A DNA stretch of 58,679 bases. Source: Bacilli bacterium (GTDB lineage Bacteria; Bacillota_I; Bacilli_A; RF39; UBA660). The stretch lies in assembly GCA_017936845.1 (NCBI GenBank), contig JAGBES010000016.1, positions 1 through 58,679 on the forward strand, in the 5' to 3' direction. Of the stretch, positions 1-58,679 are shown piece after piece (within the stretch, counting starts at the first letter, position 1; each line of letters starts with the position of its first letter). The position numbers and the translations under genes were made by a program. The notes beneath the pieces are model-generated. The model did not search any database, was not told the DNA's origin, and was given only the letters and a program-made list of their open reading frames with translations.

Positions 1-104
1 AATTTATTGATGATATTATTTGGGATAATAACAATTATCGACCAAGTTATGCATTAAATTATAAAACCCCAATTGAATATAGAACTCAATTAGGGTTTCA
101 ATAA
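1..104 (+). pseudogene. IS3-family transposase, C-terminal end (cut by window edge)
   Basis: Only the last 33 codons are inside the window, in frame 3, ending with TAA at 102-104. The tail reads NNNYRPSYALNYKTPIEYR, which matches the conserved C-terminus of the IS150-type (IS3 family) orfB transposase, a DDE integrase that cuts and joins element ends. Whether the whole gene is intact cannot be judged because the start lies left of the window, so it is marked partial rather than truly broken. Confidence 0.8.
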
Positions 105-107
105 TAC

Positions 108-138
108 TTTTTTAGTGTCTACTTTTTGTTGACAACTT
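108..138 (+). mobile_element. Right end (terminal inverted repeat) of the IS3-family element
   Basis: Directly after the transposase stop comes TAGTGTCTACTTTTTGTTGA (113-132), the typical terminal sequence of IS150-like elements, where TGTCTAC/GTAGACA marks the tip. The partner repeat is outside the window, so the exact boundary and target duplication are inferred. Confidence 0.6.
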
Positions 139-160
139 CAAGTGTAAAAACACTCTTTTT
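139..160 (+). terminator. Rho-independent terminator after IS element
   Basis: Short stem AGTGT-aaaa-ACACT followed by CTTTTTAT, just outside the IS end. It would stop read-through from the transposase into the next gene. Confidence 0.5.
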
Positions 161-231
161 ATATTTGACTTTGAATATTAAATATGATATTATTTATAAT
201 AGATAATACCTAATAATAAGGGGGCACAAGC

Positions 232-651
232 ATGAAAGAAACATATTTATTTGATTATGTAAATGAAAATGAATTTCATAAACTTGAAAGATCACTAAAA
301 AAATATAATATGTTAGCATATAAAAAACTACATTTTGATTATTATCAAAAATTAAAAGAAGGAAATTTTTTAGGAAAACTTATTTCAACAAATAGGGAAA
401 ATAACACTAAAACATATGAATTAAAACTACCAACTGATACATTATTTGCTAAAGTGCACGGTGAAATAAAATTACATTATGTAGTATATGAAAAAGAAAA
501 AATGGTATTACTTGATAAATTAACTCCTGAAGATATCTTAAGTGAAGGTCATCAATCAGAACTTGTTACATATAAAGGTGTAATGGTATCTAAAGAACAT
601 TCAGATAAGGATATGTTTAAAATAAATTTACTTAATATGATAAATAAATAA
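232..651 (+). CDS. Hypothetical protein, 139 aa
   Basis: I do not recognise this family. It is a soluble, charged protein with no signal peptide or membrane segment. The start ATG is supported by a GGGGG-type ribosome binding site (AAGGGGGCACAAGC) and a TATAAT-like box lies upstream around 185-205. It is monocistronic, lying between an IS element and the convergent comEB gene, with a shared terminator behind it. Confidence 0.7.
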   Translation: MKETYLFDYVNENEFHKLERSLKKYNMLAYKKLHFDYYQKLKEGNFLGKLISTNRENNTKTYELKLPTDTLFAKVHGEIKLHYVVYEKEKMVLLDKLTPEDILSEGHQSELVTYKGVMVSKEHSDKDMFKINLLNMINK

Positions 652-679
652 AAATGCTTTATATTAAAAGCATTTTTAT
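652..679. terminator. Bidirectional terminator between the hypothetical gene and comEB
   Basis: Inverted repeat AAAATGCTTT-atatt-AAAGCATTTTT, with A-run on one side and T-run on the other, so it serves both convergent genes. Confidence 0.75.
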
Positions 680-1159
680 TTATAATTTTATAGTATAAGT
701 TTTATTTTTTTCTTGGTACTTTTCATAAACAACGCCACATTCGTCAAACATTTTTTTAGCAACTATATTACCATCAGTATTATTATATTTATCAGATAAA
801 TAAATTACTTTTTTTATTCCACTTTGTATTATGGCTTTAGCACATTCATTACATGGAAATAAATCAACATAAATAGTTGTTCCTCTTAAATCACAATTAG
901 AGTTTAATATTGCATTAAGTTCAGCATGACATACATATGCATATTTTGTATTAAGAAAATTTCCATCTCTATCCCATGGCATTATATCATCATTAAATCC
1001 TCTTGGGGCACCATTATAACCACAACTTATAATTTTTTTATCATCATCTATAATACAAGCTCCAACTTGAGTATTAGGATCTTTACTTCTTAGAGCAGAT
1101 ACTTTAGCTACTAACATAAAATAGGTATCCCAATCAATATAATCATTTCTTTTATTCAT
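680..1159 (-). CDS. comEB: dCMP deaminase (ComEB-type), zinc-dependent
   Basis: Deaminates dCMP to dUMP, feeding thymidylate synthesis in the cytoplasm. The 159-aa protein shows the whole cytidine/deoxycytidylate deaminase signature: CHAELNAI with zinc ligand His78 and catalytic Glu80, and PCNEC with zinc-binding Cys103 and Cys106. N-terminal RSKDPNTQVGACI and YNGAPRGF are typical of dCMP deaminases rather than tRNA or guanine deaminases. The minus-strand ribosome binding site is AGGAGGTTTTT in front of ATG. It stands alone here, away from other competence genes. Confidence 0.93.
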   Translation of the reverse strand: MNKRNDYIDWDTYFMLVAKVSALRSKDPNTQVGACIIDDDKKIISCGYNGAPRGFNDDIMPWDRDGNFLNTKYAYVCHAELNAILNSNCDLRGTTIYVDLFPCNECAKAIIQSGIKKVIYLSDKYNNTDGNIVAKKMFDECGVVYEKYQEKNKTYTIKL

Positions 1160-1206
1160 AAAAACCTCCTAAAGAGATTTTATCATGACAGTAGGTAATA
1201 ATCAAT

Positions 1207-1767
1207 TCATTTTATTCTTTTTTTCCAAAAATGATTACATATAATACAAAATAATCTTTTGTTTAACCATTTAATATTTGTATTTAAATTTATACTTTTT
1301 TCATTATTAATATAGCACTTAAATATTTTAATTTTTTTAAAAAAGTCATGACAAAATAAACTTAGAAATTTATTTTTCTTTGTTATTCCAATTATTTCTC
1401 CGGATCCTATATTTAAATATCCTTTAAAGAAACCTTTCTTTTTATTTATCCAATATATAAAAGTATCAATAGCTAAAAAATTTTGTCTATATTCTAAGAA
1501 ACCACAATTACATATGATATATATATTTTTATTTATAAGTTTGTTATTAAAATTTTCCATAAATTCTATTAGTTTTGATGGAAAAGTATCCATATATAGT
1601 GGAAATACAAATATTATATTTTTATATATGCTTATGTTTTTTTTTATTAATTCAAAATTATCTTTATAAATATAATTAATAATATCATTATCAGATTTTA
1701 TTAATTGTGTAAAATATTCAGAATTACTATTTTTAATTTTTGGACTACAATTAATATATAGATTCAT
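1207..1767 (-). CDS. Flavodoxin-fold NAD(P)H-dependent oxidoreductase-like protein, 186 aa
   Basis: N-terminus MNLYINCSPKIKNSNSEYF resembles the FMN phosphate loop of the NADPH-dependent FMN reductase/flavodoxin family, and IIFVFPLYMDTFPSKLIEFME matches the second FMN-contact loop (PLYxDxxP) of these proteins. The C-terminal third is Lys/Phe/Cys-rich and less conserved. It overlaps the upstream flavodoxin-like gene by 17 nt, with ribosome binding site TTAGGAG inside that gene, so the two are translated together and may form a heterodimer or relay. Substrate unknown. Confidence 0.7.
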   Translation of the reverse strand: MNLYINCSPKIKNSNSEYFTQLIKSDNDIINYIYKDNFELIKKNISIYKNIIFVFPLYMDTFPSKLIEFMENFNNKLINKNIYIICNCGFLEYRQNFLAIDTFIYWINKKKGFFKGYLNIGSGEIIGITKKNKFLSLFCHDFFKKIKIFKCYINNEKSINLNTNIKWLNKRLFCIICNHFWKKRIK

Positions 1768-2236
1768 TTAGATATCTCCTAACATCATTTTCATTTTTAA
1801 AATATAATATAGTAGGCTTTTTTAAATTAAAATTTAAAGCATTTCTATTTACTAATTTTTCTAATAATAATTTTTCTTTTGAATTAATTTTTCCATAAAA
1901 TATAGTTATAAAATCTAGCTTTTGTTTTATTCTAGCTTTATGATGTATTTCCTTATTTCTAATTACAAAATAGGGAAGTACAAAACCGATATTCCTTTCT
2001 AATATTTTTTTAACTTTAGAACTATATGTTCCATAAAAATTTCTACTTACAATTATTAAAGTATCGGAATTTAAAATGTTTTTACAAACTTCTTTATAAT
2101 TATCTTTATGTATACATTTCATAGGTGTGTTTGTCCAACAATTAAAGCATCCTATACAATTTTTAATATTATAGTCGTTTAATATAATGTTATTATCTAC
2201 TTCTATATTATCCAAATCATGTATTATTGTTTTCAT
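1751..2236 (-). CDS. Flavodoxin family protein with CxxCxxC motif, 161 aa
   Basis: Contains NCIGCFNCWTNTPMKCIHKD (residues about 27-46), the hallmark of one NADPH-dependent FMN reductase-like family, followed by the flavodoxin-fold segment DTLIIVSRNFYGTYSSKVKKILER. It likely binds FMN and acts in redox chemistry on an unknown substrate. It is first in a two-gene minus-strand operon with the 17-nt overlapping homologue. No Shine-Dalgarno is visible; a TATAAT box sits only about 7 nt before the ATG, so the message may be nearly leaderless. Confidence 0.7.
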   Translation of the reverse strand: MKTIIHDLDNIEVDNNIILNDYNIKNCIGCFNCWTNTPMKCIHKDNYKEVCKNILNSDTLIIVSRNFYGTYSSKVKKILERNIGFVLPYFVIRNKEIHHKARIKQKLDFITIFYGKINSKEKLLLEKLVNRNALNFNLKKPTILYFKNENDVRRYLNESIY

Positions 2237-2291
2237 GATATATTATATGTGTTAATATTTTAAAATATTACATATTTATTATTATAAATAA

Positions 2292-2320
2292 TAAAAAACT
2301 CGTATATAGATAATACGAGT
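2292..2320 (-). terminator. Terminator of the tRNA-Gln/tRNA-Thr unit
   Basis: ACTCGTAT-7 nt-ATACGAGT, read on the minus strand and followed by TTTTTTAT. Confidence 0.8.
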
Positions 2321-2330
2321 ATATTTTTTA

Positions 2331-2404
2331 TGGTGCCGAATGTAAGAATCGAACTTACATCTAATCATTACGAGGGATTTGTTTTACCATTAAACTAAAT
2401 CGGC
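2331..2404 (-). tRNA. tRNA-Thr (anticodon CGU)
   Basis: Cloverleaf: acceptor GCCGATT/ATTCGGC (one T-T mismatch), D stem GTTT/AAAC, T arm GTAAG-TTCGATT-CTTAC, discriminator A and encoded CCA. The anticodon loop CTCGTAA gives CGT. The pair next to the loop is a C-T mismatch, so the identity deserves checking with a tRNA model. Confidence 0.75.
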
Positions 2405-2406
2405 AG

Positions 2407-2480
2407 TGGTTGTCCTAGTTAGATTCGAACTAACGATGATGGGGTCAGAGCCCATTGCCTTACCACTTGGCCATAGGACA
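2407..2480 (-). tRNA. tRNA-Gln (anticodon CUG)
   Basis: Acceptor TGTCCTA/TAGGACA, anticodon arm ATGGG-CTCTGAC-CCCAT giving CTG, T arm GTTAG-TTCGAAT-CTAAC, encoded CCA. The D arm GGCCAAGTGGTAAGGCA is typical of bacterial tRNA-Gln. Confidence 0.9.
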
Positions 2481-2497
2481 ATCTTGGTACAAGGTAA

Positions 2498-2520
2498 AAT
2501 AAAAAACCGTCCAATCGGTT
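2498..2520 (-). terminator. Terminator between tRNA-Leu and tRNA-Gln
   Basis: AACCG-ATTGGA-CGGTT followed by TTTTATTTT on the minus strand. It may split the tRNA cluster into two units or attenuate the downstream pair. Confidence 0.65.
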
Positions 2521-2533
2521 ATCTTAAAATGAA

Positions 2534-2617
2534 TGGTGCAGGTGAAGGGACTTGAACCCCCACGGATTAACCACTAGATCCTAAGTCTAGCGCGTCTGCC
2601 AATTTCGCCACACCTGC
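2534..2617 (-). tRNA. tRNA-Leu (anticodon UAG)
   Basis: Acceptor GCAGGTG/CACCTGC, anticodon arm CTAGA-CTTAGGA-TCTAG giving TAG, a long variable arm as expected for class II tRNA-Leu, T arm GGGGGTTCAAGTCCC, encoded CCA. Confidence 0.92.
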
Positions 2618-2622
2618 ATGAA

Positions 2623-2699
2623 TGGTGGACCTTGTAGGACTCGAACCTACGACCGTCCGGTTATGAGCCGGATGCTCTAACCAACTGAGCTAAAGGTCC
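2623..2699 (-). tRNA. tRNA-Ile2 (CAU, expected lysidine at C34)
   Basis: GGACCTTTAGCTCAGTTGGT start and anticodon arm TCCGG-CTCATAA-CCGGA. The body closely matches the Bacillus tRNA-Ile with CAU anticodon, not elongator Met, which is found separately at 16901-16977. It should therefore need TilS modification to read AUA, a very common codon in this AT-rich genome. Confidence 0.8.
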
Positions 2700-2782
2700 A
2701 TACACATTACTTATTAATAATAACATATTTGTTTTGAATATGCAATACTTAATTATAAAAAAAATTAATTTATTCTAAATAA

Positions 2783-2812
2783 TTGAATATATTCAAATAA
2801 CTATGTTATAAT
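2783..2812 (+). promoter_or_regulatory. SigA-type promoter of cysS
   Basis: TTGAAT, 18-nt spacer, extended minus-10 TGTTATAAT ending at 2812; the cysS start is 19 nt further on. Confidence 0.65.
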
Positions 2813-2830
2813 TAACTAGGATGTGATTTG

Positions 2831-4231
2831 ATGAAAATTTATAATACGTTATCAAGAAAATTAGAAGAATTTGTTCCTCATGATAAAGAAAAAGTTACAA
2901 TGTATACTTGTGGTCCTACAGTATATCATTATGCTCATATTGGAAACCTTAGAACATATATTTTTGAAGATATATTAGAAAAAACTTTAAATTATATTGG
3001 ATATAATGTAAAAAGATGTATGAATATAACAGATGTTGGACATCTTACAAGTGATTCTGATAGTGGTGAAGATAAAATGTTAAAAGGAGCTAAAAGAGAG
3101 CATAAATCCGTTTTAGAAATAGCTGACTTTTATACAAATGAATTTAAAAAAGATATAGAAAAATTAAATATAAAGTGGCCAGAAATAGTATCAAAAGCTA
3201 CTGATAATATTGATATGTATATTAAAATTGTAAAAAAACTATTAGAAGATAATTATGCATATGTAAGTGGAGGTAATGTTTATTTTAATACATCAAAATT
3301 AGAAGATTACTATAAACTTACAAATCATAAAATAGATGAGATGGTTGTTGGTGTAAGAGAAGGAGTAGAAGAAGATTTAAGTAAAAAGAGTCAAAATGAT
3401 TTCGTTCTTTGGTTTACTAAATCTAAATTTGATTCACAAGAACTTAAATGGGATAGTCCATGGGGACTTGGATATCCTGGATGGCATATAGAATGTTCAG
3501 GAATAAGTATTAAAAATTTAGGTGAATATTTAGATATTCATTGTGGTGGAATCGATAATATATTTCCACATCATACCAATGAAATTGCTCAATCTGAAGC
3601 TTATTTAGGTCATAAATGGTGTAATTACTGGATCCATGGAGAACATTTAAATGATGAAACAGGAAAGATGAGTAAATCAAATGGAGAATTTTTAACATTA
3701 TCACTTTTAGAAGAAAAAGGATATAATCCACTTGATTATAGATTTATGTGTTTAAATTCATCATATAGAAAAGTTTTAGTGTTTAGTTATGATGCATTAA
3801 ATCAAGCACATAATTCATATCAAAAATTAAAAAACAAAATTAAAAGTTTAAATAAAAACTTAAATGAAGAATTAAATAATTTAAAAATAGAAGAATATAA
3901 AAATAAATTTAAAGAAGCTTTAGAAAATGATTTAAATACATCACTTGCTTTAACTGTAATATATGATTTATTAAAAGATGATATAAATGATACAACAAAA
4001 ATATATTTAATAGAAGAATTTGATAAAGTATTATCACTTGATTTATTAAAAGAAGAAGTAAAAGAAATAGATAATGACTTATTAGAATATATTAATTCTA
4101 TGATAACTAAAAGAAATGAAGCAAAACAAAATAAGGATTATGCTTTAGCAGATAAAATAAGAACTGAACTAAATGAAAAAGGTATTTTAATAAAAGATAC
4201 AAGAGAAGGTACAATATATGAAATAAAATAG
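2831..4231 (+). CDS. cysS: Cysteine--tRNA ligase
   Basis: Charges tRNA-Cys with cysteine in the cytoplasm. The 466-aa length is normal for the family. Class I motifs are clear: CGPTVYHYAHIGNLRTY (zinc ligand Cys and HIGH variant HIGN near residue 36), the WHIECSGIS and HCGGIDNIFPHH segments contributing zinc ligands, and KMSKSNGEF as the KMSKS loop. I chose ATG 2831 over TTG 2828 because the AGGATGTG ribosome binding site is then better spaced. It has its own promoter and terminator, so it appears monocistronic. Confidence 0.97.
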   Translation: MKIYNTLSRKLEEFVPHDKEKVTMYTCGPTVYHYAHIGNLRTYIFEDILEKTLNYIGYNVKRCMNITDVGHLTSDSDSGEDKMLKGAKREHKSVLEIADFYTNEFKKDIEKLNIKWPEIVSKATDNIDMYIKIVKKLLEDNYAYVSGGNVYFNTSKLEDYYKLTNHKIDEMVVGVREGVEEDLSKKSQNDFVLWFTKSKFDSQELKWDSPWGLGYPGWHIECSGISIKNLGEYLDIHCGGIDNIFPHHTNEIAQSEAYLGHKWCNYWIHGEHLNDETGKMSKSNGEFLTLSLLEEKGYNPLDYRFMCLNSSYRKVLVFSYDALNQAHNSYQKLKNKIKSLNKNLNEELNNLKIEEYKNKFKEALENDLNTSLALTVIYDLLKDDINDTTKIYLIEEFDKVLSLDLLKEEVKEIDNDLLEYINSMITKRNEAKQNKDYALADKIRTELNEKGILIKDTREGTIYEIK

Positions 4232-4256
4232 CAAATACATAAATATTTGCTATTTT
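4232..4256 (+). terminator. cysS terminator
   Basis: GCAAATA-cataaa-TATTTGC then TATTTTATTATT, starting right after the stop codon. Confidence 0.85.
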
Positions 4257-4260
4257 ATTA

Positions 4261-4289
4261 TTGACAAACAATTGTTCGTTAGATATAAT
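4261..4289 (+). promoter_or_regulatory. Consensus promoter P1 of ruvAB
   Basis: TTGACA at 4261-4266 and TATAAT at 4284-4289 with an exact 17-nt spacer, the strongest promoter match I see in the window. A LexA-like operator fills the spacer, which would allow tight repression of a strong promoter. Confidence 0.8.
4265..4278. promoter_or_regulatory. LexA/DinR-type SOS box
   Basis: CAAACAATTGTTCG matches the Gram-positive SOS box CGAACNNNNGTTCG at 9 of 10 fixed positions. It overlaps the minus-35 and the spacer of the ruvAB promoter, a repressing position. ruvAB is an SOS operon in Bacillus subtilis, so this is a well-supported inference. Confidence 0.75.
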
Positions 4290-4308
4290 TTTTATAGTAA
4301 ATTACTTG

Positions 4309-4343
4309 ATTGATTAAATAATCAATTCAATTTATGGTATAAT
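4309..4343 (+). promoter_or_regulatory. Possible second ruvAB promoter with palindrome
   Basis: Extended minus-10 TGGTATAAT at 4335-4343, preceded by a perfect inverted repeat ATTGATT-aaat-AATCAAT (4309-4326) in the minus-35 area. No good minus-35 hexamer is seen, so an activator or a weak basal promoter is possible. Confidence 0.4.
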
Positions 4344-4359
4344 TTAGTTAGGTGATTTT

Positions 4360-4911
4360 ATGTATGGTTATATAAAAGGTAAGGTAACAGAAATAGAGAG
4401 CAATTATATAATTTTAGAAAATAATGATATAGGGTATTTGGTATTTAATGCAAATCCTTATTCTTTTAGTATAAATGAAGAATATAAAATATATATTTAT
4501 CAAAATGTTAAAGAAGATGAACTTTCATTATATGGTTTTAAAAGTAAAGAAGAAAAAGAATTATTTTTAAAATTAATAGATGTAAAAGGACTAGGTCCTA
4601 AAATGGCTTTACCAATAATTGCAACTAATAATATAAATGATGTGGTTGAAGCAATAGAAAAAAGTGATGTTAATTATTTAAAAAAATTTCCTAAAATAGG
4701 AGATAAAGTAGCAAGACAAATAATATTAGATTTAAAAGGTAAGTTAATAGTAAATGAAAATGATAAAATAGATTATAATGAAGAATTAATAGAAGCATTA
4801 GAAGCATTAGGATATAAAAAACAAGATGTAAAAAAAATAATACCTAATGTTAATAAAGAAGAAAAGATAGAAAATCAAATTAAAGAAGCATTAAAATTGT
4901 TACTTAAGTAG
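4360..4911 (+). CDS. ruvA: Holliday junction DNA helicase subunit RuvA
   Basis: Binds four-way junctions and loads RuvB for branch migration. The 183-aa protein has the N-terminal OB fold ([20 protein letters not shown]), two helix-hairpin-helix motifs ([10 protein letters not shown] and [20 protein letters not shown]) and a short C-terminal helical domain that contacts RuvB ([18 protein letters not shown]). Ribosome binding site TTAGGTGATTTT. It is 8 nt from ruvB, forming an operon under the SOS-type promoter. Confidence 0.96.
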
Positions 4912-4919
4912 GTGAATTT

Positions 4920-5918
4920 ATGGAAGAAAGAATAATAACAAATCATGAACTTGAAGAAGATACTTTTGAAAGTTCTATAAGACCAGATAGTATAGATGAA
5001 TATATAGGTCAAACAGAAGTAAAAGAAAATTTGAATATATTTATTAAAGCAGCTAAAATGAGAGATGAATCACTTGATCATGTTTTATTATATGGACCTC
5101 CAGGTTTAGGAAAAACAACATTAGCATATATAATAGCAAATGAACTTGGTACAAATATCAAAACAGCAAGTGGACCTTCTATTGAAAAAGCAGGTGATCT
5201 AGCAGCTATTCTTTCAACATTAGAAGAAGGAGACGTTTTATTTATAGATGAAATTCATAGAATTCCTAGATACATAGAAGAAATATTATATCCAGCAATG
5301 GAGGATTTTAAATTAGATATAATTGTTGGTAGCGATTCAACAAGTAGAAATATAAGAATTGACCTTCCACCATTTACACTTGTTGGAGCTACTACTAGAG
5401 CAGGAGATTTAACAAGCCCATTAAGAGATCGATTTGGAATAATATCTAAATTACAATTTTATACAGTAGATGAATTAAAAGAAATAGTAAAAAGAACATC
5501 TAGAGTTCTTGATACACCAATAGAAGATGATGCAGCTATAGAACTAGCTAGAAGAAGTAGAGGTACACCTAGAATTGCCAATCGTTTATTTAAGAGAGTT
5601 AGAGATTTTGCTTATGTAATGAATGATGGAGTGATTAATCTAGAAGTTACTAAAGAAGCTTTAGATAGGCTTAAAGTAGATAAATTAGGACTTGATGATA
5701 CAGATCATAATTTACTTAAAGCTATAATAGAAAGATTTAATGGAGGACCAGTTGGTATTGAAGCAATAGCTTCATCAATTGGTGAAGAACAAACAACAAT
5801 AGAAGATGTATATGAACCTTATTTACTTCAAACAGGTCTTCTTAAAAGAACAAGTAGAGGTAGAGTTGTAACAGAAAAAGCATATGAACATCTAGGAATA
5901 CCAAAAGAAAGTAAGTGA
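4920..5918 (+). CDS. ruvB: Holliday junction branch migration ATPase RuvB
   Basis: Hexameric AAA+ motor that drives branch migration with RuvA. Walker [12 protein letters not shown] (about residue 60), Walker [10 protein letters not shown], sensor 1 GATTRAG, arginine-finger region SPLRDRFGI, and a C-terminal winged-helix DNA-binding domain ending in [20 protein letters not shown]. Length 332 aa is standard. Immediately followed by queA (4-nt gap), the same ruvA-ruvB-queA order as in Bacillus. Confidence 0.97.
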
Positions 5919-5922
5919 TTAA

Positions 5923-6948
5923 ATGAAAACAGATGATTTTGATTTTGAATTACCAGAAAGATTAATAGCTCAAACACCTATTAAAAATAGAGATGAATCA
6001 CGTATGTTAGTTTTAGATAGAAAAACTGGTAATATAGAACATAAACATTTTAATGAAATAATAGATTATTTAAATGAAGGAGATACTTTAGTTCTTAATG
6101 ATACAAAAGTAATGCCTGCTAGACTTTATGGAGTAAAAGAAGATACCAATGCTGTTATAGAGGTATTGTTACTAAAAGAATTAGAAGAAAACAAATGGGA
6201 ATCTTTAACTAAACCAGCTAAAAGAATTAAAATTGGAACAATTGTATCTTTTGGAGATGGGAGACTAAAAGCAAAATGTATAGAAATAAAAGAAGAAGGT
6301 ATCAGAGTATTTGAACTTAAATATGAAGGTATTTTATATGAAATATTAGATTCTTTAGGAGAAATGCCACTTCCACCATACATACATGAAAAATTAGAAG
6401 ATAAAGATAGATATCAAACTGTATATGCTAAAAATATAGGAAGTGCAGCAGCTCCAACTGCAGGTCTTCATTTTACGAAAGAATTATTAAAAAAAATAGA
6501 AAAAAAAGGTGTAAATGTTGTATATGTTACTTTGCATGTGGGGCTTGGAACATTTAGACCAGTAAATGTAGAAGATGTAACAACACATAAAATGCATAGT
6601 GAATTTTATATAATGAGTAAAGAAACTGCAGAAGTTTTAAATAAAGCAAAAATGGAAAATAGAAGAATTATTAGTGTTGGAACAACATCTACTAGAACAT
6701 TAGAAACTATAATTAATTTATATGGTGAATTTAGGGAATGTACGGGATGGACAGACATATTTATATATCCAGGATACAAGTTTAAAGCAATAAATTCACT
6801 TATAACTAATTTTCACCTTCCTAAATCAACTCTTGTAATGTTAGTAAGTGCTTTAGCTGGAAAAGAAAATATAATGAAAGCTTATCATGAAGCTATAGAA
6901 AAGGAATATAGATTTTTCTCATTTGGGGATTCAATGTTTATAAAATGA
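5923..6948 (+). CDS. queA: S-adenosylmethionine:tRNA ribosyltransferase-isomerase
   Basis: Transfers and isomerises the ribosyl group of SAM onto preQ1-modified tRNA, giving epoxyqueuosine. The 341-aa protein has the family blocks [43 protein letters not shown] and [18 protein letters not shown]. Ends with TGA that overlaps the next ATG (ATGA). The partner tgt gene is not in this window. Confidence 0.96.
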
Positions 6949-7901
6949 CAAAAGATTTTGAAATAATAAGCGATGCAACAAAAGATTATATTTTATGTTC
7001 AAAGGCTAAAGGTTATAATGATTTTAAATTAATATCAACTCTTTCAAATATAATAATGAATGAAGATGATAAAAATAGAAATTATAAATATACAAAAAAA
7101 TATTTGTTAAAAGAAAATGATAAACTAGTGACAAATTTTTTAGAAAAATTGAATCCATTCTATAGAGAATATTATGAAACAAGAAAAGAAGATGGAACTA
7201 TAATATTTGATAATAATAAAGATGCTTATGATAAATGCGCATTTAGTGAATATGATGATATTTATAAGAAGAGAATTATATATATTCCTGTAAGAAGTAC
7301 AATAGAGGATTCATTTAGTATTGTTCATGAATTATTTCATGACATAAATTTATATGAAAAACTAAAAAATGTTACTAGAATGTTTTATACAGAAGGATTA
7401 TCTTTATTAGGTGAGATGTTACTTGAAGATTATTTAGTAGAAAATAATATAAAAGATGCTAAGATACCTATGAATTATTCTTTATATTGTGCAAAATCAA
7501 AAGCAATAGAAACAGATTTTAATATAAATTTAATATTAAAATATTTTGAAGATAATTATATTGATTCAGGTAAAATAATAGAAATAATAGAAAGCTATCC
7601 ATATAATTATGCTTCTGATTTATCAGAAATATTATCAAAAATAATAAATAATGAAGAATTAACTATTGATAATGAACAACCATATATATTAGGTACTTTA
7701 ATAGCTACTTATATGTATGATAGAATAAAAAATAATAAAAACAACATTAATGAATTATTTGAACTTAATCAAGAATTAAAAAATTATGAATTTGAACAAG
7801 TATTAGATTATTTAGAACTTGATTATAATAATGTTGATTTAAATGATGAAACTTATAAAAAATTAGAAAATTGCTATAAAAAATATGTAAAAAATAGGTG
7901 A
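6945..7901 (+). CDS. Putative zinc metallopeptidase-like protein, 318 aa
   Basis: Not a family I can name. It carries SIVHELFHD (His128, Glu129, His132, Asp133), the HExxH(D) zincin pattern, with acidic residues about 20 positions later (Glu150 and Glu157) as candidate third ligands. No signal peptide or membrane segment, so it should be cytoplasmic. It overlaps queA by 4 nt and is followed 3 nt later by miaA, so it is co-translated with two tRNA-modification genes. Catalysis is inferred only from the motif. Confidence 0.6.
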
Positions 7902-7904
7902 TTT

Positions 7905-8789
7905 ATGAAAGTAATATGTATAGTTGGACCAACGGCAGTCGGTAAAACAAAATTAAGTATTGAGCTTGCTAAAATATATAATGGAGAAATTATAAATGCA
8001 GATTCAACACAAGTATATAAAGATTTAGATATAGCAACCGCTAAAGTAACAAAAAAAGAAATGGAAGGTATAAAACATCATTTATTTGATATAAAAGATA
8101 TTACTGAAGATTATACAGTATATGAATATCAAAAAGATGCAAGGAATAAAATAGACGAGTTAATTAAAAAAAATAAAACTCCTATATTAGTAGGGGGAAC
8201 AGGACTTTATATAAAAGCTTGTTTATATGATTATAAATTTGAAGAAGAAACTATAAAAAATGATTATTCAGCTTACTCAAATGAAGAATTATATAATAAA
8301 TTATTAAGTATTGATTCAGAAACAAAGATCCATATTAATAATAGAAAAAGAGTAGAAAGAGCTCTAGATTATTATTATTCAAATAATAAAATATTTAGTT
8401 CTAAAGAAAAAACTGATAAATTACTTTATGATACTATATTTATAGGACTTACAACAAATAGAGAAAATTTATATGATAGAATTAATAATAGAGTAGATAT
8501 AATGATTAAAGATGGATTAATAGATGAAGCAAAAAAAATATATGATACTAATGTAAGAACAAAAGCTGTGTTAACACCAATTGGATACAAGGAATTGTTT
8601 CCATATTTTGAAAAAAAAGAGTCTTTAGAAAACTCAATAGAATTAATTAAACAAAGAAGTAGAAGATATGCTAAAAGACAATATACATGGTTTAATAATC
8701 AAATGAAAATAAATTGGTTTAATACAAATTATGAAGATTTTAATAAAACAGTAGAAGAAATAAAAAAATTTATAGGAGGTAATTTATGA
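7905..8789 (+). CDS. miaA: tRNA dimethylallyltransferase
   Basis: Adds the isopentenyl group to A37 of tRNAs reading UNN codons. P-loop GPTAVGKTKLSIELA at residues 7-21, DSTQVYKDLDIATAK, VGGTGLYIKA and RRYAKRQYTWFNN are all family signatures; 294 aa is normal. Ribosome binding site AGGTGATTT. The stop overlaps the deoD start (ATGA). Confidence 0.96.
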   Translation: MKVICIVGPTAVGKTKLSIELAKIYNGEIINADSTQVYKDLDIATAKVTKKEMEGIKHHLFDIKDITEDYTVYEYQKDARNKIDELIKKNKTPILVGGTGLYIKACLYDYKFEEETIKNDYSAYSNEELYNKLLSIDSETKIHINNRKRVERALDYYYSNNKIFSSKEKTDKLLYDTIFIGLTTNRENLYDRINNRVDIMIKDGLIDEAKKIYDTNVRTKAVLTPIGYKELFPYFEKKESLENSIELIKQRSRRYAKRQYTWFNNQMKINWFNTNYEDFNKTVEEIKKFIGGNL

Positions 8790-9493
8790 CACCACACATT
8801 GAAGCAAAAAAAGGAGAAATTGCAAAAACAGTTTTAATGCCAGGAGATCCATTGAGAGCTAAATATATAGCAGAAACATATTTAGAAAACTATACTTTAG
8901 TTAATAGTGTAAGAGGAATGTATGCATATACTGGTAATTATAAAAATAAAAAAATTACAGTTATGGCAAGTGGAATGGGAATGCCTAGTATAGGAATATA
9001 TTCATATGAATTATATAAATTTTATGATGTAGAAAATATAATTAGATTAGGATCAGCAGGTTCATATTCAAAAGATTTAAATATATATGATGTTTTATTA
9101 GTAAATAAATGTTATTCAGAATCAAGTTATGCTAAAACACAGAATAATGATTTAAATGAATTACAAGAGGGATCAAAAGAATTAAATAATATAATAAATA
9201 TAACAGCAAAAAAATTAAATAGAAAATTATATTTTGGAAATATTCATAGTAGTGATGTTTTCTATAAAGAGAATAATAATTATGAGTATTTAAGGGAAAA
9301 ATATGGATGTTTAGCCGTAGAAATGGAATCATTTGCTTTATTTCATAATGCTAAAATATTGAATAAAAAAGCAGCATGTTTACTTACTATTTCTGATAGT
9401 TTTATAACAAAAGAAGAAACAACAAGTTTAGAAAGACAAAATTCTTTTAATGTTATGATTGAAATTGCTTTAGAATCATCACTTAGTATGTAA
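8786..9493 (+). CDS. deoD: Purine-nucleoside phosphorylase, DeoD type
   Basis: Phosphorolysis of purine (deoxy)nucleosides to base and ribose-1-phosphate, a salvage step. The 235-aa protein has PHIEAKKGEIAKTVLMPGDPLRAKYIAE, SGMGMPSIGIY, RLGSAGSY and AVEMESFAL, all typical of hexameric DeoD. Ribosome binding site ATAGGAGGTAATTT lies inside miaA. Confidence 0.95.
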   Translation: MTPHIEAKKGEIAKTVLMPGDPLRAKYIAETYLENYTLVNSVRGMYAYTGNYKNKKITVMASGMGMPSIGIYSYELYKFYDVENIIRLGSAGSYSKDLNIYDVLLVNKCYSESSYAKTQNNDLNELQEGSKELNNIINITAKKLNRKLYFGNIHSSDVFYKENNNYEYLREKYGCLAVEMESFALFHNAKILNKKAACLLTISDSFITKEETTSLERQNSFNVMIEIALESSLSM

Positions 9494-9533
9494 TAATAAA
9501 AAGTAGCAGTACATAATAAAAAGAGGTGATAAA

Positions 9534-10805
9534 ATGAAATATCAAAAAATAGAAAAAAATAATTATAATTTACATATAATAAAAACTAATAAATTTAAGT
9601 CAATTAATCTCAGAATAAATTTTAAAAGAAAGATAAAAAAAGATGAAATAACAATTAGAAATTTTTTGAATGACTTACTTATAAATTCAAGTAAAAAATA
9701 TCCAACTTCAAGAGATATAGAAATAGAAACAGAAGAATTATATGATTTAGGTATAAGTTCATCACCTTATAAATCTGGTAATTATCATATTATTTCATTT
9801 AAAGAAACATTTTTAAATGAAATATATACTGAAAAAAATATGATAAAAAAATCAATAATATTTTTATTAGAATTAATTTTTAATCCAAATATAAAAGAAA
9901 ATAAATTTGATAAGAAATATTTTGAATTAATTAAAAAAACATTAGAAGAAGATATAAAAAGTTTAAAAGATGATACAAAAAAATATAGTTTAGTAAGACT
10001 TTATGAAGAAATGGATAATGGTCCACTTTCATATAGATCATGTGGATATTTAGAAGATTTAGATAAAATAACAGATTCTAATTTATATGATTATTACAAA
10101 ACTGTAATAGAAAATGATAATATAGATATTTTTATAATTGGAAATATTGAAGAAACATTTGAAGAAATATTTGATGAATATATTCCAAATACAATTAGAA
10201 TAAAAGAAAATTTAAGTCATTATTTAAATTTAGAATTATCAGAAGAAAAAGAAATAAAAGAGAAGATGGATATTAGTCAAAGTAAATTAGCAATTGGATT
10301 AAAAATTTCTGATATGACCGATTTTGAATTAAAATATGTGTTAAGTTTATATTCATTAATATTAGGTGGAAATCCAAACTCAAAATTGTTTCAAACAATA
10401 CGTGAAAAAAATTCGTTATGTTATTATATAAATTCTACTGCTCTTATTATACCTAAAATTATAACTATTGTAGCTGGAATAAATAAAGAAAATTATACAA
10501 AAACGATTGAACTAATAAAAGAAGCATTAGAAAATATAAAAAATGGAATATTAGATGATAAAGATATAAAAGAGGCAAAAAAAATATATATAAGTGGTTG
10601 TAGAGAAATATATGATACACCAAATTTAATTATTTCTAATTATTTATCACATGAGTATGCTAATCTTGATTTAGTTGATACTAGAATAAAAGAAATAGAA
10701 AAAGTGACAAAAAAAGATATAATAAATTTAGCTAAAAAAATAAGTATAGATAAGATATTCTTATTAGAAGGAGTAGATAATATTGAAAAAGACACCTCTT
10801 TATAA
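9534..10805 (+). CDS. M16-family peptidase-like protein without catalytic motif
   Basis: The 423-aa protein shows the two-lobe pitrilysin/M16 pattern, including LILGGNPNSKLFQTIREKNSLCYYINS, the typical C-terminal-lobe signature. The HxxEH zinc motif expected near the N-terminus is absent, so it is probably the inactive partner. The next gene encodes the HxxEH-containing partner and overlaps by 23 nt, as in the Bacillus ymfF/ymfH pair. Such pairs are often heterodimeric; the target is unknown. Confidence 0.85.
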   Translation: MKYQKIEKNNYNLHIIKTNKFKSINLRINFKRKIKKDEITIRNFLNDLLINSSKKYPTSRDIEIETEELYDLGISSSPYKSGNYHIISFKETFLNEIYTEKNMIKKSIIFLLELIFNPNIKENKFDKKYFELIKKTLEEDIKSLKDDTKKYSLVRLYEEMDNGPLSYRSCGYLEDLDKITDSNLYDYYKTVIENDNIDIFIIGNIEETFEEIFDEYIPNTIRIKENLSHYLNLELSEEKEIKEKMDISQSKLAIGLKISDMTDFELKYVLSLYSLILGGNPNSKLFQTIREKNSLCYYINSTALIIPKIITIVAGINKENYTKTIELIKEALENIKNGILDDKDIKEAKKIYISGCREIYDTPNLIISNYLSHEYANLDLVDTRIKEIEKVTKKDIINLAKKISIDKIFLLEGVDNIEKDTSL

Positions 10806-12060
10806 TTTAGATATAAATATCTATGAAGAAACACTTGATAATGGTTTAAAAGTATTTGTTGTACCTAAAAAAGATATTAATAATATATATGTTACTTTTT
10901 CAACAAACTATGGTTCAATTCAAAATGAATTTATTCCTATAAATGAAAATAAAATGAGAAAATTTCCAGATGGTATAGCTCATTTTTTAGAACATAAAGT
11001 ATTTGAACAAAAAAGTGGTGAAGATCCTTTTAACTTTTTTAGTAAGACAGGATCAGATTGTAATGCTAATACATCTAATTTTAAAACAACATATTTATTT
11101 GTAACACAAGAAAAAATAAAAGAAAATTTAAATTATTTATTGGACTTTGTTCAAGAACCTTATTTTACAGATGAAAATGTAGAAAAGGAAAAAGGAATAA
11201 TTGAACAAGAATTAAAAATGTATCAAGATGATCCAGATACTAATGCTAATGAGACAATTATTTATAATACATTTGTTAAACATCCAATTAAATTACCAAT
11301 AGGTGGTACAGTAGATAGTATAAAAAAAATAACAAAAGAAGATTTATATACTTGCTATAATACTTTTTATAATCCTGCTAATATGTTTGTTGTTGTAACA
11401 GGAAATGTTAATCCTAAAAAAATAATAGAAATAATAAAAGAAAATCAAAATAAAAAAGAATTTAAGAAATTAGAAAAAATAAAAATAAAAGAATATTTGG
11501 AACCAAATAATGTAGATAAAAAAGAAGAAACAAAATTTATGAATGTGACAGTTCCTAAATTAATTATTTCATATAAAATAAATATAGAAAATATCAGTTT
11601 AAATGATATGAAAATTCTTAACTATATTGGAATATATGCAGATTTAAAAATAGGACCAGTATCAGCATTTTTAGAAAAAATAAAAGAAGAAAAAATTGTA
11701 ACAAAAGATATTTTATATAGTACTATTAAAACTGATAAACATATAGTTCTTGTAATAGAAGCTTCAACTGAAAACCAAGAAAAATTATTAAAAATGATAG
11801 ATAAAGAGATTAAAAATAAAAAAATATTAGAAAAAGAATTTTTAAGAAAGAAAAAATTAGCACTAAGTTCATGTATATATATGAGTGATAGTATATATAG
11901 TTTAAACTCATTTATTATGAATTCATTAATTAGAGAAAACAAAGTAAATTATAATATATATGAAGATTACCAAAATATAACTTATAAAGAATTTGTAGAA
12001 TTTATAGATAAAATAAATTTTAATAATAAAAGTATTTTATTTGTTAATCCTAAAGAATAA
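10783..12060 (+). CDS. M16-family zinc peptidase (active partner)
   Basis: HFLEH at His67, Glu70, His71 with the distal Glu in KEKGIIEQELKMYQDDP completes the inverted zinc motif HxxEH...E of M16 peptidases. 425 aa. Translation starts at TTG 10783 behind a strong AGAAGGAG site within the preceding gene. It resembles Bacillus YmfH; likely a cytoplasmic processing peptidase acting with the upstream non-catalytic subunit. Confidence 0.9.
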   Translation: MKKTPLYNLDINIYEETLDNGLKVFVVPKKDINNIYVTFSTNYGSIQNEFIPINENKMRKFPDGIAHFLEHKVFEQKSGEDPFNFFSKTGSDCNANTSNFKTTYLFVTQEKIKENLNYLLDFVQEPYFTDENVEKEKGIIEQELKMYQDDPDTNANETIIYNTFVKHPIKLPIGGTVDSIKKITKEDLYTCYNTFYNPANMFVVVTGNVNPKKIIEIIKENQNKKEFKKLEKIKIKEYLEPNNVDKKEETKFMNVTVPKLIISYKINIENISLNDMKILNYIGIYADLKIGPVSAFLEKIKEEKIVTKDILYSTIKTDKHIVLVIEASTENQEKLLKMIDKEIKNKKILEKEFLRKKKLALSSCIYMSDSIYSLNSFIMNSLIRENKVNYNIYEDYQNITYKEFVEFIDKINFNNKSILFVNPKE

Positions 12061-12129
12061 TTTACATTGTGTTTACTTAAATAATTGATAATAGAAATTT
12101 ATTTTGATATTATATATGTAGGTGATAAT

Positions 12130-12999
12130 ATGAAAAATAAAAGAGGTTTTACATTAATAGAATTACTAGCAGTATTGACAATTCTTGCTTTAATAGCTTT
12201 AATAACAGTTCCTGGAATTACAGGAGCATTAAAAAAATATAAAAATAATTTATATGATAGTCAAATAAAAAGTATAGAATCGGCAGCTAAGGTATGGGGA
12301 TCAGATCATATGCTTTTACTTCCAAATTCTAGTTCTACAAAAATAGAATGTGAATATAATAAAGAAACAGAATGCACGGGAGAATATACAAGATTAATTA
12401 TAACATTAAAAGATTTACAAGATGGTGGATATATTGATGCAGATTTGAAAAATGTAAGAACCAAGAAGCCTTTTAGTAGTTCTATGGAAATTATTATAGA
12501 AAAAAATCAAAATAAACTAGAATATCAAGTTATAGATCAAGAATATATGAAATATGAAATAGGTGATATTGTAATTGCAACCGTAAGTGAAAAAACTACA
12601 TCAGAATTTTATATAATTGAAAATAGTGATGAAAGAGATAATTATGTAATGGGAATATTAAAAGATAGTAGTGAAAGTAAAGTCGCATGGTGTACATCTT
12701 GTACAACAAATGATAATTCAGATGCAATAGATGCATACTTAAGAGAAAATTATACTTGGAATAATGCAATTGAAAAAAGATTAATAACAAATGAAGAATT
12801 TGAAAATGTTATAAATGAAATTAAAAATGATTTAGATAAAACTTGGATAAATGGAAATTATTGGACAAAAACAACATATGGTACAACATCAGCATATTAT
12901 GTAAATGGTTCAACTTTAAATACTTCATCAATAACAGGTGATGGTCATTATATAAGACCAGTAATAAAAATAAATAAAAAATATGTAAAAATGAAATAA
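12130..12999 (+). CDS. Prepilin-like surface protein with small C-terminal beta domain, 289 aa
   Basis: Start ATG 12130 (ribosome binding site TAGGTGATAAT) gives MKNKRGFTLIELLAVLTILAL, a textbook type IV prepilin leader: cleavage after G, Glu at +5 of the mature protein, then a hydrophobic helix. The C-terminus WINGNYWTKTTYGTTSAYYV ... YIRPVIKI resembles the tails of two other proteins here (54190-54330 and 57700-57860), suggesting a shared binding domain. No pilus assembly genes are in the window. Expected to be exported and displayed on the cell surface. Confidence 0.8.
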   Translation: MKNKRGFTLIELLAVLTILALIALITVPGITGALKKYKNNLYDSQIKSIESAAKVWGSDHMLLLPNSSSTKIECEYNKETECTGEYTRLIITLKDLQDGGYIDADLKNVRTKKPFSSSMEIIIEKNQNKLEYQVIDQEYMKYEIGDIVIATVSEKTTSEFYIIENSDERDNYVMGILKDSSESKVAWCTSCTTNDNSDAIDAYLRENYTWNNAIEKRLITNEEFENVINEIKNDLDKTWINGNYWTKTTYGTTSAYYVNGSTLNTSSITGDGHYIRPVIKINKKYVKMK

Positions 13000-13026
13000 A
13001 GTATAGTTTAATCTATACTTTATTTT
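12998..13026 (+). terminator. Terminator after prepilin-like gene
   Basis: AAAGTATAG-tttaat-CTATACTTT followed by ATTTTG. Confidence 0.8.
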
Positions 13027-13074
13027 GTATAGACTTGAATTAACAAAAATGATAAAATAATATTAGGTGGTATT

Positions 13075-13803
13075 ATGTTATACAGTAATATAAAAAATGA
13101 AAAAATTAAAAATATAAAAAAACTAAATCAAAAAAAATATAGGGATAGAGATAATTTATTTATAGTTGAAGGTGAACATTTAGTATTAGAAGCATATAAA
13201 AAAGGAATGATAAAAGAATTAATTTTAGAACAAAATGTAATATTTCCATTAGATGTTCCAACAATTTATGTTACAAATGATGTTATAAATTATATAAGTG
13301 AATTAGAAACTCCACAACCTATAATGGCAATATGTAATAAATTAGAAGAAAAGGAATTAATAGGTAATAAAATTTTAGTACTTGATGGAATACAAGATCC
13401 AGGTAACTTAGGAACAATAATAAGAAGTGCTGTTGCTTTTAATATTGATACAATAATTTTAAGTAATGATACAGTTGATTTATATAATTCAAAAGTTATT
13501 AGAGCAAGTCAAGGACTATTATTTCATATAAATATAATAAAAAGAAATCTTTTAGATATAATACCAGTATTAAAGGAAAATAAATATCAAATTATTGGAA
13601 CAAAAGTAACTTATGGAAATAGTCTAAAAAGTATTGCAAAATTACAAAAATTTGCTATAATAATGGGCAATGAAGGAAATGGAATAAAAGATGAAATACA
13701 AGAATTATGTGATCAATTTATTTATATAGATATGAATGAAGCATGTGAAAGTTTAAATGTTGGGGTTGCAACTAGTATAATATTATATGAATTAGATAAA
13801 TAA
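13075..13803 (+). CDS. TrmH/SpoU-family RNA 2'-O-methyltransferase
   Basis: SPOUT methyltransferase acting on rRNA or tRNA ribose. 242 aa with an N-terminal substrate-binding domain (KKYRDRDNLFIVEGEHLVLEA) and the three SpoU motifs LDGIQDPGNLGTIIRSA, IIMGNEGNGI and SLNVGVATSIILYE. Closest in form to the Bacillus YsgA group; the exact nucleotide target is not visible. Ribosome binding site TTAGGTGGTATT. Confidence 0.9.
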   Translation: MLYSNIKNEKIKNIKKLNQKKYRDRDNLFIVEGEHLVLEAYKKGMIKELILEQNVIFPLDVPTIYVTNDVINYISELETPQPIMAICNKLEEKELIGNKILVLDGIQDPGNLGTIIRSAVAFNIDTIILSNDTVDLYNSKVIRASQGLLFHINIIKRNLLDIIPVLKENKYQIIGTKVTYGNSLKSIAKLQKFAIIMGNEGNGIKDEIQELCDQFIYIDMNEACESLNVGVATSIILYELDK

Positions 13804-13815
13804 GTAGGTGATTTT

Positions 13816-14310
13816 ATGAATTTTATATGTGTAGGAGAAATAGTAAATACTCATGGTATAAAAGGAGAAGTAAGAATCATCTCTGACTTTAGATATAAAA
13901 AAGAAGTATTCAAAAAAGATTTTAAATTATATATAGGAAAAGAAAAAAAAGAATTAATTATAAATACATATCGTATACATAAAATATATGATATGGTAAC
14001 ATTTAAAAATATAATAGATATTAATGATGTATTAGAATATAAAGGTTGTAATGTTTATATAAATAGAGAAGATTTAAAAATAGATGGAATACTAGATGAA
14101 GATATTATAGGCTTAAAAGTATATTCTAAAAATAAAGAAATAGGTATATTAAAAGAAATTATAAAGAGTAAAGCACATGATATATTGATAATAAAAAATC
14201 AAAATAGTAAATACTTAGTACCATATATAAATGAGTTCATAGAAAAAATAGACTTAGATAATAAAAAAATATATATAAAAGAAATAGAGGGATTATTAAA
14301 TGAAAATTGA
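13816..14310 (+). CDS. rimM: Ribosome maturation factor RimM
   Basis: Helps assemble the 30S head near S19. The 164-aa protein begins with [16 protein letters not shown], the diagnostic RimM motif, and ends with a PRC-barrel domain ([27 protein letters not shown]). It overlaps trmD by 11 nt in the conserved rimM-trmD-rplS order. Confidence 0.95.
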
Positions 14311-14971
14311 TATTCTTACTCTTTTTCCAACAATGTTTGAAGGATTTTTAAATGAATCTATAATAAAAAGAGCTCAAGATAAAAAATTAGTAGAAATAAA
14401 TGTTCATAACATAAGAGATTTTACCTTAGATATACATAAAAAAGTAGATGATTATGGTTATGGTGGAGGAAAAGGAATGGTTCTTATGCCAGAACCAGTT
14501 GTAAGAGCAATAGAAGAATATAAAACAAAAGAATCAATTGTAATACTTATGTGTCCACAAGGAGAGAAATACACTGAAAAAAAAGCTTTAGAACTTAGTA
14601 ATAAAAAGCATATAATATTGGTATGTGGACATTATGAAGGATATGATGAAAGAATAAGAAATTTTGTCGATATGGAAATAAGTATAGGAGATTACATATT
14701 AACAGGTGGTGAATTACCAGCAATGGTAGTGACTGATAGTATAACAAGATTAATAGATGGAGTTATAGAAAAAGAATCATATGAAAATGAGTCATTTAAT
14801 AATAATTTATTAGATTATCCTGTATATACTAAGCCACAAGAATTTAGGGGGATAAAGGTACCAGATGTATTATTATCAGGACATCATGAAAATATTAATA
14901 AATGGCGTTTAAATGAAAGTATAAAAAGGACGAAAATAAGAAGACCAGATTTATTAAAAAAGGATGATTAA
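14300..14971 (+). CDS. trmD: tRNA (guanine37-N1)-methyltransferase
   Basis: Makes m1G37 to prevent frameshifting. 223 aa with the SPOUT knot motifs [26 protein letters not shown] and [13 protein letters not shown], and N-terminal [20 protein letters not shown]. Located between rimM and a small hypothetical gene before rplS. Confidence 0.97.
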
Positions 14972-14972
14972 T

Positions 14973-15422
14973 ATGGAAAAAACTTACACAATAGTTAAAG
15001 AACAATATAATGGTGATAAAGTATATATAGATTATTCAAAATTAAATGGATTTAAAGTAAAGCCTAAAAATAATATAAAATATAAAGGTGTAAAGGTTAA
15101 TTCTTTGATAATAGTGAAACCTTCTTTCATACAAAAACTATTAAAGAAAAAAGTAAAAAGAAAATTAGATTTTTATTTACAATATATAATATCTTTAATG
15201 GATAATGATGATTCAGAAAGCTCATCAGATTTAAAATTAGCACTTAATGATTTATCACGTTATAAATCAATAATAGAATATAAATATAGAAAATATTTAG
15301 ATCAAAAATATATAAATTTATTATTAAAAAAGATGGATATACTAGAAAATGAAATCAAAACAAAATTAATGTATAAGCAAGAAGAAATATATGAAATAGA
15401 AGAAAAAGGAAAATCAAGATAA
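14973..15422 (+). CDS. Hypothetical protein between trmD and rplS, 149 aa
   Basis: Unrecognised, Lys-rich, cytoplasmic. It has an N-terminal beta-like segment (TYTIVKEQYNGDKVYIDYSKL) and C-terminal helices with possible coiled-coil character. ATG 14973 is preferred over 14964 because AAAGGATG then lies about 10 nt upstream, and 14964 would have no room for a ribosome binding site. Context suggests a role near translation, but nothing more can be said. Confidence 0.65.
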   Translation: MEKTYTIVKEQYNGDKVYIDYSKLNGFKVKPKNNIKYKGVKVNSLIIVKPSFIQKLLKKKVKRKLDFYLQYIISLMDNDDSESSSDLKLALNDLSRYKSIIEYKYRKYLDQKYINLLLKKMDILENEIKTKLMYKQEEIYEIEEKGKSR

Positions 15423-15425
15423 TAG

Positions 15426-15454
15426 TTGATTTTTAAAAAAAAATATGTTAAAAT
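15426..15454 (+). promoter_or_regulatory. rplS promoter
   Basis: TTGATT, 17-nt spacer, extended minus-10 TGTTAAAAT ending at 15454. It lies just before the L19 leader hairpin. Confidence 0.6.
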
Positions 15455-15460
15455 GAATTA

Positions 15461-15520
15461 GTTGATCCGCTTGGAATAATCTTATGATCAATATAAAAAA
15501 ATATAGAGAGGAAGCGTATT
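15461..15520 (+). ncRNA. Probable L19 leader (autoregulatory 5' UTR)
   Basis: TTGATC (15462-15467) pairs with GATCAA (15486-15491). The hairpin loop contains CGCTT (15468-15472), complementary to AAGCG (15512-15516), which directly abuts the GAGAGG ribosome binding site. The pairings form a pseudoknot that could control access to the L19 start. Ribosomal protein L19 leaders of Bacilli are known; this assignment is by position and structure. Confidence 0.6.
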
Positions 15521-15871
15521 ATGAATAAAGTTGAACAAATAACTAAAAGTCAAATAAGAACTGATTTACCAGAATTTCGTGTTGGTGATACAGTAAAAGT
15601 TAATTACAAAATTAAAGAGGGAAATAAAGAAAGAATTCAAGCATTTGAAGGGTTAGTAATGGCTATTCAAGGATCAGGAATTTCAAAAAATTTCATAGTT
15701 AGAAAAAAATCACAAAGTATTGGAGTAGAAAGAACTTTTCCAATGAATACACCACTTATTGATTCAATAGAAGTTGTAAGAAAAGGTAAAGTTAGACGTG
15801 CTAAACTTGGTTATATTAGATCTTTAGTTAGTCAACCAAAAATCAAAGAAAGAAGAGATAAAGTGGCCTAA
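15521..15871 (+). CDS. rplS: 50S ribosomal protein L19
   Basis: 116 aa, standard length. Motifs [52 protein letters not shown] and [13 protein letters not shown] are diagnostic of bL19, located at the 30S-50S interface. It has its own promoter and structured leader and is followed by a terminator that overlaps its stop codon. Confidence 0.98.
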
Positions 15872-15890
15872 CCACTTTATTTTTTTATAA
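15860..15890 (+). terminator. rplS terminator
   Basis: AAAGTGG-cctaa-CCACTTT then ATTTTTTTATAA. It overlaps the last rplS codons and ends 4 nt before the lepB start. Confidence 0.85.
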
Positions 15891-15893
15891 TAA

Positions 15894-16406
15894 ATGAAGA
15901 AAATAATTAAAGAATTAATTCCTTATATTATAATAATTTTTGTAGTTATTTTAATAAGAACTTTTATAATTACACCAGTTCAAGTTGATGGAACTTCTAT
16001 GTTTCCAACACTAAAAAATAATGAAATATTAATATTAAAAAAATATGATAAAAATTATAAAAGATTTGATATAGTTGTTTTAAAATATAATGGTGAAAAA
16101 TTAATAAAGAGAATAATTGGGCTTCCAGGAGAATATGTAAAATATGAAAATAATAAATTATATATAAATGATAAAGAAGTAAAAGAGGATTTTAAAAGAA
16201 ATAGTGATACAGAAGATTTTAATATATCAGTATTTTTTAAAGATGGAGAAGAAATAAGAATACCAGATAATTATTATTTTGTACTAGGAGATAATAGAGG
16301 AAATTCAACAGATAGTAGAATTATAGGATTTATAAATAGAGAAGATATAGAAGGGACAGTAGGATTTGCATTATTTCCTTTAGATAAATTTGGTAAAATT
16401 AAATAA
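15894..16406 (+). CDS. lepB: Signal peptidase I
   Basis: Membrane-anchored peptidase that removes Sec/Tat signal peptides. One N-terminal membrane helix (residues 10-28), catalytic Ser35 in DGTSMFPT, general-base Lys72 in KRIIGLPGEYV, and box E GDNRGNSTDSR. 170 aa. The ATG follows the rplS terminator T-run with no visible Shine-Dalgarno, so translation may depend on read-through or be leaderless; an alternative downstream start would lose the membrane helix. Confidence 0.95.
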   Translation: MKKIIKELIPYIIIIFVVILIRTFIITPVQVDGTSMFPTLKNNEILILKKYDKNYKRFDIVVLKYNGEKLIKRIIGLPGEYVKYENNKLYINDKEVKEDFKRNSDTEDFNISVFFKDGEEIRIPDNYYFVLGDNRGNSTDSRIIGFINREDIEGTVGFALFPLDKFGKIK

Positions 16407-16445
16407 TTATGATATAATAAAAACGAGTTGTGGGGGATTTTAGAT

Positions 16446-16826
16446 ATGAATGAAAAAATAGATATTGCAATTAATGGAAATGAGAATAGTAAAAGTGAAA
16501 TTATATATAATAATATAATGAAAGAGCTTAGTAAAGATGAACAAGTAAGATATTTAAAAACAAAAGTTACATTATTGGAAACAGAAATGAAAAATAAAAT
16601 AATATCATTATTATTATTTATGGTGGCAATAATAGGATTTGGCATAGGTATATATTTTTTGATTATAGATTTATATTTATTAGGAACTTTAGTAATATTA
16701 TCAACATTTATAGCAGTAATGATAAAATTTCATTTAATGTATAAATCAATAATAAAAGTAACACATAATATGGAATTTGATAAAGTAGAACATCTAAGAA
16801 AAATATTAGATGGAAGATTAAAATAG
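16446..16826 (+). CDS. Small membrane protein, 126 aa
   Basis: No family recognised. The N-terminal 50 residues are charged; two membrane helices follow (IISLLLFMVAIIGFGIGIYFLII and LYLLGTLVILSTFIAVMI) and then a short basic tail. ATG 16446 fits a GTGGGGG ribosome binding site better than the upstream TTG 16428. A TATAATA box around 16410-16420 suggests its own promoter. Confidence 0.65.
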   Translation: MNEKIDIAINGNENSKSEIIYNNIMKELSKDEQVRYLKTKVTLLETEMKNKIISLLLFMVAIIGFGIGIYFLIIDLYLLGTLVILSTFIAVMIKFHLMYKSIIKVTHNMEFDKVEHLRKILDGRLK

Positions 16827-16900
16827 AAAAAATAAAAAATATTAAAAAATTGTATTGTAAAAAATGAATAAATTTGCTATAATTAATTTGTTCTTTAAAT

Positions 16901-16977
16901 GGCGAGATAGCTCAGCTGGCTAGAGCAATCGGTTCATACCCGATAGGTCAAGAGTTCGAATCTCTTTCTCGCTACCA
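16901..16977 (+). tRNA. tRNA-Met (elongator, CAU)
   Basis: GGCGAGA/TCTCGCT acceptor, D arm GCTCAGCTGGCTAGAGC, anticodon arm ATCGG-TTCATAC-CCGAT, T arm AGAG-TTCGAAT-CTCT, encoded CCA. An extended minus-10 TGCTATAAT lies about 25 nt upstream. Confidence 0.93.
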
Positions 16978-17008
16978 TTAGAACTTTATTCGAATTTTTC
17001 GAATTTAA

Positions 17009-17038
17009 AAAAACAATTCAAGGTTTGAATTGTTTTTT
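17009..17038. terminator. Bidirectional terminator, tRNA-Met / tetR
   Basis: ACAATTCAA-ggt-TTGAATTGT flanked by A-run and T-run, serving the convergent tRNA and regulator gene. Confidence 0.85.
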
Positions 17039-17055
17039 TTACTATTAAAAGAATA

Positions 17056-17604
17056 TTAATTAAATAATTTATTTACAATTTCTTTCATATAATTATTTAT
17101 ATCATCAATATTATAACTTTCTTCTTTTCTAAAATATTTTATAATCATATTAACAGCACCTATTGTAAAAAAAGATATATGCATTTTTAAATTATTAATA
17201 TTTGCATCTTTAAAAACATCATATAATTTTTTACTTATAAGATTTTCTAATTTATATATGAAAATAAAAACATCATTACTTGTTAGAAGCATTGAATATA
17301 TTTCTTCATTTTCTTTTAAATAATTAGCAATTTCATCAAAATAAATATTTAATTTATCAACAGAATTAATATCTTTAGTATGTTCAATTAAAAAATTAAG
17401 TGTTTCATTTTGAAAATCACCAGCAACCTCATATATATTATCATAATGAGTATAAAAAGTACCTCTAGTAATATTAGCTCTTTTAACAAGTTCTGTAACA
17501 GTTACTTTATTTAACTCTTTTTTTTCTTTTAGAAGTATAGCAAAAGTTGTTTTAATTAAATTTTTAGTTTTAATGGAAGAAGAATTCATTCCTTTAACTT
17601 TCAT
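17056..17604 (-). CDS. TetR-family transcriptional regulator
   Basis: 182 aa from ATG 17604, which has the AGGTGATTTT site typical of this genome; the longer reading from 17640 lacks one. The N-terminal helix-turn-helix is clear: VTVTELVKRANITRGTFYTHYDNIYEV. The C-terminal helical domain would bind a ligand. It is divergent from an MMPL-type exporter, the classic arrangement of a local repressor and its efflux target. Confidence 0.88.
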   Translation of the reverse strand: MKVKGMNSSSIKTKNLIKTTFAILLKEKKELNKVTVTELVKRANITRGTFYTHYDNIYEVAGDFQNETLNFLIEHTKDINSVDKLNIYFDEIANYLKENEEIYSMLLTSNDVFIFIYKLENLISKKLYDVFKDANINNLKMHISFFTIGAVNMIIKYFRKEESYNIDDINNYMKEIVNKLFN

Positions 17605-17629
17605 AAAATCACCTACATAATTATACCAT

Positions 17630-17688
17630 AATTTATACAATGTTCAAATTATATAAATTAAACAATCAATTAAAAAATGTATAAATTT
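17630..17688. promoter_or_regulatory. Inverted repeat in the tetR/MMPL intergenic region, candidate operator
   Basis: AATTTATACA (17630-17639) and its exact complement TGTATAAATT (17679-17688) are 39 nt apart. The left arm lies between the minus-35 and minus-10 of the tetR promoter (minus-strand TTGAAC, 16 nt, TATAAT). Binding of TetR here is inference. Confidence 0.35.
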
Positions 17689-17766
17689 AGACACTTTCAA
17701 ATAAATTATGGTTTTTAAAACTAATTTTCTATAATATAATCTAATATGTTTTGGAAGAGGTGAATT

Positions 17767-20004
17767 ATGAAAAAAGAAAAAATTTTAATTAAAATAGGAG
17801 ATTTTATAGCAAAGTTTAGATATTTATTTTTAAGTGTTTTTATTTTCTTATTTGCATTTTGCTTAATAAATATAAATAATGTTAAAGTAAATGATGATAT
17901 AGTTAATTATTTACCAAATGATACAGAAACAAAAAAAGGTTTAAAAATAATGGAAGATGAATTTGGTAATTATGATACTATAAATCTTATGATTAATGAT
18001 ATTTCTAAAGAAGAAGCTATTAAAATACAAGATAAATTATCAAAAATAGATAACATTAAAACAGTTTTATTTGATAAAACAGAAAAAACATATAAAGATA
18101 ATAAAGCTTTATATACAATTACACTTAATGATACAAAAGATAAAAAAGTAGATAAAGTAAAAGAAGATATAGAAAAAGAACTAAAAGATAATGATTATAA
18201 TATATATTCAGAAATATTTGATGATCCAACTGAAGGAGTAGATAAAGTTCTTATTCTAGCAGTAATTGTTATAATAATTATTTTACTTATTACTTCAAAA
18301 ACTTATTTTGAACCTGTTATAGCATTTATTATATTTGGAATATCAATTGTTCTTAATATGGGAAGTAACTTCTTATTAGGAGAAATATCATATATTACTA
18401 AATCAATAGCCGTTATTTTACAACTTGCTTTATCTATAGATTATGTTATTATTTTCATGAATCAATTTATGAAAGAAATAAATGATACAAGTGATACTTT
18501 GCTTGCAATTAAAAAGACTTTATCAAAATCAATACCAGAAATATTTGCTAGTTCTTTAACAACAGTATCAGGATTAATGGCTCTAGTATTTATGCATTTA
18601 AAAATAGGTGGAGATATTGGAATTGTTTTATCAAAAGGAATAATTTGTAGTCTACTTACAGTTATACTATTAATGCCAAGTTTACTTTATATATTTAAAA
18701 AATTAATTATAAAATTAAAGAAAAAAGAAAAAGAAATTAAGTTAAGTAAATTAAGTAAATTTATTGTAAATAAAAGAAAAATTATATTACCAATATTTAT
18801 AATATTAGTTATTATATCAATATGTGAAGTTCCTAAGTATAAATATGTTTATGATAATAATTCTATAAAGTCAGTTACTTTAAGTGAAAATATTAAAAAT
18901 AAAGAAAAACAAGAAAAAGAATTTGGAAAAAGTAATACTTTAATTATATTATTAAAAAATGATAATAAAGATTATCAAAAAGAATTAGAACTTACACAAA
19001 AGTTAAAAGAAAATAATAAAATAACAGAAGTTACAAGTTTAGGTGGATATAAAATAGATGAAAATCTATATTTAGGTACAAGTATTAATTATAAAGAATT
19101 ATCACATATGTTTAAAGTTGATGAAGAAACTTCATTAAATTTATATAAGTATTATGCTAAAGAAAATAATTGTTTAGAAAAATTACAAAATATAGATGAA
19201 TATAAAATTACAATTATTGATTTAATCTATTTTTTAAATAACAATAAAGAAATATTAAATGATGAGTTAAAAATAGTAATAGATGATTATTATAATAAAA
19301 TAAATGATTCAATATCTTTACTTGAAAGTGATAATTATTCAAGATTTATACTTAAATTAAATACTGAAGTAGAAGATAAAGAAACTTCTAAATTGATAGA
19401 TGAAATTAGAAAAAATAGTGAACAATATTATGATGATGTTATCTTAGTAGGAAATTCAATTAATGCTATTGATTTAAAAAGTTCCTTTACATCAGATAAT
19501 ATAATTATTACATTAATAACAATACTATTTATCTTTATAATATTAATGTTTACATTTAAATCATTTGGAATATCAATACTTTTAATTCTTACAATTGAAG
19601 GTAGTATTTTAATTAATTTTGGTATTATTACATTATTAGATAAAAATATCTTCTTTATGTCATATGTAGTAGTATCAGCTATTCAAATGGGAGCAACAAT
19701 AGATTATGCCATTGTTTTAGCAGATAGATATTTACAACTTAGAAAGAAATATGATAAAAAAGAAGCTCTTGTTAAAACATTAGAAGATAGATTATCAGCC
19801 ATTATAACAAGTGGATTAATTCTATTAATAGCTGGATTCTTAATAGGATTAATATCAACTTCATCAGTTATATCTTCAATAGGATTATTCTTAGGATTAG
19901 GTTCATTAATATCATTAATTTCAACAATCTTTGTATTACCTGCTATTTTATATATATGTGATAAATTTATTGCTAAAACAACATTAAAATGTAAAGAAAA
20001 GTAA
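17767..20004 (+). CDS. MMPL/RND-family membrane transporter
   Basis: 745 aa with two MMPL domains: each has one leading membrane helix, a large extracellular loop (about 35-150 and 370-570), then five to six helices. Typical segments are SIDYVIIFMNQFMKE and ATIDYAIVLADRYLQLRKK, the proton-relay helix with a conserved Asp. It likely exports lipids or amphiphilic drugs. Divergent tetR suggests substrate-induced expression. Ribosome binding site GAAGAGGTGAATT. Confidence 0.9.
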   Translation: MKKEKILIKIGDFIAKFRYLFLSVFIFLFAFCLININNVKVNDDIVNYLPNDTETKKGLKIMEDEFGNYDTINLMINDISKEEAIKIQDKLSKIDNIKTVLFDKTEKTYKDNKALYTITLNDTKDKKVDKVKEDIEKELKDNDYNIYSEIFDDPTEGVDKVLILAVIVIIIILLITSKTYFEPVIAFIIFGISIVLNMGSNFLLGEISYITKSIAVILQLALSIDYVIIFMNQFMKEINDTSDTLLAIKKTLSKSIPEIFASSLTTVSGLMALVFMHLKIGGDIGIVLSKGIICSLLTVILLMPSLLYIFKKLIIKLKKKEKEIKLSKLSKFIVNKRKIILPIFIILVIISICEVPKYKYVYDNNSIKSVTLSENIKNKEKQEKEFGKSNTLIILLKNDNKDYQKELELTQKLKENNKITEVTSLGGYKIDENLYLGTSINYKELSHMFKVDEETSLNLYKYYAKENNCLEKLQNIDEYKITIIDLIYFLNNNKEILNDELKIVIDDYYNKINDSISLLESDNYSRFILKLNTEVEDKETSKLIDEIRKNSEQYYDDVILVGNSINAIDLKSSFTSDNIIITLITILFIFIILMFTFKSFGISILLILTIEGSILINFGIITLLDKNIFFMSYVVVSAIQMGATIDYAIVLADRYLQLRKKYDKKEALVKTLEDRLSAIITSGLILLIAGFLIGLISTSSVISSIGLFLGLGSLISLISTIFVLPAILYICDKFIAKTTLKCKEK

Positions 20005-20070
20005 ATTAAAATATTAATTTGCTTTTTTTAATTAAAAAAATGATATAATTAATTAGAAAGTAGGGATAAT

Positions 20071-21093
20071 ATGAAATGTGTAGCTTTAAAAGGTGTTAAA
20101 GAATTTGAAATAAAAGAAATAGAAGAACCAAAAAAAGAAAAAGGAAAAGTAATGATTGAAATTACTAAGTCAGGAATATGTGGATCAGATATACATAACT
20201 TTGAAATGGGAAATCCTATAGGTGTTGTAATGGGACATGAATTTTGTGGTAAAGTAATTGATAATGGCGATAGAGAAGATTTAAATATAGGTGATAGAGT
20301 AACAGCACTACCTATAAGTCCATGTGGACATTGTAGTGCTTGCTTAAGTGGAAATAGTCAATTTTGTTTAGAAACATGGAATAAAGCTATAGGTTTATCA
20401 GTAGATAATCCAGGTGGATTAACTCATAAAATAAACGTAAGAAGTGATATGGTTATAAAAGTACCAACTAATATAACAGATGAAGAAGTTGCTATGGTAG
20501 AACCAACAGCAGTATCACTTCATGCTATTCATTTAGCTGATATTAAAGTAGGGGATAAAGTTTTAATAATAGGTGGAGGAATTATCGGTCTTACTGCTGC
20601 AATGTTTGCTAAAAAAGAAGGAGCTAGTTTTGTAGCAATATCAGAAGTAAATGATAAAAGAGGAAATAATGCCGTTAAATTAGGTGTTGCTGATAAATAT
20701 TTTAAAGCAGATCAAGATATAATAAAAAATTTACTTACTGAAGTAAATGAAGGATTTGATGTAGTAATAGAATGTTGTGGAAATAGTGCTGCTGTATCAA
20801 CAGCTCTTATGGCAGTTAAACCTGGTTCTACAATTGTATTAGTAGGAGTATCACCAACACCTATAACAATACCAACTGTAGTAGCTGTTTTAAGAGAAAT
20901 AACAATAAAAGGAGCAATTGCTTATACGAAAGATGAATTTAAAACATGTATAGATTTAATGAGTAATAAACAAATTGATGTATTAAAATTCTTATCAAAA
21001 ACAGTAGGATTTGATGAAGTACAAAAATCATATGAAGAATTAATGAGTGGGTCAAGTGAATTAATAAAAATATTAGTTGATCCTAATAAGTAG
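20071..21093 (+). CDS. Zinc-dependent medium-chain alcohol/polyol dehydrogenase
   Basis: 340 aa MDR-family enzyme. Catalytic zinc site: CGSDIH and GHEFCG, with Glu in EPTAVSLHA. Structural zinc site: CGHCSACLSGNSQFC. NAD-binding Rossmann motif VLIIGGGIIGLTAAMF. It resembles sorbitol/threonine/butanediol dehydrogenases; the substrate cannot be fixed from sequence. Its own extended minus-10 promoter TGATATAAT is at about 20040. Confidence 0.9.
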   Translation: MKCVALKGVKEFEIKEIEEPKKEKGKVMIEITKSGICGSDIHNFEMGNPIGVVMGHEFCGKVIDNGDREDLNIGDRVTALPISPCGHCSACLSGNSQFCLETWNKAIGLSVDNPGGLTHKINVRSDMVIKVPTNITDEEVAMVEPTAVSLHAIHLADIKVGDKVLIIGGGIIGLTAAMFAKKEGASFVAISEVNDKRGNNAVKLGVADKYFKADQDIIKNLLTEVNEGFDVVIECCGNSAAVSTALMAVKPGSTIVLVGVSPTPITIPTVVAVLREITIKGAIAYTKDEFKTCIDLMSNKQIDVLKFLSKTVGFDEVQKSYEELMSGSSELIKILVDPNK

Positions 21094-21400
21094 CAAAAAG
21101 TATTACATACAGAACAAATGCTTGATACAATAATTGTGGATACATTTGAAATATCAGATGTTTTCCCTTTCCATAAAGGAAAGATGGTGGTTAATTATGA
21201 CAAAATGAGAAATTTCTCAATTTATTGTAATTCTACTATTATTTTTTATAGTAATCACCTTACTATATAGATAATAAAAAAACATCTGATCTCACAACTA
21301 TGTGATTTCAGATGACATCCAATTAGGGATTACATCTGATTCAGAGAGTCAAATGTATCCTTTTTATTATATGAAGAAGGCTTCATACATATACATAATA
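21094..21400. ncRNA. Type I toxin-antitoxin-like locus 1 (convergent RNAs)
   Basis: No long gene lies between 21094 and 21436. Plus-strand promoter TTACAT-17-TACAAT (extended TG). A 5' hairpin CTTTCC/GGAAAG hides a purine-rich ribosome binding site. The 5' segment near 21138-21162 is complementary to 21332-21360. On the minus strand a TATAAT box (21366-21371) points left, and CATCTGA..TCACA-acta-TGTGA..TCAGATG (21281-21314) followed by T7 in that direction is a terminator. Another terminator GGATTACA/TGTATCC-TTTTT ends the plus RNA near 21366. This is the layout of Fst/par-type modules. Confidence 0.6.
21197..21274 (+). pseudogene. Fst-like hydrophobic toxin peptide interrupted by TGA
   Basis: ATG 21197 behind GGTGG reads M-T-K-stop-EISQFIVILLLFFIVITLLYR. 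After the TGA at codon 4 the frame encodes one hydrophobic helix with a basic end, the usual look of a type I toxin. The in-frame TGA (21206-21208) is one base from TGG, so this copy looks inactivated. It is not a normal CDS under code 11. Confidence 0.45.
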
Positions 21401-21436
21401 ACATAAAAATAAATTTTAAGCAATAGGAGTGATAAT

Positions 21437-22330
21437 ATGTGGATTATATTTACGTTAATTACCTTTTTTTGTTGGGGTGTAGCTGATTTATTTTATAAAT
21501 TAGGAAACAAAGAAAAATATAGTCATTTAAAAACAGGAATAATAGTAGGACTTGTAATGGGAATACATGCCACTATATATTTAATTATAAAAAATGTTGA
21601 TATTAATATATTAGATATACTTAAATATTTACCTGTTTCATTACTTTACATATCTAGTATGGTAATAGGTTATAAGGGACTTAGATATTTGGAACTTTCT
21701 ATATCAAGTCCAATCCAAAATACAAGTGGAGTAATAACTTCATTGTTATTAGTAATTTTTTTTAAAGAAATATTACCAATTACTGCTTATATAGCATTTA
21801 TACTTATATTTATAGGAATATTTATTTTATCTTTATTAGAACTAAAAGAAACTAAAAAAGAAAGAATAGAATATAAAAAGAATAATACAAAGAAAAAAGT
21901 AATTTTTTTAACGATTTTATTTCCATTAATGTATTGTTTCTTAGATGGAATAGGAACATTCTTAGATGGAATATATTTAGATAAATTAGAATTAATAAGT
22001 GAGGATACAGCTTTGATTGCTTATGAATATACATTCTTTATATATGGAGTTATTACATATATTTATATAAAAATAAAAAAAGAATCATTAAAAATAACAA
22101 AAGAAAAAAATAAAATATTAGCTGCTATATTTGAAACAGTAGGACAATTTTTTTATGTATTTGCTATGAGTGGGAATGCTACTATTAGTGCTTCTATAAT
22201 AGGATCATACGCAATACTATCGCTAATATTATCTAGAATATTCTTAAAAGAAAAATTAACTGAAAATAAATATATAGCTATATTTTTAGTAATAATAGGA
22301 ATAGTAATTTTATCAATATTAGATTTATAA
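21437..22330 (+). CDS. EamA/DMT-superfamily transporter
   Basis: 297 aa with ten predicted membrane helices in two five-helix halves, as in EamA drug/metabolite transporters. Typical segments include FFCWGVADLFYKLG at the start and FYVFAMSGNATISASIIGSYAILSLILSRIFLKEKLT near the end (conserved KE after helix 9). Substrate unknown. Ribosome binding site ATAGGAGTGATAAT. It is flanked on both sides by related toxin-antitoxin-like loci, so gene and downstream locus might have been duplicated or acquired together. Confidence 0.88.
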   Translation: MWIIFTLITFFCWGVADLFYKLGNKEKYSHLKTGIIVGLVMGIHATIYLIIKNVDINILDILKYLPVSLLYISSMVIGYKGLRYLELSISSPIQNTSGVITSLLLVIFFKEILPITAYIAFILIFIGIFILSLLELKETKKERIEYKKNNTKKKVIFLTILFPLMYCFLDGIGTFLDGIYLDKLELISEDTALIAYEYTFFIYGVITYIYIKIKKESLKITKEKNKILAAIFETVGQFFYVFAMSGNATISASIIGSYAILSLILSRIFLKEKLTENKYIAIFLVIIGIVILSILDL

Positions 22331-22625
22331 AAAGTATTGTATGTAGAACAAATGTTTGATATAATAAATATGGAACATTTAATGTGAGTGTCGTCCTCTT
22401 TTCTTTTAAGAAAGGAGGTAATATTGATGAATAAACGGGTTTATAATATTAAACTTTGTAGATACATCTGTATAATTTTATCACTAATTACCTTATTGGT
22501 ATTTGTAATAAAAAAGTAGACACTCAAATTTGAGTGTCATCACCATCTAAGAGGATGACATTCACTTGCGAAATTGAATGTTCCTCTTTTTTATTTTATG
22601 AAGAAAACTTCATCTACATACATAA
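22331..22625. ncRNA. Type I toxin-antitoxin-like locus 2 (convergent RNAs)
   Basis: Plus promoter TTGTAT-17-TATAAT (extended TGA) around 22336-22364, closely similar to locus 1. The 5' hairpin CCTC..TTTCTT/AAGAAAGGAGG masks the AGGAGG site. GAGTGTCGTCCTCTT (22386-22400) can pair with AAGAGGATGACATTC downstream. A long hairpin ending in CCTCTTTTTT near 22596 terminates the plus RNA. Palindrome GACACTCAAATTTGAGTGTC (22519-22538), followed on the minus strand by TACTTTTTTATT, would terminate a convergent antitoxin RNA. The remaining stretch to 22719 holds only the gltX promoter. Confidence 0.65.
22427..22519 (+). CDS. Candidate type I toxin, 30-aa membrane peptide
   Basis: M-NKRVYNIKLCRYICIILS-LITLLVFVIKK: basic N-terminus, one membrane helix of about 16 residues, and a Lys-Lys tail. 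Start ATG 22427 follows a perfect AAAGGAGGT site at 22411-22418, spacing 8 nt, but that site is predicted to be sequestered by a 5' stem, as in Fst and related toxins that need RNA processing or release for translation. Too short for standard gene finders. Toxicity is inferred from architecture only. Confidence 0.6.
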   Translation: MNKRVYNIKLCRYICIILSLITLLVFVIKK

Positions 22626-22719
22626 TAACACATAAATAATTTTTTATCAATATTAGATTTATAAATATACAAAAATTAAAAAACATGTTATAATTAACTA
22701 GGTTAAGGGATGTGAATTT

Positions 22720-24366
22720 ATGACAAATAAAGATTTAGCAAACATAATATTTCCAAATATTACAAAAACTGTAGAAGATTATAAAAATATGTATCCAAAA
22801 AGAGAGTTAAAGGAAGGAGAAAAAGTAACAAGATTTGCACCATCTCCAACAGGATTCATGCATTTAGGAGGATTTTATCAAGCTATAATTGATAAAATTT
22901 TAGCTCATAATTCAAATGGAATCTTTTATTTAAGAAATGAAGATACAGATCAAAAAAGAGAAGTAAAAGAAGCCGTAGAACTTATTATGAATACTTTAAA
23001 TTATTATGATGTAAAACCAGATGAATATGAATATAATGGCAATATTGTAGGTAATTATGGTCCTTATATTCAAAGTGAAAGAAAAGAAATATATCATGCA
23101 TTTATAAAGTATTTAATAGAAATAGATAGAGCTTATCCTTGTTTTTGTAAAAAAGAAGAATTAGATCAAATGAGAGAAAAACAAGAAAAATATAAGGCAA
23201 GAATAGGTTATTATGGAAGATATGCTAAATGTAGAAATTTAAGTATAGATGAAATTATAGAAAAAATCAAAAATGGAGAAGAATATGTTATTAGATTTAA
23301 GTCACTTGGAGATAATGAAAAAAGATTTTTCTTTGATGATTTAGTTAGAGGAACATTATCACTTCCAGAAAATGATCAAGATATAGTTATAATGAAATCA
23401 AATGATAAATTACCAACATATCATTTTGCTCATTTTGTCGATGACTTCTTAATGGGTACAACACATGTAGTAAGAGGAGAGGAATGGTTACCATCAGTAC
23501 CAGTTCATGTAGAATTATTTAAAGCATTTGATGCTAAACCTCCAAAATATATTCATACACCACTAATTGTAAAAAAAGAAGGAAATAGTGTAAGAAAATT
23601 AAGTAAAAGAAAAGATCCAGAAGCAACAATGAGTTATTATGAAGAAAATGGTTATCCTCAAGAAGCTGTAATTGAATCACTTATGACAATAATAAATTCT
23701 AATTATGAAGAATGGCATGATAAAAATCCAGAAAAAACATATTTAGATTTTACATTTTCACCAAAGAAAATGTCTTCATCAGGTGGAGCTTTATATGATA
23801 TAGAAAAATTAAATAATATTTCTAAAAACTTTATAAGTAAATTAAGTGCTACAGAAGTTTATAATAGATTATCTAATTGGTCTAAAAAATTTGATGAAGA
23901 ATTTTATGAATTAATAACTAAATATAAAGATTATACAATTAATATTTTAAATATAGAGAGAGTTCAAAAGAAACCTAGAAAAGATTATGAAAATTATAAA
24001 AGTATTAAACCTCAAATATGGTATATGTATGATGAACTATTTGATAAAAAAGAATATGATTTTCAAAATATAACTGATAAAAATGAAATAAAATTAATAT
24101 TAAATACATATGTTGAAAAATATTATGATGAATCTGATGATAAAGATACTTGGTTTAATAAAGTAAAAGAGTTATCAGAAGAATTAGGATATGCTTCAAA
24201 TATGAAAGAATATAAAGAAAATCCAGATAAGTTTAAAGGTAATGTTGCAGATGTATCAACAGTAATTAGAGTAGCAATTACAACATCTAGTCAAACACCA
24301 GATTTATATGAAATATTAAAACTGCTTGGAAAAGAAAAAATCATAAAAAGAATAAACTTAATTTAA
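22720..24366 (+). CDS. gltX: Glutamate--tRNA ligase
   Basis: Class I synthetase. RFAPSPTGFMHLGGFYQAI carries the HIGH-type motif (MHLG) and KLSKRKDPEA the KMSKS loop; CFCKKEELDQMREKQ belongs to the zinc-region insert. 548 aa, longer than the usual 470-490, with an extended C-terminal anticodon-binding domain. Own promoter TTAAAAAACATGTTATAAT near 22680. A tRNA-Glu gene follows directly, so substrate and enzyme genes are linked. Confidence 0.95.
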   Translation: MTNKDLANIIFPNITKTVEDYKNMYPKRELKEGEKVTRFAPSPTGFMHLGGFYQAIIDKILAHNSNGIFYLRNEDTDQKREVKEAVELIMNTLNYYDVKPDEYEYNGNIVGNYGPYIQSERKEIYHAFIKYLIEIDRAYPCFCKKEELDQMREKQEKYKARIGYYGRYAKCRNLSIDEIIEKIKNGEEYVIRFKSLGDNEKRFFFDDLVRGTLSLPENDQDIVIMKSNDKLPTYHFAHFVDDFLMGTTHVVRGEEWLPSVPVHVELFKAFDAKPPKYIHTPLIVKKEGNSVRKLSKRKDPEATMSYYEENGYPQEAVIESLMTIINSNYEEWHDKNPEKTYLDFTFSPKKMSSSGGALYDIEKLNNISKNFISKLSATEVYNRLSNWSKKFDEEFYELITKYKDYTINILNIERVQKKPRKDYENYKSIKPQIWYMYDELFDKKEYDFQNITDKNEIKLILNTYVEKYYDESDDKDTWFNKVKELSEELGYASNMKEYKENPDKFKGNVADVSTVIRVAITTSSQTPDLYEILKLLGKEKIIKRINLI

Positions 24367-24379
24367 TAATAATTGTAAA

Positions 24380-24416
24380 TTAAAATTACATATGTTAAAA
24401 TATATATGTAATTTTA
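24380..24416 (+). terminator. gltX terminator
   Basis: AAATTACATAT-gttaaaatat-ATATGTAATTTT, a long AT-only hairpin ending 4 nt before the tRNA-Glu gene. Confidence 0.6.
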
Positions 24417-24419
24417 AAT

Positions 24420-24496
24420 GGCCCGTTGGTGAAGTGGCTTAACACATAGCCCTCTCAAGGCTACATTCATGGGTTCGAATCCCATACGGGTCACCA
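24420..24496 (+). tRNA. tRNA-Glu (anticodon CUC)
   Basis: GGCCCGTTGGTGAAGTGG start and ACGGGTC-A-CCA end are typical of tRNA-Glu. Anticodon arm TAGCC-CTCTCAA-GGCTA gives CTC. A C34 glutamate tRNA reads only GAG, a rare codon here, so a UUC isoacceptor must exist elsewhere. Confidence 0.88.
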
Positions 24497-24518
24497 AATT
24501 ATTGTATAATTTAATAAA

Positions 24519-24548
24519 ATAAACAAATCTTTTGATTTGTTTTTATTT
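24519..24548 (+). terminator. tRNA-Glu terminator
   Basis: AAACAAATC-tttt-GATTTGTTTTT. Confidence 0.85.
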
Positions 24549-24609
24549 AGCTCTTTACCAAAATAAAAAAAAATAGTATTATATAAGTATAGAATAATAG
24601 GAGGTTAAT

Positions 24610-25674
24610 ATGAATAACGAATTAACAAATGATGTGAATGATATAAATAAAGAAATAGCAAATGATATAAATAATGAAACAATAAATAATAATTTATTAG
24701 AAAATAAAGAAGAAAAAAAATCAGAAGTAAAATATGAAGTATCAGATGTAAATTTATTAGTAGCATATATTAAAAAGAATCAAGATAAAATTTTAAAAAA
24801 TAAATTCTCAATACCAGCTTTTATATTTAATGGATATTATTTACTTTATAGGAAAATATATGGGTTAGGTTTTTTAATATGCTTTATAACGTCATTGCTT
24901 TTAATGGCTTATACTTATTTTAAAAATAATATAATCTTGTATATAACTGTTATGCTAATGTTTATTATATCTATATTACTAGGATTATTTACAAACAAAA
25001 ATTATTTAGAAAAATGTTATAAAGAAATAACTAAAATAAAAAAAATAAATAAAAGTGAAGAAGAATTGATAAAGAAATGTAATAAAAAAGGTGGAACAAG
25101 TATTATAAAAATGATTTTAATAGTTATTTTAATCTTTATAATAACAAATATAATTAATTCTATAATTTTTCCAATTATAAAAAACAATACAAAACAAGAA
25201 GAAAAGAATAATAATACTGTAGAAGTTAATCCAATTGATGTTCAATTACAAAAATATAATGGTTATCTTTTACACGATACATCAATAAATATTAATAATG
25301 AATTTTCTATAACAATACCAACTACATTTAAAGCATCAATGATGAATAGTGATTATGCAATTGATTATGAATATAGTGATCAGCTAAATAGTTGTGGATT
25401 TTCCCTAAAAGGAGTAGAAAACTATACATCATCAAACAAATTAATACAAGAAATGGCAGAATATAATAATGTAATAGATATAAAAACAAATACTATAAAT
25501 AATATAAAATGGGATTCATTTATATCAACGACATCATTAGAAACAACATATATACATGCTACAACAAAAAATAATAAAGTTTATTTATTTGAATATAAAA
25601 TAAATAATGAAGATAATAATAAAGTATGTACAAATTATTATAATAATATATTAAAAACTGTGAAATTAAAATAA
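24610..25674 (+). CDS. Membrane protein with DUF2628-like region, 354 aa
   Basis: An Asn/Glu-rich N-terminal tail of about 60 residues precedes FSIPAFIFNGYYLLYRKIYGLG, which resembles the start of DUF2628 membrane proteins. Three membrane helices lie near 85-105, 108-128 and 185-207. The rest is an outside domain of about 140 residues with one cysteine pair (SCGF and VCTN). Function unknown. Ribosome binding site ATAGGAGGTTAAT. Confidence 0.7.
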   Translation: MNNELTNDVNDINKEIANDINNETINNNLLENKEEKKSEVKYEVSDVNLLVAYIKKNQDKILKNKFSIPAFIFNGYYLLYRKIYGLGFLICFITSLLLMAYTYFKNNIILYITVMLMFIISILLGLFTNKNYLEKCYKEITKIKKINKSEEELIKKCNKKGGTSIIKMILIVILIFIITNIINSIIFPIIKNNTKQEEKNNNTVEVNPIDVQLQKYNGYLLHDTSININNEFSITIPTTFKASMMNSDYAIDYEYSDQLNSCGFSLKGVENYTSSNKLIQEMAEYNNVIDIKTNTINNIKWDSFISTTSLETTYIHATTKNNKVYLFEYKINNEDNNKVCTNYYNNILKTVKLK

Positions 25675-25693
25675 AATATAAGACAATATATAA

Positions 25694-25723
25694 CTGAAAA
25701 GCAGAAATAATTGCTTTTTTTTA
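25694..25723 (+). terminator. Terminator after DUF2628-like gene
   Basis: AAAAGCA-gaaataat-TGCTTTTTTTTA. Confidence 0.75.
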
Positions 25724-25767
25724 TTATAATATGTACTAAGTGAAGAATACTATGAATATGAAAAATG

Positions 25768-25803
25768 AAAAAAACATCAAATTATTGATGCTTATTTTTT
25801 TAT
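25768..25803. terminator. Terminator of the HIT gene (bidirectional)
   Basis: AAAACATCAA-atta-TTGATGCTTATTTTTTT, overlapping the HIT stop region; it has A-run and T-run on opposite sides. Confidence 0.7.
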
Positions 25804-26160
25804 TAGAATTTCATAAATATTTTTAACATCATCTATATCTTTTATATTTTTATAAAAAGGTTTTAAATGTAAATGATAATGCTTTACTTCTTGAACTTCC
25901 CCATTATTTTGAATTAAAGTAAGTCCATCAATATTTAATTTATTTTCTAATAATTTTTTAATTTTTTTACTTACTTTCATAATATGATTTAATGTATCAA
26001 TATCAATATCATCTAAATCTTTATAGTGTTTTTTAGGTATTATTAATGTGTGCCCATTACTATCAGGATTAATATCCAAAAAACAAAAAACTAAATCATC
26101 TTCATATATTTTATATGATGGAATTTCACCATTAATAATTTTACAAAAAATACATTCCAT
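25792..26160 (-). CDS. HIT-family nucleotide hydrolase
   Basis: 122 aa, starting CIFCKIINGEIPSYKIYEDD with the CxxC typical of HinT proteins. The catalytic histidine triad is HYHLHLKP near the C-terminus (one triad position is H-x-H-x-H-x-x). Likely hydrolyses AMP-lysine or related adenylates. A strong AGGAGGATAATT site and a TATAAT box support the start. Confidence 0.92.
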   Translation of the reverse strand: MECIFCKIINGEIPSYKIYEDDLVFCFLDINPDSNGHTLIIPKKHYKDLDDIDIDTLNHIMKVSKKIKKLLENKLNIDGLTLIQNNGEVQEVKHYHLHLKPFYKNIKDIDDVKNIYEILIKK

Positions 26161-26212
26161 AATTATCCTCCTAAAATAATTATATAATATTTAAAAATAA
26201 AAATAAATAAGT

Positions 26213-26269
26213 AAAAAGACTAAAAATAGTCTTTTTTAGTGAATATCTGCGAATATTCTATTATATAAT
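26213..26269. promoter_or_regulatory. Hairpin and palindrome upstream of sufC
   Basis: AAAAAGAC-taaaaata-GTCTTTTTT (26213-26238) looks like an orphan terminator, and GAATAT-ctgcga-ATATTC (26241-26258) is an imperfect palindrome next to TATAAT 26264-26269. The suf promoter itself is probably the extended minus-10 TGATAAAAT at 26309-26317. An operator or attenuator is possible but unproven. Confidence 0.35.
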
Positions 26270-26338
26270 TAGTAAAGTTTATTATTTTTATTCAAAAAAA
26301 TAAAAAAAAATGATAAAATAAATAATGGAGTTGATAAT

Positions 26339-27100
26339 ATGCATATATTAAAATTAGAAGATTTAACTGTAAAAATAGAAAATAAAATAATATTAAAAGA
26401 TTTTAATTTAACAATTAAAAGTGGGGAGACTCATGCAATAATGGGACCAAACGGAACAGGAAAATCAACATTATCCAAAGTTATTATGGGTGATAATAAC
26501 TATACATTAGAAAAAGGAAAAATTTATTTTGATGATAAATTAATAAATGATTTAACAGTAGATGAAAGAGCACGACTTGGAATATTTTTAGGACTCCAAA
26601 TGCCACCTAGTATAGATGGTGTAACAAATGCTGATTTTTTAAGAACTGCTAGATCTATAAAAGAAGGAAAAGAATTTAAATTAATGCAATTTATTAAAGA
26701 AATAAATAGCACTACCGAAAAATTAAGTATGGATAAAGACATGATACATAGACCTGTAAACAAAGGTTTTAGTGGAGGGGAAAGAAAGAAAAATGAAATA
26801 CTTCAAATGTATATGTTAAAACCTAATACTGTAATACTAGATGAAATAGATTCAGGACTTGATGTTGATAGTTTAAAAATAGTAGGAGAGAAAGTAGAAA
26901 AATATAAAAAAGAAAGTAATTGCTCTATTTTACTTATAACACATTATCAAAGATTATTAAATTATATTAAACCTGATTTTGTTCATATTATGTTAGATGG
27001 AAAAATAGTAAAAACTGGTGGTTTAGAACTTGTTACAGAATTAGAAAAGAATGGTTATAAAAAAATATTAGAAAATAATACAGATGAAGTAAAGGAATAA
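26339..27100 (+). CDS. sufC: Fe-S cluster assembly ATPase SufC
   Basis: ABC-type ATPase that drives the SufB/SufD scaffold. 253 aa: Walker A GPNGTGKSTLSKVIMG (about residue 36), Q-loop LQMPPSIDGVT, signature FSGGERKKNEILQM, Walker B TVILDEIDSGLD and switch LLITHYQRLL, all SufC-specific. It is followed 7 nt later by sufD. Confidence 0.96.
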   Translation: MHILKLEDLTVKIENKIILKDFNLTIKSGETHAIMGPNGTGKSTLSKVIMGDNNYTLEKGKIYFDDKLINDLTVDERARLGIFLGLQMPPSIDGVTNADFLRTARSIKEGKEFKLMQFIKEINSTTEKLSMDKDMIHRPVNKGFSGGERKKNEILQMYMLKPNTVILDEIDSGLDVDSLKIVGEKVEKYKKESNCSILLITHYQRLLNYIKPDFVHIMLDGKIVKTGGLELVTELEKNGYKKILENNTDEVKE

Positions 27101-27107
27101 TCACAAA

Positions 27108-27896
27108 ATGAATAAACTAATAGTAAATGGTGATGAAATAACAAGTGATATTAATAAAACAATAAATGTTAATATTAAAGAAAAAACAGATATATATGAT
27201 GTTACTAAAATAGAAATAGAAGTATTAAAAAATACAGAATTAGTAATAGAATATATTAACACTGGTATAACTAAATTAGATATAAATATAAAAGTTCTAA
27301 AAAATGTTGAATTCAAACTATATGAATTAAAAGAAGAAAATGAAATAAAGGTGCAATATAAATATTACTTAGAAGAATTTAGTAATATGTTAGTAAATAA
27401 ATTTTATGATTGTAATAAAATAAAGGAATTAGTATTAATATATTTAAATGGAATAAATTCTGAAATAAATTATAATTTTAATACAATAAGTAAAGATAAA
27501 CAAAAAATTGATTTAATGGTTTATCATAATAATAAAAATACAATAAGTAATATAACAAATAAAGCTGTTAATATGTTAAATGGTAGTACGACTTTTAACA
27601 TAACAGGATTAGTATATAATAAAATTAATGATTGCATAATTAATCAAAATAATCGTATAATAAACTTAAATGATAAAAAATGTACTATAAATCCAATACT
27701 ACTTATAGATGAAAATGATGTAGAAGCAAATCATTCTGCAATAATTGGCAAATTTAGTGATAAAGAATTATTTTATTTAATGAGTAGAGGAATAAATAAA
27801 GAAAAAGCTTTAAATTTACTGATAAAAGGATTTTTAGCTATTGATATAAAAAGTAAAAATAAAATAAAGAAAATAATTGATAAATATTGGAGGTGA
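27108..27896 (+). CDS. sufD: Short SufD/SufB-family scaffold protein
   Basis: 262 aa, much shorter than usual SufD (about 430) or SufB (about 465). The C-terminal half holds the family core: NPILLIDENDVEANHSAIIGKFSDKELFYLMSRGINKEKALNLLIKGF. ANHSA aligns with the SufD-type SHGA histidine rather than SufB HEA; SufB's scaffold cysteine and glutamate are not visible. It overlaps the sufS reading frame region closely. The call SufD rather than SufB rests on this motif. Confidence 0.8.
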   Translation: MNKLIVNGDEITSDINKTINVNIKEKTDIYDVTKIEIEVLKNTELVIEYINTGITKLDINIKVLKNVEFKLYELKEENEIKVQYKYYLEEFSNMLVNKFYDCNKIKELVLIYLNGINSEINYNFNTISKDKQKIDLMVYHNNKNTISNITNKAVNMLNGSTTFNITGLVYNKINDCIINQNNRIINLNDKKCTINPILLIDENDVEANHSAIIGKFSDKELFYLMSRGINKEKALNLLIKGFLAIDIKSKNKIKKIIDKYWR

Positions 27897-27900
27897 GATT

Positions 27901-29094
27901 ATGAATCGTGAGGATTTTTTAATGTTAAATGAAGATATTATTTATTTTGATAATGGAGCAACTTCATTAAAACCAAAAATATTAGCAGAAATTACAAGTG
28001 ATTATTATAATAAATATAGTGCTAATGCTCATAGAGGTGATTATGACATAAGTTTAAAAGTAGATGAAATGTATGAAAATACAAGAGAATTAGTAAAAAA
28101 ATTTATAAATGCTAAAAAAAGTAAAGAGATCATCTTTACTAGTGGTACAACAGATTCACTTAATAAAATAATATTTGGTTATTTCAAATATTATTTAAAA
28201 GAAAATGATGAGGTATTACTTACTAAATCAGAACATGCATCAAATGTATTACCATGGTTTGAACTTGCAGATATTTTAAAATTAAAAATAAAATATATAG
28301 ATTTAGATGAAAATTTAAATTTAACAATTGAAAATTTAAAAAAAATAATTACAAATAAAACAAAAGTTATTAGTTTAGCAATTATAACAAATGTAGCTGG
28401 TGATATAAGGCCAATGAAAGAAATAATTAAAATTGCTCATGAAAATAATATATTAGTAATAGGAGATGGTGCTCAAAGTGTAGCTCATACAAAAACAGAT
28501 GTGCAAGATTTAGATATAGATTTTTTAGCTTTTTCAGCTCATAAAATGTATGGACCAACAGGGGTTGGTGTTTTATATGGAAAAGAAGAATTATTAAACA
28601 ATATAAGGCCAATTATATTTGGTGGTGGAATGAATGCTACATATAGTAGTGATGAAGTTAGAGTTTATAGTGATTTACCTTATTTATTAGAAGCAGGTAC
28701 GCAAAATATAGCTGGTGTAATAGGATTTGGAAAAATAATAGAATATTTAAATAATATAGGTATGGAAAAAATTGAAAAATATGAATTATCTTTAAAAAAA
28801 TATGCTATAGAAAAATTAAAAGAAGTAAAAGATATAGTAATTATAAATGAAAATACAGAAAGTGCTATTATAACATTTAATATTAAAGATATTTTTGCTC
28901 AGGATTTAGCTATTTATTTAAATAAATATAATATATGTGTAAGAGCAGGCAATCATTGTTCCAAAATATTAAAAGAAGAAATTGGAATAAAGAATACTTG
29001 TAGAGCATCCCTTTCTTTTTATAATACAAAAGAAGAAGTAGATAGATTTATTGAAGTACTTAAAAATCCTAAAATAAAAGAAGAAATAATTTAG
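27901..29094 (+). CDS. sufS: Cysteine desulfurase SufS
   Basis: PLP enzyme that takes sulfur from cysteine for Fe-S assembly. 397 aa from ATG 27901, which follows GGAGGTGAG; the upstream in-frame ATG would overlap sufD. Motifs: YFDNGATSLKP, AHRGDYD, SGTTDSLN, DGAQSVAHT, FSAHKMYGPTGVG (PLP lysine in HK) and RAGNHCSK with the active-site cysteine. Last gene of a sufC-sufD-sufS operon; sufU and sufB do not follow here. Confidence 0.95.
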   Translation: MNREDFLMLNEDIIYFDNGATSLKPKILAEITSDYYNKYSANAHRGDYDISLKVDEMYENTRELVKKFINAKKSKEIIFTSGTTDSLNKIIFGYFKYYLKENDEVLLTKSEHASNVLPWFELADILKLKIKYIDLDENLNLTIENLKKIITNKTKVISLAIITNVAGDIRPMKEIIKIAHENNILVIGDGAQSVAHTKTDVQDLDIDFLAFSAHKMYGPTGVGVLYGKEELLNNIRPIIFGGGMNATYSSDEVRVYSDLPYLLEAGTQNIAGVIGFGKIIEYLNNIGMEKIEKYELSLKKYAIEKLKEVKDIVIINENTESAIITFNIKDIFAQDLAIYLNKYNICVRAGNHCSKILKEEIGIKNTCRASLSFYNTKEEVDRFIEVLKNPKIKEEII

Positions 29095-29112
29095 AATATC
29101 TTCTTTTTTTTT
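29077..29112 (+). terminator. Weak suf operon terminator
   Basis: AGAAG ... CTTCT stem overlapping the sufS stop, followed by TTTTTTTTATTT. The stem is short, so read-through is possible. Confidence 0.45.
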
Positions 29113-29151
29113 ATTTAATGTGATATAATAATTTCATAAGGTAGGTGTCGT

Positions 29152-29457
29152 ATGGATTTAATAATTTTATTAGTATTAATTGTAGCAATAGCTTTCTTTT
29201 TTAAAGATTACAAAAATGTTGTATATTTTTTAGGTATAGTAGAAATATTATTTAGAATAATTCATTTTATAGGAGATCATTTGAAAATAATAGAATTAAA
29301 TCAATTTATAAATAAATATATACCATCTTCATTATTTACAATGTTAGGTAAATATGCAGACGGCTTATTATATGAAATATTAATGTGGATTTTATTAATA
29401 TGTTTTGTATCTCTTGAAGTATATTTAGTAAAATATTTCTTTAAAAGAGGAAAATAA
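29152..29457 (+). CDS. Small membrane protein, 101 aa
   Basis: Three hydrophobic helices (residues 2-17, 22-40 and 74-96) with a basic C-terminus; no recognised family. Promoter TGTGATATAATA at about 29118 and ribosome binding site GTAGGTGTCGT. Its place after sufS is probably incidental because of the promoter between them. Confidence 0.65.
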   Translation: MDLIILLVLIVAIAFFFKDYKNVVYFLGIVEILFRIIHFIGDHLKIIELNQFINKYIPSSLFTMLGKYADGLLYEILMWILLICFVSLEVYLVKYFFKRGK

Positions 29458-29514
29458 TATTTTGTAAAAAAAATAAAATTTAAAGTAATATAAAACAAAA
29501 AATAAAAAATTAGT

Positions 29515-29541
29515 AACAGATAAAGAAAATCTGTTTTTTTT
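29515..29541 (+). terminator. Terminator after small membrane protein
   Basis: AACAGAT-aaagaaa-ATCTGTTTTTTTT. Confidence 0.85.
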
Positions 29542-29616
29542 ATAGCTAAAAAAAGCTAAAACGTTCATTTGTAGTAAAAAAACAACTATGGTAATATGCA
29601 AATAAAGGAGGCCAAA

Positions 29617-30573
29617 ATGCTTAATATAAAAAAGAAAATATTAAAAGAAGGAGAAATAATACCATTAACATTTGATGCAATGTTTACCGAAGTATTTAAT
29701 AATGAAGAAAATATATGTATATTAGAAGAATTTATCGCATTTTATCTTGAAATACCATTAAAAAAAATAAGAGATAATTTAAAATTATTGTCAAGGAATT
29801 TAAAAAGAGAAAATTTAAAAGAATCAAGAAAAGAAGTAGATTTATTATTAGATTTAAATGATAAAAAAATAAACATAGAACTATCAAATGGATGGAATGA
29901 AGAAGTAAGAGATAGAAATGTAGTATTTTTATCAAATGTACATGGAACACAGTTAAAAAGAGGATTTAAAAGTTATAAAGAAATAGAGGAAACAATCCAA
30001 ATAAATTTAAATAATTTTAATGAACAAAAAGAATTAGTAACAACATATTACCTAAAAAATGAGGAAGGAGAAATATTCAGTAAAAAATTAAGAATAGATT
30101 CAATAAATCTTGAAAAAGGGAAGAAAATGATATATACTAATAATGAAAGAGAAAATATGTTAATAGATTGGTGTAAAGTATTAACAAGTAGAACAAAAAA
30201 AGAAATGGAAGAAGCATTAAAAAAAATACTAAGTAAAAAATCCATTAATAAGTTAACAGAAAATGTAAAAAGATTAAGTGGAGATGAAGATATGGTAGAT
30301 TTATATGGATATCAAGAAAAAAGAAAATTAGAAGAAGAAAGTAGGATGAGGTTAGGAAAAGAAAAAGCAAGAAAAGAAGGTTTTAATGATGGATATAATG
30401 ATGGATTTAACAAAGGAGTAAATGAAGGAATAAGTCAAGGAATAAGTCAAGGAATAAGTCAAGAAAAAACAGAAATAGCTAAACTTATGTTAAGTAAAAA
30501 TATGGATATAAATATTATTTCAGAAATAACGAATTTATCAAAAGAAGAAATAGAAAAAGTTAAAACTAGTTGA
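29617..30573 (+). CDS. Rpn/PD-(D/E)XK nuclease family protein
   Basis: 318 aa from ATG 29617 behind AAAGGAGG. The N-terminal nuclease-like domain shows FDAMFTEVFNNEEN and KEVDLLLDLNDKKINIELSNGWN, the acidic core of the Rpn (recombination-promoting nuclease) group, where the final E/Q-x-K is modified to ELS. The C-terminal part is a charged helix plus a short tandem repeat: three copies of GISQ encoded by a 12-nt repeat (30428-30463), and DGYNDGFNKGVNEG before it. Such repeats are common at the ends of Rpn proteins. It may act on DNA in recombination or defence. Confidence 0.75.
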   Translation: MLNIKKKILKEGEIIPLTFDAMFTEVFNNEENICILEEFIAFYLEIPLKKIRDNLKLLSRNLKRENLKESRKEVDLLLDLNDKKINIELSNGWNEEVRDRNVVFLSNVHGTQLKRGFKSYKEIEETIQINLNNFNEQKELVTTYYLKNEEGEIFSKKLRIDSINLEKGKKMIYTNNERENMLIDWCKVLTSRTKKEMEEALKKILSKKSINKLTENVKRLSGDEDMVDLYGYQEKRKLEEESRMRLGKEKARKEGFNDGYNDGFNKGVNEGISQGISQGISQEKTEIAKLMLSKNMDINIISEITNLSKEEIEKVKTS

Positions 30574-30588
30574 AAAACTAGTTTTTTA
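30562..30588 (+). terminator. Terminator of the Rpn gene
   Basis: AAAACTAGT-tgaaaa-ACTAGTTTTTT, overlapping the stop codon. The same stem-loop sequence reappears at 40671-40695. Confidence 0.85.
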
Positions 30589-30854
30589 GATAGATTATTG
30601 TATAGTTGTAATTGTTTATTAGAAAATACATTTTTTTAACTACAGGTTTAAACATTTATGGATTTTGGTTAGAAAACTTCATTTTTTAGTAATTATTCAA
30701 AAGTTTTATATTTAACTAGCTATGATTGCAGTATATATATTCAAATTATCCAATTAACAGAATTTTTAAAAGAAAATATAGAATATTAGATGAAATTTTC
30801 ATATTTTTTTATTATTTTATTAAAACTATGTCCATTATAATAATAGGTGATTTT

Positions 30855-31280
30855 ATGTATAAATATTACTTATTTATTATAAAGAATAATGCATATAAAA
30901 TATATAAAAACAATTCAGACTATTTATTTAATATTTTAAATACACTTTACCATTTAAAAGGAAGTGATTTAAATTATGGAATAAATTTATACAAAACAAT
31001 ATGTGATATTTTTAGTGTTAAATTGTTAAATAACTATATAAATGAAAGATTTTATATAGAAAAAAAAGATGATAAAATTTATTTAAAAAATAAAACTGAA
31101 AAAACATATTTAAAAATAAATTATTCTACAACTATAATTAAAACTAATAAAAAAATGCCTGAAATATTTAGAATATTTAATATATATAATAAAAAAATTT
31201 TTATAATTGACTTTAAAAGAAAAAAATATTTTTGGTTAAACGATCAAATTATAAAAACTAAGTTAACTAAAAAAAAATAA
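30855..31280 (+). CDS. SirA-like protein, 141 aa (tentative)
   Basis: ATG 30855 has the AGGTGATTTT site used throughout; the longer frame from 30726 lacks one. MYKYYLFIIKNNAYKIYKN and the C-terminal KKYFWLND resemble SirA, the Bacillus protein that blocks DnaA at sporulation onset (start RYWIYLIKxE, end FWLD). The similarity is limited and I infer it from these ends and from the neighbouring ylb genes. Lys/Ile/Asn-rich, cytoplasmic. First gene of a ylb-type group. Confidence 0.5.
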   Translation: MYKYYLFIIKNNAYKIYKNNSDYLFNILNTLYHLKGSDLNYGINLYKTICDIFSVKLLNNYINERFYIEKKDDKIYLKNKTEKTYLKINYSTTIIKTNKKMPEIFRIFNIYNKKIFIIDFKRKKYFWLNDQIIKTKLTKKK

Positions 31281-31297
31281 TTCATATAATAAACTAG

Positions 31298-31666
31298 GTG
31301 ATTGTAATGGATAAAAAGAGTAAATTTAAAGAATTTGTAAAGAAAAATCCAAGTCTTTTAAAATATGTTAAAAATGAAGAAATGACATGGCAAAAATTTT
31401 ATGAAATGTATGATTTATATGGCGAAGATGATAATATATGGAATGATTATATAACAAAAGAAAAAATAGAACAAAAAGAAGTAAATACAACTTTAGGTAT
31501 TGCTGATATATTAACATGGCTTAAAAGTATAAATCTAGATAAAATGCAAGAATCAATAAATAGTGTTCAAAGAGTATTAGGTGTATTAGAAGATCTAGGA
31601 TCAAATAACAAAGAAACAAAGCCAGAATATAAACCAAGACCATTATACAAACATTTTGAAGATTAA
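31298..31666 (+). CDS. ylbD: YlbD-family putative coat protein
   Basis: 122 aa. KFKEFVKKNPSLLKYVKNEEMTWQKFYEMYDLYGEDDNIW matches the N-terminal half of Bacillus YlbD, annotated as a putative spore coat protein. C-terminal MQESINSVQRVLGVLEDLG is also family-like. The stop overlaps the ylbE start (TAATG). ATG 31310 with AGGTGATTGTA is the likely start within this frame. Confidence 0.75.
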   Translation: MIVMDKKSKFKEFVKKNPSLLKYVKNEEMTWQKFYEMYDLYGEDDNIWNDYITKEKIEQKEVNTTLGIADILTWLKSINLDKMQESINSVQRVLGVLEDLGSNNKETKPEYKPRPLYKHFED

Positions 31667-31887
31667 TGACATTAGATATTCAATTTAAAATAAAAAATAA
31701 CCCTAATTATCAAAGATATATTAGAGAAAACTCTTATTGGTATAAAATATTAAATAGAAATCCTTATATGTTTAAGAATTTTGAAGAAGAAGTAAAAGAA
31801 AAATATCATCTTAGAGCTACTGATCGTATAAGTAGAACATTAGATGCAATAGAAATGATACAAACAGTTGTATCACAACTAAAATAA
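31666..31887 (+). CDS. ylbE: YlbE-like protein
   Basis: 73 aa. YQRYIRENSYWYKILNRNP matches the YlbE core (LREQPxWYRxLxRNP in Bacillus). Function unknown; in Bacillus it lies between ylbD and ylbF-ylbG-ylbH. Here rsmD (ylbH) follows after a gap containing a promoter, so the order is conserved but ylbF and ylbG are missing. Confidence 0.78.
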   Translation: MTLDIQFKIKNNPNYQRYIRENSYWYKILNRNPYMFKNFEEEVKEKYHLRATDRISRTLDAIEMIQTVVSQLK

Positions 31888-31903
31888 TGATAAAATAAAA
31901 AAG

Positions 31904-31925
31904 AAAAATCCTAAAAGGATTTTAA
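31904..31925 (+). terminator. Hairpin after ylbE
   Basis: AAAATCCT-aaa-AGGATTTT with no real T-run behind it, so termination may be weak. Confidence 0.45.
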
Positions 31926-31943
31926 GAAGGGGAGTTAATATAT

Positions 31944-31959
31944 TGTGATATAAATCACA
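31944..31959. promoter_or_regulatory. CRP/FNR-type palindrome upstream of rsmD
   Basis: TGTGATATAAATCACA fits TGTGA-N6-TCACA exactly, the site class of CRP/FNR/ArcR regulators. It ends 4 nt before a TATAAT box (31964-31969), so a bound regulator would block the promoter driving rsmD. The regulator gene is not in the window. Confidence 0.5.
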
Positions 31960-32009
31960 TTTATATAATGAACAAGAAAAATAAAAATATACCAAAAGGG
32001 TGAAGAAAA

Positions 32010-32534
32010 ATGCGTATTATAAGTGGAAAATATAAAGGGAGAAAATTACTTGGTCAAAATATAGAAGGAACTAGACCTACAATGGATAGAGTTAAAGAAT
32101 CATTATTTGGAATAATTCAAAATAATATAAAAGATAGTATATGTTTAGATTTATTTGCTGGAACAGGTGCTTTAGGCTTAGAAGCAATAAGTAATGGTGC
32201 AAAAGAATGCTATTTTATAGATAAAAATATAATATCTATAAATATAATAAAAGAAAATTCTAAAGGAATTGAAAATGTAAAAATAATGAATAAAGATTAT
32301 TTAAAAGCACTTAATGAATTAAAAAATATTAAATTTGATGTTATATTTTTAGATCCACCATATAAAATGAATTTAATACAATCATCATTAAATAAAATAA
32401 AGGAAAATAATATGTTAAATAAAAATGGAATAATTGTATGTGAATTTGAAAAAGAAGAATTTGAAATAGATTATTACATATTTAAAGAAAAGAAATATGG
32501 AAATAAAAATATAAGAATTTATCAAAATAAGTGA
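32010..32534 (+). CDS. rsmD: 16S rRNA (guanine966-N2)-methyltransferase
   Basis: 174 aa. MRIISGKYKGRKL and RPTMDRVKESLFGII are the RsmD start; SAM-binding LDLFAGTGALGLEA and catalytic LDPPYKM (DPPY) follow. Methylates G966 of 16S rRNA during 30S assembly. Ribosome binding site AGGGTGAAGAAA. The bacteriocin exporter gene starts 76 nt downstream after a terminator. Confidence 0.95.
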   Translation: MRIISGKYKGRKLLGQNIEGTRPTMDRVKESLFGIIQNNIKDSICLDLFAGTGALGLEAISNGAKECYFIDKNIISINIIKENSKGIENVKIMNKDYLKALNELKNIKFDVIFLDPPYKMNLIQSSLNKIKENNMLNKNGIIVCEFEKEEFEIDYYIFKEKKYGNKNIRIYQNK

Positions 32535-32551
32535 AAAACTTATTTTTTTTT
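32527..32551 (+). terminator. rsmD terminator
   Basis: ATAAGT-gaaaa-ACTTATTTTTTTT. Confidence 0.8.
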
Positions 32552-32610
32552 TATAACTAAAAGGGTTTTTAAGATTAAATATAGAATGATATAGTTGAGG
32601 AGGTGAAAAG

Positions 32611-34680
32611 ATGAAAAAATATCCATTTGTAAAGCAAGAGGGATTAAAAGATTGTGGAGTTTGTTGTCTTTTAATGATTATCAATTATTATAAAGGATAT
32701 GTCCCAATAGAAAAATTAAGAAGTATGACTAAAACAAATAAAAATGGTGTTAATGCTTATAATTTGATTGAAACAGCTAATAAGTTAGGTTTTAACGCAA
32801 AAGGTTTAAAAGTAGATAACCTAGATGTAAATATAAATTTACCAGCTATAGCTTTTGTTACTATAGATAAGTCATATAATCATTATATTGTGATATATGA
32901 AATAAATAAAGAAAAGAAAGAAATAATTATCGCCGATCCTGCTAGTGGGATAAAGAAAATGAATTATGAAACCTTTAATAAAATTTTTAATAATATTATT
33001 CTCGAATTTAAATGTATAAAAAAATTACCCCTATATAATAAACCTCTAAAATTTTTAAAATTCTCAATAAACATATATAAAATATATCAAAAAACATTTA
33101 TAAAAGTAATTATTCTTTCTTTATTTATAACAATATTATCAATAATTGGTTCATTTTATTTAGAATATATAATTAATGGTATAAATAAAAATAATAAAAG
33201 TCTTCTTTCAATAATTTCTATAATATTCATAATAATTTATATATTAAAAAATACTATTGATTATATAAGAAATAAAATATTATTAAAAATAACAAAAAAA
33301 ATAAATCTTAAACTTACAAATGATATTTTTTCAAAAATTATTTTACTTCCTTATGAATATTTTAAAAATAGAACAACAGGAGAAGTATTAACAAGAATAA
33401 ATGATTTAAATATTGTAAGTCAAACAATAATAAAAGTGATTATAACTATAATATTAGATATGTCATTAAGTATTATTTCAGCTTTTTTCTTAATCAAAAT
33501 AAGTTATAAATTATTTATAATAACTTGTATCATTTTAGCTTTATATTTTTTAATAATTAAAATATATAAAAAGGAATCAGAAAAACTATTAGAAAAAATA
33601 AAAGAAGAAGAAGCAAATTTAAATTCTTATATAATAGAGAACATAAATGGCTTTGAAACAATAAAAGGATTATCATTAGAAAAAAATATTATTGATAATT
33701 ATAAATTAAGAAATTATAATTTACTAAATGAAAATTATAATTATGAAAATAAATTTATAAAAGAGTATTTTTTAAAAAACATAATAGATGATTTAGGAAT
33801 AGTTTTAATAGTATTTATAGGATCTATATTAGTAATTAATAAAGAAGTAACATTAGGTAATTTAATAACATATAACTCATTATTTTTATTTTATATAAAT
33901 CCTTTAAAAAATATAGTTAAATTATATAAAGATATAAAAGAAGCTAAAATATCTTATAATAGAATAAATGAATTAGTATATGAAGAAAAAGAAAATACTA
34001 TATATCATAACTTATTGTTTAAAAATATTAAAATAAAAAATCTAAGTTTTAGTTATGATAATATAAAAGAAGAACTAAAAAATATAAATTTAGAAATAAA
34101 GGATAAAGAAAAAATAATGATTATAGGGAAAAGTGGAAGCGGAAAAAGTACGTTGTTGAAACTTATAAAAAAGTATTATCAAGTAGATGATGATAAAATA
34201 TTCATTGATGATGTAGATATTAATAAGATATCCAAAAAAGAAGTAAATCATAATATAACTTATGTATCTCAAAATGAAATATTATTTACAGATACTCTTT
34301 ATAATAATTTGGTATTAGGTAGAAAAATTAAATTAAAAAGAATAAATAAAATAATAAAAAAATTATATTTTGATTTTATGGATAATAATGGTTTAAATAT
34401 GCTTATAGAAGAAAATGGTTTCAATTTATCAGGTGGACAAAAACAAAGAATTGTTTTAGCAAGATCCCTCCTAAACAATTTTAAAATATTAATATTAGAT
34501 GAAGCATTAAGTGAAATAGATATTAATTTAGAAAGAAAAATATTAAAAAATATATTAAAAATATATAAGGATAAAACAATTATTTTAGTATCACATCGTT
34601 ACAATAATATTGATTTATTTGATAAAGTAGTAAAAATAGAAAAAGGTAATGTAAATTCATTAGAAAAGAAAGGAAAATAG
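32611..34680 (+). CDS. Peptidase-containing ABC exporter (C39, bacteriocin processing)
   Basis: 689 aa, full length for a PCAT. Domain 1 (1-140) is a C39 cysteine peptidase with Cys15 in KDCGVCCL, His91 in NHYIVIYE and Asp109 in ADPASG. Domain 2 (about 160-440) has six membrane helices. Domain 3 is the ATPase: Walker A GKSGSGKSTLL, signature LSGGQKQRIVLARSLL, Walker B ILDEALSEID, switch VSHRY. It cleaves double-glycine leaders and exports the mature peptide. Such precursors are encoded directly downstream. Ribosome binding site TTGAGGAGGTGAAAAG. Confidence 0.95.
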   Translation: MKKYPFVKQEGLKDCGVCCLLMIINYYKGYVPIEKLRSMTKTNKNGVNAYNLIETANKLGFNAKGLKVDNLDVNINLPAIAFVTIDKSYNHYIVIYEINKEKKEIIIADPASGIKKMNYETFNKIFNNIILEFKCIKKLPLYNKPLKFLKFSINIYKIYQKTFIKVIILSLFITILSIIGSFYLEYIINGINKNNKSLLSIISIIFIIIYILKNTIDYIRNKILLKITKKINLKLTNDIFSKIILLPYEYFKNRTTGEVLTRINDLNIVSQTIIKVIITIILDMSLSIISAFFLIKISYKLFIITCIILALYFLIIKIYKKESEKLLEKIKEEEANLNSYIIENINGFETIKGLSLEKNIIDNYKLRNYNLLNENYNYENKFIKEYFLKNIIDDLGIVLIVFIGSILVINKEVTLGNLITYNSLFLFYINPLKNIVKLYKDIKEAKISYNRINELVYEEKENTIYHNLLFKNIKIKNLSFSYDNIKEELKNINLEIKDKEKIMIIGKSGSGKSTLLKLIKKYYQVDDDKIFIDDVDINKISKKEVNHNITYVSQNEILFTDTLYNNLVLGRKIKLKRINKIIKKLYFDFMDNNGLNMLIEENGFNLSGGQKQRIVLARSLLNNFKILILDEALSEIDINLERKILKNILKIYKDKTIILVSHRYNNIDLFDKVVKIEKGNVNSLEKKGK

Positions 34681-34713
34681 AAAAACATATCCAAAATATA
34701 GAAAGGAGTAATT

Positions 34714-34770
34714 ATGTTTAAAAGATTATTTAAAATATTATTAAAAATTATTAAATTAGTAAGAATATAG
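34714..34770 (+). CDS. 18-aa cationic amphipathic peptide
   Basis: MFKRLFKILLKIIKLVRI, no leader, net charge about +6, with Lys/Arg spaced so that they fall on one face of a helix. Start supported by GAAAGGAGTAATT. It lies 33 nt after the exporter and its stop is followed at once by the AGGAGG site of the next ORF. It could be a leaderless bacteriocin, an inducer, or a translation-coupling peptide; these options cannot be separated from sequence. Confidence 0.55.
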   Translation: MFKRLFKILLKIIKLVRI

Positions 34771-34778
34771 GAGGAAAT

Positions 34779-34919
34779 ATGAAAGAATTAAAAGAACAAG
34801 AATTAAAAAATATAAATGGAGGAGCATTTAAAATAGGTATTGGATTGGCTATAGCTGCAGGTGTAACATTTTTAATAGGATTAGTAGATGGTTACGTAAG
34901 ACCATTAGCTTGTAGATAA
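34779..34919 (+). CDS. Bacteriocin-like precursor 1, double-glycine leader, 46 aa
   Basis: Leader MKELKEQELKNINGG ends in GG, the C39 cleavage site, giving a 31-residue core AFKIGIGLAIAAGVTFLIGL...YVRPLACR: a hydrophobic Gly/Ala-rich helix, then a short tail with one Cys. Ribosome binding site AGGAGGAAAT overlaps the previous stop. The stop overlaps the next ATG (TAATG). Class II-like bacteriocin by leader and exporter context; activity not shown. Confidence 0.78.
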   Translation: MKELKEQELKNINGGAFKIGIGLAIAAGVTFLIGLVDGYVRPLACR

Positions 34920-35080
34920 TGAAAGAATTAAAAGAACAAGAATTAAAAAATATAGTAGGTGGACTTAAATTTTCAGCCGCACTATTTAGTTCAGTTGTAA
35001 AAGGTGTAAGTCTTTTATTAGAACTAGGAAGAAGTGTTGGAACAGCTATAAGAAGAGTAAAGACAAATAAATTATGTTAG
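34919..35080 (+). CDS. Bacteriocin-like precursor 2, double-glycine leader, 53 aa
   Basis: Leader MKELKEQELKNIVGG is identical to that of precursor 1 except N13V. The 38-residue core LKFSAALFSSVVKGVSLLLE...LGRSVGTAIRRVKTNKLC has an amphipathic helix, then a basic tail ending in Cys. Start overlaps the upstream stop by 1 nt, so the two peptides are made together and may act as a two-peptide bacteriocin. Confidence 0.78.
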   Translation: MKELKEQELKNIVGGLKFSAALFSSVVKGVSLLLELGRSVGTAIRRVKTNKLC

Positions 35081-35244
35081 GAATAATAAAAAAAAATAAA
35101 CAAATATTTTTTGTTATCTTAATAATATTGTTAATACCATTTATAATGCCTATAATAGAAATACTATTTAATTGTTTAATTAATCTTGGTAGAATATACG
35201 GAACAAAATTAAGGTTAATAGAACAAGGAATATGCTTTAAATAA
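35074..35244 (+). CDS. Hydrophobic 56-aa protein ending the bacteriocin operon
   Basis: MLGIIKKNKQIFFVILIILL, then a second hydrophobic stretch and the tail NCLINLGRIYGTKLRLIEQG-ICFK. The tail shares LGRxxGTxxR and a near-terminal Cys with precursor 2, but the N-terminus is a membrane segment rather than a double-glycine leader. It overlaps precursor 2 by 7 nt. It could be an immunity protein or a variant that sits in the membrane and mimics the peptide. Confidence 0.6.
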   Translation: MLGIIKKNKQIFFVILIILLIPFIMPIIEILFNCLINLGRIYGTKLRLIEQGICFK

Positions 35245-35268
35245 AGGACTAAAAATCCTTTTTTTTCT
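35243..35268 (+). terminator. Terminator of the bacteriocin operon
   Basis: AAAGGA-ctaaaaa-TCCTTTTTTTT, overlapping the last stop codon. Confidence 0.8.
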
Positions 35269-35277
35269 AAAAAAATG

Positions 35278-35306
35278 TTGTATCTTGTCAAAAAGAGTGT
35301 TATAAT
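35278..35306 (+). promoter_or_regulatory. rpsU promoter
   Basis: TTGTAT, 17-nt spacer, extended minus-10 TGTTATAAT. Confidence 0.65.
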
Positions 35307-35337
35307 TACTTTAGTACTTAAGAAGGGAGGGATTATC

Positions 35338-35532
35338 ATGACAAAGGTTGTAGTTAGAAACGGAAATGTTGATAGTGCACTTAGAACTCTAAAACAAAAG
35401 AACGTTAAAGACGGTCTCTCAAAAAAAGTACGTGAAAGACAAGAAGGTTATTTAAAACCAGGAGCAAAAAGAAGAAAAGAAAAGAAAGAAAATATAAAAA
35501 ATAGTCGTAGACGTAATAAAGAAAGATATTAA
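35338..35532 (+). CDS. rpsU: 30S ribosomal protein S21
   Basis: 64 aa from ATG 35338 with GGGAGGGATTATC site; the longer upstream reading runs through the promoter. MTKVVVRNGNVDSALRTLKQKN and the Arg/Lys-rich tail KPGAKRRKEKKENIKNSRRR are typical bS21. It precedes yqeY as in many Bacilli. Confidence 0.95.
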   Translation: MTKVVVRNGNVDSALRTLKQKNVKDGLSKKVRERQEGYLKPGAKRRKEKKENIKNSRRRNKERY

Positions 35533-35551
35533 AAGCCATATGGCTTTTTTT
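35531..35551 (+). terminator. rpsU terminator or attenuator
   Basis: AAAAGCC-atat-GGCTTTTTTT between rpsU and yqeY. Confidence 0.75.
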
Positions 35552-35564
35552 GAAAGGATAAAAT

Positions 35565-36008
35565 ATGAGAGAAAAAATATTAGAAGATTTAAAAAAAGCA
35601 ATGAAAGAACAAAATAAAAAAGAGTTATCAGTAATTAGAATGTTAAAAGGTGCTATGCAAATGGAAGAATTAAATAAAAAAGCTGAATTAACTGATGACG
35701 AAGTAATATCATTAATTGCAAAACAAATAAAAACTAGAAAAGAATCGATATTAGAATTTGAAAAAGGTAATAGAGAAGATTTAATAAAAGAAACAAAAGA
35801 TGAAATAGAAATATTAAATAAATATATGCCAGAACAATTAAGTGAAGAAGAAATAGAAAAAATAATAAATGAAGCTTTTATTAAAATAAATCCAAGCAGT
35901 ATAAAAGATATGGGAAAAATAATGAGTGAAGTAAATCCTAAATTAAAAGGAAGAGCTGATATGGGATATGTAAGCTCAATTATTAAAAATAAATTAAGTA
36001 ATAGTTAA
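35565..36008 (+). CDS. yqeY: GatB/YqeY domain protein
   Basis: 147 aa. Small helical protein resembling the tRNA-binding tail of the GatB amidotransferase subunit. Motifs REKILEDLKKAMKEQNKKELSVIRMLKGA and YMPEQLSEEEIEKI plus GRADMGYVSSIIKNKL are diagnostic. Conserved next to rpsU in Bacilli; precise role unknown. Ribosome binding site TGAAAGGATAAAAT. Confidence 0.92.
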   Translation: MREKILEDLKKAMKEQNKKELSVIRMLKGAMQMEELNKKAELTDDEVISLIAKQIKTRKESILEFEKGNREDLIKETKDEIEILNKYMPEQLSEEEIEKIINEAFIKINPSSIKDMGKIMSEVNPKLKGRADMGYVSSIIKNKLSNS

Positions 36009-36024
36009 AAGCTATTACTTTTTT
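35997..36024 (+). terminator. yqeY terminator
   Basis: AGTAATAG-ttaaaag-CTATTACTTTTTT, overlapping the stop codon. Confidence 0.85.
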
Positions 36025-36046
36025 CATATAATTAAGTGGTGATAAA

Positions 36047-36664
36047 GTGTATATTATATCTCATAGAGCAAATGATAATCATTCTTTTAAAGAAAATACT
36101 ATAGAAGCTATAAAAGGTGTATTAAATAAAGATTATATTGATGGAGTAGAGATAGATATAAGGTTAACAAAAGATAATAAAATCGTTTTATATCATAGTC
36201 CTATTATTTATAATTTAGGATTAATAAGCAATAATAATTTAAAAGAAATAAAAAAATATGCTAATGAATTAAATGACGTATTAAAAAAAATAAAAACTAA
36301 TAAATTAATACTAATAGATATAAAATGTGAAATATGTAAGGAGGATATATTTATAGAAAAATTACATAAAATAATAAAAAAATATAAAAAATTAAATATA
36401 TATTTATGTAGTTTTAATTATAAATTAGTTAAAAAAATAAAAGAGAAATATAAATATAAAACAGGTTTAATAATTTCAAATATGATAAATAAAAATAAAA
36501 ACATAGAATCATTTGATTTTATTTTAATGAATTATAGAATATATCATAAAATAAACAAAGCATTAATGTTATGGACAATTAATAAAAAAGAAATAATAGA
36601 TAAATACAAAAATGAAGAAATATATATTATTACAGATAAACCATATTTAGTGCAAAAAGAATAA
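36047..36664 (+). CDS. Glycerophosphodiester phosphodiesterase family protein
   Basis: 205 aa, GTG start with AAGTGGTGATAAA. ISHRANDNHSFKENTIEAIK (catalytic His-Arg and Glu), GVEIDIRLTKDNKIVLYHSP (metal Glu/Asp and second His) are the GDPD signature. C-terminal MLWTINKKEIIDKYKNEEIYIITDKP matches the family end. Hydrolyses glycerophosphodiesters from phospholipid turnover. No signal peptide, so cytoplasmic. Confidence 0.88.
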   Translation: MYIISHRANDNHSFKENTIEAIKGVLNKDYIDGVEIDIRLTKDNKIVLYHSPIIYNLGLISNNNLKEIKKYANELNDVLKKIKTNKLILIDIKCEICKEDIFIEKLHKIIKKYKKLNIYLCSFNYKLVKKIKEKYKYKTGLIISNMINKNKNIESFDFILMNYRIYHKINKALMLWTINKKEIIDKYKNEEIYIITDKPYLVQKE

Positions 36665-36670
36665 AAAATA

Positions 36671-36699
36671 TTGACAATAAAAATATTATAATGTAAAAT
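36671..36699 (+). promoter_or_regulatory. tRNA-Ser promoter
   Basis: TTGACA, 17-nt spacer, TAAAAT, 15 nt before the tRNA. Confidence 0.7.
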
Positions 36700-36714
36700 G
36701 ATTTATGTAAGTTT

Positions 36715-36805
36715 GGAGTAGTACTCAAGAGGCTGAAGAGGCGCCCCTGCTAAGGGTGTAGGTCGGGAAACTGGCGCGAGGGTTCAAATCCCTCCTGCTC
36801 CGCCA
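36715..36805 (+). tRNA. tRNA-Ser (anticodon GCU)
   Basis: GGAGTAGTACTCAAGAGG start, anticodon loop CTGCTAA giving GCT, long variable arm GTCGGGAAACTGGC, T arm AGGG-TTCAAAT-CCCT, discriminator G and encoded CCA. Confidence 0.93.
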
Positions 36806-36815
36806 TATAGAATTT

Positions 36816-36838
36816 AAACTCTGTTTATCAGAGTTTTT
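36816..36838 (+). terminator. tRNA-Ser terminator
   Basis: AAACTCTG-tttat-CAGAGTTTTTAA. Confidence 0.8.
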
Positions 36839-36851
36839 AATTTATATAGAG

Positions 36852-37076
36852 GTGGTTAATATTAATTCAGAAGAAATAAAAATATATTTAGAAAATAGAG
36901 ATTATGAATTAAGTATAGAAGAATTTATTTATATAACGAGTAGTGAAGAACATAATGTAATAAATAGAGTTTTATATAATCAATATTTAAAATGTTTTGA
37001 AATGTGGACTACAGATAATTTTTATTTTAGTTTTAATATAAAGAAAGAAAAAGAAAAGAAAAAGAGTTTAATATAA
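36852..37076 (+). CDS. Small hypothetical protein, up to 74 aa, unusual start
   Basis: Unrecognised acidic then basic protein (tail [11 protein letters not shown]). GTG 36852 has no spaced ribosome binding site; AGGTGG at 36850-36855 is placed for a start at ATT 36861, the rare codon used by infC. Either start keeps the same frame. It overlaps the shared terminator with the convergent lipoprotein gene. Confidence 0.45.
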   Translation: MVNINSEEIKIYLENRDYELSIEEFIYITSSEEHNVINRVLYNQYLKCFEMWTTDNFYFSFNIKKEKEKKKSLI

Positions 37077-37085
37077 CTCTTTTTT
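37058..37085. terminator. Convergent terminator
   Basis: AAAAGAGTT-taatat-AACTCTTTTTTT, shared by the small plus-strand ORF and the minus-strand lipoprotein gene; it overlaps both stop codons. Confidence 0.75.
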
Positions 37086-37931
37086 TAACATTTCAATGTT
37101 TTCATTGAGTAATGAAAAATAATCTTCTTTTTCACTTCTTTGCTTATCAGTAAGATTACTCAAATTATTAATTTCAAGTAGTTCTACTTTAGTTGTTTTA
37201 GTTAAATCAGCAACTGTATCATTAACTTCAGTTCCACTTAAGGTAAATATATATTTTACTGTTTTATTGTTTATTAATTTTTTAGCATCATTTAGATTTT
37301 TTTCACTTATACCTTTATCATCTTGTAAAGATATAACAGTAAATCCATACTTTTCTAAGAATTTTAAAGCATTATTATCAGTAACAATTGTTTTATGATT
37401 AGCATTTTCATAAATAATTTTTAAATTAGCATCTATATTAGAAATTTTTAATTTTAAACTTTCATAATTTTTATTTATTTCTTCTTTTAAATAATGACTA
37501 GTTATATATTCTGTAAGACCATTTTTAATATTTCTTGAAATCATTAAGAAATTAGAAGGATCTAACCATAATTCTTCATCTGTATAAGTATATTCAATAC
37601 TTTGGCTTGCATCTATTATCATTAAATTTTTATTATTTTTAAAAAATTTAGATACATAATTTTCTTCTTTACTTGTACCATTAAATATAAACATATCACC
37701 TTTACTATAATCTTTTATTTGTTTATCATTTAAATCATATTTTTTTATATTAGTTCCATCAGGATATATACTTTTTATATTACTATGTTCACCATATAAA
37801 TTAGTTGTTATATATTCGATAGGGTATGCAGTAGTATAAATTGTAATATTTTCTAAGTTATCTTTTTTAAAACAACCGGTTAAACTTAATATCAATATAC
37901 ATATAATAGATGTTAAAAATAATTTTTTCAT
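37068..37931 (-). CDS. Metal-ABC substrate-binding lipoprotein-like (ZnuA/TroA family), altered ligands
   Basis: 287 aa. Signal [20 protein letters not shown] with lipobox LTGC. The fold markers of TroA-type cluster 9 proteins are present ([51 protein letters not shown]). Positions that hold zinc/manganese histidines in relatives (PH in the first loop, DPHxWLDP, second lobe His) appear as [14 protein letters not shown] and no His in KFLEKYG. No permease or ATPase genes adjoin. It overlaps yidD by 4 nt. Confidence 0.75.
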
Positions 37932-38149
37932 AAATTCTCCTTTTCTGGTACTGGATCATATCCACCTTTATTAAAAGGATTGCACCTAATTATTCTTTTA
38001 ATAGTAAGAATAGTTCCTTTAATAAAATTATATTTTGAGTAAGCTTCAATAGCATAGTTAGAACAAGATGGTGTAAATTTGCAATAACCATGACAATTAA
38101 AAGGAATAATTTGATATAATTTTATTAATCTTATCATTACTTTTTTCAT
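37928..38149 (-). CDS. yidD: Membrane protein insertion efficiency factor YidD
   Basis: 73 aa. [14 protein letters not shown]-type core ([19 protein letters not shown]) and [17 protein letters not shown] are diagnostic of YidD, which helps YidC-dependent membrane insertion. It is first in a two-gene minus-strand unit with the lipoprotein. Confidence 0.95.
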
Positions 38150-38252
38150 AATAAATATTATACTAAAAAAATATTAAATTGTAAATATAGTATTTCAATA
38201 CATATAAATTGAAAAATCTATTTTATTTTGTTATAATTGACTTGGTGATACT

Positions 38253-38918
38253 ATGGAAATCTTAGAAAAATTAAAAATAAAAACAAATAATGAAAAAATA
38301 TATAAAACAGCACTAACACATACATCGTTTGCTAATGAACATGGTTGTGAAAGTTATGAAAGATTAGAGTATTTAGGAGATGCAGTATTAGAATTAGTTA
38401 TGAGCGAATATTTATATTTAAATTTTGATTATAAAGAAGGAGAAATGACTAAATTAAGAGCTCATTATGTATGTGAAGATGCTAACTATGAATATGCTTT
38501 AAAATTAGGATTAAATAATGAAATTAGACTAGGTAATGGAGAACAAGCACATGGTGGAAAATATAGAAAAGCTATAGTAGCAGATATTTATGAAGCTTTT
38601 ATAGGGGCAATATTTTTAGATAAAGGATTTGAAGAAGCAAAAAAGTTTATATATGAATCAGCTATTCCATTTGTAAAAAATAATTCATTTGAATTTATTA
38701 AAGATTATAAATCAGAGTTACAAGAATTAGTTCAAACAGATAAAAGAAGCCTAGAATATAAAATAATTAATGAAGAAGGACCAGCACATGATAAAACATT
38801 TACTGCAGTTGTAAAAATAGATAATATTTTATATGGAACAGGTGTGTCACATAGTAAAAAAGAAGCTGAGCAATTAGCAGCAAAAGATGCCCTTTTAAAG
38901 AGTGTAAATAAAATATAA
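38253..38918 (+). CDS. rnc: Ribonuclease III
   Basis: Double-strand RNA endonuclease for rRNA and mRNA processing. 221 aa: catalytic ERLEYLGDAVLELVMSEYL (signature, residues about 36-54), DIYEAFIGAIFLD with metal-binding Asp/Glu, and a C-terminal dsRNA-binding domain (DYKSELQELVQ ... SKKEAEQLAAKDAL). Ribosome binding site TTGGTGATACT. smc and ftsY, frequent neighbours, are absent; a TPR gene follows. Confidence 0.97.
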   Translation: MEILEKLKIKTNNEKIYKTALTHTSFANEHGCESYERLEYLGDAVLELVMSEYLYLNFDYKEGEMTKLRAHYVCEDANYEYALKLGLNNEIRLGNGEQAHGGKYRKAIVADIYEAFIGAIFLDKGFEEAKKFIYESAIPFVKNNSFEFIKDYKSELQELVQTDKRSLEYKIINEEGPAHDKTFTAVVKIDNILYGTGVSHSKKEAEQLAAKDALLKSVNKI

Positions 38919-38983
38919 AAAGATATATAATACTTTTATTAAAAATAAAGTATAGTAAAAATATTTGAAAATTAGGTGGTTTT

Positions 38984-40594
38984 ATGCAAAAAAAGATTAT
39001 ATCAAAACAAATAAGAAAATATGGAACATATGAAGAAAAAACAAGAGAAAGAAGAAAGAAAAAGGAAAAGATACTTAATATTCATAATCTTATAGATAAT
39101 AAGAAATTTGCATTAGCACTTAGTTCTATTGAAAATTATATTAATTCTTATTCAGAAGATTGTTATATAATACATGAATATGGAAGATATTATTTGAAAA
39201 AATTTGATTATGAAAAAGCAAAGTATTATTTTTCACTTAATATAAAAAATAATTCAGAAAATAAATACTATTCAATGTATAGTTTAGGAGAAATTGCTAT
39301 ATTTGAATATAATTACGATTTAGCTATTCATTATTTTGAAGAAATAATTAATTCAAAACATAAAGATAAATGTTATTCATTATTAGAACTTGCTAAAACA
39401 TATATTTTAAAAGAAAAATATAATGAAAGTGAAAAATTATTATTAAATATAATTGCTAATAAGATGCCTAATTACACATTTGCTTTAGGAGAATTAATTG
39501 AACTTAAGTTAACTTTAAATAATGTTAATGAAGCGGAATATTATTTAGATATTTTAAAATCTAAAGATAATAAAAGTAATTATGAATTTTTAGAAGGAAA
39601 AATAGAACTAAAAAAAGGAAATATAAATAAAAGTAAAATGCTGTTTGAAAAAATAGAGAATATTAATAGTCCATCTAGTATTAATACAAAAATTGAATTA
39701 GCTAAAATTGAATATCAACTATATAATTATGATAAATCACTTGAATTATTAGAAAAAATAGAAAATATTACAAATTATACTTTAGTAGACTGTGTTTTTT
39801 TATTTATAGGTAATTATATAGCATTAAGAAAAAAAGATAAAGCTTTAGAGAGAGTAAATCAATTATCAAAATTTGGTAAAGAATATGAAGATAATGTTCT
39901 TTATTATCTTGGAAAGATTGAATTAATGGATAAAAATTATGATAATGCTATTCAATATTTTTCTAAGATATCGGATAAAAAAGTTAAAACTTATAAATCA
40001 GCAAAGTTAAAAGAAATAATGATTTTGATAAAACAAGAAAAATATAAAGAAGCATATGAATTATTTAAAATAGTTAGCAATATAAAACTAAATATAGAAT
40101 CTGATAATTTAGAAAGAATGATTTTAATTTATCTTAATAAAAAATTAAATTTGAATATTGATATAAAATGTAATCATTATATTGAAAAATTAATTGTTGA
40201 ATATAATAAAGAAGTAGTTATAAAGCATATATCAAAACATAAATATTATGATTCTAATAAATCAATACACACATTATTTAATCATGGAATTGATATAGAA
40301 AAAATATACGATTTTGCTTATAATAATATAAGTGAAGAAAATTATATTGATAATAATTTTACTGATTGTTATATATTAAGATATAATAATGTTGGTATAA
40401 ATGAAAAAGGAGTATATAATTATTTAAAAGTTGTAACGTTACCTAATTCAAAAGAAATTATTACAATTTATCCATGTGATAATATACATATAAATAATAT
40501 AATATATAATGAAGAAATAAATACATTAGAAAAGCCTAAAATTAAAAAAATATCACAAGTTGATAAATTTAATAAAAAGTATGGTATTTCGTAA
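38984..40594 (+). CDS. TPR-repeat protein, 536 aa
   Basis: A basic N-terminus (KQIRKYGTYEEKTRERRKKKEK) leads into about ten tetratricopeptide-like helical pairs (YYLKKFDYEKAKYYFSLNI, YNYDLAIHYFEEII and similar), then a C-terminal non-repeat domain of about 130 residues. Likely a scaffold for protein interaction; partner unknown. Its last codons (KYGIS stop) lie in a 32-bp sequence repeated exactly after the next gene. Confidence 0.8.
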   Translation: MQKKIISKQIRKYGTYEEKTRERRKKKEKILNIHNLIDNKKFALALSSIENYINSYSEDCYIIHEYGRYYLKKFDYEKAKYYFSLNIKNNSENKYYSMYSLGEIAIFEYNYDLAIHYFEEIINSKHKDKCYSLLELAKTYILKEKYNESEKLLLNIIANKMPNYTFALGELIELKLTLNNVNEAEYYLDILKSKDNKSNYEFLEGKIELKKGNINKSKMLFEKIENINSPSSINTKIELAKIEYQLYNYDKSLELLEKIENITNYTLVDCVFLFIGNYIALRKKDKALERVNQLSKFGKEYEDNVLYYLGKIELMDKNYDNAIQYFSKISDKKVKTYKSAKLKEIMILIKQEKYKEAYELFKIVSNIKLNIESDNLERMILIYLNKKLNLNIDIKCNHYIEKLIVEYNKEVVIKHISKHKYYDSNKSIHTLFNHGIDIEKIYDFAYNNISEENYIDNNFTDCYILRYNNVGINEKGVYNYLKVVTLPNSKEIITIYPCDNIHINNIIYNEEINTLEKPKIKKISQVDKFNKKYGIS

Positions 40595-40611
40595 ATATAA
40601 AGTAAAATAAT
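40580..40611 (+). repeat. 32-bp direct repeat, left copy
   Basis: Starts at TATGGTATTTCGTAAATATA and is identical to 42877-42908. It includes the last codons and stop of the TPR gene. The two copies bracket the Gly-rich prepilin-like gene. Confidence 0.9.
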
Positions 40612-40670
40612 TTATTTTAAATAATATTATTGATTTTAATTATTGTAAAATAATAATTTAAAAGATAAAA

Positions 40671-40695
40671 TAAAACTAGTTGAAAAACTAGTTTT
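40671..40695 (+). repeat. Stem-loop identical to the Rpn gene terminator
   Basis: Sequence AAAACTAGTTGAAAAACTAG continuing to GTTTT is the same as 30561-30585, the end of the Rpn gene and its terminator. Here no T-run follows, and it lies 40 nt before the pilin-like gene. Confidence 0.8.
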
Positions 40696-40731
40696 ACTCA
40701 TGTATACTATATATAGTAGGAGAGTGTAAAA

Positions 40732-42876
40732 ATGAAGAATAAAAAAGGTTTCACATTAATAGAGTTATTAGCAGTCATAGTAATACTAGCAATTATCGCA
40801 CTAATCGCAACCCCAATAATATTAAATATGATAAATGATGCAAAAAAAAGTGCATCAGTAGATTCAGCATACGGTTATATTGAAGCCATAGAATTCAATA
40901 ATTCAATGGCTCAAATAGATAATAAAAAATATACACTAATAAATGATGGAACGGATATAGATGTAAATACAATTGGAAATATAGGAATAAAAGGAACAAC
41001 ACCAGAAAGTGGAAAAGTATCAATAACAAAAGGAAGAATAATAAAAGCAACACTTTGTATAAATAGTTATAATGTAGAATACGATGGAAAAGAAGCAAAA
41101 GTAAAAGGAAAATGTAATGAAGAAGAAACCAATTTAGAAACTAATGATAGCTTATTAGGATATGTAGCAAAAAAAACATTAAAGAATAATACATATGAAA
41201 CAATAAAAATAAAGGATGAAACATATACAGCACATGTATATAATTATAATGGGAATCAAACATGGACAAGTGATATGACATTTGGAGATAGTAATGATGT
41301 AGCAACAAAAGATGAATATGCCAAAAATATGATTATAGTAAAAGTAAATGGAGATTTAACAATAAATGAAGGAGTAACAGTAACAGCCTATGCAAGTGAA
41401 GAAGGATATGGAGGACCAAAAGGGTTATTCATATATGTAACAGGAACATTAACAAATAATGGAACAATATCAATGACAGCAAGAGGAGCAAAAGCAGAAG
41501 GACAAAATGTATATTTATTTAAAAATAGTGATGGAAGTTATGAATATGTTCCTAAAAAAGGGGCAAATGGTGGTTCAAATATAGCAGCTAGTGCAATATA
41601 TTATTATTCTGGAGGATGGTATTATAATATTGCATCAGGCAACAACGGAAATTATTCAAATGGAAGAGAATTAGCTGGTGGAGGATCAGGAAGTGTTAAC
41701 GTTTCGGTTCAAAATCATGTTGTAGTATCTAATAAAGGTGGAGATGGAACATCATATTCTGGAGGAACAGGCTCTGGCGAAACATTTTCTGTAGATATTT
41801 ATACTCAAAATCCTTCTTTCGCTTCAAATACTGGTGGTCAAGGAGGAAATGGATATTCAAAAGAAACTCCTGGATATGGACCAACTTACGGATCAGGAGG
41901 AACAGGAAATCCAGGAGGATTTGGATATTCAAGTATAGGAACAGCAAACCAAACTAAAGAAATATCAAAAAACGGTTCAAATGGTACAGGTGGTTTAATT
42001 ATAATATATGCAAACAAATTTAATAATGATGGATTAATTTCTTCTGATGGAACAGATAATTTAAATAATGGTGGTGCATCAGGTGCAGGATCTATAAATA
42101 TATTTGCTAAAAATATAGAAAAAAAAGGAAATTATAGTACAATTGGTGGTAAAGGAACTATATCAGAAATACCATCGTATAAAAAGAAAATAAAAGGTGG
42201 AGATGGAGGAAATGGTTCAGTAACAATTGGTACAATGGAAAATAACAAATTTAAAATATACAATCCAGAAAATATTAAATCAGAAAGAATACTTGTGTAT
42301 AAAAATTATCAATTAGAAGATAAAAATTGTAATTTTAAAACTACAGATGAAAATATAATAAAAGTAGATACAAATGGATTAATTACTTCAATGGCAAATG
42401 GTACAACTGAAATTAATTTATACGACAATAATGATAAATTGCTAAAGAAATATATTGCTAGAGTTAATATGAATCCAATAACTATTACTAAAAATATATA
42501 TAATGGTAGTGTAACAAATTATCCATATTGGGGTTCACAATTATTTGATGAAATCTATACTAAACAGGGAAAATATGGAACACTCAATATGGGACCAAAA
42601 CCATCTGGATCATCATATTATTTTACAGTTGAAGAAGATCTATATATTACTTTTACAAGTAATTATTATAGTGATTCACTAGGCCCTTCTGGACAGATGG
42701 TTGAATTTAATAAAATTGATGAAAATGGTAATGAAACTGAATATATAAAATTTCAACAAAAAAATAATACTCAAAAATATAATAAACAATTTTTTACGAA
42801 AGGAAATTATGTCGTTAGAAATGCAACAACATATGGATATGTAGTATTTGATGAATGGGATATATCATATGAATAA
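40732..42876 (+). CDS. Prepilin-type Gly-rich adhesin with Ig-like domain, 714 aa
   Basis: Prepilin leader MKNKKGFTLIELLAVIVIL, cleavage after G, then a membrane helix. A pilin-like region to about residue 130 is followed by a large Gly/Ser/Asn-rich domain (300-470: GGSGSVNVSV, GGTGSGETF, GGQGGNGYS), and a Big_2-like Ig domain (NFKTTDENIIKVDTNGLITSMANGTTEINL) plus a C-terminal beta domain. Secreted, pilus- or wall-linked display is likely. Ribosome binding site TAGGAGAGTG. The gene sits within a repeat-bounded insertion. Confidence 0.85.
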   Translation: MKNKKGFTLIELLAVIVILAIIALIATPIILNMINDAKKSASVDSAYGYIEAIEFNNSMAQIDNKKYTLINDGTDIDVNTIGNIGIKGTTPESGKVSITKGRIIKATLCINSYNVEYDGKEAKVKGKCNEEETNLETNDSLLGYVAKKTLKNNTYETIKIKDETYTAHVYNYNGNQTWTSDMTFGDSNDVATKDEYAKNMIIVKVNGDLTINEGVTVTAYASEEGYGGPKGLFIYVTGTLTNNGTISMTARGAKAEGQNVYLFKNSDGSYEYVPKKGANGGSNIAASAIYYYSGGWYYNIASGNNGNYSNGRELAGGGSGSVNVSVQNHVVVSNKGGDGTSYSGGTGSGETFSVDIYTQNPSFASNTGGQGGNGYSKETPGYGPTYGSGGTGNPGGFGYSSIGTANQTKEISKNGSNGTGGLIIIYANKFNNDGLISSDGTDNLNNGGASGAGSINIFAKNIEKKGNYSTIGGKGTISEIPSYKKKIKGGDGGNGSVTIGTMENNKFKIYNPENIKSERILVYKNYQLEDKNCNFKTTDENIIKVDTNGLITSMANGTTEINLYDNNDKLLKKYIARVNMNPITITKNIYNGSVTNYPYWGSQLFDEIYTKQGKYGTLNMGPKPSGSSYYFTVEEDLYITFTSNYYSDSLGPSGQMVEFNKIDENGNETEYIKFQQKNNTQKYNKQFFTKGNYVVRNATTYGYVVFDEWDISYE

Positions 42877-42908
42877 TATGGTATTTCGTAAATATAAAGT
42901 AAAATAAT
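42877..42908 (+). repeat. 32-bp direct repeat, right copy
   Basis: Identical to 40580-40611 and begins right after the pilin-like stop codon. Here the repeat runs into a complete terminator (42901-42930), while the left copy does not. Confidence 0.9.
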
Positions 42909-42930
42909 AGTAAAAAAACTATTATTTTTA
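42901..42930 (+). terminator. Terminator before rlmN, probably of the TPR gene originally
   Basis: AAAATAATAGT-aaaaaa-ACTATTATTTTT. Its left arm starts inside the 32-bp repeat, so the right repeat copy looks like the ancestral 3' end of the TPR gene. Confidence 0.8.
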
Positions 42931-42966
42931 TTTGTAATTTGATATAATTAACTATAGGTGGTTTAT

Positions 42967-43995
42967 ATGAAGAATATATATAATTACACATTAGAAAAAT
43001 TAGAAGATTATTTTATTTCAATTAATGAAAAAAAATTCAAAGCCACACAAATATTTGAATGGATATATAAAAAAAGAATTACTTCATTTGATGAAATGAG
43101 TAATGTAAAAAAAGAAACAATTGAAAAATTAAAAGAAGATTTTTATTTTGGTAATATAAAAATAATTTCTGAAAAAGAAGGAAAAGATGTTGTAAAATTT
43201 TTATTTAATTTACAAGATAACAATAAAGTAGAAGCAGTATTAATGAAGCATGATTATGGTAATAGCTTATGTGTTTCTACACAGGTAGGCTGTAATATGG
43301 GATGTTCCTTCTGTGAAAGTGGAAGACTTAAAAAGATAAGAAATCTTGATGTAGGAGAAATGGTAGAACAAATATTAAAAATAGAAGAAATTTTAAATAT
43401 AAGAATTTCTCATGTGGTACTAATGGGAATAGGAGAACCATTTGATAATTATGATAATGTAATTGACTTTATAAGAATAATTAATTCTGGAAAAGGAATT
43501 GATATAGGAGCACGTCATATAACAGTTTCAACAAGTGGAATAGTTCCTAAAATAGAAAAATTTATAGAAGATGGAAATCAAATTAATTTAGCTGTTTCAC
43601 TTCATGCACCTAATGATGAGATAAGAAATAAAATTATGAATATTAATAAAGTATATAATATTCATAGTTTAATATCTGTATTAAAAAAATATATAGAAAA
43701 GACAAATAGAAGAGTAACATTTGAATATATTATGCTAGAAGGGGTAAATGACAGTAAAGAATGTGCTATAGAATTAGCAAATTTATTAAAAGGTATGAAT
43801 TGTTATGTAAATTTAATACCTTATAATGAAACAAGCCATATAGAATACAAAAAAAGTAGTAAAGAAAATATAATGAAATTTTACGATACACTTAAAAAAA
43901 ATAATATTAATGTAACAATAAGAAGAGAATTTGGTGGAAATGTTGATGCAGCTTGCGGACAACTTAGAGCAAATTATGAGGAGGGATTGTTATGA
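42967..43995 (+). CDS. rlmN: Dual-specificity rRNA/tRNA adenine-C2 methyltransferase
   Basis: Radical SAM enzyme making m2A2503 in 23S rRNA and m2A37 in tRNA. 342 aa from ATG 42967 (AGGTGGTTTAT site). CNMGCSFCESG holds the CxxxCxxC cluster; AACGQLRANY holds the C-terminal active cysteine; VVLMGIGEPFDNYDNV and LAVSLHAPND are family motifs. First of five overlapping genes to rpe. Confidence 0.97.
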   Translation: MKNIYNYTLEKLEDYFISINEKKFKATQIFEWIYKKRITSFDEMSNVKKETIEKLKEDFYFGNIKIISEKEGKDVVKFLFNLQDNNKVEAVLMKHDYGNSLCVSTQVGCNMGCSFCESGRLKKIRNLDVGEMVEQILKIEEILNIRISHVVLMGIGEPFDNYDNVIDFIRIINSGKGIDIGARHITVSTSGIVPKIEKFIEDGNQINLAVSLHAPNDEIRNKIMNINKVYNIHSLISVLKKYIEKTNRRVTFEYIMLEGVNDSKECAIELANLLKGMNCYVNLIPYNETSHIEYKKSSKENIMKFYDTLKKNNINVTIRREFGGNVDAACGQLRANYEEGLL

Positions 43996-44729
43996 ATTAT
44001 TCTTATTTAACAGATTCTGGACGAGTAAGAGATCATAATGAAGATAATGTTATAATTGTAAAAAATGATGCTTCTGAATATCTTTTAGCAGTAGCTGATG
44101 GTATGGGAGGTCATTTATGTGGAGAAGTAGCAAGTTCTATTGCTATAAAACATGTCGCAGATAGATTTAAAAAAATAAGCTCAATAGGAAATAAACAAGA
44201 TGCTGAAAATTGGATTCAGTCAACAGTAAGTGAAGTTAATGCATTAATATATAAATATACAGAAGAACATCCTGAAAGTAAAGGAATGGGGACTACATTT
44301 GTATGTGCAATATTAACTAAAGATTTCTTACTATATGGTAATATAGGAGATTCATCAGGATTTGCAATCAAAGGAGATAAAATTCAAAAAATAACAAATG
44401 ATCACACTTTAGTTAGTTTACTTGTAAAATCTGGAGATTTAACAGAAGAAGAAGCTAAAGAACATCCTAAAAAAAATGTTTTATTAAAAGCACTTGGAGC
44501 AACTACAACAGTAGATATGGATATATTTGATGTAGAAACTGATATAGATGCAATTCTTTTATGTAGTGATGGAATGACAAATATGCTTGATAATGAACAA
44601 ATACTTAAAGTTATTAAGGAAGATTTAACAACTGATGAAAAAGTTAAAAAATTAATAGATAAATGTAATAATCGTGGTGGTACTGATAATATTTCAGTAG
44701 CTTATTTAGAAAGAGGAGTTGAAAAATAA
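43992..44729 (+). CDS. prpC: PP2C-type Ser/Thr phosphatase
   Basis: 245 aa. Metal-binding motifs RDHNEDN, ADGMGGHLCGEVAS, GDSSGF, LLCSDGMTNML and GGTDNISV are complete. Reverses phosphorylation by the neighbouring PASTA kinase. Overlaps rlmN by 4 nt (ATGA) and the kinase by 1 nt. Confidence 0.96.
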   Translation: MNYSYLTDSGRVRDHNEDNVIIVKNDASEYLLAVADGMGGHLCGEVASSIAIKHVADRFKKISSIGNKQDAENWIQSTVSEVNALIYKYTEEHPESKGMGTTFVCAILTKDFLLYGNIGDSSGFAIKGDKIQKITNDHTLVSLLVKSGDLTEEEAKEHPKKNVLLKALGATTTVDMDIFDVETDIDAILLCSDGMTNMLDNEQILKVIKEDLTTDEKVKKLIDKCNNRGGTDNISVAYLERGVEK

Positions 44730-46561
44730 TGATAATCAAAGGACAAAGAATAAATGATCGTTATGAAATAGTAAGAAATATTGGTGAAGGTGGAATGGCT
44801 AATGTTTATTTAGCTATAGATACTATACTTAATAGAAAAGTAGCTGTTAAAATATTAAGAGGAGATTTAGCAACTGATGAAAAATTTGTAAGGAAATTTC
44901 AAAGAGAAGCTTCAGCAGCAAGTAATTTAGATCATCCTAATATTGTAGGTATTTATGATGTTGGAGAAGATGATGGAAATTATTATATTGTAATGGAATA
45001 TGTAGAAGGAAGAACTTTAAAAAGTTTAATCAAAAGAAGAGGAGCATTAACACTTGCAGAAGTTATTGATATAATGACACAACTTACAAGTGGTATAGAA
45101 CATGCCCACGAAAAAGGAATAATACATAGAGATATAAAACCTCAAAATGTATTAATATTAGATGATGGGCTTGTAAAAATAGCTGATTTTGGAATAGCAC
45201 AAGCTTTAAATAGTAATGAACTTACACAAACTAATTCAGTTATGGGCTCAGTTCACTATTTACCACCAGAACAAGCAAATGGTACAGGATCTACCTATAA
45301 ATCTGACATATATTCATTAGGAATATTAATGTTTGAACTATTAATAGGTAAAGTTCCATTTAAGGGAGAAAATGCTGTTGAAATTGCAATCAAACAAATG
45401 AAAGATCCAATTCCAAGTGTTTGTGATTTAAACGAAAATATTCCTCAATCAGTAGAAAATATTATTTTAAAAGCAACTGCAAAAAATCCTAAGAATAGAT
45501 ATGATACTGTAGAAGAAATGAAGTATGATATAAAAACATGCTTAGATGAAGATAGAAAAAATGAACCTAAGTTAGTATTTAATTATCCTGAATTTGAAAA
45601 AGATGAAGAAATCATGACTACAAGAACAAGAAGAAATGAAGATAAAATAGATGTAGAAATATTAAAAATGGAAGAAAAAGAAGAAAAGAAAAGCAATAAA
45701 AAAATTGGTATAACAATAGCTATTTTAGTTTTTATAATTGCTATAATATTATCAGCTATATTAGTTTTACCAAAATTTACTACACCTAAAACAATTGAAA
45801 TACCAGATGTTTCAAATATGAGTGTAAAAGAAGCGACAGATGAACTTGAAAAAATTGGTCTTAAAGTAAATTCTGAAGATAAAACTGATTATAGTGATGA
45901 AATAGCAGAAGATTATGTTATTAAAACAACACCAAGAGCAGGAAAATCACTAAAAAAGGGTGCAACTGTAACATTAATTGTATCACTTGGAAAAGAAGGC
46001 TTTAATGCTGAAAATTATGTAGGACAAAACTATTTAACAGTAAAGGCAATATTAGAAGGTAAAAAAATAACTGTTGAATTAAATGAAGAAGAACATTCTA
46101 AAGATGAAACTGAAATAAAAGAAAATATTATATTAGCTCAAGATGTAGAAGAGGGTAAAAAACTAGTTCCAGGTGATAAAATAACATTTACAATACCAAA
46201 ATTTATTGTCACTTATCCTGATTTTGTAAATGAAGTTTATACATTAAAAGAAGTAGACGAATTTTGTAAGAAAAATGGTGTTACATTAGTTACAAAAGAA
46301 AAAGAATCTTCAACTGATAAAGATGGTTCAATAATTTATCAAAGTAGAAAAGCTGGTACAAAAGTAGTAAGTGGTACAACATTAACAATTACAGTATCTA
46401 AAGCTCCTACTGTAACACCAGAACCAGAAAAATGTTTAGAAGGTCAAGAATTAAAAGATGGAAAATGTGTAAATATAACATGTCCAACAGGTCAAGAATT
46501 AAAAGATGGAAAATGTGTTGATAAATCAGTAACACCAACAACACCTGAAAAAACGGAGTAA
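44729..46561 (+). CDS. prkC: PASTA-domain Ser/Thr protein kinase
   Basis: 610 aa. Kinase domain 1-275: GEGGMANVYLA, VAVKIL, HRDIKPQNVL, DFGIA, GSVHYLPPEQ. Membrane helix about 325-347. Three PASTA repeats outside (IPDVSNMSVKEATDEL onward) sense muropeptides. Odd: the C-terminal tail has two copies of a Cys-containing unit, CLEGQELKDGKCVN and CPTGQELKDGKCVD, then a Thr/Pro end, unlike Bacillus PrkC. Confidence 0.95.
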   Translation: MIIKGQRINDRYEIVRNIGEGGMANVYLAIDTILNRKVAVKILRGDLATDEKFVRKFQREASAASNLDHPNIVGIYDVGEDDGNYYIVMEYVEGRTLKSLIKRRGALTLAEVIDIMTQLTSGIEHAHEKGIIHRDIKPQNVLILDDGLVKIADFGIAQALNSNELTQTNSVMGSVHYLPPEQANGTGSTYKSDIYSLGILMFELLIGKVPFKGENAVEIAIKQMKDPIPSVCDLNENIPQSVENIILKATAKNPKNRYDTVEEMKYDIKTCLDEDRKNEPKLVFNYPEFEKDEEIMTTRTRRNEDKIDVEILKMEEKEEKKSNKKIGITIAILVFIIAIILSAILVLPKFTTPKTIEIPDVSNMSVKEATDELEKIGLKVNSEDKTDYSDEIAEDYVIKTTPRAGKSLKKGATVTLIVSLGKEGFNAENYVGQNYLTVKAILEGKKITVELNEEEHSKDETEIKENIILAQDVEEGKKLVPGDKITFTIPKFIVTYPDFVNEVYTLKEVDEFCKKNGVTLVTKEKESSTDKDGSIIYQSRKAGTKVVSGTTLTITVSKAPTVTPEPEKCLEGQELKDGKCVNITCPTGQELKDGKCVDKSVTPTTPEKTE

Positions 46562-46562
46562 T

Positions 46563-47396
46563 ATGCAAGGTAGAATAGTTAAAATAATAAGTAATGATTA
46601 TACTGTATCATCAAATAATAAATTATTTATATGTAAATCAAGAGGATTATTTAGAAATCAAAATATCAAGCCTCTTGTTGGTGATATAGTAGAATTTGAT
46701 GAATTAAATAATTATATATTGAAGGTTTTACCAAGAAAAAATAGCTTAATAAGACCACCAATAGCTAACATAGATCAAGCATTAATAGTTACAAATGTAA
46801 AACCATCATTTGATACCAATTTATTAGATAAACTATTATGTATTATAGAATATAATAATATAATACCAATAATTTGCTTTACAAAATTAGATTTATTAAA
46901 TGAAGAAGAATTAATAAATATTAATAAATACATAACTTATTATAAAAAAATAGGTTATCAAGTATTTATTAATACTGAAATAGAAGAGATAAAGAAAATA
47001 TTTAATGAGAAAATAACTGTTTTGACAGGTCAAACAGGAGCCGGTAAATCAACACTAATTAATAAATTAGATTCAAAATTTAATATAAAAACTGGTGAAA
47101 TATCTAAAGCTTTAGGAAGAGGAAAACACACAACAAGACATGTTGAATTACATAAATTATATAATGGTTTAGTAGCAGATACACCTGGATTTTCAAATGT
47201 AGATTTTGATGATATGTCAAAAGAAGATATACGCGATAATTTTATAGAATTTAATGAATATAAAGATAATTGTAAATTTAGAGATTGCATGCATAAAAAT
47301 GAAAATATATGTGAAATAAAAAATAAAGTAGAAGAAAAAGAAATAATAGAATCTAGATATGAAAATTATTTAAATTTTATAGGGAGGATATCATGA
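46563..47396 (+). CDS. rsgA: Ribosome small-subunit GTPase RsgA
   Basis: Circularly permuted GTPase for late 30S maturation. 277 aa: OB-fold N-terminus, G4 CFTKLDLL before the P-loop LTGQTGAGKSTLINKL, G3 DTPGFSNVDF, and C-terminal zinc site in CKFRDCMHKNENICEI. Follows prkC by 1 nt and overlaps rpe by 4 nt, the standard Firmicute order. Confidence 0.96.
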   Translation: MQGRIVKIISNDYTVSSNNKLFICKSRGLFRNQNIKPLVGDIVEFDELNNYILKVLPRKNSLIRPPIANIDQALIVTNVKPSFDTNLLDKLLCIIEYNNIIPIICFTKLDLLNEEELININKYITYYKKIGYQVFINTEIEEIKKIFNEKITVLTGQTGAGKSTLINKLDSKFNIKTGEISKALGRGKHTTRHVELHKLYNGLVADTPGFSNVDFDDMSKEDIRDNFIEFNEYKDNCKFRDCMHKNENICEIKNKVEEKEIIESRYENYLNFIGRIS

Positions 47397-48013
47397 TATC
47401 AGTATCAATACTTGGTATAAAAGAAGATAAAAAAAATAATTATAAAAAAATTGATAATACAAATTGTGATTACATTCATTTAGATATAATGGATGGTATA
47501 TTTGTAAAAAATAAAGTAGATTATAATGAAGAATATTTATTTAAAAAAAAGTTAGATATTCACCTAATGGTTGAAGATGTAAAAAGTTATATAGAAAAAT
47601 ATAAAAAATTAAATCCTCAATATATAACATTTCATTTAGAAGTAAAACAAAATATAAATGAATTAATAAATTTAATAAAAGATAACAATATTAAAGTAGG
47701 AATATCTATAAAACCAAATACAAACATTAATGAAATAATACCTTATTTAAGTTTAATAGATTTAGTTTTAGTTATGAGTGTAGAACCAGGTAAAGGTGGT
47801 CAAGAATTTATAGAAAGTTCCATATATAAAATAAACGAATTAAAAAGAATAAAAGAAGAAAAAAATTTCAATTATTTAATAGAAGTAGATGGTGGAATTA
47901 ATAAAGATACTATTAATAAAGTAAAGAATGCTGATATTAAAGTAGTTGGAAGTTATATAACAAATAGTTTAGATTATGAAGAAAAAATAGACATTTTAAA
48001 AAAAGCCAATTAA
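47393..48013 (+). CDS. rpe: Ribulose-phosphate 3-epimerase
   Basis: 206 aa TIM barrel linking ribulose-5-P and xylulose-5-P. HLDIMDGIFV, HLMVEDV, MSVEPGKGGQEF and VDGGINKDT are the family motifs with metal-binding His/Asp. Slightly short but complete. Ends the rlmN-rpe operon in a terminator shared with sspI. Confidence 0.94.
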   Translation: MISVSILGIKEDKKNNYKKIDNTNCDYIHLDIMDGIFVKNKVDYNEEYLFKKKLDIHLMVEDVKSYIEKYKKLNPQYITFHLEVKQNINELINLIKDNNIKVGISIKPNTNINEIIPYLSLIDLVLVMSVEPGKGGQEFIESSIYKINELKRIKEEKNFNYLIEVDGGINKDTINKVKNADIKVVGSYITNSLDYEEKIDILKKAN

Positions 48014-48025
48014 ATTGGTTTTTTA
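48001..48025. terminator. Bidirectional terminator rpe/sspI
   Basis: AAAGCCAATT-aa-ATTGGTTTTTT, overlapping the rpe stop. Confidence 0.75.
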
Positions 48026-48229
48026 TATGTTATTCATAAGTGTAGAAAGTATATAATCTTTTTTTTCTTCTTCACAATTTTCCCATAGTATTTCAAAAAA
48101 AACTCCTAATCCCGGTAATATTACTTCATCTTTAGATTTTATAGATGAATTTATAGAATTTTCAATATCTTCCATAGAAGCTTTTTTAAAATTATTTCTT
48201 ATATGTTTTCTAATATCTATATTTGCCAT
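48023..48229 (-). CDS. sspI: Small acid-soluble spore protein I
   Basis: 68 aa. ILPGLGVFFEILWENCEEEKKDYIL matches the highly conserved SspI core of Bacillus (MLPGLGVLFEVIWQ...), and the N-terminal RKHIRNNFKKASMEDIENSI aligns as well. SspI is a minor SASP found in spores. Ribosome binding site AAAGGAAGATAAT. Its presence is a marker of a sporulation programme. Confidence 0.88.
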   Translation of the reverse strand: MANIDIRKHIRNNFKKASMEDIENSINSSIKSKDEVILPGLGVFFEILWENCEEEKKDYILSTLMNNI

Positions 48230-48342
48230 ATTATCTTCCTTTCATTTTATATTTTGTCCTAAAGTATTTGAGATATACAAATATTATTATTGAAAAAAAT
48301 CAAAAAATATAGTATCATTATATTATACTAAGGAGAATTGTT

Positions 48343-50106
48343 ATGAAAGATAAAAAAGCTTTTACATTAGTTGAATTACTAGCAGTTATTGTAATATTAT
48401 CAGTGATAGCCTTGATTGCAACACCATTAATATTAAATATAATAGAAGAAGCTAGATATGGTTCGTTTAAGGATTCAGTTTATGGAGCTTTGAAAGCTTC
48501 TAAAATCGCACTTGCTAATGAAAATCTTGAAGATTATCCTAATACAAAACTAACTATTAATTTTTCAACAGGTAGTAATGTTAGTAAATTAGGTTTAAAT
48601 GGATCTATTCCAAAAGCAGGTTATTTAGTAATTGATGAAGAAGGTAGGACAGAACTTTTAATAAGCGATAATAGATATTGTGCTAAAAAATCATTTGGAG
48701 ATGATGATATAACAATAGAAAAATATGATGCAGCAAATTGTAAAACATGGTATAAAGAAGATATATTAAATGGAGCTGATCCAATATTAAAAGATAATTT
48801 AATACCAGTAATAATTAGTGATGATGGAACAGTAAAAAAAGCAGATATATTAAAACAGTGGTATAAATATGAAAATAAAGAATGGGCAAATGCTGTAATA
48901 TTAAAAGATGGAAAAACAGTAGAAAGTGATAATACTATAAAAGAAGAAAATATTAAAGAATATTATGTATGGATACCAAAATATGCATATAAGTTATGGA
49001 ATGTAGATAGTAATAATACTGAAAATGTTGGAAAACCAATTGAAATAGTATTTGGTGAAAAAGCAACTACTACAGGAACTGATAATGGAGATATGTATAT
49101 ACATCCTGCATTTACAAATTTTAATACATATGGAATCTGGGTAGGAAAATTTGAAATAAGTTATGATGAAGAATCATTTACAAAAAAAGATACATTCTTA
49201 AAAAAGAATCCAAATTATTCAGTAGCAACAGACTCATCTAAATTAATAGTAAAACCAAATACTAGAAGTTTAACAAATAAAAAAGTTAGTGATTTTTATA
49301 AATTAATAAAAAACAGTCATCAAGATTTAAATAGTCATATGATGACAAATATGGAATGGGGAGCAGTAGCATACCTAACATATTCAAAATATGGAAGATG
49401 TAATGAAAAAACATGTACTGAAGTAACAATAAATAATATAAATACAGGATATTATAGATCATCAGCAGTATTCTCAGGACAATGGGAGTATGGAGCAACA
49501 ATAACAGGATGTGCAGCAGATACAGTATCAGCTGGTGTAATATCAAATGTAAATGAATGTACAAATAAATATAATACTACTAAAGGATATCTAGCTAGTA
49601 CAACAGGAAAAATAAGTGGAATCTATGATATGAGTGGAGGAAATTGGGAGTATGTTATGGGTGTATTAGAAAATGCTAGTGGGAAATTATATTCTGGAAG
49701 AAATAGTAAATATAATAGTGGATTTAAAGGATTATATGGATGTCCTACATGTAATTCAGATACAAGTGGTTTAACAGAAAATACTACAGGATTAGATTTT
49801 CCAAATAATAAATACTATGATTCATATATAAGTAGTGATGAAATTGGAACAAATGTTTGGTATAAATATACATCTGGAAAATTAGGAGATGCAACAAAAG
49901 AAATAGCTAATACAAAAGAAAATTCTTTAAGTGGAGATAGAGGTTTATGGTTTAATGATTTAGCATCATTTCCTTCACTTAATGCAACATTTTTTATACG
50001 TGGTTCTAGATATATTGGTGGTATGAGTTCAGGTGTTTTAACATTTGGTAATTGTACAGGAATTTCAAATAAATATATTTCAACTCGTTCTGTCCTAGCA
50101 TTTTAA
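48343..50106 (+). CDS. Prepilin-type protein with FGE-sulfatase/C-type-lectin-like domain, 587 aa
   Basis: Leader MKDKKAFTLVELLAVIVIL, with A in place of G before FTLVE, unusual for prepilin peptidase cleavage. A pilin-like region extends to about residue 130. The C-terminal part resembles the formylglycine-enzyme-like fold: GIWVGKFEISYD, GNWEYVMGVLENASG, FFIRGSRYIGGMSSGVLTFG and end STRSVLAF. This fold is used by variable ligand-binding proteins, including DGR targets. Ribosome binding site AAGGAGAATTGTT. Confidence 0.8.
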   Translation: MKDKKAFTLVELLAVIVILSVIALIATPLILNIIEEARYGSFKDSVYGALKASKIALANENLEDYPNTKLTINFSTGSNVSKLGLNGSIPKAGYLVIDEEGRTELLISDNRYCAKKSFGDDDITIEKYDAANCKTWYKEDILNGADPILKDNLIPVIISDDGTVKKADILKQWYKYENKEWANAVILKDGKTVESDNTIKEENIKEYYVWIPKYAYKLWNVDSNNTENVGKPIEIVFGEKATTTGTDNGDMYIHPAFTNFNTYGIWVGKFEISYDEESFTKKDTFLKKNPNYSVATDSSKLIVKPNTRSLTNKKVSDFYKLIKNSHQDLNSHMMTNMEWGAVAYLTYSKYGRCNEKTCTEVTINNINTGYYRSSAVFSGQWEYGATITGCAADTVSAGVISNVNECTNKYNTTKGYLASTTGKISGIYDMSGGNWEYVMGVLENASGKLYSGRNSKYNSGFKGLYGCPTCNSDTSGLTENTTGLDFPNNKYYDSYISSDEIGTNVWYKYTSGKLGDATKEIANTKENSLSGDRGLWFNDLASFPSLNATFFIRGSRYIGGMSSGVLTFGNCTGISNKYISTRSVLAF

Positions 50107-50132
50107 AATATAAAGAATAAAAAGGTGATATT

Positions 50133-50633
50133 ATGAATGAAGATATAATTTTTATTGATGATAATGATATTATATTTGATGATATAAAAGAAAATAAAAT
50201 TAGTGAAGATAATAATAAAGAAACTAAAATTATATTTTCAAATGAAGAAAAAGAAGATATCACTGATATAATGAAAAAAGAAGAAATAAATCGTACTCAA
50301 ATATTAGAAGAAGCACTTGATTCAATTAGTAATCATACATCTTCTATAATTGAATTAGAAAAAAAAGCTAAAAATTTTAATCAATTATTAAATAAATATA
50401 AAAGACTAGAAAAAGAATATATTAATTTAAATAGTACTTATATGATAAAGTCAGAAAAAATAGATTATATAAATAATGAATTAAAAGAAGCAGAAAAGAA
50501 AGTAAATGATTATGAAAAAAAAGTATCAGTATTAAAATCATTATTAGAGATAATAATTAAATTATATGGATATGATGATATATGTAAAGCAACAAGATTA
50601 ACTAAAAATCAAATAGATCGTTTTCTAAATTAA
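50133..50633 (+). CDS. Acidic coiled-coil protein, 166 aa
   Basis: Asp/Glu/Ile-rich N-terminus (IIFIDDNDIIFDDIKE), then a long coiled coil (about 60-135) and a short C-terminal segment YDDICKATRLTKNQIDRFLN that looks like a helix-turn-helix-type end. Cytoplasmic; unknown family. Ribosome binding site AAAAGGTGATATT. Confidence 0.65.
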   Translation: MNEDIIFIDDNDIIFDDIKENKISEDNNKETKIIFSNEEKEDITDIMKKEEINRTQILEEALDSISNHTSSIIELEKKAKNFNQLLNKYKRLEKEYINLNSTYMIKSEKIDYINNELKEAEKKVNDYEKKVSVLKSLLEIIIKLYGYDDICKATRLTKNQIDRFLN

Positions 50634-50657
50634 AAAATCTACAATTGTAGATTTTTT
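50630..50657. terminator. Bidirectional terminator (perfect palindrome)
   Basis: AAAAATCTACAATTGTAGATTTTTTT. Confidence 0.85.
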
Positions 50658-50944
50658 TACATCATTTGATAATTAGAACTACTATATTTAGTATTAGAAG
50701 AATTATACATATTTTCTAGATTAGAAATTCTTCTATCTAAATTATTAATTTCTTGTTCTAAATTATTAATTTGTTGTTCTAAATTATTAGTAGTATTAGA
50801 TATAGTACTAGTTCCTGTAGTAATAGTAGTAGGATAATTCATCATAGGCATTCCTTGATAAGGCATACCCATTGGTGGAACCATGCCTTGATAAGGTGGA
50901 TAAATTGGATATGGCATACCACAATTTCTATCTTCTTTTTTCAT
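50657..50944 (-). CDS. Pro/Met/Tyr-rich coat-like protein with coiled coil, 95 aa
   Basis: ATG 50944 follows AGAAGGAGTGTGTGTT. The N-terminal half is PYPIYPPYQGMVPPMGMPYQ and GMPMM, a repeat-like Pro/Gly/Met/Tyr composition common in spore coat proteins; the middle is Thr/Ser-rich; then a coiled coil with repeats NNLEQQI, NNLEQEI, NNLDRRI, SNLENMY. Function inferred weakly; a structural spore or surface protein is plausible given sspI nearby. Confidence 0.6.
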   Translation of the reverse strand: MKKEDRNCGMPYPIYPPYQGMVPPMGMPYQGMPMMNYPTTITTGTSTISNTTNNLEQQINNLEQEINNLDRRISNLENMYNSSNTKYSSSNYQMM

Positions 50945-51148
50945 AACACACACTCCTTCTAATTAAAATATATGATATTTAATTAAAAAAGTTTCAAGTA
51001 AATTTTATTTAAAGTAGGTTGATAATAAATGAAGATATAATTATTTAAAGAATAGTAGTCATTACATAAAATGTAGTTTTTCTTAAAAAACATAACTTGA
51101 AAAAGCTATATTTTTATTATATAATTTTGTAGTAGAAAGAATGATTAT

Positions 51149-51760
51149 ATGTACGAATATGAAACAGAATTAATAAAAAAAGGCATTAAATATATAGGTG
51201 GAACAGACGAAGCAGGAAGAGGACCATTAATAGGACCAGTAGTTGCAGCTTGTGTAGTATTGCCATTAAATTATGAAAATAAAGAAATAAATGATTCTAA
51301 AAAGCTAACCGAGAAAAAAAGAGAAGAATTATATGACACTATTATAAATGATGCTCTAGCAGTAGGAATTGGTATAGTGGATGCTGATACAATAGATAAG
51401 ATAAATATATATGAAGCTAGCAGACTAGCTATGATAAAAGCATATCAAGAAGCAAATAAAAAAATAAAAATAGAACATTTGCTTACAGATGCTATGCCAA
51501 TAGATTTAGAAATACCAGTAACAAAAATTATAAAAGGAGATGCTAAAAGTATTACAATTGCAGCTTCTTCTATAATTGCTAAAGTAACAAGAGATAGAAT
51601 GCTTATAGAATTAGATAAAAAATATCCAATGTATGGATTTAAAAATCATAAAGGTTATCCTACTAAAAAACATATAGAAGCAATGCATAAATATGGATTA
51701 ATAGAAGGTTATAGAAAAAGTTATGGTCCAGTTAAAGAAATGATAGAAGGTGTAAAATGA
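51149..51760 (+). CDS. rnhB: Ribonuclease HII
   Basis: Removes ribonucleotides in DNA and RNA-DNA hybrids. 203 aa: GGTDEAGRGPLIGPVVAACVVL (catalytic Asp-Glu), NDSKKLTEKKRE, LTDAMPIDL (Asp) and AASSIIAKVTRDRMLIEL are diagnostic. It overlaps the next gene by 4 nt. Confidence 0.97.
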   Translation: MYEYETELIKKGIKYIGGTDEAGRGPLIGPVVAACVVLPLNYENKEINDSKKLTEKKREELYDTIINDALAVGIGIVDADTIDKINIYEASRLAMIKAYQEANKKIKIEHLLTDAMPIDLEIPVTKIIKGDAKSITIAASSIIAKVTRDRMLIELDKKYPMYGFKNHKGYPTKKHIEAMHKYGLIEGYRKSYGPVKEMIEGVK

Positions 51761-52677
51761 AAGACTTACTTATTTCACATGTTGCAGATATTGATGGAGT
51801 TAGTCCTGTTATATTAATGAAATTATGTAAAATAGATTTTGATTATGAATTAAAAGATATATATGAAGTAGAAGAATATTTTAATGAATTATTAGAAACA
51901 AATTTAAATATATATAATAATATTTATATCGTAGATTTAACAATTTCAGATAATATTTATAAAAAAATAAATAATAGTATTTATAAAGAAAAATTTAAAG
52001 TATTTGATCACCATAAAACACATATACATGCTAAAGAATACAAATATGTGACATTAGATTTAGAAGAATGTGGTTCAAGTATATTCTATAAATATTTAAA
52101 TAAAAAATACAAATTTAAAAAGAATGTTAAGGAATATATAGAACATGTAAAAAATATAGACTTATGGTTATGGGTAGAAAAAAATGATAAATTAGCTAAA
52201 GAATTAAGTGATTTATTTACAATATATGGAAAAACTAAATATATAGATGAAATATATAAAAAATTAAAAACAAAAAGAAAATTTAAATTAAATAAATTTG
52301 AAAATAATATTTTAAAGTTAGAACAAGATAAAATAGATAGATATATATTAAAAAAAGAACAAGATATGATTATTATAAAGTATAAAAATTATAAAGCAGG
52401 TTTAATATTTAATGAGAGATATAAAAGTGAACTTGGAAACACATTATCAATAAAAAATCCTGAATTAGACTTTATAATTATGATAAATTTATCAGGTGGT
52501 ATTAGTTTTCGAACAAATAAAGATATAGATTTATCAGAAATTGCTGAAAGCTTAGGAGGAGGAGGTCACAAAAAATCATGTGGAGCTCCTATACCAAATG
52601 AATATAAAGAAAAATTAATAAATGAAATATTTAAAGGATGTGAAATTCTTGGAAATAAAGAGAATTATAACGGGTAA
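51757..52677 (+). CDS. DHH-family phosphoesterase
   Basis: 306 aa. HVADIDGVSPVILM gives the metal-binding D-x-D, FDHHKTHIHA the DHH motif, and ESLGGGGHKKSCGAPIP the DHHA1 substrate domain. Related to oligoribonuclease/nanoRNase NrnA and cyclic-dinucleotide phosphodiesterases; the exact substrate is not fixed. Overlaps rnhB by 4 nt. Confidence 0.88.
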   Translation: MKDLLISHVADIDGVSPVILMKLCKIDFDYELKDIYEVEEYFNELLETNLNIYNNIYIVDLTISDNIYKKINNSIYKEKFKVFDHHKTHIHAKEYKYVTLDLEECGSSIFYKYLNKKYKFKKNVKEYIEHVKNIDLWLWVEKNDKLAKELSDLFTIYGKTKYIDEIYKKLKTKRKFKLNKFENNILKLEQDKIDRYILKKEQDMIIIKYKNYKAGLIFNERYKSELGNTLSIKNPELDFIIMINLSGGISFRTNKDIDLSEIAESLGGGGHKKSCGAPIPNEYKEKLINEIFKGCEILGNKENYNG

Positions 52678-53170
52678 CTTAGAAGAAAATTGTTATATAT
52701 TAGTAAATAATAAAGATGCTTTAGTAATAGATCCAGGCGATGATTTTCACTTAATAAAAGAAGAATTGAGAAACTTAAACTTGATTGGAATATTAATAAC
52801 ACATTATCATTTTGATCATGTAGGAGCACTTTCTAATTTACTAGAATATAAAAAAGTACCAATTTATGATTATAATTTAGAAGAAAAAAAATATAATATA
52901 AAAAATTTTGAATTTGAAATTATAAAAACAAAAGGACATAAAGAAGATTCAGTAACTTTCTATTTTAAAAATGAACAAATTATGTTTACAGGTGACTTTA
53001 TATTTAAAGGAACAATTGGTAGAACAGATTTAGATGGTGGAAATATGAAAGAAATGCAAGAAAGTATTGAAAAGATAAAAAGGTATAATAAAGAAATAAT
53101 TTTATATCCTGGACATGGAGAGTTAACAACTATAGAAGAAGAAATAAATAATAATTATTTTTTCACATAA
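52649..53170 (+). CDS. MBL-fold metallo-hydrolase (glyoxalase II-like)
   Basis: 173 aa from TTG 52649, which has AAAGGATGTG upstream; ATG 52622 would overlap the DHH gene further with no site. THYHFDHVGAL is the HxHxDH zinc motif, with GHKEDSV, FTGDFIFKGTIGRTDL and YPGHGELTTI completing it. YqgX/GloB-like hydrolase of thioesters; substrate inferred only at class level. Confidence 0.9.
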   Translation: MEIKRIITGNLEENCYILVNNKDALVIDPGDDFHLIKEELRNLNLIGILITHYHFDHVGALSNLLEYKKVPIYDYNLEEKKYNIKNFEFEIIKTKGHKEDSVTFYFKNEQIMFTGDFIFKGTIGRTDLDGGNMKEMQESIEKIKRYNKEIILYPGHGELTTIEEEINNNYFFT

Positions 53171-53209
53171 TATTCACATAAACTTCATTTTTATGTCACA
53201 TTAAAATTA

Positions 53210-53378
53210 TATACTTATATCATCAAAGGAAGGTGATAATGAGTATAAAAATAAATTTAAAATAAATAAAAATAAACAATATTAATATACACTCCTTAAA
53301 ATTCAATACGAATTTTAAATACTAAATACTAAAAATGTGAAACCTATCAATTAAACTAGATATAATATCTAGTTTTCT
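53210..53378 (+). other. Short transcript with 8-codon ORF and terminator
   Basis: The 273 bases between 53171 and 53443 hold no normal gene. AAGGAAGGTGATA precedes ATG 53239 (MSIKINLK stop), and a clear terminator AACTAGATAT-aat-ATCTAGTTTTC ends near 53378. A leader peptide or small RNA is possible; nothing more is visible. Confidence 0.35.
53353..53378 (+). terminator. Terminator before the beta-helix protein
   Basis: AAACTAGATAT-a-ATATCTAGTTTTCTT. Confidence 0.75.
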
Positions 53379-53443
53379 TATATTGAAAAAAATTTTTTTT
53401 TAATATATAATTAGTATAGAAAAATAGAAAGTAGGTAGTGTAT

Positions 53444-55981
53444 GTGTTAGCAAATAGTAAAATCGGGGGGGGGGGTATTTTAAATAAATTAAACAACAAT
53501 GGATTTGTATCATCTGCTCTATTATACAGCTTATTATTGGTTTTTTTAGCTCTAATTGTAAGTTTATTATCTCTATTATATAATAGAAAAATGATATTAG
53601 ATAGATTAAAAAGTGATATTAAAGGAAATATAACGAAAATAAATTATGATTATTATTCAAACGGAACAATAATATATTATAATCCAATAGAAGATAAAAT
53701 TTGTAATGATTATATAGAGGAAAATAGTGAAACAGGAGTAAAAACAGGCTGTTTAAAATGGTATGTCTTTAATGATAATAAGAATAATTCAATGATAAAC
53801 ATGATATTAGACCATAATATAACAGCATTAGTAACATGGAATTCGAGTGGGAATAATGCAGATGGAATGAATGAAGTAAAAACAGCTCTGGAAGAAGATA
53901 CAAAAGGATGGAAACAAACAGCAAGATTAATAACAGCAGATGAAGTAGCTAAGATAACTGGTGCGAATGAAACATTAAAATGGAATAGTAATTTAGAATA
54001 TGTTTCTATGCCTATTAAAGGAACATCGGTTTCATATTTTTATTTTGATGGTAAAGATGGTACGGATACTTTATGGCATACACAAGTAGCAAATGAAACA
54101 CAAAAATCAAAGTATTCATGGCTATATGATAATACAGAGGAATGTTTAATATATGGATGTTTAAAAGATCAAGATGGTAGTTATGGTTATTGGACATCCA
54201 CTCCTGTTAAAGGTTTTTCTGATTCAGTATACCATATAAATAGAAGTGGATATATAAATAAAACGGTTGTTAATAATGCAAAACTATTATATGGTGTTCG
54301 TCCAGTTATTAAAATAAATAAGCCAAGATTTAAAATTGTTTTAAGATATGATGATAAAATAGAAGTAAAATATACAAATAAATCTACAGAGACATTTACT
54401 ATAAATGCTATAAAACAGTATACAAATATATACTCAAATAATGGAACTACTGTAAACTATAATGATGGGAATTTAGTATTAAATAATATAACAGAATCAA
54501 CAGAAGTTATATTTAGTAATTCTTTAGTAACAACTTCAAAAAATATAGATGATTCTAAAAATTATGTATTATTAATTAATGATAATATTGAAACTGCTTC
54601 AATAAATTTTAATTCAAATAAAAATATTTATTTAGATTTAGCCGGTTATAAAATAAGTTCCAATACAAATACTATAGTAAATAAAGGAAATTTAACTATA
54701 GATAGCAGTAAAGAAAATGGTGAAATAAATACCACTGGTGAAAATACAAAAACTATTTACAATACTTCTACAACGGCAAATTTATTAATAAAAAATGCAT
54801 ATATAAAAGGTACAAATAATTGTAATGTATGGAGCTGTACACCAATTTATAATATTGATAGTTCAAATATTGAAATAACTCCAAAGACTGGAAATAGATT
54901 TGATAGTAATAATGATTATATTAATGGAGTCTATATTGAATCATTTTATGGAATAAATACATGGATTGCTTCTTCATCAACGGCTATAATAAATGGTGGT
55001 ACTTTTAAAACTAATGCTGATGAAAATGAAGTTTCATGGCAAAATTTGGTTTGCTCTAATTGTAATAATTTAACAATTAATTATGCTAAAACTATTGGAG
55101 ATGGTGCAATGATTAGAAGTCAAGGTTCTGGAGAAATCATTGTTAATGATGGAGATTTTACATCATTGAAATATTATGGTATAAGTACTGATGCAAATTC
55201 TACAGGTAAAATAATAATAAATGGAGGAAATTATATTAATTATAATCTAGGTACAATACATAATATTGATGGAACAATAATAGTTAATAATGGAAATTTT
55301 GCAAATTTGGGATCAACTAATGGTTTTTGTGTTGCTCAAGCAACTGCATCTAATGGAAATATAATATTAAATGGAGGTACTTTTAAAAGCTTAACAAGCT
55401 TTACTATATATAATTACTCTTCAAATAATGCTTCTATAGATATAAATCAAACAAATAAACCTATTTATATTACAACTTTAGCAAAAGATTGGCATCCTGC
55501 AATATATAATAGTTCGTCAGGTATAATAAATATTAAAGGAAATATTGCTAATAAATGTACAGCGAGTGTTAATGATACAACAACAGGTTTATGTGTTTAT
55601 GCTGAAGGTAATGGAGATTCTTCTTCCAGTAATGGAAATGGTGCTGTACAAAATAGGAGTACAGGTAGTATTAATATTAATGGTGGAACTTATTATGGTT
55701 TAAATCAAGGAATAAATAATGGTACTAATGGTAATTTAATTAACATCAAAAATGCTAAAATTATATCTGGATATACAGGAATTTTAAATAATGATACTGG
55801 AACTATAAATATATGTAATAGTCAAATAATATCATCATACCCAAAAGACTTAATAAATATATCAACGGGTATAATTAATTATTCATCTAATGTTATATTT
55901 AGTAATGGTACAAATGTACCAGTTGTATCTAATAAAAATGGTATAATAAATAGTAATTATACAGGAACATGTCAATCATAA
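53444..55981 (+). CDS. Surface protein with beta-helix repeats and poly-G tract, about 845 aa
   Basis: GTG 53444 has AGGT seven nt upstream. The N-terminus runs through an 11-G homopolymer (53465-53475, residues IGGGGI) into NGFVSSALLYSLLLVFLALIV, one membrane helix. Then a C-type-lectin-like block (SYGYWTSTPVKGF ... LLYGVRPVIKINK, about 200-290) and a long parallel beta-helix region with repeats such as GEIIVNDGDFTSL, GKIIINGGNYINY, GTIIVNNGNFANL and GNIILNGGTFKSL. Membrane-anchored adhesin-like. Changing the G count by one would close the frame. Confidence 0.78.
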   Translation: MLANSKIGGGGILNKLNNNGFVSSALLYSLLLVFLALIVSLLSLLYNRKMILDRLKSDIKGNITKINYDYYSNGTIIYYNPIEDKICNDYIEENSETGVKTGCLKWYVFNDNKNNSMINMILDHNITALVTWNSSGNNADGMNEVKTALEEDTKGWKQTARLITADEVAKITGANETLKWNSNLEYVSMPIKGTSVSYFYFDGKDGTDTLWHTQVANETQKSKYSWLYDNTEECLIYGCLKDQDGSYGYWTSTPVKGFSDSVYHINRSGYINKTVVNNAKLLYGVRPVIKINKPRFKIVLRYDDKIEVKYTNKSTETFTINAIKQYTNIYSNNGTTVNYNDGNLVLNNITESTEVIFSNSLVTTSKNIDDSKNYVLLINDNIETASINFNSNKNIYLDLAGYKISSNTNTIVNKGNLTIDSSKENGEINTTGENTKTIYNTSTTANLLIKNAYIKGTNNCNVWSCTPIYNIDSSNIEITPKTGNRFDSNNDYINGVYIESFYGINTWIASSSTAIINGGTFKTNADENEVSWQNLVCSNCNNLTINYAKTIGDGAMIRSQGSGEIIVNDGDFTSLKYYGISTDANSTGKIIINGGNYINYNLGTIHNIDGTIIVNNGNFANLGSTNGFCVAQATASNGNIILNGGTFKSLTSFTIYNYSSNNASIDINQTNKPIYITTLAKDWHPAIYNSSSGIINIKGNIANKCTASVNDTTTGLCVYAEGNGDSSSSNGNGAVQNRSTGSININGGTYYGLNQGINNGTNGNLINIKNAKIISGYTGILNNDTGTINICNSQIISSYPKDLINISTGIINYSSNVIFSNGTNVPVVSNKNGIINSNYTGTCQS
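53465..53475 (+). repeat. Homopolymer G11 inside coding sequence
   Basis: Eleven consecutive G in an AT-rich genome, 7 codons after the start. The frame is open with 11 G; slippage by one or two would stop translation. Confidence 0.85.
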
Positions 55982-56040
55982 ATAAAAATTTATATAGAAT
56001 TATTATATTTAATTTGATATAATAATTTTGAGGTGTAAAT

Positions 56041-56640
56041 ATGGAACTTAAAGAATTAAAATGTAAAAATTGTGGGTCAACACTTGAAGTTGAAAAGAAT
56101 ACTGAAATAGTAACTTGTAATTTTTGTAACACAACATTTTCAGTTGAAACAAACGAAAATAAAGCATATCAAGAAGAAAAAGGACGATTAAGAGCTCAAG
56201 ATGAAAAAAGAAAAGAAATGATAGATGAATTAGACAAAAAAACAAAACCTATGAGACTAATAGGTAAAATATGGTTTATAGTTATTTTGATTATATTTGT
56301 ATTAATTTTTTTAACTATATTATATAATATAGTTATTAGTCATAATAAATCAAATAATATGAAAGTAAATTCATTTAATTCAGTATATGAATTATATTCT
56401 GGTAAGCAAACAAGTTTATCTGTAAATCAAGTACTTAAAGAAGTTATAACTAATAATAATAAAAACAATAATCATTTAATAACTGTAATATATGAAGATA
56501 ATAATACAACAGATACAAAAGTTATAACTGATATTAATAATTCCATAGAAACATATGAAAATTATAATTTTATATATTATAATATTTCATACGAATATGA
56601 TAAAAATGGATATATTTATCAAGTTAAAATAGAAAAATAA
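56041..56640 (+). CDS. Zinc-ribbon membrane protein, 199 aa
   Basis: N-terminal CKNCGSTLEVEKNTEIVTCNFC is a two-knuckle zinc ribbon. A charged linker is followed by one membrane helix (about 78-100: IWFIVILIIFVLIFLTILYN) and an outside domain of about 95 residues. Role unknown. Ribosome binding site TTGAGGTGTAAAT and promoter TGATATAATAA. Confidence 0.75.
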   Translation: MELKELKCKNCGSTLEVEKNTEIVTCNFCNTTFSVETNENKAYQEEKGRLRAQDEKRKEMIDELDKKTKPMRLIGKIWFIVILIIFVLIFLTILYNIVISHNKSNNMKVNSFNSVYELYSGKQTSLSVNQVLKEVITNNNKNNNHLITVIYEDNNTTDTKVITDINNSIETYENYNFIYYNISYEYDKNGYIYQVKIEK

Positions 56641-56643
56641 TTT

Positions 56644-56674
56644 AAAAATTACTTATATTTTGTAAGTAATTTTT
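56644..56674 (+). terminator. Terminator of zinc-ribbon gene
   Basis: AAAATTACTTA-tatttt-GTAAGTAATTTTTT. Confidence 0.8.
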
Positions 56675-56853
56675 TCGTAAATTTTTAGACTAAAGTCCGT
56701 TTTTTAACAGTTTTTTCTTATTTATATTTATTGACACTTTTTTAAACTTATTTCCGTTTCTTTATAGTATTTATATTATTGGTAAAAAATAAAGATTAAC
56801 TTTATTTGTATAACTATTTTAAATTTATATTATTGGAAATAATCAATATGAAC

Positions 56854-56993
56854 TCACTTACGTTCGCCATTGATAATATCAAAATTTTTATCAAATAAAT
56901 CTTCACAATAAACTACAATAAATGCATCTTTTGGAGTATATCCATCTAGAGATTTAATTGATGCATTTAATAATGTAAAATTATGTTTTTTTA
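56854..56993 (-). pseudogene. Remnant of a transposase C-terminus (tentative)
   Basis: The 460 bases between 56641 and 57101 hold no intact gene. On the minus strand, a stop-terminated frame reads NFTLLNASIKSLDGYTPKDA and on to FDIINGERK. The L-x-x-x-S-L-x-G-x-TP-x-x-F-x-x-x-Y pattern is like the end of IS30-type transposases (SLNGxTPxE...YG). No start, so a decayed fragment; assignment is uncertain. Confidence 0.35.
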
Positions 56994-57041
56994 CTTTTCC
57001 TTTTGTTATTTATTTACAAAAAAAATTTTTGTTATATTATA

Positions 57042-57091
57042 TATAGTAGAAGGAATAACTTAAAAGTATAGTAGAAGGAATAACTTAAAAG
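57042..57091 (+). repeat. Perfect 25-bp tandem duplication before the pilin pseudogene
   Basis: Unit begins TATAGTAGAAGGAATAACTT and is repeated twice head to tail, duplicating a ribosome-binding-site-like AGAAGGA. Only the last GGAGTG after it is near the ATG. Confidence 0.85.
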
Positions 57092-57101
57092 GAGTGAAAA
57101 A

Positions 57102-57927
57102 ATGAGCGTTATATCTAAAAAAAAAATACTTAACATTAATTAAAGGATTTACATTAATAGAATTACTAGCCGTAATAGTAATACTAGCAATCATAGCTTT
57201 AATAGCAACCCCATTAATATTAAATATAGTAAATGATGCTAAAAAGTCAGCAGTAAAAGATTCAGCCTACGGATATATAGATGCTATAGAATATGCCAAT
57301 AGTTTAGGAGAATTTAGTTAAGATTATGGCAGAATCAAAGATGGAATAATAGAAGTGGTATCAGAGAATGTTTCAAGTACATACGTGTATTTTCAAGGTC
57401 AAACAGGATATAAAAATTTAGTAGGATATTTAAATGAATTAGCAAGCAAATATACAAATACAAAATATGTACAAAGTACAAGACATATGGGATATAATGG
57501 CTAAACACAGTATCTAACAGATACTGCAAGTACAGTAGATTCAACTGCTACAACACCACCATGGACAAGTTCAACAGGAAGTAGTACTGTAGAAAGCAAA
57601 GGTGGAGGAGATACATTATACGAGGCTGATACTAATTTAGTAACAAATGCCTTAGGGACATTAAAAGCAAAAGATCCATCAGGAACAGCAAGAATATATT
57701 GGTTAGCTAGTCGCTATTATTACTATAATAGTTCCACTTTCTGGTACTATTATGGTCGTATCGTGGACACGATTGGTAGTGTGAACGGCAGTAGCCTGTA
57801 TTACTATCTCAGTGGGTTCAAAACTAGCTCTGGCTATAGCTGTCTCCGCCCTATATTAACTCTGAAATCTGGAATCAGTTATACTCCAGCATTTGGAACA
57901 AGTGATGATCCATTTGTCTTAAGTTAA
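57102..57927 (+). pseudogene. Broken prepilin-type gene with DGR-like variable C-terminal segment
   Basis: ATG 57102 follows AAGGAGTGAAAAA. A run of 10 A (57117-57126) puts the start out of frame with GFTLIELLAVIVILAIIALI; nine A would restore it. In-frame TAA codons at 57319-57321 and 57502-57504 interrupt the rest. The remainder still reads through to TAA 57925-57927 and ends in a C-type-lectin-like block (YWLASRYYYYNSSTFWYYYG ... CLRPILTLKS) with unusual GC-richer codons. The combination suggests a former variable surface pilin. Confidence 0.75.
57700..57860 (+). other. Candidate variable region (VR) of a diversity-generating type
   Basis: Codons here switch to C/T-ended and GC-richer forms (CGC, CTC, GTG, GGC, AGC, TAC) against the AT-rich surroundings. 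The encoded frame YWLASR ... VNGSSLYYY ... LRPILTL is the arrangement of C-type-lectin VRs in gut Firmicute DGR targets, with runs of Tyr/Ser/Asn where TR would have AAC/AAY codons. No reverse transcriptase or template repeat is in the window. Confidence 0.5.
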
Positions 57928-57934
57928 AATAAAG

Positions 57935-57977
57935 TGGGTGTGGTCAAGGACAGCCTAAGGGTGTTCCTGACCTCCCA
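57935..57977 (+). other. GC-rich hairpin after the variable segment
   Basis: TGGG/CCCA, GGTCA/TGACC, GGA/TCC and CC/GG pair around a TAAG loop, 8 nt after the stop codon. No T-run follows. It could be a terminator, or the cruciform that DGR targets carry downstream of the variable region. Confidence 0.5.
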
Positions 57978-58023
57978 AATAAAATAAAAAAATAAAAATA
58001 AAATAAAGAAAGAAGGAATAAAA

Positions 58024-58422
58024 ATGAAAAAAACAATAATAATGTCATTAGCAATCTTATTAACAGTAGGAATAGTAACAGGATGTGGATGTAAAAAGAA
58101 AGAAAAAGAAGAAATAAAAGTAAATACAAATAAAGATGTCATAAAAGATCAAGAAGTAGATGGAATTAAAATGACAAATACAAGTATGGTAACAACAAAT
58201 GGGTTAACAAAATTAGTAACAAGTGTAACAAATAGTACAAGTACAGATTATAAATTAGATGAATATATAATCATAATAAAAGATAAAGATGGAAAAGAAA
58301 TAGTAAGAATACCAGGATATGTAGGAGATACAATAAAAGCAGGAGAAACAAGAACAATAAATTCATCTGTAGATATTGATTTAAGTAATGCTGGAAGTAT
58401 TGAATATGAAGTAAAAAAATAA
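58024..58422 (+). CDS. Secreted lipoprotein, 132 aa
   Basis: Signal MKKTIIMSLAILLTVGIVTGC with lipobox VTGC, then a Lys/Glu-rich linker and a beta-sandwich-like domain of about 80 residues (MTNTSMVTTNGLTKLVTSVT ... AGETRTINSSVDIDLSNAGS) resembling FxLYD-type extracellular domains. Anchored outside the membrane. Ribosome binding site AGAAGGAATAAA. Function unknown. Confidence 0.8.
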   Translation: MKKTIIMSLAILLTVGIVTGCGCKKKEKEEIKVNTNKDVIKDQEVDGIKMTNTSMVTTNGLTKLVTSVTNSTSTDYKLDEYIIIIKDKDGKEIVRIPGYVGDTIKAGETRTINSSVDIDLSNAGSIEYEVKK

Positions 58423-58590
58423 AAAATTTAAAAAAATACAAAATTAATTAATTAGAAAAGAATTAATAAACAGAAATAACAAAAGTGTAAGCAGATTAAA
58501 AAAATTTGCTTATTTTTATTTGTAAATATAATAAAATTCTCATTTGATTTAATATAAAAATTATATTAATATCAATTTGAGGTGAGGAAA

Positions 58591-58679
58591 GTGAAAGAAA
58601 AATACTATACCTGCAAGTATGATAGAGCATTTAAAGAAATAATGTTAAAAGAAAGTAATAAAGATATCTTAAAAAAATT
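58591..58679 (+). CDS. Rpn/PD-(D/E)XK nuclease family protein, N-terminal part
   Basis: GTG start behind GAGGTGAGG. KYYTCKYDRAFKEIMLKESN matches the start of Rpn/PDDEXK-type transposase-associated nucleases (YDxxFKxVF...). The gene runs off the window; 29 codons are visible. A second member of the family is at 29617-30573, with only weak similarity in this part. Confidence 0.65.
   Translation, partial: MKEKYYTCKYDRAFKEIMLKESNKDILKK

Follow-up and report, generated by a model that had tools for sequence, protein, structure and literature searches.

A peptide exporter gene followed by four very small open reading frames (ORFs) raises two questions: whether the frames are genes, and what kind of system they encode. 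Such a locus lies in the window (the whole stretch of DNA analysed here, 58,679 nucleotides from a Bacilli bacterium), where five forward-strand genes follow one another in the order C39-peptidase ABC exporter, 18-aa ORF, precursor A, precursor B and protein I, between rsmD (Cons_hypoth95, 32010–32534) upstream and rpsU (from 35338) downstream. The stop of A and the ATG of B overlap by 1 nt, and B and I by 7 nt. An earlier note on this DNA had described a compact operon of a C39 exporter, two double-glycine precursors and a 56-aa hydrophobic protein, with overlaps of 1–7 nt; the ORFs are present as described and the domains were matched.

Very AT-rich sequence contains many short ORFs, and the small frames might be suspected of being chance products. 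We regard the probability of this as negligible and the idea as already refuted, since the ORFs recur across more than 100 genomes and their dN/dS values fall far below 1. We instead consider it reasonably probable that this is a vertically inherited operon encoding an unmodified two-peptide (class IIb-type) bacteriocin.

Exporter and paired precursors

The exporter (689 aa, 32611–34680) is predicted to cleave double-glycine leaders and export the resulting peptides. It contains a peptidase C39 domain (residues 3–135, 32617–33015; PF03412, 2e-35), an ABC transmembrane domain (residues 164–432, 33100–33906; PF00664, 6e-37) and an ATP-binding domain (residues 489–633, 34075–34509; PF00005, 2e-29). 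In the window the ABC motifs and the catalytic residues of the C39 domain (C15/H91/D109) are preserved, and this C/H/D triad is invariant in 119/119 relatives. Scores of 437.1 bits against TIGR01193 (peptide cleavage/export ABC transporter, cut-off 523.85) and 336 bits against NF045998 (Mbov_0121, cut-off 500) both fall below the cut-offs, which makes the exporter a divergent relative of these families. The operon thus has the dedicated C39 ABC exporter that is one of the marks of class IIb. No lanthionine synthetase adjoins the exporter, the neighbours being rsmD and rpsU, and the locus is therefore not of the lantibiotic (class I) type.

To follow the operon in related genomes we examined 121 distinct loci and counted gene content in those whose downstream sequence reached 1 kb or more (n = 109). 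The earlier note had staked its reading on conservation of the small ORFs in relatives that bear the exporter, and on this point the reading holds. All 109 loci encode A and 105 encode B; 67 encode I and 80 an accessory protein, discussed below. The order exporter-accessory-A-B-I is invariant across all loci scored. Two adjacent small double-glycine precursors, a second mark of class IIb, are thus found in 105/109 loci.

Precursor A (46 aa, 34779–34919) consists of a leader, MKELKEQELKNINGG (34779–34823), and a 31-aa core, AFKIGIGLAIAAGVTFLIGLVDGYVRPLACR (34824–34916), which forms a Gly-rich transmembrane-like helix ending in GYVRPLACR. Precursor B (53 aa, 34919–35080) has the leader MKELKEQELKNIVGG (34919–34963) and a 38-aa core, LKFSAALFSSVVKGVSLLLELGRSVGTAIRRVKTNKLC (34964–35077), an amphipathic helix ending in LGRSVGTAIRRVKTNKLC. 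Across the 109 loci the leaders are of the canonical double-glycine kind (L-12, E-8, L-7, I-4, G-2, G-1). Those of A and B in the window had been noted as near-identical, and they do contain an exact 36-nt repeat (34779–34814 and 34919–34954) within 45 nt that match at 91%, so that the first 12 leader residues of the two precursors are the same. Because the A and B leaders have mostly diverged from each other in relatives, the repeat suggests that the leader underwent gene conversion in the window in the recent past.

The core peptides had been thought to match no nameable bacteriocin class. This is incorrect for A, which scores 39.1 bits against the class IIb family TIGR03949 (lactobin A/cerein 7B, cut-off 21.5) and is a member of it, as matched also by the A peptides of 13/17 relatives (E 0.01). 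The claim stands for the B core and for I, neither of which found a convincing match in Pfam or NCBIfam; B is below the TIGR03949 cut-off (15.5 bits) and exceeds a cut-off only for the generic leader model TIGR01847 (16.9 vs 15.7 bits). A resembles the lactobin A/cerein 7B family over residues 2–39, comprising a double-glycine leader and a Gly-rich hydrophobic core, but its invariant C-terminal PxxC lies beyond the matched stretch. Profile searches of the PDB with A and B returned no convincing sequence relative.

GxxxG, a further mark of class IIb, occurs in 107/109 A cores and 104/105 B cores, and the A C-terminus follows the pattern GxxxGxxxPxxC in 102/109. There is a Cys among the last ten residues of 105/109 A and 105/105 B peptides, and exactly one Cys in the core of 96/109 A and 100/105 B peptides, with both partners of 89/105 pairs having just one. 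The peptides of gallocin A have two Cys each and form hairpins closed by intramolecular disulfides (PMC10100652), whereas the single Cys per core found here sets A and B apart from that disulfide subtype. The one conserved Cys in each partner suggests that A and B may be linked by an inter-peptide disulfide, for which a limited search of the open-access literature found no precedent.

Protein I and its resemblance to B

Protein I (56 aa, 35074–35244, forward strand) is a putative immunity protein. It has an N-terminal basic hydrophobic helix and a basic C-terminus as in B, LGRIYGTKLRLIEQGIC, and it matches the B profile; GxxxG is present in 67/67 I proteins. Comparison of profiles built from B cores (n = 105) and I (n = 67) gave a match spanning 24 columns (LGRxxGTxxRxI....C), with a probability of 94.8 and a score of 33.4, compared with 14.5 for the best of 120 column-shuffled profiles and 13.0 for the reversed profile; the same comparison between A and I gave no match. 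By this measure I and B are homologous in their C-terminal halves. The I gene overlaps B in 66/67 loci (median 13 nt), implying coupled expression, and AlphaFold2 predicts I to be one long helix (pLDDT 87).

From the B-I homology, the gene overlap and the predicted single helix, we infer that I is a protein of the producer membrane that presents a B-like helix and may confer immunity through this mimicry, along the lines suggested for gallocin A. In that system the third gene encodes an immunity peptide, GIP, that resembles its own toxins GllA1 and GllA2, and immunity by competition was proposed from predicted structures (PMC10100652). The two systems are alike in having two peptides followed by a small putative immunity gene whose product is toxin-like, but here I is a predicted single long helix and its resemblance to B is visible in the sequence itself. 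Carnobacteriocin XY is likewise a two-peptide bacteriocin with a very small immunity protein, the 42-aa single-transmembrane CbnZ (PMC8538875), to which we liken I by description and not by sequence; neither a B-like immunity sequence nor family-wide vertical inheritance is described in the part of that source available to us. The self-protection of two-peptide producers ‘remains a mystery’ (PMC6957408), and a B-like putative immunity protein offers an answer at the level of sequence that can be tested.

Under the class IIb-type interpretation, the C39 domain of the exporter would cut the leaders of A and B after GG and the cores would be exported. A and B would then pair through GxxxG in the target membrane and cause ion leakage, while I would stay in the producer membrane and protect it, its B-like C-terminal helix occupying A or a shared receptor. 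C39 cleavage, export, GxxxG pairing, membrane leakage and protection by I are taken over from class IIb biology (PMC8538875), and killing too is a predicted step.

It is improbable that I is instead a third effector subunit, a leaderless B-derived membrane helix that joins A and B or acts from inside in a holin-like manner. Its likeness to B, the shared invariant GxxxG and basic C-terminus, and the overlap of its gene with B would all suit such a role. However, I has neither leader nor export route, its N-terminal basic hydrophobic helix is typical of a retained membrane protein, and it is dispensable in a third of loci, so that A and B must be able to work alone. A small membrane protein is encoded with the peptides in the window and in 67/109 loci; no I is detectable in 38/105 loci with B, and an iterated model recovered no further I genes. 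These loci naturally without I provide a built-in comparison for its role as a putative immunity protein. Nor is there support for I following the B of its own locus: pairs from the same locus were no closer than random pairs (608/5000 permutations as high), and no locus-specific co-variation of B and I was found. Both this result and the loci lacking I call for caution over immunity by mimicry.

Distribution and descent of the operon

Exporters matching at E 1e-66 or better occur in 343/386 genomes and 142/150 genera of the window's family (f1), whose members are probably uncultured. In a class-wide sample the A profile matched 50 members of the family, four listed family genomes being without a match, and outside the family it matched 4 of about 340 genomes, weakly and in the N-terminal part only. 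In a phylum-wide sample the B profile matched all 19 genomes of the family, and elsewhere gave weak matches that were nearly all limited to the N-terminal, leader-containing part. In these samples A and B were found almost only in this family. Searches of plasmids with A and B (tblastn) gave no meaningful match. The chromosomal site is partly conserved, with rpsU within 1.6 kb downstream in 62/109 loci and rsmD upstream in 34/111.

The exporter tree largely matches that of RpoB, which was used as phylogenetic marker (Glx-tRNA synthetase was dropped because its paralogues mix). Among 41 genomes the exporter and RpoB distances are correlated (Mantel Spearman r 0.56; 0/2000 permutations as high), and of the 16 exporter-tree splits supported at 0.95 or above, 12 are also found with RpoB. 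The operon is thus vertically inherited, mostly descending with the chromosome. Mean pairwise identity is 0.78 for RpoB, 0.40 for the exporter, 0.49 for the A core and 0.45 for the B core. Closely related pairs (exporters sharing about 67% identity or more, dS finite) gave dN/dS values of 0–0.26 for A, 0.02–0.26 for B, about 0.13–0.36 for I and 0.17–0.52 for the accessory protein, and all four are real, constrained genes under purifying selection.

Bacteriocin operons are usually patchy and mobile, and bacteriocins usually diversify and move between lineages. This operon is apparently a trait of nearly the whole family, retained over the age of about 150 genera, with peptides as conserved as the exporter, and is thus a good test of why a lineage never gives up a two-peptide toxin. 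The conservation of the cores between genera and their vertical descent argue against a bacteriocin, as does the frequent lack of I, which would be odd if A and B were strongly self-toxic. The main rival to the class IIb-type interpretation, unlikely in our judgement, draws on the same observations of a near-universal, vertically inherited operon with strongly conserved cores under purifying selection and an I gene that is often absent. On this view the exported A and B act as a signal or at the cell surface and have a core role, be it in signalling between cells, in kin recognition or in envelope function, with I as a receptor-side or modulating protein. However, neither the operon nor the interval from rsmD to rpsU encodes a histidine kinase, a response regulator or any other receptor, A belongs to a bacteriocin family, and class IIb is the better fit for two membrane-helix peptides with GxxxG plus a small membrane protein coupled to them. 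A bolder and still less probable combination is that A and B form a covalent disulfide heterodimer through their single C-terminal Cys, that I is a B-derived membrane decoy, and that the whole serves not occasional warfare but a core function of the family, either kin recognition or self-signalling.

As a class IIb-type system, the operon would represent a new, family-wide and vertically inherited subgroup in which each peptide has one Cys and the candidate immunity protein is B-like. Its unusual features are near-universal vertical inheritance, the C-terminal position of the one Cys in each peptide, the B-like putative immunity protein, and an 18-aa peptide that alternates with a larger accessory protein. 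We found no report of the operon in the open-access literature. Large-scale IIBacFinder mining covers about 280,000 gut genomes (PMC12648078), and the resulting atlas may already list the A and B precursors.

The 18-aa peptide, the accessory protein and the surroundings of the locus

The 18-aa cationic peptide that had been noticed after the exporter (MFKRLFKILLKIIKLVRI, 34714–34770, forward strand) is amphipathic, has no leader and is preceded by the ribosome-binding site AAAGGAG. ORFs of the same type (15–20 aa, with a ribosome-binding site) lie between exporter and A in 11/18 testable gaps without an accessory gene, compared with an expectation of 0.26 under dinucleotide shuffling. On the RpoB tree the carriers sampled make up a single clade, the window's genus among them, and the peptide is a real gene of this clade.

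In 80/109 loci the place between exporter and A is taken by an accessory protein of about 145 aa, which is lacking from the window operon. Another member of the window's genus (L004) has a 148-aa accessory protein (L004:1053–1499, minus strand) in place of the 18-aa peptide. The accessory protein is predicted (pLDDT 87) to combine a transmembrane helix with a beta-barrel and a helix at the C-terminus, and its best structural matches in the PDB are MacA, MexA and AcrA (E 0.04–0.12, probability 0.92–0.99). The transmembrane helix and beta-barrel recall MacA/MexA-type membrane fusion proteins, and pneumococcal Spr0693 is also among the best matches; the matches are weak, however (E 0.04–0.3), and the helical hairpin is absent.

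Since the 18-aa peptide occupies the site at which relatives encode this membrane-fusion-like protein, it most likely assists the exporter in its place, although its role is deduced from position. We think it rather unlikely that the peptide is an independent, leaderless antimicrobial. Its charge of +6 would suit an antimicrobial, as would an amphipathic moment that ranks within the highest 2.5% of shuffled versions of the peptide. However, such ORFs are confined to loci that lack the accessory protein, where they always come immediately after the exporter; the peptides of other genera carry less charge (+1 to +4), and there is neither a dedicated exporter nor an immunity gene for such a product. 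A derivation of the peptide from the C-terminal helix of the accessory protein, as a remnant, found no support (shuffle p 0.04–0.68).

Mycoplasma systems with a C39 exporter and accessory protein (NF045998 Mbov_0121, NF045999 MAG1140) are similar, although both components fall below the cut-offs, the accessory protein reaching at most 22.4 bits against NF045999 (cut-off 35). Double-glycine leader ORFs also occur in other Bacilli families sampled, but what these precursors have in common with A and B is limited to the leader and a short Gly-rich stretch, and their C-termini differ; their equation with A and B was rejected, as only the leader region matches. Six genomes from other families (L214, L215, L216, L217, L218 and L220; small, mostly single-contig, 0.7–1.0 Mb and mycoplasma-like) carry single ORFs with double-glycine leaders whose C-termini are unrelated; no C39 exporter adjoins these ORFs within the stretch examined, and the exporter may lie elsewhere. 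In three others from other Bacilli families (L221:1151–1330, L222:4782–4970 and L224:5532–5705), the double-glycine peptides have in common an unrelated C-terminal motif, YRLFMSSxGxxTLPGGFKFTW, and possibly constitute another conserved single-peptide family.

A common terminator had been proposed for the operon, and this detail is weak. The terminator-like hairpin AAAGGA/TCCTTT at 35243–35266 (forward strand), spotted by eye, has a 6 bp stem with 2 GC and leads into a run of T; it is no more stable than shuffled sequence (z = 0.00) and is under the threshold of a terminator scanner. Beyond rpsU lies a 147-aa ORF that we take to be YqeY-like, and YlbD, YlbE and a weak SirA match, which suggest Bacilli, were found near the operon in the window. 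Also nearby is a PD-(D/E)XK nuclease family transposase-type protein (PF12784, 29596–30573). Further downstream, prepilin-type N-terminal methylation motifs are present in two proteins of 714 and 587 aa (40732–42876 and 48343–50106), a size unusual for pilin-like proteins.
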